From the IMG/VR virus record IMGVR_UViG_3300046519_000173, positions 1-25,014 of that record: DNA of 25,014 nt; one strand, written 5' to 3'. Within the stretch, counting starts at the first letter, position 1. Each line of letters opens with the position of its first letter. The stretch comes from a virus. The translations under genes were made by a program, and so were the position numbers. Positions 1 through 25,014 of this stretch are shown piece after piece. The notes below the pieces were generated by a model, which ran no database searches, was not told the origin of the DNA, and saw only the letters and a list, made by a program, of their open reading frames with translations.

Positions 1-34
1 TTTCGGCAAAAGTGTTGATATGATGCGCGCCGTT

Positions 35-124
35 GGAGAGATGCCAGAGTGGCCGAATGGGACGGATTCGAAATCCGTTGTACCTTCACCGGTACCTAGG
101 GTTCGAATCCCTATCTCTCCGCCA
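35..124 (+). tRNA. tRNA-Ser (anticodon CGA), probable prophage attachment site
   Basis: A complete class II tRNA. The acceptor arm GGAGAGA (35-41) pairs with TCTCTCC (114-120), followed by discriminator G121 and an encoded CCA (122-124). The anticodon stem ACGGA/TCCGT encloses the loop TTCGAAA with anticodon CGA at 69-71, reading UCG codons. The long variable arm (GTACCTTCACCGGTAC region) and the T-loop GGTTCGAATCC are typical of serine tRNAs. The 3' end points into the prophage and the integrase gene lies inside reading back towards it, the usual arrangement when a tyrosine integrase uses a tRNA 3' end as attB. The exact core cannot be set because attR is outside the window. Confidence 0.97.
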
Positions 125-140
125 TTATTGAATAAGATTA

Positions 141-176
141 AGCCCCTGTAATCGTTGAAGATTACAGGGGCTTTTT
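141..176 (+). terminator. Rho-independent terminator after tRNA-Ser
   Basis: A 13-bp perfect stem, AGCCCCTGTAATC (141-153) with GATTACAGGGGCT (160-172), has a 6-nt loop and runs into TTTTT. It ends the tRNA transcript. If the crossover lies in the tRNA 3' end, this terminator is on the phage side. Confidence 0.9.
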
Positions 177-192
177 CGTTTCCGGCATATTG

Positions 193-253
193 TTTAGGGC
201 ATTTTTAGGGCAGAAATAACGGCCTACATACCGCCTTAGCCCGCTCTAGCCCG
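193..253. repeat. Two pairs of short direct repeats, candidate integrase arm-type sites
   Basis: TTTAGGGCA occurs at 193-201 and 204-212, an 11-bp period. TAGCCCG occurs at 237-243 and 247-253, a 10-bp period. Both pairs are helix-phased and lie just inside the tRNA on the phage side, where tyrosine integrases have arm-binding sites and excisionase sites. The role is inferred from position and spacing. Confidence 0.45.
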
Positions 254-328
254 GGAAGCTGAGACCTTTGGCTAGCCATTGATCGTTTAGTAGGGGAAGC
301 TCTTCTATATTGCGTTCAATCATGTAAA

Positions 329-355
329 TTGCGTGGCTGTCGACTACCCACGCAA
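329..355. promoter_or_regulatory. Inverted repeat upstream of the HipA-like/HIRAN operon
   Basis: TTGCGTGG (329-336) and CCACGCAA (348-355) form a perfect 8-bp dyad with an 11-nt spacer, ending three bases before the probable ribosome site AGGA (358-361) of the kinase gene. It could be an autoregulatory operator or a hairpin in the mRNA leader. HipA-type modules are commonly autoregulated, but neither protein here shows an obvious DNA-binding domain. Confidence 0.4.
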
Positions 356-372
356 AAGGAACCTGCGGATAC

Positions 373-1281
373 ATGTTTAAGGTTATCGAGGTCCAGGAAG
401 ATTGGGTTGTCGATGAAGAGTGGATGGGTACCAAAACCAAATTTTGGGTGTCCATTCCTCCAGACGAGGACATTTGGCTGTTCAAGCACTCCCGAGTTTC
501 TGGTCGGGTATTTGCTGGAGAGCACTGGTCTGAAAAGCTGGCGAGCGAGATCGCAAAAATTATTGGCGTCCCGTGTGCTGATGTCGAGTTAGCGTGCTTT
601 AACGGTCAGCCTGGCTGCTTGAGTCGGAAATTCAGTGAACTTGCCAATGGGGTTGAGTTGGTACACGGCAATGAATTGCTTGCGGGTGCGATTCAGGGGT
701 ATGACCAGGCCAAAAATTACGGGCTTAGCACCCACACGCTAAAAAATATCATGGGAACCGCCATTTCGCTGATGTCCAGCGATGAAGCAAAGGCCGAGGC
801 GGCTATTGCAATAGGGGGCATGATTACGCTCGATGCGTTGATCGTGAATGTAGATAGACATCATGAGAATTGGTGCGTGTTTCGATCACGGGAGCAAAAT
901 GGCGTAAAGCACTGTATTGGTCCATCCTTCGACCACGCTTCCTCGCTTGGACGAGAGCTGAACTCGGACAAGATTGATTCTTGGCTGCGTTCTGGTCTTG
1001 CTAACCGAGGCGAATGGTACGTAAATAAGGCTAGGGGAGCGATCTATTGGAATTCCTCTGGTTCAAAAGGGACTAATCCCCTAGAACTGCTCAGGTTGGC
1101 GTATGGCGAATGGCCGGAAATGATTGAGCCATGGCTTGAGCGGCTTTCGGGGATTGATATTGACGAGCTCTGTAGGTTGTTAGACGAGATTCCTGATGGC
1201 TACATTGAGCAGCCATCTCGGGAATTCACCGCAGACTTACTTAGGTATACCTACCGTGAGCTGACAGGAATCAGACGATGA
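373..1281 (+). CDS. HipA-like (HipT-type) serine/threonine kinase, compact form
   Basis: A 302-aa protein matching the HipA C-terminal kinase fold without the usual N-terminal subdomain (full HipA is about 440 aa). WLFK at 35-38 supplies the probable ATP-binding Lys38. DRHHENW at 161-167 is the catalytic loop (Asp161, Asn166). FDHASSLG at 186-193 gives the metal-binding Asp187. HipA/HipT kinases phosphorylate protein targets, classically glutamyl-tRNA synthetase, and halt translation; the target here is unknown. The start is supported by AGGA about 11 nt upstream. The stop overlaps the next gene by ATGA, so the two are probably co-translated. No HipB-type antitoxin gene is adjacent. The DNA is visibly more AT-rich than the phage genes, which fits acquired cargo. 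The fold call is firm; toxin or defence function is inferred. Confidence 0.85.
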   Translation: MFKVIEVQEDWVVDEEWMGTKTKFWVSIPPDEDIWLFKHSRVSGRVFAGEHWSEKLASEIAKIIGVPCADVELACFNGQPGCLSRKFSELANGVELVHGNELLAGAIQGYDQAKNYGLSTHTLKNIMGTAISLMSSDEAKAEAAIAIGGMITLDALIVNVDRHHENWCVFRSREQNGVKHCIGPSFDHASSLGRELNSDKIDSWLRSGLANRGEWYVNKARGAIYWNSSGSKGTNPLELLRLAYGEWPEMIEPWLERLSGIDIDELCRLLDEIPDGYIEQPSREFTADLLRYTYRELTGIRR

Positions 1282-2048
1282 ACACTTTATTTCTTGCATG
1301 GAGATCCGGGTATACGGTAGGCGCCGCTACGCCACCGAAATCCAGTTGGTTTCCGATTGGGCGTCTCGACCGAGCTGATGACGGTAATGAGCTTTATACC
1401 TTTCGCTATTTGAAAGGAGCGAAAATTGCGGAGTCGGTCGCGGGATTCAGTCCACTGGAGGCTTTTCCGGAGCTCAGCGAGGTGTATACGTCGCCGGAGC
1501 TATTTTCCGTATTTTCGAATCGGATCCCAAATCCACGGCGTTCGAATTTTTCGGAAATAGTTGAGCGTATGGATCTGGAGGACAAAGCTGATCCGTTTCG
1601 AATCCTGTCTATTTCAGGTGGGGCGAGGCAGACTGATAGCCTTGAGATCTTTCCGCTTCTGACTACGTCTCCCGAAGGTGATTTCGTTTGTCGGTTCTTT
1701 ATCCATGGCAGTAGATTCATGCATGAGTCCTCAAGCGAGGCCATGAATAACCTTGCCGGAGGTGAGAAACTGAGAGTTTGCTTTGAGGCTAACAACCCAG
1801 CTACCGGTTGGGCTATTCAATTGCAAACCATTGATAAGCCTCAAATTATTGGCTATGTCCCACGTTATTTGTTACCTGATTTACATTCAATTAGAAAGAG
1901 TGACGATCAGGAGCATTTAAGTGCGGTTGTGAAAAAGGTCAACGCCGCCCCGGCACCATTGAATCAGAGATTTCTGGTTGAGTTGAAAGGTCGCTTGCCA
2001 GCGGGGCAAGCAATGATGAGCTCTACTGAATTCGAAGTTCTCTCTTGA
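1278..2048 (+). CDS. HIRAN-domain protein paired with the HipA-like kinase
   Basis: A 256-aa soluble protein. The C-terminal half carries a HIRAN-like signature: FEANNPATGWAIQL (about 169-182) followed by IIGYVPRYL (190-198), resembling the NPxDxxAV...GYVPR pattern of HIRAN domains, which bind DNA ends or act beside nucleic-acid enzymes. The N-terminal half (WFPIGRLDR at 24-32, YTFRYLKGA at 40-48, later GGARQTDSLEIFP) resembles the HipA N-terminal subdomain, which in HipBST systems is a separate protein, HipS. It may therefore be a HipS-HIRAN fusion controlling the kinase. It starts inside the kinase stop (ATGA), with AGGAA 8 nt upstream, and is followed by a terminator. The HIRAN call is reasonably sure, the HipS-like part less so. 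Confidence 0.72.
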   Translation: MNTLFLAWRSGYTVGAATPPKSSWFPIGRLDRADDGNELYTFRYLKGAKIAESVAGFSPLEAFPELSEVYTSPELFSVFSNRIPNPRRSNFSEIVERMDLEDKADPFRILSISGGARQTDSLEIFPLLTTSPEGDFVCRFFIHGSRFMHESSSEAMNNLAGGEKLRVCFEANNPATGWAIQLQTIDKPQIIGYVPRYLLPDLHSIRKSDDQEHLSAVVKKVNAAPAPLNQRFLVELKGRLPAGQAMMSSTEFEVLS

Positions 2049-2050
2049 CG

Positions 2051-2080
2051 AAAAAGCCCGGCATACGACCGTCGGGCTTT
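2051..2080. terminator. Bidirectional terminator between HIRAN gene and integrase
   Basis: AAAGCCCG (2053-2060) pairs perfectly with CGGGCTTT (2073-2080) around a 12-nt loop. The A-run at 2051-2055 gives a U-tract for minus-strand transcripts (integrase); the plus-strand U-tract is shorter. It separates converging genes. Confidence 0.8.
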
Positions 2081-2087
2081 GTCACCT

Positions 2088-3302
2088 TCATTCCCTAAAC
2101 CCCAGCATTTTCGACACGATTCCCGCCATGCTCTTGGTGTCCTTCGGTATCCATCTCCCATAATGCTTTCTCACCATTGTTGTATCGGCATGCCCGAGCT
2201 GACGGGCCACCCATTCGACCGGTACGTAGCTCGATAGCATCTGGCTTGCAAACGTGTGACGGCATTGGTTGGCTCCGCGATGGCGGACTTCTGCCTTTTT
2301 CAGGTGGGCGGTAAACCAGTTGCTCAGGGTTTTGCCACTCCAGAGCAGGCCGCTAGTGGAACTGCGAAAAAGAAACCTGACTTTCATCTTCTTGGACGTG
2401 ATGTTGTCGCGCTGGATAACGGTGATCTCGACGGCAGGAGCCTCCTTGGCAGCGGCAACAATGTCCCGCATCAGGTTGAGGGCAGGGTCGATCAGCTCGA
2501 CGACGCGTACCCTGGAGCGTTCTTTGGGGACTTTGAATTCGCCGACGACCAAAGCTCGGCGGACATGTACCAGGCCGGCTTCAATATCGATGTCCTCAAC
2601 GGCGAGCCCGATGAGCTCGGACAGGGACAGCCCGGCCCAGCAGTTGAACTCAATCATCCGGGCGTCAGCTCGCCGATCGGGATCCGCGTTGCCGATCAAG
2701 TTGATCTCGGTGCGGCTGAAGGGGTCGGCATGCTCCAGGTCGACATCAGATCCGACGTTACTGATCCGGTCCAGCGGATTGGCTTTGAGGATGCCGTCGC
2801 CGAAGGCATCAGCCCAGACCCCACGGACGACGGTGAAAATGTCGTTCACTGTCTTCGGGGCGAGGCCTTGCTTGAGCAGCTGCGCTTGGAACAACTCGAT
2901 GTCGCTCTTACTGATGTCGACGATCCGGCGCTTGCCGAATTTCTTCTCGACGTGCACAGCTTTGCTGACGTAGTTAACAACAGTGCTCGAAGCTTTGAGC
3001 GCGCGCTGAACCTCCAGCCAGCGATCAATGCCTTCTTTCACTGTGCGCTTTAGCGAAGGGCCGCCAGTCCCCGTGAACATGGCAGCCCTGGGCGAGTTCG
3101 GAAAGTGGGCCGAATAGTCGAAGCGGCCCTCTTTTATTTCCGCGAGGATGGTGCGGCGCTTGTTATCGGCGTAGGCGATCGCGGCCTTGTTTACTTTCGA
3201 GACCCCTTCCAAGGGTTCCCGGCACCGTTGGCCGTTGAAGATGAACCATATGCGCAATTGCTTGCCGTTCATCTCAACCCCGGTCGGCATCTTGTCGGTC
3301 AT
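2088..3302 (-). CDS. int: Tyrosine site-specific integrase
   Basis: A 404-aa phage integrase. An N-terminal arm-binding region (about 1-65, with RIWFIFNGQRCREP) precedes a core-binding SAM-like domain (about 85-175) and the catalytic domain (about 195-390). Catalytic residues seen are Lys260 in the beta-hairpin (VPKERSRVRVV), Arg348 in CRHTFAS, His371 in LGH and nucleophile Tyr381 in HYGRWI. The first catalytic Arg, expected in a TGLRxSEL-like motif, is replaced: the sequence reads AGLSLSEL with Ser226. The usual His of HxxR is Asn345. It catalyses integration and, with excisionase, excision at the tRNA-Ser site. Its ATG overlaps the xis stop by 4 nt, so it is the last gene of the left early operon. 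Confidence 0.95.
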   Translation of the reverse strand: MTDKMPTGVEMNGKQLRIWFIFNGQRCREPLEGVSKVNKAAIAYADNKRRTILAEIKEGRFDYSAHFPNSPRAAMFTGTGGPSLKRTVKEGIDRWLEVQRALKASSTVVNYVSKAVHVEKKFGKRRIVDISKSDIELFQAQLLKQGLAPKTVNDIFTVVRGVWADAFGDGILKANPLDRISNVGSDVDLEHADPFSRTEINLIGNADPDRRADARMIEFNCWAGLSLSELIGLAVEDIDIEAGLVHVRRALVVGEFKVPKERSRVRVVELIDPALNLMRDIVAAAKEAPAVEITVIQRDNITSKKMKVRFLFRSSTSGLLWSGKTLSNWFTAHLKKAEVRHRGANQCRHTFASQMLSSYVPVEWVARQLGHADTTMVRKHYGRWIPKDTKSMAGIVSKMLGFRE

Positions 3303-3514
3303 GGTTTCCCTTCCATCCAGCGCTCAATGGCGGCACGGTTGTAAACGATCACGTTGGCTGGGTCCTTGCGCCAGTGTTTGCCTTCAAGCCAGAGGCCGCG
3401 GGTGCGGTACTTGCGGACGGCTTCGGTGCTCAGGCCGAACACTGGATACAGCAGGTCCTGGCGGAACCAGGCGCCGGGTGTGATGTGGAGGTCGAGTTTT
3501 TCTGCTGCGCTCAT
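3299..3514 (-). CDS. xis: Excisionase-like protein (Xis)
   Basis: 71 aa from the internal ATG at 3514, preferred over an upstream start because GGAG lies 8 nt before it and the preceding gene's stop overlaps it (ATGA). The sequence GAWFRQDLLYPVFGLSTEAV, then RKYRTRGLWLEGKHWRKDP and a closing AIERWMEG, follows the excisionase pattern of a winged-helix DNA binder (Gxxxx AIxRKxxxGxWxEGxxWRK). Such proteins bend attachment-site DNA and drive the integrase towards excision. It lies directly upstream of int and overlaps its start codon by 4 nt, so the two are made together. Confidence 0.85.
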   Translation of the reverse strand: MSAAEKLDLHITPGAWFRQDLLYPVFGLSTEAVRKYRTRGLWLEGKHWRKDPANVIVYNRAAIERWMEGKP

Positions 3515-3684
3515 TGTGGTTTCTCCCCTGCGCGCCAGGCGATACCCTCGGCCTGGCGCTGCTTGCTGCATTGTTCGTGGTTGCCGTGTGCCCGTGACTT
3601 GTTGCATTTATCGCAGATGGTTTGTAAATCGAGAGGTGGCATTTGGCCGCGGCGGATTCGGACTGTTCGGCGAAGGGCAGTCAT
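3511..3684 (-). CDS. Small zinc-finger-like phage protein
   Basis: 57 aa, joined to both neighbours by ATGA overlaps, which is the main reason to call it real. It has a basic N-terminus (TALRRTVRIRRG) and a Cys/His cluster: C24-x2-C27, H33, H36 and C39, in CDKCNKSRAHGNHEQC. This would suit a small zinc-binding DNA or protein adaptor. It is read between the coiled-coil protein and xis. I do not recognise the family; the zinc idea rests only on residue spacing. Confidence 0.7.
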   Translation of the reverse strand: MTALRRTVRIRRGQMPPLDLQTICDKCNKSRAHGNHEQCSKQRQAEGIAWRAGEKPQ

Positions 3685-4193
3685 GCGGCTACTCCCGGCC
3701 GGCGCGTGAGGCGAAACTCATTCACCTTGCACGTTTTGTCCTGCTTCAAGGCGCTCAGCGCTGCCGCCGAACTGATGCTATCCAGCAAGCGATAAGCCAG
3801 GGCCTCGACGAAGTGGGCCTGGTTGATGGCTTTCACGCGATAAGCCTCGGTTCCGGGGAATGCATCCCAAGTGTCTTTGGCTAGCCTGAGGGTGGTGGCA
3901 ATCTCTACCAGGGCTAAGTGGTCGCTCTTGAGGAAAGGGGGCGCGCGCGTAGCACGCGCTTGGCGAGCCAGTTTCTCCAACCGGTTTTGGTCGGCGCGAT
4001 GCAGACGATTCAGATCGGCGATGTCAGTGTTCAAGGCTTCGATGCGAAGCGAATGCAGGGCATTGCGCTCGTTCAAACCCCTGCTGTAGCTGCGGGCGAG
4101 TGCGCGCAGGGCTACTTCACGAATGAAGTAGGCCATCAACAGCAGGCCAATGGCTGAACCAGTGGCAATGAAGATCAGGTGTTGTGTTTGCAT
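3681..4193 (-). CDS. Hypothetical membrane-anchored coiled-coil phage protein
   Basis: 170 aa. Residues about 6-28 (LIFIATGSAIGLLLMAYFI) form one hydrophobic transmembrane segment. It is followed by a charged heptad-like stretch, about 38-90 (NERNALHSLRIEALNTDIADLNRLHRADQNRLEKLARQ), probably coiled coil, then a helical C-terminal part. The topology suggests an inner-membrane anchor with a cytoplasmic body. The start at 4193 is preceded by a GAGG-type ribosome site in a leader (ending ACAGCACATG) almost identical to that of the 116-aa gene at 5473. The stop overlaps the 57-aa gene. No named function can be assigned. Confidence 0.75.
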   Translation of the reverse strand: MQTQHLIFIATGSAIGLLLMAYFIREVALRALARSYSRGLNERNALHSLRIEALNTDIADLNRLHRADQNRLEKLARQARATRAPPFLKSDHLALVEIATTLRLAKDTWDAFPGTEAYRVKAINQAHFVEALAYRLLDSISSAAALSALKQDKTCKVNEFRLTRRPGVAA

Positions 4194-4267
4194 GTGCTGT
4201 GTTCCTCGGTAGAGCCCGCCGCCGGGATCATTGGTGAGAGGCCGGCTACGGGGTGTTACAGTGGTGG

Positions 4268-5080
4268 TTAGCCCAAGTTGAAGCTGCCGATGGTCAACTT
4301 CGCGCCGCCGCCGACTTCCTGCTGAACGACATCCTTGAATTCTTGTGCGAGGTCCTCGCGCAGCTGTTCTTCGCCAATCCAGCGCAGACGCAGTAGGGGC
4401 TTATCACCGCCGGTGAGGACAGCAACACGAAGTCGGATGATCTGGACCTTTAGCCCTTCGTATGGCTCGACGGTGAATAGGAATTCGGCTGGCAGGCCTT
4501 CCGAGGATTTGGCTTCGATCTGATCCATCGCCGAACGAGATGCGCTTAGGTCACCAACGACATGTTCGCTCTTGCGTGCTTGCTCGATGCTGATGGAGCG
4601 GATCGCACTCGCGGCTTTGCGCAGATCGATGTGGCTATCGTCCGCTGCAAGGGCTTGGAGGTTCGACGCCCAATCCTCAATCCAGTCGCTTAGGTCTTTC
4701 TGCGCGAATTGGATGGTGGCAGCACGCTCGAGCGCTCGGAAGGCGGCAGTTTTTCTCAGGTTGAGGGTGGCTGTGAAGTCGCCGTGCCCTGGTTCTTTGG
4801 TGTTGCCCAGGTTGAAAATCACGGTGCACGACATGGCTTCTGCGTCGACAAAGCCAGATGCGACGGAATCGGCGCTTTGCTCCATCACGTAGTTGCCGAA
4901 GTCCAGCAATGAGTGGGTGGTGAGCGCGCCGCGGAAGCGACTGCGAGCGGCTTGAAACTTCTCGATGCTGTGGATTTTCTGATCAGACGGCAGCACCAGC
5001 GCCGGAGTGAAGGTACTCAGCGGCTTGGCATAGGCCAGTACGGCGGTGTCTTGAATCAACTGAATTGCTTTGGCTTCCAT
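4268..5080 (-). CDS. DUF2303 (YfdQ-like) phage protein
   Basis: A 270-aa soluble protein resembling DUF2303/YfdQ proteins found in early operons of prophages of gamma-proteobacteria. Recognisable stretches include SIEKFQAARSRFRGAL near the N-terminus, CTVIFNLGNTKEPGHGDFTA in the middle and a PLLRLRWIGEEQLREDLAQEF segment near the end. The biochemical function of the family is not established. AAGGAAAA about 10 nt before the ATG is a good ribosome site. It follows the 116-aa gene with a 42-nt gap in the left operon. Confidence 0.85.
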   Translation of the reverse strand: MEAKAIQLIQDTAVLAYAKPLSTFTPALVLPSDQKIHSIEKFQAARSRFRGALTTHSLLDFGNYVMEQSADSVASGFVDAEAMSCTVIFNLGNTKEPGHGDFTATLNLRKTAAFRALERAATIQFAQKDLSDWIEDWASNLQALAADDSHIDLRKAASAIRSISIEQARKSEHVVGDLSASRSAMDQIEAKSSEGLPAEFLFTVEPYEGLKVQIIRLRVAVLTGGDKPLLRLRWIGEEQLREDLAQEFKDVVQQEVGGGAKLTIGSFNLG

Positions 5081-5122
5081 TGGATCGTTTTCCTTTTGGC
5101 GAGAGGTATGGAGCTGATCGGT

Positions 5123-5473
5123 TTAGGATTTGGCGTGAATCGGCGCGGCGTCTCGGTTGAACAGCTGGCCCGCGCTAGGGGCTTCGGCAAACAAGGTCAG
5201 GCGCCCGCCCTCATTGACATGCATCGGCGTGTCGAGGGTGGTGTCTTCGCTGCGGCTGCCGCGTTTGGTTGGCACCTTGTAGGCGAGCTTGTGGTTGACC
5301 GTTACCTGGTGGCTGTCGGCAATCTGTTTCAGCGTGAAGGTCACCGTGACGGAGCCGACCTTGCCGTTATCGACAACGCCCGATGCAACTTCGGAAAGGG
5401 CGTGACCGATCTGGTTGGCGAAGACGCCGGCGTTGAGTTCGCCGATGAATTCGGCTGTGTCTGTTGGTTTCAT
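5123..5473 (-). CDS. Hypothetical phage early protein next to DUF2303
   Basis: A 116-aa acidic-to-neutral soluble protein. The middle (GKVGSVTVTFTLKQIADSHQVTVNHKLAYKVPTKRG) alternates like a beta-sheet domain. No signal or membrane segment is seen. The leader (GAGGCACAGCACATG) closely resembles that of the gene at 4193, so the upstream regions may share ancestry. Genes of this size are frequent beside DUF2303 genes in Pseudomonas prophages (from memory). A hairpin (GCCCCTG 5504-5510 with CAGGGGGC 5516-5523) lies in the 59-nt gap before it. Function unknown. Confidence 0.75.
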   Translation of the reverse strand: MKPTDTAEFIGELNAGVFANQIGHALSEVASGVVDNGKVGSVTVTFTLKQIADSHQVTVNHKLAYKVPTKRGSRSEDTTLDTPMHVNEGGRLTLFAEAPSAGQLFNRDAAPIHAKS

Positions 5474-5532
5474 GTGCTGTGCCTCATAGAGTGCGAGTTG
5501 TTTGCCCCTGGACGGCAGGGGGCACCGATGAA

Positions 5533-5775
5533 TTAGGCCGCTTGCTTCGCAGCTTGGGCGTCGAGGAAGTCGGCCAAGTCGTGCAGGTAAACCACGCGCT
5601 TCGCCCGTGCCGAGTTGTGTAGCCGCTTGACGACCAAAGCGATCCGGCCGGCCTTGATCTCTTCCAGCAGGTAGCGGTCGGTCCGGATGTGTGTGAAGTA
5701 ATGTTCTCGGACTGCCGTCAATGACGGGCAGGGTGTGGCGAACTGTTTACGAAGCAGGTCGAGGGTGTTGCTCAT
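5533..5775 (-). CDS. PrtN-like (pyocin activator family) regulator
   Basis: An 80-aa protein with the PrtN family layout: TAVREHYFTHIRTDRYLLEEIKAG, then IALVVKRLHNSARAKRVVYL and the terminal HDLADFLD. PrtN activates pyocin genes in P. aeruginosa by binding upstream P-boxes, and phage homologues are common early-operon regulators. Here it could act on phage promoters or on host pyocin/SOS genes. Its ATG overlaps the previous stop (ATGA) and GGGGAGGAAG precedes it, a strong ribosome site. The family call rests on visible motif similarity; the target is unknown. Confidence 0.75.
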   Translation of the reverse strand: MSNTLDLLRKQFATPCPSLTAVREHYFTHIRTDRYLLEEIKAGRIALVVKRLHNSARAKRVVYLHDLADFLDAQAAKQAA

Positions 5776-6155
5776 GCGGCTTCCTCCCCGAACCCCTCCG
5801 ATCGGGGCACCAACTTGAGGCGGATCAATTCGGCCAGTCCTTCTTTGCTTTTGCCCATCGCGGCAGCGCAGATTTGGCCTTTTGCATCAGCCACTACGGC
5901 ACCGAATGGATACTCCGGCGAGTTGGTTGGGGTGACGTAGGCCACTTGCCCGTCTTGAATGACGTTGTTGACGCAGCGAAATACCTCCGCCAGATCGGTA
6001 CTCAGCACCGGCATGCTTTTTAGCAACTGGACGGCTTCGGTCGAGGCGCCGATCAGCGTGGCGCGGCTGATGACGCCGGGGCAGTTGAGGAAGATCGGGA
6101 TTAACTTCAGGGCGCCGAGGGCTTGGGTGTAGGCGTTGGCTTGATTGGTTTTCAT
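5772..6155 (-). CDS. Hypothetical phage early protein
   Basis: 127 aa from the ATG at 6155, chosen because it overlaps the upstream stop (ATGA) and follows AAGGA. A longer frame to 6206 would run into the KilAC-domain gene. It contains GVISRATLIGASTEAVQLLK (about 25-44) and a C-terminal region YPFGAVVADAKGQICAAAMG, with beta/alpha character and no membrane segment. It is an unrecognised early-operon protein tightly coupled to the genes on both sides. Confidence 0.72.
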   Translation of the reverse strand: MKTNQANAYTQALGALKLIPIFLNCPGVISRATLIGASTEAVQLLKSMPVLSTDLAEVFRCVNNVIQDGQVAYVTPTNSPEYPFGAVVADAKGQICAAAMGKSKEGLAELIRLKLVPRSEGFGEEAA

Positions 6156-6427
6156 GCGGCGGCGTCCTTGTTCGTAATGGTGATGCCCAGCTTCTTTGCA
6201 AGCCAATCCACCCCGGCCTCTTTCACCATCACTACGGCGTAGTGAACCGGTTTGCCGATCGTGGGGTTCCAGCGGACGCGGGGGTCTGAGTACAGACGGC
6301 CTTGGTCGCGATACTGACTGGCGAGGTCACCGCTGCTGTTCAAGATGCCCAGCTCCCGCAACCTGGTGCGGAAGGCGCGGGGCTTGATGCCGAGCACTGC
6401 GGCGGTTTGGTCCAGGGTGCGGTTCAT
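6152..6427 (-). CDS. KilAC (phage antirepressor C-terminal) domain protein
   Basis: 91 aa that are almost entirely a KilAC-like domain: LDQTAAVLGIKPRAFRTRLR (about 5-24, helix-turn-helix-like), then LYSDPRVRWNPTIGKP and VKEAGVDWLAKKLG. In phage antirepressors (Ant) this domain usually follows an N-terminal Bro-N or Rha domain of 100 aa or more, absent here, so this is a stand-alone form. Such proteins may bind DNA or counteract a repressor. It lies in the left operon controlled by the CI-like repressor. GAGGAC precedes the ATG; an ATGA overlap links it to the next gene. Confidence 0.8.
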   Translation of the reverse strand: MNRTLDQTAAVLGIKPRAFRTRLRELGILNSSGDLASQYRDQGRLYSDPRVRWNPTIGKPVHYAVVMVKEAGVDWLAKKLGITITNKDAAA

Positions 6428-6437
6428 GGCGTTGTCC

Positions 6438-6809
6438 TCAGGCGGCGATCAGTTTGCGAGCGCGGTCAAGCAATGCTTCCGAGTCGGCCAGTGCCTGATC
6501 AATTTGCGCCAGTCGGTCGGACTGTTCTGGTGGCGCGGGTTGCGCCGACTCAATCCGGCCGTTCGCAATGTCCTGAATGAAATCTCGCAGGTGCAGGTGG
6601 TTGGCCCGGTCTGATCGTTTGAGGGTCAGTTCGCCGGTGTGGCCGCCCAGGTCAACGTTGATAAGGACGGTGGTGTCGGTGAGCTCGACTTCAAAGCTCG
6701 CATGGATGGTTTGCTCTGGCCGTTGAAGAGGGCATACGGCGGCGCCACCGACCTGAAGCATGTGGTGCAGGAGATCTTGTTTTGCCAGTGGGATGAGATA
6801 GCTGTTCAT
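6438..6809 (-). CDS. Hypothetical phage early protein
   Basis: A 123-aa soluble protein. Residues about 35-70 (HASFEVELTDTTVLINVDLGGHTGELTLKR) look like a beta-sheet domain and the C-terminus (about 95-123, DRLAQIDQALADSEALLDRA) is a probable coiled coil. Its ATG overlaps the stop of the 68-aa gene, so it is the second gene of the left operon. I do not recognise the family. Confidence 0.7.
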   Translation of the reverse strand: MNSYLIPLAKQDLLHHMLQVGGAAVCPLQRPEQTIHASFEVELTDTTVLINVDLGGHTGELTLKRSDRANHLHLRDFIQDIANGRIESAQPAPPEQSDRLAQIDQALADSEALLDRARKLIAA

Positions 6810-7012
6810 GCTGCGTCACCCCCGAACGGCCGGGAGTTACTATCGACTGCGACAATGTCGAATGACTTGACGGCTTTGATGCGGCCTTTGGGGCTGGTGA
6901 TTACCAGCAGCCCAGTGTTGCGTTGGATCGCTTCAACGGAGGCCCGGCTGCTGCATGCGGATGGGTGCAGGTACACCGGGCAACGGGTGTTGCTGTGCTG
7001 TGTGGTTTGCAT
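6806..7012 (-). CDS. Small hypothetical protein, first gene of the left operon
   Basis: 68 aa with Cys and His in the N-terminal third (CPVYLHPSACSSRASVE) and a beta-like middle (GLLVITSPKGRIKAVKSFDIVAVD). It is the first gene downstream of the leftward promoter, whose predicted start lies about 30 nt before the ATG. An ATGA overlap joins it to the next gene. No function can be named; the position suggests a very early product. Confidence 0.62.
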   Translation of the reverse strand: MQTTQHSNTRCPVYLHPSACSSRASVEAIQRNTGLLVITSPKGRIKAVKSFDIVAVDSNSRPFGGDAA

Positions 7013-7048
7013 GGCTCGTACTCTTGGTGAGAGGTAGATACGAGTGCA

Positions 7049-7077
7049 AAATTAGCAACGGCTAAATAAACTTGCAA
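7049..7077 (-). promoter_or_regulatory. Leftward early promoter (PL-like)
   Basis: On the minus strand, -35 TTGCAA (7072-7077), a 17-nt spacer and -10 TAATTT (7049-7054). The -10 overlaps operator 7052-7065 and the -35 touches operator 7077-7090, so a repressor bound at either would block RNA polymerase. The hexamers are imperfect; the placement among the operators makes the case. Confidence 0.5.
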
Positions 7078-7090
7078 TAGCAAATGCTAA
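7052..7090. promoter_or_regulatory. Left operator cluster (OL-like)
   Basis: Two sites resemble the 14-bp dyad found to the right of the repressor gene: TTAGCAACGGCTAA (7052-7065) and ATAGCAAATGCTAA (7077-7090), with centres 25 bp apart. A further half-site, TTAGCAA, is at 7104-7110. They straddle the leftward promoter. Confidence 0.72.
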
Positions 7091-7108
7091 ATTAGTTTTT
7101 CGATTAGC

Positions 7109-7133
7109 AAAAAAAACCCGCACTTGGCGGGTT
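7109..7133 (-). terminator. Terminator of the repressor gene
   Basis: AACCCGC (7115-7121) and GCGGGTT (7127-7133) form a stem with a 5-nt loop. The A-run at 7109-7116 is a U-tract on the minus strand. It ends repressor transcription before the left operon. Confidence 0.85.
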
Positions 7134-7150
7134 CTTCGATGTGTGAGGTC

Positions 7151-7897
7151 CTACAGCAACACGGAATACCAGAAGACCTTGCCGATCACGATGATCTCGT
7201 TTTTGATGAGGTCAGTCGCGCTGTATTCTTCGTCGGGATGCTCTTCACGATTGTAGCTGCGCATTCTCAAGCCCCCGCCAGGTAAGCGGTATAGGGTCTT
7301 AACTCTCAGCTGACCACCGTGATTCAGCGCGTACATTTTTCCATCTGTGATGGTTGTACAGCCCTGGTCTACACCGACGGTGCTGCCGTGTGGCAGTACA
7401 GGCTCCATGCTGTTGCCGTTAACTGTTACGCATACGGCCTCATTCGCCTGAACGTTTTGCCGCCGAAGCGTCATCTTTCCGAATCGAAGTTTTTGCTTGT
7501 GGGACTGGTGAACCGCAGTCCGGCCGCTTCCCGCGGACAATTCAACTTCCTTAAGGAAAGGCACGTAAACCTCGTCATCATCCAATGGGGTATCGTCGTC
7601 CCAGACGTCGATTGGGCCGAGGTAATCGGCGTTGCTGTCGACGGACTGATTCTCAGATGGTGGCAGCGTTCCGGTTGTGGAGGTGCGCATCGAGACAAAT
7701 GGCGTGGTGAGGGTTCCCTCAGCAAGGCCGATTTTCGCTTCAAGATTCGCCGCCGCCTTTTCACCCAACGATCTATGCCCATTGAGAAGCTGGGAAAGGT
7801 ACGAGGCGTCCAGGTTGTAATGCTCGGCGAACTCTTTCTGGGTTCTTTCACCCATCAAGTCGCGCAAAACTTGAATTCGCATTTTCTTTATATCCAT
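7151..7897 (-). CDS. CI/LexA-type phage repressor (XRE HTH plus S24 peptidase)
   Basis: About 248 aa from the ATG at 7897. A TTG at 7924 would add nine residues but lies inside an operator, and GGAAGG suits the ATG, though 13 nt away. Residues about 3-60 form an XRE helix-turn-helix (TQKEFAEHYNLDASYLSQLLNG). After an acidic linker comes the S24 self-cleavage domain: a SAGSG cleavage-type site (Ala-Gly at 122-123), Ser163 in NGNSMEP and Lys200 in RVKTLYRL. Such repressors hold lysogeny and cleave themselves when activated RecA signals DNA damage. Operators flank the gene on both sides, so it should repress both early operons and influence its own transcription. Confidence 0.95.
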   Translation of the reverse strand: MDIKKMRIQVLRDLMGERTQKEFAEHYNLDASYLSQLLNGHRSLGEKAAANLEAKIGLAEGTLTTPFVSMRTSTTGTLPPSENQSVDSNADYLGPIDVWDDDTPLDDDEVYVPFLKEVELSAGSGRTAVHQSHKQKLRFGKMTLRRQNVQANEAVCVTVNGNSMEPVLPHGSTVGVDQGCTTITDGKMYALNHGGQLRVKTLYRLPGGGLRMRSYNREEHPDEEYSATDLIKNEIIVIGKVFWYSVLL

Positions 7898-7917
7898 TCG
7901 CCAATCATCGCCTTCCG

Positions 7918-7971
7918 TTAGCAAACAGTAAATTACGTTTTGCTATTGCTCAATGCATTAGCAATTGCTAA
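7918..7971. promoter_or_regulatory. Right operator cluster (OR-like), three sites
   Basis: A perfect 14-bp palindrome TTAGCAATTGCTAA lies at 7958-7971. A related site is at 7939-7952 (TGAGCAATAGCAAA on the minus strand). A weaker one, TTAGCAAACAGTAA, at 7918-7931 abuts the repressor leader. Centres are 19 and 21 bp apart, as in a lambda-like three-site operator between divergent ci and cro. Confidence 0.75.
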
Positions 7972-7974
7972 TCT
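7946..7974 (+). promoter_or_regulatory. Rightward early promoter (PR-like)
   Basis: -35 TTGCTC (7946-7951), a 17-nt spacer and -10 TAATCT (7969-7974), overlapping the two strongest right operators. It would start about 15 nt before the AAGGAGG ribosome site of the Cro-like gene. The -10 match is modest. Confidence 0.5.
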
Positions 7975-7996
7975 CGGCGCTCAGAAGGAGGTGTGT

Positions 7997-8224
7997 ATGA
8001 CCTTGCACGAGTATTTGAAAAGTCTTGATAAGGCGTCGCTGGATGCATTTGCGGGCCGATGCGGTACGTCAGTAGGCCAGTTGAAGCAGGTCGCTTACGG
8101 CAATCGCAGGGCTAGCGCCGCTTTGGCGGTAGGCATCGAGCGAGAGTCTGCGGGTTCAGTCACCTGCGAACAGCTTCGTGCAGATATCGACTGGGCTTAT
8201 TTGCGCGGGTCCAAAGGAGCTTAA
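7997..8224 (+). CDS. Cro-like / YdaS-type DNA-binding regulator
   Basis: 75 aa from the ATG at 7997, with a near-perfect AAGGAGG ribosome site 7 nt upstream; the longer frame from 7940 would start within the operators and is rejected. SLDAFAGRCGTSVGQLKQVAYGNRRASAALAVGIERESAG (about 14-53) is a helix-turn-helix of the Cro/YdaS type. It diverges from the repressor across shared operators, the position of Cro, which turns down repressor synthesis and commits to lytic growth. The YdaS family also includes antitoxin-like proteins, but no YdaT-like partner follows. Confidence 0.82.
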   Translation: MTLHEYLKSLDKASLDAFAGRCGTSVGQLKQVAYGNRRASAALAVGIERESAGSVTCEQLRADIDWAYLRGSKGA

Positions 8225-8338
8225 AAGGTGCCGAGCTGGGGCCTCTCACCAAAGATCCCCCAACTCAGCTACGACGACACACAGCACATGCACATCGGTC
8301 GTGGTCGTAGGATAGGGTTTGCCCTGGTCTATGGCTAC

Positions 8339-8361
8339 ACCGTAAATAGGGGATTTACGGT
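8339..8361 (+). promoter_or_regulatory. Hairpin holding the cII ribosome-binding site in its loop
   Basis: ACCGTAAAT (8339-8347) and ATTTACGGT (8353-8361) form a perfect 9-bp stem whose 5-nt loop is AGGGG (8348-8352), the only Shine-Dalgarno-like sequence before the ATG at 8363. As RNA it would present or restrict the ribosome site; as DNA it is a dyad that could be an operator. Confidence 0.55.
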
Positions 8362-8362
8362 T

Positions 8363-8851
8363 ATGAGTCGCACAGATCTTTTGCCGGACGCTGGTCCGGT
8401 TCTTCCATTGCGTCAGGCGATTTATCGCGCTGGTCGTGACTACAAGGGCGGAATTACCGCCCTTGCTTTTGACATGGTGTTGGATAACGACACCCTTCAA
8501 AAGAAACTCAAGCTCGATGAAGAGCGCCGTTGGCTAAACCCTGATGAACTTGAAGAGTTGATCAGGCTAACTGGCGATTCGCGCTTGCTCGATGCGCTGA
8601 TGCGTCCGGCAGGCGCAGTCTGGTACCGCCCGGTACCAGTGCCAGCAACGCGTGATGCTTTGAAAGCCGTTGGCAAGTTGCTCGGCGAGACCGGTGAGTT
8701 TGTGGCCGCGATGCATGATGGCGCTGCCGACAACGTGTGGGAGCTTCACGAAGTCCTCGAGCTAGAAAAGCAGGGCATGGACGTTATCCGCGAAATCCTC
8801 GGCATCATGGCGGGAGCTCGTCAGGCGATGGAGGATCGCAAAAATGGCTGA
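8363..8851 (+). CDS. Phage regulatory protein CII (CP76-like)
   Basis: 162 aa from the ATG at 8363. The frame extends upstream to 8228, but that part crosses the hairpin and reads as an unlikely peptide. The sequence LRQAIYRAGRDYKGGITALAFDMVLDNDTLQKKLKLDEERRWLNPDELEELIRLTGD matches phage CII/CP76 regulators, which bind DNA and influence the lysis-lysogeny choice. The C-terminal half is helical (NVWELHEVLELEKQGMDVIREI). It follows cro in the right operon after a 138-nt gap and overlaps the TraR-like gene by 8 nt. The hairpin at 8339-8361 suggests translational or operator control. Confidence 0.85.
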   Translation: MSRTDLLPDAGPVLPLRQAIYRAGRDYKGGITALAFDMVLDNDTLQKKLKLDEERRWLNPDELEELIRLTGDSRLLDALMRPAGAVWYRPVPVPATRDALKAVGKLLGETGEFVAAMHDGAADNVWELHEVLELEKQGMDVIREILGIMAGARQAMEDRKNG

Positions 8852-9050
8852 CGACATCGATCGTGCTAATGACCAGGCGCAATACCTGCTCGACGTTGCC
8901 CTTCACCGTAGTCGCCGCGTTCCTTCGAATCGCGTCAGCGCGCAATTCTGCGAGGATTGTGATGACCCTATCCCGTTGCTTCGACAGCAGACGATTGAGG
9001 GTTGCGAGACCTGCGTTCACTGCCAGGGGTTACGGGAGGCTCGGCGATGA
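8844..9050 (+). CDS. TraR/DksA-family zinc-finger protein
   Basis: 68 aa. Residues 36-60 form the C-x2-C-x17-C-x2-C zinc finger of the family (Cys36, Cys39, Cys57, Cys60; an extra Cys54). Short TraR-like members lack most of the DksA coiled coil, bind the RNA polymerase secondary channel and mimic ppGpp/DksA effects, so the phage may use it to tune host transcription. GGAGG precedes the ATG, which overlaps the cII stop region. Its stop overlaps the primase ATG (ATGA), so it is translationally coupled to replication genes. Confidence 0.88.
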   Translation: MADDIDRANDQAQYLLDVALHRSRRVPSNRVSAQFCEDCDDPIPLLRQQTIEGCETCVHCQGLREARR

Positions 9051-11743
9051 GTGAATCGGCCAAGGGACTAGCCATCGCCACATGGGCAAAACGTTACATC
9101 ACTACTTTCGATCTCGCCCTGGTCTCCATTGAGCCAGGTGAGAAAGCCCCAAAGGGTCTGGGGTGGAACAAACCCGGCGGTTACATCACTGATGCCGCCA
9201 CTGCTGAAGCATTCTGGCAACGAAACCCTAATCACAACCTCGGCGTCGTACTCGGGCCGAGCCGTGTCTGTTCGCTGGATGTCGACGACGTTCAATGGAC
9301 GCGGCATGTGTTGTACGAGCTGCTGGGTGTCGATCTGGATGCCATGGCGCTGGTGTATCCGACGATTGTTGGTAACCCAGCGCGCTTCAGGGTGATGTTC
9401 AAAGTGCCAGAAGGCATTGAGCTGACCCGACACTCGCTTTCCTGGCCGAATGAAAAAGACCCTGACGGTTCGATTCATAAAAGCCTGATGAATAAGGCCA
9501 AGGCTGCGAAAGAGCAGGGCGATAGTGTCGGGGAAGCTGAAGCGCGCGCGGAGGCTGAAGAGTACAAGCGCATCACGGTGTTCGAGCTTCGGGCTGGCCT
9601 GGTACAGGACGTGTTTCCGCCTTCGATTCACCCGGGCACCGGCAAGCCTTACACCTGGAGAACCCCACCGAACGCCAACGACGGCCTGCCGACGCTGACT
9701 GTCGATCTGCTGAATATCTGGCAAGGCTGGGAATTCTTCAAGCGTGATGCCGAGGCAGCCTGCCCGTGGGCGATCAAGCCAACCGCGGCGCCGGCGAAAG
9801 TCATTAAGCGTTCAGCACCTGCTGCTGGTAAGCAGCCGTCGGTGATCGATGAGTTCAACCGCTGCCACGATATCGAGGAACTGCTGCGTACTCATGGCTA
9901 TATCAAGCGGGGCAGCAAGTGGCTTTACCCGCAGAGCAGCACCGGCTTGCCGGGTGTGACAATTGCTGACGGCAAGGTCTATTCGCACCACGGCGCAGAT
10001 CCGCTCGCGAACGGGCATCAGAACGACGCCTTCGAGGTGTTCTGTTTGCTCGAGCACGGCGGCGATCAGTCGAAAGCGGTGAAGGACGCTGCGCGTATTT
10101 TGGGTATGCAGCGTTCATCGCGGGCTGATCTGCGGGATTTTCCCCCGACCCCATCCGGTGATGTGAGTTTGCCGAGCTGTGCGAACGACGCCATCGGCGA
10201 GGCTGCTCCGGCTCCTGACGGGGGGGCGGGGGAGGCACTGACGTTAGACCATTTACTTCGTCGTTTTGCGCTGGTCGAGGGCACCACGCAAGTATGGGAC
10301 TGCGACCAGTCGCGGGTGATGAAGAAGGCCGCATTTGAAGCGCGCGTGGGCAAGCCGCTCGCCAAGGCGTGGCTGGACGACATGGGCAAACGGTTGATTG
10401 CTGATGAACACGTCCGCGACATCGAGCAAGCGCGGCGTATGGCGGGTAAGAAGGGCGGCGCGCTCGGTATGCCGCCGACTGATCGGTATGTGTACATCGA
10501 TGGCACCAAGGATGTGTGGGATCGGGAAAAAAAGCGGCGTATTGCCGAAGGCGCCGTGAAGATGGCGCTGGGTGACACTTATCCGCTGTGGCTCAACAGC
10601 AGTGAGCGGCGCACCGTGGATGTCGAACACATCGTGTTTGATCCGACCATGAGCAAGGACCCTGCGGTGTACATCAATACCTTTGATGGCCTGCCGTTGG
10701 AACCGGTTAGAAATGATGAAGCCTGCGCCAATCTGCGGTGGCTGATTTCGTTTTTGTGCAACCACGATGAAGCGGCGGCCCAATGGCTGGTCCGCTGGTT
10801 GGCGTACCCGTTGCAACACCTGGGCGCCAAGATGGACACCGCGGTACTGATGCACTCGATCATGGAAGGCTCGGGCAAAAGCCTGCTGTTCGCCGATGCA
10901 CTGGGCATGCTGTATGGCCAGTACGCGGCCACGGTCGGCCAGACGCAGTTGGAGAGCAACTTCAACGCCTGGCAAAGCCGCAAGTTATGGTCGGTGTTCG
11001 AAGAGGTTGTGAGCCGTGATCAGCGGTACAACCAGGTGGGCAAGATCAAGCACCTGATCACCGGAAAAACGGTGCGAATGGAATCGAAGTTCATCAACGG
11101 TTGGGAGGAAGCCAACCACATGAACGCGGTATTCCTGAGCAACGAAATTTTGCCGTGGCCGATCAGTGACAGTGACCGGCGGATGCTGGTGATGTGGCCT
11201 ATGGAAACCTTGCCGGTCGAACGGCAAAAGGCGATCGGACGAGAGCTGGAGCAGGGTGGCGTCGCGGCGCTATACGGCTGGTTGTTGTCGGTCGATCTTG
11301 GCGACTTCAACCAGCGGACTCGGCCACCCTCGACGGATGCCCGCGAACGATTGGTGGCCTTGAGTCGGGCCGGATGGCAGACGTTCTTGCATCTGTGGAA
11401 ATACAGCGAGTTGGGCCAGGGGCTTTGGGGGCCATGTCTGTCGACGGACCTTTATTCGCTGTTCCTCGAATGGTGCCAGCGCAATAAAGAGCATGTGATG
11501 AGTCAGACGAAGTTCTCGCTGTTCATCAGTTCCGAGGTCGATAAGACGCGAGCCATTCCTTGGACCGATGGCAACAACCGGCGATTTGGCGCGTTCTTTT
11601 TTCCCGTCGAGCAGGATGCTTCCCCGCCCCCATCACTGAAGGCGGCCGAGCTGGGCAAGCAGGTCGTGAACTGGCGGGCCAAGGCGAAGCTGGCAGGCTG
11701 GCATGTGGACACCTGGGACCACATCAAGGCAGCTGCCGCATGA
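9047..11743 (+). CDS. Phage replication primase-helicase (Prim-Pol plus DUF5906-like ATPase)
   Basis: 898 aa from the ATG at 9047, chosen for GGGAGG upstream and the ATGA overlap with the TraR-like gene. The N-terminal 250 residues look like a bifunctional primase/polymerase domain (LALVSIEPGEKAPKGLGWNK; LGVVLG then SLDVDD at 76-81, the metal-binding acidic motif). The C-terminal half is a DUF5906/SF3-like helicase ATPase with Walker A GSGKS at 608-612, then LWSVFEEVVSRDQ, a candidate Walker B, and VFLSNE with SDSDRRMLVMWP. It should prime and unwind phage DNA at the origin. A repeat-rich stretch follows immediately and may be that origin. Confidence 0.9.
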   Translation: MSESAKGLAIATWAKRYITTFDLALVSIEPGEKAPKGLGWNKPGGYITDAATAEAFWQRNPNHNLGVVLGPSRVCSLDVDDVQWTRHVLYELLGVDLDAMALVYPTIVGNPARFRVMFKVPEGIELTRHSLSWPNEKDPDGSIHKSLMNKAKAAKEQGDSVGEAEARAEAEEYKRITVFELRAGLVQDVFPPSIHPGTGKPYTWRTPPNANDGLPTLTVDLLNIWQGWEFFKRDAEAACPWAIKPTAAPAKVIKRSAPAAGKQPSVIDEFNRCHDIEELLRTHGYIKRGSKWLYPQSSTGLPGVTIADGKVYSHHGADPLANGHQNDAFEVFCLLEHGGDQSKAVKDAARILGMQRSSRADLRDFPPTPSGDVSLPSCANDAIGEAAPAPDGGAGEALTLDHLLRRFALVEGTTQVWDCDQSRVMKKAAFEARVGKPLAKAWLDDMGKRLIADEHVRDIEQARRMAGKKGGALGMPPTDRYVYIDGTKDVWDREKKRRIAEGAVKMALGDTYPLWLNSSERRTVDVEHIVFDPTMSKDPAVYINTFDGLPLEPVRNDEACANLRWLISFLCNHDEAAAQWLVRWLAYPLQHLGAKMDTAVLMHSIMEGSGKSLLFADALGMLYGQYAATVGQTQLESNFNAWQSRKLWSVFEEVVSRDQRYNQVGKIKHLITGKTVRMESKFINGWEEANHMNAVFLSNEILPWPISDSDRRMLVMWPMETLPVERQKAIGRELEQGGVAALYGWLLSVDLGDFNQRTRPPSTDARERLVALSRAGWQTFLHLWKYSELGQGLWGPCLSTDLYSLFLEWCQRNKEHVMSQTKFSLFISSEVDKTRAIPWTDGNNRRFGAFFFPVEQDASPPPSLKAAELGKQVVNWRAKAKLAGWHVDTWDHIKAAAA

Positions 11744-11754
11744 CTACATCTAAA

Positions 11755-12049
11755 TGTGTGTTGGGTGTGTCGGGTGTGTGTTGGGTTGATTTCAGATACC
11801 CCACACAAATTGGAGCCTTCTTTTTCGGCGGTTTGCGGGCTTTGTGTCGAGTGTGTTGGGTTTCGCTGCGCGTGCGCGCATGCGTGACGTTAGATGTGCG
11901 GTTTCTGATGGCTGATTATTTTCTTCATGCGAGGACGGAAATACCCAACAAACCCAACACACTAAACACAACTCGATTAAAGCTATTGATTTTTAAAGGG
12001 TTTGGTTTGTGTTGGGTTTGTGTCGGGTTGTGTGTTTTTTGTGTCGGGT
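11755..12049. repeat. Iteron-like GTGTYGGGT repeats around an AT-rich core, possible replication origin
   Basis: The 9-mer GTGT(T/C)GGGT recurs on the plus strand at 11758, 11767, 11778, 11853, 12009, 12020 and 12041, with a near copy at 11844. It also occurs inverted: ACCCAACAC at 11952-11960 and ACCCAACAA at 11943-11951. Between the inverted and downstream direct copies is an AT-rich segment (about 11971-11998). Repeats flanking an AT-rich unwinding element directly after a primase-helicase gene resemble an iteron origin. This stretch (11744-12072) shows no convincing gene: the frame is open only because the G/T-rich repeats lack stops and translates to low-complexity Cys/Val/Gly/Trp sequence. 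Confidence 0.6.
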
Positions 12050-12072
12050 TCGGTTTTCGGGGGAGTAGGGCG

Positions 12073-12555
12073 ATGATCGAGGCAATGGAAGTACTGCTAA
12101 AGCACTGGGGTGAGCAAATTCGGCTTAATGGCGAAAGCGGCGGCATGGGCAGCCCGATGGCTACGATCATGGAGTGGGGTGGCTGCGCGCCACGCGGCAC
12201 GCCCGGATCCCGAGTCATCCTCGGCGCTGGTGCAGGCCCTGATGCAGTTGCACAGGAGATCGCCGCCGCGCTGTCGGAGATCGGGCGTCAGGGTGAGCAG
12301 GGTGATCGGCTAATGCGGCTGGCAGGTCTGCGTTACGGCGATGATCCGGCGCCGACCTGGTTGATGCAGCTGCATCTGCTTGAGATGGAGTCAAGAGCGA
12401 AACAGACTTACTACGACCAGGTGCATCGTCTGCATGAGCGGCTGCTGGAAGTGTTGGCTGAGCGTGCCGATGCCCGTAAATGGCTTACCACTGGTCGGGG
12501 CGTTCTACCTCAAAGTCTCCTCAAAGTTGCGTCAAAGTTGCGTCGAGTTGGATAA
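12073..12555 (+). CDS. Hypothetical protein in the position of a late antiterminator (Q-like)
   Basis: 160 aa from the ATG at 12073, preceded by GGGGAG. The open frame continues upstream through the repeat zone to an ATG at 11740 that overlaps the primase stop, but that extension is low complexity. The protein starts MIEAMEVLLKHWGEQIRLNG, has a Gly-rich middle (RVILGAGAGPDAVAQEI) and a helical C-terminal half. Sequence alone does not identify the family. It is the last gene before a hairpin, a terminator and the holin, where lambda-like phages place the antiterminator Q. Its last codons contain an 11-bp tandem repeat, suggesting that the DNA also has a regulatory job. Confidence 0.65.
   Translation: MIEAMEVLLKHWGEQIRLNGESGGMGSPMATIMEWGGCAPRGTPGSRVILGAGAGPDAVAQEIAAALSEIGRQGEQGDRLMRLAGLRYGDDPAPTWLMQLHLLEMESRAKQTYYDQVHRLHERLLEVLAERADARKWLTTGRGVLPQSLLKVASKLRRVG
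12510..12542. repeat. 11-bp tandem repeat at the end of the Q-like gene
   Basis: TCAAAGTCTCC (12510-12520), TCAAAGTTGCG (12521-12531) and TCAAAGTTGCG (12532-12542), followed by a diverged TCGAGTTGGAT. The period is 11, not a multiple of three, so it is not a protein repeat. It matches one DNA helical turn, as expected for protein sites on one face. Confidence 0.6.
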
Positions 12556-12592
12556 CCGAAAATGCCCCCTTTTCGGTTCCGTACTCAGGGGG
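12554..12592 (+). promoter_or_regulatory. Hairpin / potential H-type pseudoknot at the stop of the Q-like gene
   Basis: AACCGAAAA (12554-12562) pairs perfectly with TTTTCGGTT (12570-12578). Its loop TGCCCCC contains CCCCC (12565-12569), which can pair with GGGGG (12588-12592). Loop lengths (2 and 9 nt) suit an H-type pseudoknot. The stop codon TAA (12553-12555) overlaps the stem base. Confidence 0.5.
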
Positions 12593-12683
12593 TAAAAAGT
12601 CGCCACGATATGAAATTTGCGCCTTGGCGCTGACCTCGCACGTGCTGTGCAGCTTCACCCGGCTCTCCCTGTGCCGGTCACCT

Positions 12684-12706
12684 AACCCCGCTTCGGCGGG
12701 GTTTTT
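12684..12706 (+). terminator. Terminator between Q-like gene and holin
   Basis: AACCCCGC (12684-12691) and GCGGGGTT (12696-12703) form an 8-bp stem with a TTCG tetraloop, then a T-run to 12706. It lies 25 nt before the holin ATG, the place of lambda tR'. Late transcription would have to pass it by antitermination or readthrough. Confidence 0.9.
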
Positions 12707-12730
12707 CATTCCATTGCCGAGGAGGCACGC

Positions 12731-13081
12731 ATGTCGACTGAACAGGAGGTGCAGCAGTCGCTGGCCGATCTTCCAACCTGGCTACTGATTCTGGTGGCGC
12801 TCGCGGGTTTGACCGGGGAGATGTGGCGCGCTGATGCGGCAGGGATGGCGGTGCCGGTGTTGTTGAAGCGCGTGCTGTTGCGCTTCGGTGCTTCGGCAGT
12901 GTTTGGGCTGGCGACGGTGATGCTCGTCACGGCGCTGGGATGCAGCTTGATGACTGCCGCTGCAATAGGCAGCGTTGTGGCTTGTCTCGGCGCCGATGTG
13001 GCCAGCGGGTTGTACGCCCGGTGGTTGGCTAAGCGGGCAGGGATCTGCGAGGCGCCGCCGAGCGGCGGCGGGCAGGCATGA
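12731..13081 (+). CDS. Phage holin
   Basis: 116 aa with hydrophobic segments at about 16-30 (WLLILVALAGLTG), 53-72 (GASAVFGLATVMLVTALG) and 74-92 (LMTAAAIGSVVACLGADVA), and a charged C-terminus (YARWLAKRAG onwards), a typical small holin layout. Holins form holes in the inner membrane and time lysis. GAGGAGG precedes the ATG. It is the first gene after the late terminator. No endolysin or spanin follows: the next gene is the terminase small subunit, so the other lysis genes must lie elsewhere, probably after the tail genes beyond the window. Confidence 0.8.
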   Translation: MSTEQEVQQSLADLPTWLLILVALAGLTGEMWRADAAGMAVPVLLKRVLLRFGASAVFGLATVMLVTALGCSLMTAAAIGSVVACLGADVASGLYARWLAKRAGICEAPPSGGGQA

Positions 13082-13102
13082 GATCGCCGGGGACCCTGGG
13101 GT

Positions 13103-13210
13103 TTTCCCGCAGGTACGGGGTCGGAAACCCGCGGGAAAGTGTTAGCGGACAGTTCACCAGCTTAGTGAACTGGGGTGAACAGGTGAACTCCCTGTATTCA
13201 TTAGGTGAAC
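13103..13210. other. Putative cos region with terminase-binding repeats
   Basis: The 142-nt gap between holin and TerS holds an inverted repeat TTTCCCGC (13103-13110) / GCGGGAAA (13131-13138). Then come GGTGAAC-type repeats: inverted GTTCACC at 13152-13158 and direct AGTGAAC 13164-13170, GGTGAAC 13174-13180, 13182-13188 and 13204-13210. In lambda, cosN and the Nu1-binding R sites of cosB lie at the same place relative to the terminase genes. The heads of the two architectures match; no cutting site can be proven from sequence. Confidence 0.55.
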
Positions 13211-13223
13211 AGGACATTTCTTC

Positions 13224-13781
13224 ATGACGGTAATCAGCAAAACGGAGTTTGCGGCACGGCGTGGCTGGGCCAAATCGTATGTTTCCAAGTTAGCTAACCA
13301 GGATCGTCTGGTGCTGACTGACGATGGCAAAGTGGAGTTGGAAGCCACCGAAGCGTTGCTGGCCGAGTCTGCGGACCCAAGCAAAGCAGCCGTCGCCGAG
13401 CGCCACGACCGGCTTCGCCTTCAACGGGAATCTCAATTAGCCGCCGAAGAACCTGCGGTGCCGCAGGTCGGGCAGGCGGCGGACTTTCAGAAATCTCGAG
13501 CTCTGCGGGAGCACTACCTGGCGCTGCAGGAGCAAGCCAATTTTCACAAACAGCAAGGCACTCTTGTCGAGCGCATCGCGGTGGAAACGGGCGCTTACAA
13601 CGCGGGCCGCCTGTTGCGAGACCAATTGTTGGGCATGCCACCACAACTCGCGCCGGAGCTCGCCGTTATGACCGACCCCTGGCAAATCGAAAAGCACCTG
13701 ACGGCGGCTATCCGTCGCTCGCTTGAGGATGCAGAGCGCTTGTCCTCGGCGGATCTTGAACACGCCCTGACCGCGAGTTAA
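13224..13781 (+). CDS. Terminase small subunit (Nu1-like, DNA-binding)
   Basis: 185 aa. The N-terminus TVISKTEFAARRGWAKSYVSKLANQDRLVLTDDGKVELE (about 2-40) is a winged helix-turn-helix like that of lambda gpNu1 or DUF1441 proteins. It is followed by a charged helical linker and a C-terminal helical part (EAYNAGRLLRDQLLGMP-like region, then EKHLTAAIRRSLEDAERL). It would recognise the cos region just upstream and dock the large subunit, starting packaging. The large subunit begins 4 nt after its stop. The family is clear from context and the HTH. Confidence 0.85.
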   Translation: MTVISKTEFAARRGWAKSYVSKLANQDRLVLTDDGKVELEATEALLAESADPSKAAVAERHDRLRLQRESQLAAEEPAVPQVGQAADFQKSRALREHYLALQEQANFHKQQGTLVERIAVETGAYNAGRLLRDQLLGMPPQLAPELAVMTDPWQIEKHLTAAIRRSLEDAERLSSADLEHALTAS

Positions 13782-13785
13782 TCCA

Positions 13786-15801
13786 ATGCCCACGGAAATC
13801 CCTAACGGTGCAGAGGTGTATCGGGAGGCGTATTTTCGTGGGCTGCATCCTGACCCGGACGTCTGGGTCGATGAGTGGGCCGATGAGTACATGCGTATTC
13901 CGCGTGACACCGGCGCCGCCGAGCCCGGCCAGTACCGCACCTCACGTACACCGTATGCCCGCGAGCCGATGCGTTGTCTATCGCCGGCACACCCCTGCAA
14001 GCGCGTGGTCACAATGGTGGCTTCGCAACTGATGAAAACGCAGATCGCTTTAAACTGGATCGGCGGCCTGATCCACATGGCGCCATCCAACATCCTGACC
14101 TTGTTGCCGAGCCTTGGCTTGGCCAAGCGCGTGTCTTCACGGATCGGTAAAACGATCAAGGCCACACCGGTACTGCGTGAACGGGTGGCTTCCAGTCGCT
14201 CGCGGGATTCACGTAACACCATGGACACCAAAGAGTTCGAAGGTGGTTCGTTGTACGTGACCACCGCGGGCTCGGCAGCCAACCTGTCGGAGCTGTCGGC
14301 GCGCTACGTATACGGTGACGAGATTGACCGTTGGGAAGTGGATATCGGCGAAGAGGGCGACCCCATTGAACTCGCGGAAACGCGGGGCAGTACGTTCGGC
14401 CGCAATGCAAAGTTTTACTTTTCCAGCTCGCCGACGATCAAGGGCGCGTCGCGTATCTCTGACCTGTTCGAGGGCAGCGACCAACGTCACTACTACGTGC
14501 CGTGTCCCACCTGCGGGCACATGCAAATCCTCGAATGGGAACGACTGCATTACTCGAAGGATTACAGTGTGGTGCATTACCAGTGTGCTGGGCCTGAGTG
14601 CGACGTGCTGATCGACGAATACCACAAAGGTGAAATGCTCGCCAAGGGCGAGTGGCGTGCCCATGCTGAAGGTGATGGCGAGACGGTCGGCTTCCACCTC
14701 AATGCGCTGTATTCGCCGCTCGGCTGGATGGACTGGAAGTCGCTGGCCAAGCAGTTCGAAAAGGCCAAAAAGGCCCAGGCCAAAGGCGACCTTGAGCCGA
14801 TGCAGGTGTTCTATAACACCCGCCTGGCGAAGGTATGGGATAGCGCGCAAGAGCAAACCAAGGCCGATGTATTGCGAGCGCGGGCGCGGCTGGAATGCTA
14901 CGCCCTCGGTTCGCTGCCGGCCGCGGTGCTGATGCTCACTGGCTCGGTCGACGTTCAGGCCAATCGCCTGGAGTTCATGGCGATGGGCTGGGGTGTCGGT
15001 ATGGAACGCTGGGTTGTCGATTTCCAGATCGTCGCCGGTGATCCTGCTGACGAACGTACCTGGGCTGCGTTGGACGAATTGCTCAAGGCTAAATATCGTC
15101 ACCCGTGTGGTGTCGGTCTTGGCATTCTCGCGGTAGCCGTCGACTCGGGTGGCCACCACACTGATGAGGTCTACCAGTTCTGCCGCGTTCGCCGCTGGCG
15201 GAATGTGTTCGCCATCAAGGGCGCGAGCAAGCCAGGTAAGCCGGTGATTGCTCAGCGTCCGTCGATGGTCGACGTGACCTGGAAAGGCCAGACCGAGCGC
15301 AACGGCGCCGAGCTGTGGTTCGTCGGTACCGACACGGCCAAAGACTGGATCTACAACCGCTATCCGTTCGAATCTGGCCCGGGCGCACTGCACTTTGCCA
15401 ATGACTTGCCGGACGACTTCTTTGACCAGTGCGTCGCGGAGCGCAAGGTCGCGCGCTACATCCGCGGACATAAACGCATTGAGTGGGTCAAGGGCAAGGC
15501 CGAGCGAAACGAAGCACTCGACTTGATGGTTTATTGCCTGGCCATGGCGCACTACCTGGGCCTCAACCGTTACAAGGAGCACGACTGGGAGCGAGTGCGT
15601 CAGTCCCTGGCGCAGTCTGGCCTGTTTGACGACGCAATGGGCATCAAGCCTGTTCAAGGCGAACGCATCACCGGACCAGCAACACCCGTTGCTGCACCGC
15701 AATCAGCTCCACAATCTATTGCTCCGATCGTGCAATCACGACCGGCTGCACCGCCACCTCAACGCCGCAGTTCCAGCAGCGGTTACCTGAAGAGACGTTG
15801 A
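13786..15801 (+). CDS. Terminase large subunit, GpA family
   Basis: 671 aa, close to lambda gpA (641). The ATPase lies in the N-terminal half. The Walker A-like motif is ASQLMKT (79-85), with Lys84-Thr85 but Met where GpA proteins usually have Gly. Walker B is YVYGDEIDRW with Asp178-Glu179. A zinc-ribbon-like set, Cys240/Cys243 and Cys267/Cys272, follows. The C-terminal half holds the nuclease, with GSVDVQANRLEF, then AVDSGGHHTDEVYQFCR and NEALDLMVYC. The C-terminal tail (about 630-671) is Pro/Gln/Ser-rich. With the small subunit it cuts cos and pumps DNA into the prohead. Confidence 0.95.
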   Translation: MPTEIPNGAEVYREAYFRGLHPDPDVWVDEWADEYMRIPRDTGAAEPGQYRTSRTPYAREPMRCLSPAHPCKRVVTMVASQLMKTQIALNWIGGLIHMAPSNILTLLPSLGLAKRVSSRIGKTIKATPVLRERVASSRSRDSRNTMDTKEFEGGSLYVTTAGSAANLSELSARYVYGDEIDRWEVDIGEEGDPIELAETRGSTFGRNAKFYFSSSPTIKGASRISDLFEGSDQRHYYVPCPTCGHMQILEWERLHYSKDYSVVHYQCAGPECDVLIDEYHKGEMLAKGEWRAHAEGDGETVGFHLNALYSPLGWMDWKSLAKQFEKAKKAQAKGDLEPMQVFYNTRLAKVWDSAQEQTKADVLRARARLECYALGSLPAAVLMLTGSVDVQANRLEFMAMGWGVGMERWVVDFQIVAGDPADERTWAALDELLKAKYRHPCGVGLGILAVAVDSGGHHTDEVYQFCRVRRWRNVFAIKGASKPGKPVIAQRPSMVDVTWKGQTERNGAELWFVGTDTAKDWIYNRYPFESGPGALHFANDLPDDFFDQCVAERKVARYIRGHKRIEWVKGKAERNEALDLMVYCLAMAHYLGLNRYKEHDWERVRQSLAQSGLFDDAMGIKPVQGERITGPATPVAAPQSAPQSIAPIVQSRPAAPPPQRRSSSSGYLKRR

Positions 15802-15802
15802 T

Positions 15803-16009
15803 ATGTCGTTTACCCAAAAGCACCTCGACGCGGTTGAGGCGGCCATCGCACGCGGTGAAAAAGTCGTGCGCTACACCGACCGTACCGTGGAATACCGCAC
15901 CATCGACGAACTGCTCAAGGCTCGTGAAGAAATCCGTACGTCACTGATCAACGCAGCCGGACCACGCTCTCGGGTGGTTCGGTTACGCCACGGAGGCAAA
16001 GGACTCTAA
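15803..16009 (+). CDS. gpW-like head-tail joining protein
   Basis: 68 aa, the size of lambda gpW. KHLDAVEAAIARGEKVVRYTDRTVEYRTIDELLKAREEIRTSL is typical of gpW-like connectors: an alpha-beta-alpha unit with a short hairpin. It adds to the portal after packaging and helps close the head for tail joining. It lies between terminase and portal, as in lambda. Its stop shares bases with the portal start (TAATG). It may alternatively be called gpW/gpFII-type adaptor. Confidence 0.88.
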   Translation: MSFTQKHLDAVEAAIARGEKVVRYTDRTVEYRTIDELLKAREEIRTSLINAAGPRSRVVRLRHGGKGL

Positions 16010-17490
16010 TGGCCCGTCACTTTCCGACGCTGACCCGTAACGGATTCGTATTGCCGTCGAACATCAAGGCCAGTTACGAAGGCGCTGGAGAGGGCCGCCG
16101 ATCCACTGGCTGGGAGGCTCCCGACAACGGGATCAACAGTATCAACACCCCGGCACTGCGCAACCTGCGATCGCGTTCCCGGGCAGCGGTTCGCAATGAC
16201 CCGTACGCCTATAACGTGATCGACAAACGCGTCAGCAACTTAATCGGTACCGGCATTACCCCACGACCGAAAACCGACGACGAAGCTCTGCGTAAATTAC
16301 TGCAGGAGCTTTGGGATGACTGGGTCGACGAGTCGGACGCTGATGAGCGTACTGACTTCAACGGCCAGCAGGCGCTGGTCGCGCGCACGGTGGAAACCTC
16401 GGGTGAATGTTTCGTGCGGCTCCGGCCGCGCAGTCTGAACGAAGGCCTCGCGGTGCCGTTACAGCTGCAGATTTTGGCCCCGGAGTTCGTGCCGCACGAC
16501 AAGTTCGAAACCACTAAAAACGGCACCGTCATTCGCGCCGGGATCGAGTTCACACCCGACGGCAAGCGCGTAGCGTACTGGATGTACCTGTCGCATCCGC
16601 GCGACGCCTCGTCGCTGAACGCCGGCTACAACCAGTTGGTTCGCGTGCCGGCGGCGCAGGTGCTGCATATCTTCGAGCCGGTCGAGCCAGGCCAGTTGCG
16701 CGGTGTACCGCGCTTGTCACCGGTGCTCAAACGCCTGCGTAGCCTCGACAACTACGATGACGCGGTGCTGTTCCGCCAGGAAGTGGCCAACCTGTTTGCC
16801 GGCTTCATCACTCGGCCAGCGCCGGACACGGGTCCTGTGCCGAGGGATCCGGTCACCGGCCAGCCGCTGAGTCTGGATCATGACGGATTCACGCCAATGG
16901 TGGCGCTGGAACCCGGCACCATGCAGGAGCTGGGACCAGGTGAAGAGGTAGAGTTTTCCAAGCCACCGGACGCGGGCAATAACTATCCCGACTTCATGCG
17001 TCAGCAACTAATGGCAGCCGCTGCCGGTACCGGCACACCGTACGAGATCCTCACCGGCGATATGCGTGAGGTCAACGACCGGGCGTTGCGGGTCGTGCTC
17101 AACGAGTTCCGCCGTCGATTGGAACAACTGCAGTTCAGCGTGTACGTGCATCAGCTATGTCGCCCGGTGCGGGCGGCCTGGATGGACATGGCGGTGCTGT
17201 CCGGCGTACTGCAGCTGGACGATTACGCACAGCGCCGACGCGAATACCTGCGAACTCGTTGGGTGCCGCAAGGCTGGGCTTACATTCAGCCGGTGCAGGA
17301 CGTCCAGGCGCGGCGGATGGAAGTTCAAGCCGGATTCGCCTCGCGCAGCGAGATGGTCCTGCGCACCGGTTACGACGCCGAAACGGTCGACGCCGAAAAT
17401 GCCGCCGATCTCGCCAGAGCCACGATGCTGGGCCTCAGTTACACCACTCTCGACACTTTCGTCCCCATCGACGACAAGGAGCAACCATGA
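16009..17490 (+). CDS. Phage portal protein, lambda gpB family
   Basis: 493 aa, as expected for lambda-type portals (533). Early motifs include TPALRNLRSRSRAAVRNDPYAYNVIDKRVSNLIGTGI (about 47-84). Then come TVETSGECFVRLRPRS and PEFVPH, a stem region around PVEPGQLRGVPRLSPVLKRL, and the C-terminal YEILTGDMREVNDRALRVVLNEFRRRLEQLQF. It forms the ring at the head vertex for DNA entry and tail attachment. It overlaps both neighbours by a few bases, so it is tightly coupled to gpW and the protease. Confidence 0.95.
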   Translation: MARHFPTLTRNGFVLPSNIKASYEGAGEGRRSTGWEAPDNGINSINTPALRNLRSRSRAAVRNDPYAYNVIDKRVSNLIGTGITPRPKTDDEALRKLLQELWDDWVDESDADERTDFNGQQALVARTVETSGECFVRLRPRSLNEGLAVPLQLQILAPEFVPHDKFETTKNGTVIRAGIEFTPDGKRVAYWMYLSHPRDASSLNAGYNQLVRVPAAQVLHIFEPVEPGQLRGVPRLSPVLKRLRSLDNYDDAVLFRQEVANLFAGFITRPAPDTGPVPRDPVTGQPLSLDHDGFTPMVALEPGTMQELGPGEEVEFSKPPDAGNNYPDFMRQQLMAAAAGTGTPYEILTGDMREVNDRALRVVLNEFRRRLEQLQFSVYVHQLCRPVRAAWMDMAVLSGVLQLDDYAQRRREYLRTRWVPQGWAYIQPVQDVQARRMEVQAGFASRSEMVLRTGYDAETVDAENAADLARATMLGLSYTTLDTFVPIDDKEQP

Positions 17491-18656
17491 GCAAAAAAGC
17501 GCGACCGCGCGTTTACAACCGGGCCGGCAAGCGCGTGCAGGTGCAGGATAAAACCTGGTACGCGCTGCAAGCCAGCGGTGACGCCGCCGAGCGAGTAATC
17601 GAGGTCTTCGTGTATGGCGAGATCGGTACCTGGGGCATCACCGCCAATCAGTTTGTGCAGGACCTGCGAGCCATGGACGACGGCGTCTCGCCGGTGATCG
17701 CGGCCTTCAATAGTGTCGGCGGCGATCTGTTCGATGGCCTGGCCATGCACAACGCATTGTCGAGACTGGGTGAACGCTGCACCGGCCGCATTGATGCTTT
17801 GGCCGCTAGTGCCGCCAGCGTGGCAGTGTGCGGCGCGCACCGGGTGGTGATCGCGTCCAATGCGATGTTGATGATCCATAACCCCTATACCTATACCGGT
17901 GGTGATGCGGAGGACTTTCGTCGAGTCGCCGATGTGCTGGACCAGACGCTGGAGGCGATCATCGCGGCCTACAAGGCCAAGGCCCCGGACATCGACGAAA
18001 CCGAGCTACGGCGGATGGTCAACGCTGAAACCTGGCTGACCGCTGGTGAGGCGGTGGCGCTGGGCCTGGCTGATGAGATCGGCGACGGTGTCACGGTTAA
18101 AGCGTGTCTCGGCCAAGGCGCTGTGCTTCAGCGTTACCAACACGCGCCGGCGGATTTGCTGGCCCAGCTGGACGAGCCGCCCGAGCCGCCCGAGCCGGAT
18201 CCGGAGCTTGAGCCTTCGCTGGACGATCCACCTCTGACACCACCCGTGGTCGACTCGGCCAAGCTGGCCTTGATGATCACCCAGCGTTGCGCCGAGTCAG
18301 GTATTAGCAACCTGGTTGAGCCGTTGCTGAACTCCACCAAGCTCGAAAGCGAAGCGATCGTCCAGGCCGGCCTGACCCGCGCCAAGGCCGTGAATGACCT
18401 TTGTGTGGCCGCTCGCTTGCCGGAGTTTAGTGCCGAGTACGTTGCGGCAGGGCTGGATACAGCGGCCGTTCGAGCGCGTTTGTTCGACAAGATCGTCACC
18501 AGTGGCAAGGGCTTCGAAATCGACAACAGCTTGCCGCTGGACAATGATCCGGCGCCGAAGGTGCTAGCCAAACAACCTGATCCCACTTCGATCTGGGCCG
18601 CTCGACAAGCCGCTCAATCCGGAACTGCGCACGGCGCGAAAGGAGCAAGACCATGA
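17487..18656 (+). CDS. ClpP-like head maturation protease (S14, lambda C-like) with scaffold-like tail
   Basis: 389 aa from the ATG at 17487, chosen for AAGGAG upstream and the ATGA overlap with the portal stop; a frame running back to 17157 is shadow. The protease domain spans about 30-220: ASAAS with Ser108 as probable nucleophile, MIHNP with His131 and TWLTAGEAVALGLADEI. A Pro/Glu-rich linker (about 228-252, EPPEPPEPDPELEP) leads to a helical C-terminal part, probably the scaffolding function that lambda makes as Nu3 from the same gene. It processes portal and scaffold during head maturation. It overlaps the decoration gene by 4 nt. Confidence 0.92.
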   Translation: MSKKARPRVYNRAGKRVQVQDKTWYALQASGDAAERVIEVFVYGEIGTWGITANQFVQDLRAMDDGVSPVIAAFNSVGGDLFDGLAMHNALSRLGERCTGRIDALAASAASVAVCGAHRVVIASNAMLMIHNPYTYTGGDAEDFRRVADVLDQTLEAIIAAYKAKAPDIDETELRRMVNAETWLTAGEAVALGLADEIGDGVTVKACLGQGAVLQRYQHAPADLLAQLDEPPEPPEPDPELEPSLDDPPLTPPVVDSAKLALMITQRCAESGISNLVEPLLNSTKLESEAIVQAGLTRAKAVNDLCVAARLPEFSAEYVAAGLDTAAVRARLFDKIVTSGKGFEIDNSLPLDNDPAPKVLAKQPDPTSIWAARQAAQSGTAHGAKGARP

Positions 18657-18997
18657 CCATCAAAAAAGAACCCATCCACGCCGGTGAGTTTCTCCTGTCG
18701 GAAGGCGCTGGGAACATTTCGCGTGAGTCGATCAACGTCGCCGCCGGCCCGGCGCTGTACCCGGGCCAGATTCTCGGCCTGGTCACGGCCACCAGTGAAT
18801 TCTCGCCGTACGCTCCGGCTGCCGACGATGGCAGCGAGACAGCGGTAGCGATTCTCTTCGGTCCACTGGGCGAGTCGGATGTGGTGCGCCGTGGTCGCGC
18901 GGTGGTGCGATTGGCGGAAGTCAGCGAAGCGCACCTGACGGGGCTCGACGCTGACGCTGAAAAAGACTTGGCCGCCCATTTCCTGATCATCCGATAA
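18653..18997 (+). CDS. Head decoration protein (lambda gpD-like)
   Basis: 114 aa, the size of lambda gpD (110). PIHAGEFLLSEGAGNISRESINVAAGPALYPGQILG (about 7-42) and AVAILFGPLGESDVVRRGRAVVRLAEV match the HDPD family. Trimers bind the expanded capsid and stabilise it. The start overlaps the protease stop (ATGA), with AAAGGAGC upstream. A terminator follows, separating it from the capsid gene, which may set relative amounts of mRNA. Confidence 0.92.
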   Translation: MTIKKEPIHAGEFLLSEGAGNISRESINVAAGPALYPGQILGLVTATSEFSPYAPAADDGSETAVAILFGPLGESDVVRRGRAVVRLAEVSEAHLTGLDADAEKDLAAHFLIIR

Positions 18998-19018
18998 GTT
19001 AATCATTCAACTTTATGC

Positions 19019-19040
19019 CCCCGCCTTGAGCGGGGTTTTT
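19019..19040 (+). terminator. Internal terminator between decoration and capsid genes
   Basis: CCCCGC (19019-19024) and GCGGGG (19030-19035) with a 5-nt loop and TTTTT (19036-19040), inside the late operon. It would be overridden by antitermination or cause partial attenuation. Confidence 0.8.
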
Positions 19041-19058
19041 CATTTCTGGAGAGTCCCC

Positions 19059-20054
19059 ATGGCCGATATCGCCATTTTTGACGACGAAGCGTTCACCGTT
19101 ACCGCGCTCACCGCTGCACTCAATGAACAACCTTACCTGCCGGGCCGCATCAGCGCGCTGGGTCTGTTTCGCGAAGAAGGTGTCACGACCCTGACCGTGC
19201 AGATTGAAAAGGATGGAGACACCCTGGCGTTGGTACCGGCCGGTGAGCGGGGGAGTTCTGGCCTGGTGGTCGCAGCCAGCAAGCGCAACCTGATCCCGTT
19301 CAACACCGTGCACTTGCCCGAACGCTTTACCATCAAGGCCGACGAGATCCAGGGCATTCGTGCCTTCGGTACCCGCACCGAATTGCAGGCGGTGCAAGAC
19401 GTGGTCAATGCCCGTCTGGCGAAAGCACGTCGTCAGTTGGACGCAACGCATGAGTTCCAGCGTATGGGCGCCCTCAACGGTGTGATCCTCGATGCCGATG
19501 GTTCTACGGTGCTGTTAAACCTTTACGATCGTTTCGGTGTGCAGCGGCAGAAGCTGTCCATGGGCTTGACGGACCCGAACACTGAATTGCGGGTTCAATG
19601 CGTCGAGGCGTTGGATATGCAGGAAGATGCGCTTGGCAGCGTTACCAGTACTGGTTCTCGCGCCTTCTGCGGTAAGAATTTCTGGAACAAGCTGATCGTT
19701 CACGATTCGGTCAAAGAAACCTATCTCAACAGCCAGCAAGCGGCAGCGTTGCGCGGTGACGCTCGGGAAAGCTTCGAGTTCGGTGGCATTGTTTGGGAGC
19801 GCTACCGTGGCAAAGTGGCCGGTGTCTCGTTCGTGCACGACGACAAGGCGTTGCTGGTCCCTGAGGGCGTACCAGATTTGTATATCTCGGTGTTCGCGCC
19901 GGCCGACTACATGGAAACGGTCAACACCCAGGGCATTCCGTACTACAGCATGATCGAGCCACTGCCGTTCAACAAAGGCATGGCCGGTGAAGCCCAGTCG
20001 AACCCACTGCACCTGTGCACGCGGCCACGCGCGCAGATCCTGCTGGAGCTCTGA
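19059..20054 (+). CDS. Major capsid protein, lambda gpE family
   Basis: 331 aa (lambda gpE 341) from the ATG at 19059, preceded by GGAGAG. Motifs include the N-terminal FTVTALTAALNEQPYLPGRI, the middle GSSGLVVAASKRNLIPFNTVHLPERFTIKADEIQGIRAFG and the late EFGGIVWERYRGKV...AFAPADYMETVNTQG-like region, with a C-terminal LHLCTRPRAQILLEL. It has the HK97-like fold of the E family and builds the icosahedral shell. It follows the internal terminator and precedes the small head-tail joining gene by 2 nt. Confidence 0.95.
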   Translation: MADIAIFDDEAFTVTALTAALNEQPYLPGRISALGLFREEGVTTLTVQIEKDGDTLALVPAGERGSSGLVVAASKRNLIPFNTVHLPERFTIKADEIQGIRAFGTRTELQAVQDVVNARLAKARRQLDATHEFQRMGALNGVILDADGSTVLLNLYDRFGVQRQKLSMGLTDPNTELRVQCVEALDMQEDALGSVTSTGSRAFCGKNFWNKLIVHDSVKETYLNSQQAAALRGDARESFEFGGIVWERYRGKVAGVSFVHDDKALLVPEGVPDLYISVFAPADYMETVNTQGIPYYSMIEPLPFNKGMAGEAQSNPLHLCTRPRAQILLEL

Positions 20055-20056
20055 CC

Positions 20057-20377
20057 ATGGCTTTTCGCGACCTGATCGCGGAGGTCGATGCGGTGGTGTT
20101 CGAGACACTGGGCGACACCGCGCGTATCGAGGGTCGCGACGAGCCGGTCCTTGGCATGTTCGCCGCGCCCTGGCTTCAGCCAAAGTTCGGCAAGCTCAAC
20201 ACCGGCCTGCGTGAGCCTCGGTTTGAAATTCGTGTTAGCGATTCGCACGGACTTGAACAGGGTCTGCTGGTCACCATTGAATTGCCCGAGTTGGACGGGG
20301 GCGGCGAGTACGACTTGCTGCAGCTTGAGCCGAGTGGTGACGGTCTGGTCGCCTTAATCTTGAGGATGCGTGCATGA
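20057..20377 (+). CDS. Head-tail joining protein (Gifsy-2/gpFII-like)
   Basis: 106 aa from the ATG at 20057, two bases after the capsid stop. MAFRDLIAEVDAVVFETLGDTARIEG starts like small Gifsy-2/FII-type connectors, followed by beta-rich sequence (PRFEIRVSDSHGLEQGLLVTIEL) and a C-terminal strand. Such proteins seal the portal and provide the tail-binding surface. Its stop overlaps the next ATG. The family call rests on the N-terminus, size and gene order. Confidence 0.75.
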   Translation: MAFRDLIAEVDAVVFETLGDTARIEGRDEPVLGMFAAPWLQPKFGKLNTGLREPRFEIRVSDSHGLEQGLLVTIELPELDGGGEYDLLQLEPSGDGLVALILRMRA

Positions 20378-21039
20378 GTGTCGGTAGCTATTTCAAGCCA
20401 TCGGCTGCTGGCGGGATGCTTTCTATCCAGTCTTCGGCGGTGGACCTGAAAGCCCTCGAAGAGTTTGCCAAGGTGGTGCCCAAAGCAGCTGTCGCGGCTC
20501 AACGTCGAGCGATCAATAAAACCTTGGGTTGGCTGCGCACCCACATTGCGCGAGCAGTCAGCCGGCAAGAACGCATCGCAGTTGCTGCGGTTCGCCAGCG
20601 TTTGCGCAGCTACCCCGTCTCCGGCGGGGCCACAAGCGGCAAGTTATGGTTCGGTCTCAACGCCATCGAGTCCAGCCGGATCGGTCGAGCGCGGCAGACT
20701 GGCCGCGGGGTATCTGTGGCCGGGCGGCGGTACCAGGGCGCCTTCCTGAAGAAGGTCTACGGCAACAAACCCGACATCTGGATCCGCACCGCGAGCAAGC
20801 ACTTCAACGCGGACGACTACCCCGATAGCACCGTGTCGGGGGGCGGTGGTGTCAGTTCGGGATGGGTTGCGGAAAACGGCAACCGCTTTCCATTGGTCAA
20901 AGCCAAAGTATCGCTTGACCAAGCCCGTCCACACTTCAACACCTGGATCAAGCGGGCTGACGCTCGGTTGCTGGAAATCCTGCGGCAAGAATTCAACTTT
21001 GAGCTGCAGAAGCACCTGAAGAGGATCGCCCATGTCTGA
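20374..21039 (+). CDS. Minor tail protein Z-like / tail completion protein
   Basis: 221 aa, basic. KALEEFAKVVPKAAVAAQRRAINKTLGWLRTHIARAVSRQERI (about 29-71) is typical of the gpZ family, and the C-terminus ARPHFNTWIKRADARLLEILRQEFNFELQKHLKRI is helical. In lambda, gpZ acts at the head-proximal tail end. It overlaps its upstream neighbour by 4 nt and the next gene by 8 nt. It is the last lambda-like morphogenesis gene before P2-like baseplate genes begin, so it may sit at the joint of the mosaic. Confidence 0.82.
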   Translation: MSVGSYFKPSAAGGMLSIQSSAVDLKALEEFAKVVPKAAVAAQRRAINKTLGWLRTHIARAVSRQERIAVAAVRQRLRSYPVSGGATSGKLWFGLNAIESSRIGRARQTGRGVSVAGRRYQGAFLKKVYGNKPDIWIRTASKHFNADDYPDSTVSGGGGVSSGWVAENGNRFPLVKAKVSLDQARPHFNTWIKRADARLLEILRQEFNFELQKHLKRIAHV

Positions 21040-21562
21040 TGAGCCTTTTAGCCTGGACCAGCTTTATCGGGCGATCGAGCAGCATCTGTCGAGCAATCTG
21101 TCTGGCATCAAAGCGGTGACAGCTTGGCCGAACATCAAGGATCGCATTGCGTTGCCGGTGGTGTTCGTTGAATTGTCCGAAATGGAGCCAGGGGTCGATA
21201 TTGGTACCGGCGAAACCACCCTGGTCTGTCGGTTCGAAGCGAGGATCATCGTTGATCCCATTCAGCCCAAACACTGCCAGCAGGCCGTTCACTTGGCCGC
21301 ACAGTTGGCAGTGTTGTTGCGCACGCAAACCTGGGGTTTGGCCGTGGAGCCCGCCGAGTTCGTTCAGGCTACACAGGATTGGACCAGGCCAGAGCTCGAC
21401 GGTTACATAGTCTGGCTGGTGGAGTGGACTCACCAAATTTATCTGGGCGTTGAAGAATGGCCTTGGCCAGATGAGCCGCCCGGTTCGCTGGTGTTTGGCG
21501 TCTACCCGGACACCGGCCCTGGCCATGAAGGCGAGTACGTCGCGCCCGAGTTGTTGGAATGA
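21032..21562 (+). CDS. Putative tail terminator / tail completion protein
   Basis: A 176-aa acidic protein without membrane segments. LYRAIEQHLSSNLSGIKAVTAWPNIKDRIALPVVFVELSEM (about 11-51) and CRFEARIIVDPIQPKHCQQAVHLAAQLAVLL resemble the alpha/beta fold of tail terminators (gpU-like) and Mu gp37-type proteins. It lies between the Z-like gene and the gpV spike, where contractile-tail phages often encode tail completion proteins. The assignment is from fold-like pattern and position, so it is tentative. Confidence 0.6.
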   Translation: MSDEPFSLDQLYRAIEQHLSSNLSGIKAVTAWPNIKDRIALPVVFVELSEMEPGVDIGTGETTLVCRFEARIIVDPIQPKHCQQAVHLAAQLAVLLRTQTWGLAVEPAEFVQATQDWTRPELDGYIVWLVEWTHQIYLGVEEWPWPDEPPGSLVFGVYPDTGPGHEGEYVAPELLE

Positions 21563-22125
21563 GTGGGTATGCGTCAGCGCAGCATGACCGGATGATTGCC
21601 GGCGTGGCAATGGCGACTTACGTCGTCGCCCTGGACCTCACAGCGTCACCGCCGATGTGCCGCGTCTCCAATGGCGAGTGGACCAGCGCCTGGGTGCGCT
21701 GGCACAGCCTCGCGGCGGGCACGGCCCGTCACTGGCGCGCGCCCAGCATGAACGAGCAGGGCATGTTGATCAGTCCCAGTGGCGACCCGGCGCAAGGCAC
21801 CTTTGTGCCTGGCCTGTACGGCGATGCCGGCGCGCAGCCGGATAACCGCGACCATGTCGAGGTATGGCGATTCGATGATGGGGGCTCGCTGGTCTACGAC
21901 TGGAAGGCGAAGACGTACACCATCACGCTGCCGAGCGGGACCGTCACTATCAAGGTGGGGGCTTCGGTGGTGGCCGTTACGGATAACGCCGTGTCGGTCG
22001 ACTCGGCTGCCATCACCTTGAAAGGGGCGGTGAAGATCGACGGCCCGTTACTGGTAACGGGCGATGTAATCGGTCAATCCACAATCATGGATGCCGGCGG
22101 CAACAGCAATCACCACTCGCATTGA
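21559..22125 (+). CDS. Baseplate assembly / spike protein gpV
   Basis: 188 aa. The central part (VRWHSLAAGTARHWRAPSMNEQGMLISPSGDPAQGTFVPGLYGDA, about 47-92) is an OB-fold of the P2 gpV type. Next comes a repetitive beta-helix (YTITLPSGTVTIKVGASVVAVTDNAVSVDSAAITLKGAVKIDGPL) and a His-rich end, NSNHHSH, fitting the metal-binding HxH tip of membrane-piercing spikes. It sits at the centre of the baseplate and punctures the outer membrane. The start overlaps the previous stop. A terminator follows. Confidence 0.92.
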   Translation: MSGYASAQHDRMIAGVAMATYVVALDLTASPPMCRVSNGEWTSAWVRWHSLAAGTARHWRAPSMNEQGMLISPSGDPAQGTFVPGLYGDAGAQPDNRDHVEVWRFDDGGSLVYDWKAKTYTITLPSGTVTIKVGASVVAVTDNAVSVDSAAITLKGAVKIDGPLLVTGDVIGQSTIMDAGGNSNHHSH

Positions 22126-22141
22126 TAGTGACTTTCCTACA

Positions 22142-22171
22142 GCCCGCCGCGTGCGGGCGTTTTTACGCCCG
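22142..22171 (+). terminator. Terminator with an overlapping alternative hairpin
   Basis: GCCCGC (22142-22147) and GCGGGC (22153-22158) form a stem followed by TTTTT (22160-22164). CGGGCG (22154-22159) can instead pair with CGCCCG (22166-22171), enclosing the T-run in its loop; the two folds exclude each other. It lies between gpV and the next gene, whose GGAGA ribosome site starts right after. Confidence 0.65.
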
Positions 22172-22179
22172 GAGAAACC

Positions 22180-22386
22180 ATGTCGAAAACCAAGGAAGCC
22201 GCGCCGGCTGTTGTGGCCGCGCCGAAAACCATCCGCTTTCGCGACAAGCTGTACACCTCCCGCCAAGTGATTTTGCCGGACGGCGCGTCGCTGTCCGTCG
22301 TCCAGCGCGTGGCCGAAGTTCAGAGCGATGACGCCCAGGCCCTGGCGCATATGCAGGCGCACCCCGAGTTTGAGCCCCTGGAGTAA
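22180..22386 (+). CDS. Small hypothetical tail-region protein
   Basis: 68 aa. The N-terminus is Ala/Lys-rich (SKTKEAAPAVVAAPKTI, probably flexible). It is followed by RFRDKLYTSRQVILPDGASLSVVQRVAEVQSDDAQALAHMQAHPEF, a short beta hairpin then helix. GGAGAAACC precedes the ATG. It lies between gpV and gpW of the baseplate, where related phages often carry an unnamed small gene. Function unknown. Confidence 0.7.
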   Translation: MSKTKEAAPAVVAAPKTIRFRDKLYTSRQVILPDGASLSVVQRVAEVQSDDAQALAHMQAHPEFEPLE

Positions 22387-22391
22387 CCGCC

Positions 22392-22718
22392 ATGATTGGA
22401 ATGGATCGCCACACCGGCCTGCCGTTATCTGGCATTGCCCATTTGCGGCAATCCATTGCAGACATTTTGACCACGCCACAAGGCAGCCGGCGGATGCAAC
22501 CGGAGTACGGCAGCTTGTTGCGCCGCTTCGTCGATCTGCCAGCGACCGCTGGCTGGCGCAGCGCGGTTCAGGCCGAAGTCAGTCGGGCGATTGGTCGCTG
22601 GGAGACTCGTTTGAAACTTGAATCGGTCCGCGTCACGGCCGTGCTCGATGGGCAAATCACCTTTGAGTTGAAGGGTGAGTACCTGGGCGACAGTGTTTTA
22701 TTGGAGGTTGCAGCATGA
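22392..22718 (+). CDS. Baseplate wedge protein gpW (gp25-like)
   Basis: 108 aa. HLRQSIADILTTPQGSRRMQPEYGSLLRRFVD (about 19-50) is the classic GPW/gp25 signature, with a PEYGSLLRR core. ETRLKLESVRVTAVLDGQITFELKGEY forms the beta part. It joins the wedge to gpJ in P2-like and T4-like baseplates and the sheath initiation complex. The stop overlaps the gpJ start (ATGA). Presence of this protein argues for a contractile tail. Confidence 0.94.
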   Translation: MIGMDRHTGLPLSGIAHLRQSIADILTTPQGSRRMQPEYGSLLRRFVDLPATAGWRSAVQAEVSRAIGRWETRLKLESVRVTAVLDGQITFELKGEYLGDSVLLEVAA

Positions 22719-23596
22719 GCGCGGTGGATCTGTCAGCGCTGACAGCGCCCGAGGTGGTCGAGCCTCTGGAGTTTGAGGAAATCTACACCGAAGAGCTGGA
22801 CACCTTCCGGGGCTTCATGGGGGAAAACTGGACCGCCACCCTGGAAAGCGATCCGGTGACGAAACTGCTTGAGCTGGGGGCCTATCGCAAGATGGGCAAC
22901 CGCGCCCGGGTCAACGACGCCGCCAAGGCCCTGTTATTGGCGTACGCGCGCCGGTCCGATCTTGACCAGTTGGCAGCAAACGTCAACCTGAAGCGGCTGG
23001 TGATTCAGGCTGAAGACACCACCACGGTGCCGATCACGCCTGAGGTGCTGGAAGAGGACGACGCCCTGCGCGAGCGTATCCTGCTGGTCTATGAGGGATT
23101 GACCACGGCCGGGCCGCGTAACAGCTACATCCTGCATGCCCGCAACGCGTCGGGGCTGGTGGCAGACGCCACGGCCGAAAGTCCGTCACCGGCCACGGTG
23201 GTGATCACCGTGCTGGGCCGTGATGGTGAGGGCCAGGCCCCCCAGGCATTGCTTGATCTGGTTTACACCTATCTGAGCGATGACAATCTCCGCCCGGTCG
23301 GTGACCGGCTGATTGTGCAAAGCGCCGAGGTGCTGCCCTACCAAATCAACGCCATTTTGCACATGGTCGGCACGGGGTCGGAAAACGAATCCATTCTGGC
23401 GGAATGCCGCAAGCGGTTGGCTGCCTGGATCAATCCCCGGCGGCGGGTGGGGGCGGAGATTGCGCGTTCGGCCATTGATGCGCAATTGCACATCGCCGGG
23501 GTTCGGCGCGTGGAGCTGGTTGGCTGGTCGGACATTTTCCCCAGCCAATCCCAGGCGGCCTACTGCACAGGTTTCACCGTTACGAAGGGTGATTGA
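22715..23596 (+). CDS. Baseplate protein gpJ
   Basis: 293 aa, the usual length for P2 gpJ (302). VDLSALTAPEVVEPLEFEEIYTEELDTFRG at the N-terminus leads to SDPVTKLLELGAYRKMGNRARVNDAAKALLLAYARRSDLDQLAANVNLKR-type sequence (about 46-93) and the REPRILLVYEGLTTAGPRNSYILHARNAS-like middle, typical of the Baseplate_J family. It builds the wedge arms with gpI. It overlaps gpW by 4 nt and is followed by gpI after 1 nt. Confidence 0.94.
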   Translation: MSAVDLSALTAPEVVEPLEFEEIYTEELDTFRGFMGENWTATLESDPVTKLLELGAYRKMGNRARVNDAAKALLLAYARRSDLDQLAANVNLKRLVIQAEDTTTVPITPEVLEEDDALRERILLVYEGLTTAGPRNSYILHARNASGLVADATAESPSPATVVITVLGRDGEGQAPQALLDLVYTYLSDDNLRPVGDRLIVQSAEVLPYQINAILHMVGTGSENESILAECRKRLAAWINPRRRVGAEIARSAIDAQLHIAGVRRVELVGWSDIFPSQSQAAYCTGFTVTKGD

Positions 23597-23597
23597 C

Positions 23598-24203
23598 ATG
23601 AACAGTCTATTGCCCCTCAACAGTACGCAGCTGGAGCGCGCCATTGAGGCCGCGACCGTTGAAGCCACGCCGGTGCCGCTGCGCCTGCTCTACAACGCGG
23701 ACACCTGCCCGGTCGAGCTGTTGCCGCATTTGGCGTCGGCCTGGTCGGTGGATCGCTGGGACGAAACATGGTCCGAGGCGATCAAGCGCAACGCCGTGCG
23801 CTCTTCGTTCTATGTCCACGCGCACAAGGGCACCATCGGCGCGCTGCGTCGGGTGGTTGAGCCGCTGGGTTATCTGATTGACGTGGTCGAGTGGTGGCAA
23901 CTGAACCCGGCCGGCATACCGGGCACCTTTGCGTTGAAAGTGGGCGTGCTCGATACCGGCATCACTGACCAGATGTATCAGGAACTGTCGGCGTTGATCG
24001 ATGACGCCAAACCTGTCAGTCGCCACCTGATTGGCCTTGCTATCAGCCTGGAAACCACGGGCCGCATGTACCTAAGCGCCTCGATATCCGAAGGCGATGA
24101 AATTGACGTTTACCCGCCGGACCCGCGAGACATTGAAGTCTCGGGGGTGATTGGTCGTGGGGGACGCGAAACCACTATCGACACCCTGGATGTTTATTCA
24201 TGA
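23598..24203 (+). CDS. Tail protein I (P2 gpI-like)
   Basis: 201 aa from the ATG at 23598, immediately after the gpJ stop; a longer frame from 23313 is a shadow of gpJ. LLPHLASAWSVDRWDETWSEAIKRNAVRSSFYVHAHKGTIGALRRVVEPLGY (about 39-90) is the gpI core (WDxxW, HxxKGTxxALR). gpI links gpJ to the fibre in the baseplate. Its stop overlaps the fibre start (ATGA). Confidence 0.93.
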   Translation: MNSLLPLNSTQLERAIEAATVEATPVPLRLLYNADTCPVELLPHLASAWSVDRWDETWSEAIKRNAVRSSFYVHAHKGTIGALRRVVEPLGYLIDVVEWWQLNPAGIPGTFALKVGVLDTGITDQMYQELSALIDDAKPVSRHLIGLAISLETTGRMYLSASISEGDEIDVYPPDPRDIEVSGVIGRGGRETTIDTLDVYS

Positions 24204-25014
24204 TCGATTCGAACTCACAGTTTTACGCCATCCTGACGAATGTGGGGGCCGCGAAGCAGGCCAACGCCGACGCCTTGGGGATTGCCTGGAAGATCACCCA
24301 AATGGGCGTGGGTGATGCCAATGGCACCGACCCGCAGCCCAACGCAACCCAAAAAACGCTGATCAACGAATGGCGTCGCGCGCCACTGAATCAGCTGATC
24401 CAAGACGCGACCAATCCAGCAATCATCATCGCTGAGCAGGTCATTCCGGCAGAGATCGGCGGCAAGTGGATTCGGGAAATCGGCCTGTACGATGCGGACG
24501 GTGATCTGGTCGCTATTGCCAATTGTGCGCCGTCGTTCAAGCCGCTGTTAGCGCAAGGCTCTGGCCGCACGCAAGTGGTGCGGATGAACCTGATTGTCAG
24601 CAACTCGGCCATTGTCGAACTGAAAATTGACCCCAGTGTGGTGTTGGCAACCCGCGAGTTTGTAACCTCGGAGCTGGCCAAGCAGGACTTTAAAAGTTCG
24701 GTGCTGGTGTGTACGCCGGGCAATATCACGTTGAGCGGTTTGCAGACGATTGATGGCGTGGCGGTCACGGCCGGTAAGCGGGTCCTGGTCGCCAAACAAA
24801 CCGCCAGTAAGGATAACGGCATCTGGGTGGCGGCTGCCGGGGCCTGGGCCCGGGCGGCTGATGCGGACAAGTCGGAGAAGGTAACGCCGGGGCTGCTGGT
24901 GCATGTCGAGCAGGGCACGTTGTACGGTGATAGCGGCTGGCAACTGGTCACCGATGGCGCTCTGTCCCTGGGCGTGACGTCGCTGAGCTTTGAAATGGCT
25001 TGGGGCCGTACCGG
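24200..25014 (+). CDS. Tail fibre protein (gpH-like), cut by the window end
   Basis: The first 271 codons are open to the last base. Residues about 1-150 form the DUF3751-type baseplate-attachment domain of P2-like fibres: FYAILTNVGAAKQANADALG, KITQMGVGDANGTDP and KWIREIGLYDADGDLVAIAN. From about 165 begins a shaft module common in phage fibres (LQTIDGVAVTAGKRVLVAKQ, KDNGIWVAAAGAWARAADAD, VEQGTLYGDSGWQLVTDGA). The receptor-binding tip and any chaperone gene lie beyond the window. The start overlaps the gpI stop. Confidence 0.92.
   Translation, partial: MIDSNSQFYAILTNVGAAKQANADALGIAWKITQMGVGDANGTDPQPNATQKTLINEWRRAPLNQLIQDATNPAIIIAEQVIPAEIGGKWIREIGLYDADGDLVAIANCAPSFKPLLAQGSGRTQVVRMNLIVSNSAIVELKIDPSVVLATREFVTSELAKQDFKSSVLVCTPGNITLSGLQTIDGVAVTAGKRVLVAKQTASKDNGIWVAAAGAWARAADADKSEKVTPGLLVHVEQGTLYGDSGWQLVTDGALSLGVTSLSFEMAWGRT

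Follow-up and report, generated by a model that had tools for sequence, protein, structure and literature searches.

The closest described counterpart of the locus studied here is hipIN, an organisation proposed by Gerdes, Baerentsen and Brodersen in 2021 together with an abortive infection triggered by DNA ends (PMC8262856). Its kinases of 279–321 aa lack the N-subdomain 1 of HipA, carry a Gly-rich loop near the N-terminus with a Thr beside it, have no HipB and are followed by a partner with a HipS-like and then a HIRAN domain, and all of these features are shared by the pair described below, whose kinase has 302 aa. HipL from the same paper has the same three domains fused in one chain, whereas our version is split into two genes. 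In HipBST, too, HipA is split and accompanied by an inhibitor domain of the HipS type; there HipS directly blocks the kinase HipT, and the Trp that it inserts by the Gly-rich loop of the kinase is essential (PMC10627512). However, HipBST has a HipB, which our pair does not, while our partner protein HipN adds a HIRAN domain and HipN proteins show Arg/Lys or a small polar residue in place of the wedge residue Trp65. HipA with DUF3037 (DS-6/HipAD, PDC-M66 in PADLOC) is also a two-gene module without HipB that combines a kinase toxin with a non-HipB antitoxin, but the partner is DUF3037/DUF1829 and not HipS-HIRAN. For this system defence has been demonstrated experimentally, loss of the kinase removing it and deletion of the partner being toxic (PMC13092281, PMC12548924). 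No experimental test of any pair of the hipIN type, or of PDC-M03, its phage defence candidate label in PADLOC, was found in the literature searched, which covered few subscription papers or preprints.

The window, i.e. the whole stretch of 25,014 bases that was analysed, is an IMG/VR virus record representing the left end of a prophage with a Pseudomonas host. A tRNA-Ser(CGA) and a hairpin precede the kinase and HipN genes, which are followed by a second hairpin, a convergent tyrosine integrase gene and an excisionase-like gene (Table 1). The stop codon of the kinase gene and the start codon of hipN share four nucleotides (ATGA), and the slot has a GC content of 0.49 compared to 0.594 in the remaining phage DNA. 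A preliminary description of this DNA had placed two translationally coupled genes between the attachment site and the integrase in AT-richer cargo DNA, which agrees with our analysis, and its coordinates and the positions of the catalytic residues were all exact. An inverted repeat immediately 5' of the kinase start was considered as an autoregulatory operator and rejected, as it is absent from the related loci L001 (Pseudomonas simiae) and L004, and comparison with relatives revealed no conserved operator upstream of the kinase.

Table 1. Features at the left end of the window (positions in the window).
Feature	Position	Strand	Basis and remarks
tRNA-Ser (CGA)	35–124	+	ARAGORN; integration (att) site on the side of its 3' end; L001 and L004 also have this tRNA 5' of the pair
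Perfect hairpin of 14 bp, terminator-like, 3' of the tRNA	140–173	+	Conserved in L001 and L004
Inverted repeat of 8 bp (TTGCGTGG/CCACGCAA), immediately 5' of the kinase start	329–355		Absent from relatives
hipI-type short HipA/CtkA-fold Ser/Thr kinase, 302 aa, presumed toxin (PDC-M03A)	373–1281	+	PADLOC, E = 2.5e-163
Gly-rich loop region of the kinase (G19-T20-K21-T22-K23), near the N-terminus as in kinases without N-subdomain 1	427–441	+	Alignment
hipN-type protein, 256 aa, presumed antitoxin/sensor (PDC-M03B)	1278–2048	+	PADLOC; AlphaFold2
HipS-like (Couple_hipA) domain, HipN residues 26–115; invariant F79, R82, R88	1353–1622	+	Pfam; PDB profile
HIRAN domain, HipN residues 137–237; A175/T176 in place of the usual aromatic/Asp	1686–1988	+	Pfam; structure; profile
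Hairpin of 8 bp (AAAGCCCG/CGGGCTTT), terminator-like, separating hipN from the convergent integrase gene	2053–2080		Read from the sequence
Tyrosine integrase bounding the cargo slot	2088–3302	-	
Excisionase-like gene (DUF1233)	3299–3607	-	

The pair belongs to the already proposed hipIN/PDC-M03 kind. PADLOC returned adjacent matches to PDC-M03A (2.5e-163) and PDC-M03B (6.7e-73), both nearly full length and with no difference seen from this label, and the hipIN motifs G19/K23, K38, D161-N166 and D187 are all present in the kinase; the assignment to hipIN, whose kinases were described as HipI subclades within clade XI (81 kinases) of the Hip tree, is based on organisation and motifs. These are also the HIRAN-linked HipT families that the preliminary description mentioned. 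The window clade differs from hipIN in the HIRAN pocket, where an Asp and an aromatic residue are missing. New here are the strict pairing and co-evolution of both genes, the asymmetry of broken kinases, the cargo hotspot, the location next to integrases in Vibrio and Clostridioides and the loss of the HIRAN pocket residues.

The preliminary description of a short HipA-type kinase with intact Lys38, Asp161, Asn166 and Asp187 was confirmed for each of these positions. Among 50 representative kinases, 48 have letters at the K38 position and all of these keep the Lys, and D161, N166 and D187 are kept in 50 of 50. As the viral loci had been searched for partly by the latter motifs, K38 provides the unbiased figure for conservation. 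The Pfam HipA_C match to the window kinase lies slightly under the cut-off (29.7 vs 30.5), whereas PDC-M03A covers nearly its full length. Because the Gly-rich loop begins at residue 19, the kinase has no HipA N-subdomain 1. A profile made from 18 relatives matched the solved structures of the Helicobacter pylori kinase CtkA (PDB 3akj, 6.9e-24) and of Legionella HipT (1.7e-6), and also Shewanella HipA. CtkA is the closest solved kinase both by profile and by fold, with a match that is limited to the kinase half of the pair, and it may share ancestry with this kinase family.

HipN is a two-domain protein, with a HipS-like domain followed by HIRAN. For the HIRAN domain, Pfam gave 27.0 bits in the window protein (cut-off 24.7) and matched 46 of 46 HipN homologues. 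The AlphaFold2 model (pLDDT 89.3, pTM 0.86) was found by Foldseek to match the HIRAN folds of HLTF (probability 1.00) and Rad5 (0.94), and a profile match to HLTF reached 2.5e-6. A chance call is rejected by the structure match and the 46 homologues, and the HIRAN fold on which the preliminary description had made its reading depend is thus present.

The N-terminal domain had been overlooked there. Couple_hipA, the corresponding Pfam family, matches the window protein with an E-value of 0.0051, which is under the Pfam cut-off, and 34 of the 46 homologues, with 9.7e-9 as the best value. A profile of the domain found the HipS chains 7ab4/7ab3 as the best solved structures (E 0.08, a weak match) and also aligned residues 10–92 of HipA, corresponding to N-subdomain 1 (E about 1.2, also weak). 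Each of these matches is weak alone but all agree on family and position, so that the domain is probably HipS-like. This assignment comes from sequence profiles, since HIRAN folds but no HipS were present among the listed PDB matches of the HipN model. Concerning the antitoxin, the earlier reading was right in that Pfam found no helix-turn-helix (HipB) in either protein, the operon consisting of two genes between the terminator-like hairpin and the convergent integrase. Its implication that any antitoxin is lacking did not hold, because HipN carries the HipS-like domain and an antitoxin-like domain is therefore present although there is no HipB. The stretch of HipN that aligns with the HipS wedge contains the invariant F79, R82 and R88; no HipS-type Trp wedge was found in the alignment of the 46 sequences, and in an ungapped extension of the HipS-profile alignment its position is Arg or Lys in 37 of them. 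With the Trp absent and invariant Arg residues in this stretch, any block of the kinase by HipN would have to use another contact.

A survey of gene neighbourhoods, as suggested in the preliminary description, showed how strictly both genes are linked. In a scan of viral contigs with the kinase profile, hipN directly followed the kinase gene in the same orientation, usually with an overlap, or was fused to it in 80 of 80 loci, with one of these (L083) being a fusion, and in a scan with the HipN profile the kinase was present in 60 of 60 loci, both scans returning largely identical contigs. The distances of kinases and HipN proteins are correlated in a mirror-tree analysis (r = 0.955, 45 pairs), a value reached in none of 2000 permutations. 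Kinase and HipN are therefore an inseparable, co-evolving unit. The natural fusion in L083, a kinase-HipS-HIRAN protein of 513 residues, was modelled as one confident chain (pLDDT 84.7, pTM 0.78) from an alignment built from fragments of split homologues (A11), and the model matches the folds of CtkA (probability 1.00), HipA and HIRAN. Four loci have a broken kinase beside an intact HipN, caused by nonsense mutations (L087, L019), a frameshift (L100) or loss of the 5' part (L030), and no intact kinase without HipN was seen among the scanned loci. This asymmetry, which comprises four loci and could include some stops that are sequencing errors, fits the pattern expected for a toxin and its antitoxin. 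In another locus (L032) there are insertion sequences around and between the kinase and HipN genes, and the N-terminus of the kinase is apparently missing.

From the sequence, domains, fold, strict pairing, co-inheritance and cargo hotspot obtained here, the pair is most likely a type II toxin-antitoxin/abortive-infection module. More specifically, it is probably a two-gene toxin-antitoxin module of the hipIN type that is carried as prophage cargo and protects the unit of prophage and host by a growth arrest triggered through HIRAN. In the course of events that we infer for toxicity, neutralisation, ligand, target and defence, the short kinase would be the toxin and HipN would restrain it with the HipS-like domain docked near the Gly-rich loop. 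The HIRAN domain would act as the sensor, and its binding of a nucleic acid that signals infection or DNA damage would release this restraint, whereupon the freed kinase would phosphorylate an essential host factor, possibly one of translation. Growth would stop, a competing phage would fail and the prophage-host unit would be protected.

What the HIRAN domain might sense was addressed by mapping HLTF residues to HipN in a HMMER alignment. In HLTF, Y93 and Y72 border a pocket that holds one dinucleotide (PMC4666394). Positions 175–176 of HipN align with Y93 and the following Asp (D94), and at the positions of Y72, Y93 and this Asp the window protein has F147, A175 and T176, which is not the residue set of an HLTF-type 3'-end reader. 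Ala-Thr is found in 4 of 4 members of the window clade in the alignment, whereas 42 of 42 other HipN have the Asp at 176 and mostly an aromatic residue or His at 175. N173, A179, G192 and R196 are kept. The replacement leaves no ground to assume HLTF-like end reading in this clade and weakens DNA-end sensing. It does not exclude DNA binding by HipN, since the HIRAN domain of Rad5 still binds DNA, without preference for a 3'-OH, though most of the HLTF contacts are missing (PMC7804152). The sensing of DNA ends or forks, proposed in the preliminary description, may apply to the family, but it is least secure in the Pseudomonas clade, which lacks two pocket residues that other HipN keep. The same replacement would agree with the module being decayed or inert cargo, but this can hardly be the case as neither frame is interrupted, every catalytic residue is present and another four records of the clade (82–89% identity) are intact.

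Alternatively, HIRAN could be a sensor of short DNA, for example deoxydinucleotides from the degradation of DNA by phages or nucleases, instead of DNA ends at forks, with the ligand freeing the kinase; the Pseudomonas clade with A175/T176 would then have a shifted ligand specificity. This reading, which we consider distinctly unlikely, is suggested by the single dinucleotide in the HLTF pocket and by the report that in Gram-positives one third of the genes for deoxydinucleotide-specific nucleases adjoin HipA-HIRAN pairs (PMC11706625), as such nucleases could clear the ligand. In P2-like E. coli phages a gene of 183 aa annotated as 3'-5' exoribonuclease lies directly 5' of the HipL fusion (L031:5305-5856; L110–L113), which recalls this link and points in the same direction. 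Relatives of this gene near the loci were found only in the HipL phages and in L039, there about 2 kb away. As a separate observation, one viral contig encodes a stand-alone HIRAN-like ORF of 107 aa (L115:5902-6225), with no kinase detected in its 12-kb locus.

Returning to the toxin-antitoxin module, its close relatives are few, namely Pseudomonas simiae (L001) and three viral contigs with 82–86% kinase identity. In a sample of 400 Pseudomonas genomes a close copy occurred in G001, which is the same P. simiae genome and the centre of the sample, and distant copies in two others, while no relatives of the window at the DNA level were found in phage records or E. coli genomes. The order tRNA-Ser(CGA)-kinase-HipN-integrase is repeated in L001 and L004. 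Distant pairs also adjoin integrases in tailless Vibrio prophages (14-kb phages classed in Varidnaviria) and in the Clostridioides phage phiCDKH02, showing that the pair travels between unrelated phages, tailed and tailless. On a Rhodococcus plasmid, genes for a restriction subunit S and a DNA methyltransferase of a type I-like system enclose the pair (L029:4508-9134), and further pairs are located on Nostoc and Mycolicibacterium plasmids. The fused HipL occurs in L083 and in the P2-like E. coli phages L031 and L110–L113, in one of these phages between the replication endonuclease and portal genes, a locus at which P2-like phages are known to have a hotspot of defence genes (PMC9122126).

This distribution also bears on a possible role as prophage regulatory switch, in which the kinase would act on the induction or excision regulators of its own phage upon DNA damage. 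The location beside integrase and excisionase and the function of HIRAN as a DNA-damage domain in eukaryotes would fit, and there is a precedent in the Pf KKP kinase-phosphatase module, which controls co-resident prophages and is reported to show that one kinase module can combine regulation and defence (PMC11341870). Nevertheless, we regard such a switch as very improbable, as pairs are found in many unrelated positions with integrase, portal, terminase or methyltransferase genes as neighbours, on plasmids as well as in phages belonging to two realms, and the pair is missing from relatives that share the integrase and is therefore not a fixed part of the circuit of one phage.

For the slot itself, which is a cargo hotspot in a lineage of Pseudomonas phages, a scan with the window integrase was performed and 80 loci (L170–L249) with 70–99% identity were kept, cargo being defined as the DNA from the integrase to the tRNA or the contig end. 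Cargo was present in 63 of these and absent from 17, giving 36 different signatures with empty counted as one; seven empty slots are bounded by the tRNA at 121–144 bp, and the rest may look empty simply because the contig stops there. The median GC content of the cargo is 0.476 against 0.576 for the adjoining phage DNA. Among the cargo are parts of a type VIII retron (DUF626_VIII, 3.1e-206; RT_VIII, 2.4e-111), the SIR2-type candidate PDC-S65 (3.1e-208), an OLD/Gabija-like ATPase and an HNH effector-like protein. A hipIN pair occupies 3 of the 80 slots (L213, L226 and L231, which are on the contigs of L003, L002 and L004, respectively) and is thus a single type of cargo among many in a slot rich in defence genes. 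This supports a defence role purely by association. The retron, SIR2 and OLD/Gabija-like genes in the same slot of relatives, together with the restriction/methyltransferase context in Rhodococcus, count for a defence module.

The same data make it unlikely that the pair only serves addiction and stability, keeping the prophage by post-segregational killing with HIRAN merely autoregulating or tethering the complex to DNA and no role against phages. The toxin-antitoxin architecture and the copies on plasmids and next to phage integrases would agree with this, but the slot also holds known or candidate defence genes and not toxin-antitoxin pairs alone, and several relatives that share the integrase have an empty slot, so that the module is dispensable for prophage upkeep. 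Addiction and defence are not mutually exclusive. While hipIN/PDC-M03 is a widespread candidate defence module, the copy in the window is compact (1.7 kb), intact and prophage-borne, and it is of interest because it can be tested and because its clade has a sensor change of its own: empty and alternative states of the slot in closely related phages make the defence claim directly testable, and the altered HIRAN pocket offers an internal comparison for the signal that this domain perceives. Among the cargo proteins of the slot, several that are large or frequent (types L183, L237, L170, L193 and L185) have no PADLOC name and are candidates for new defence genes.
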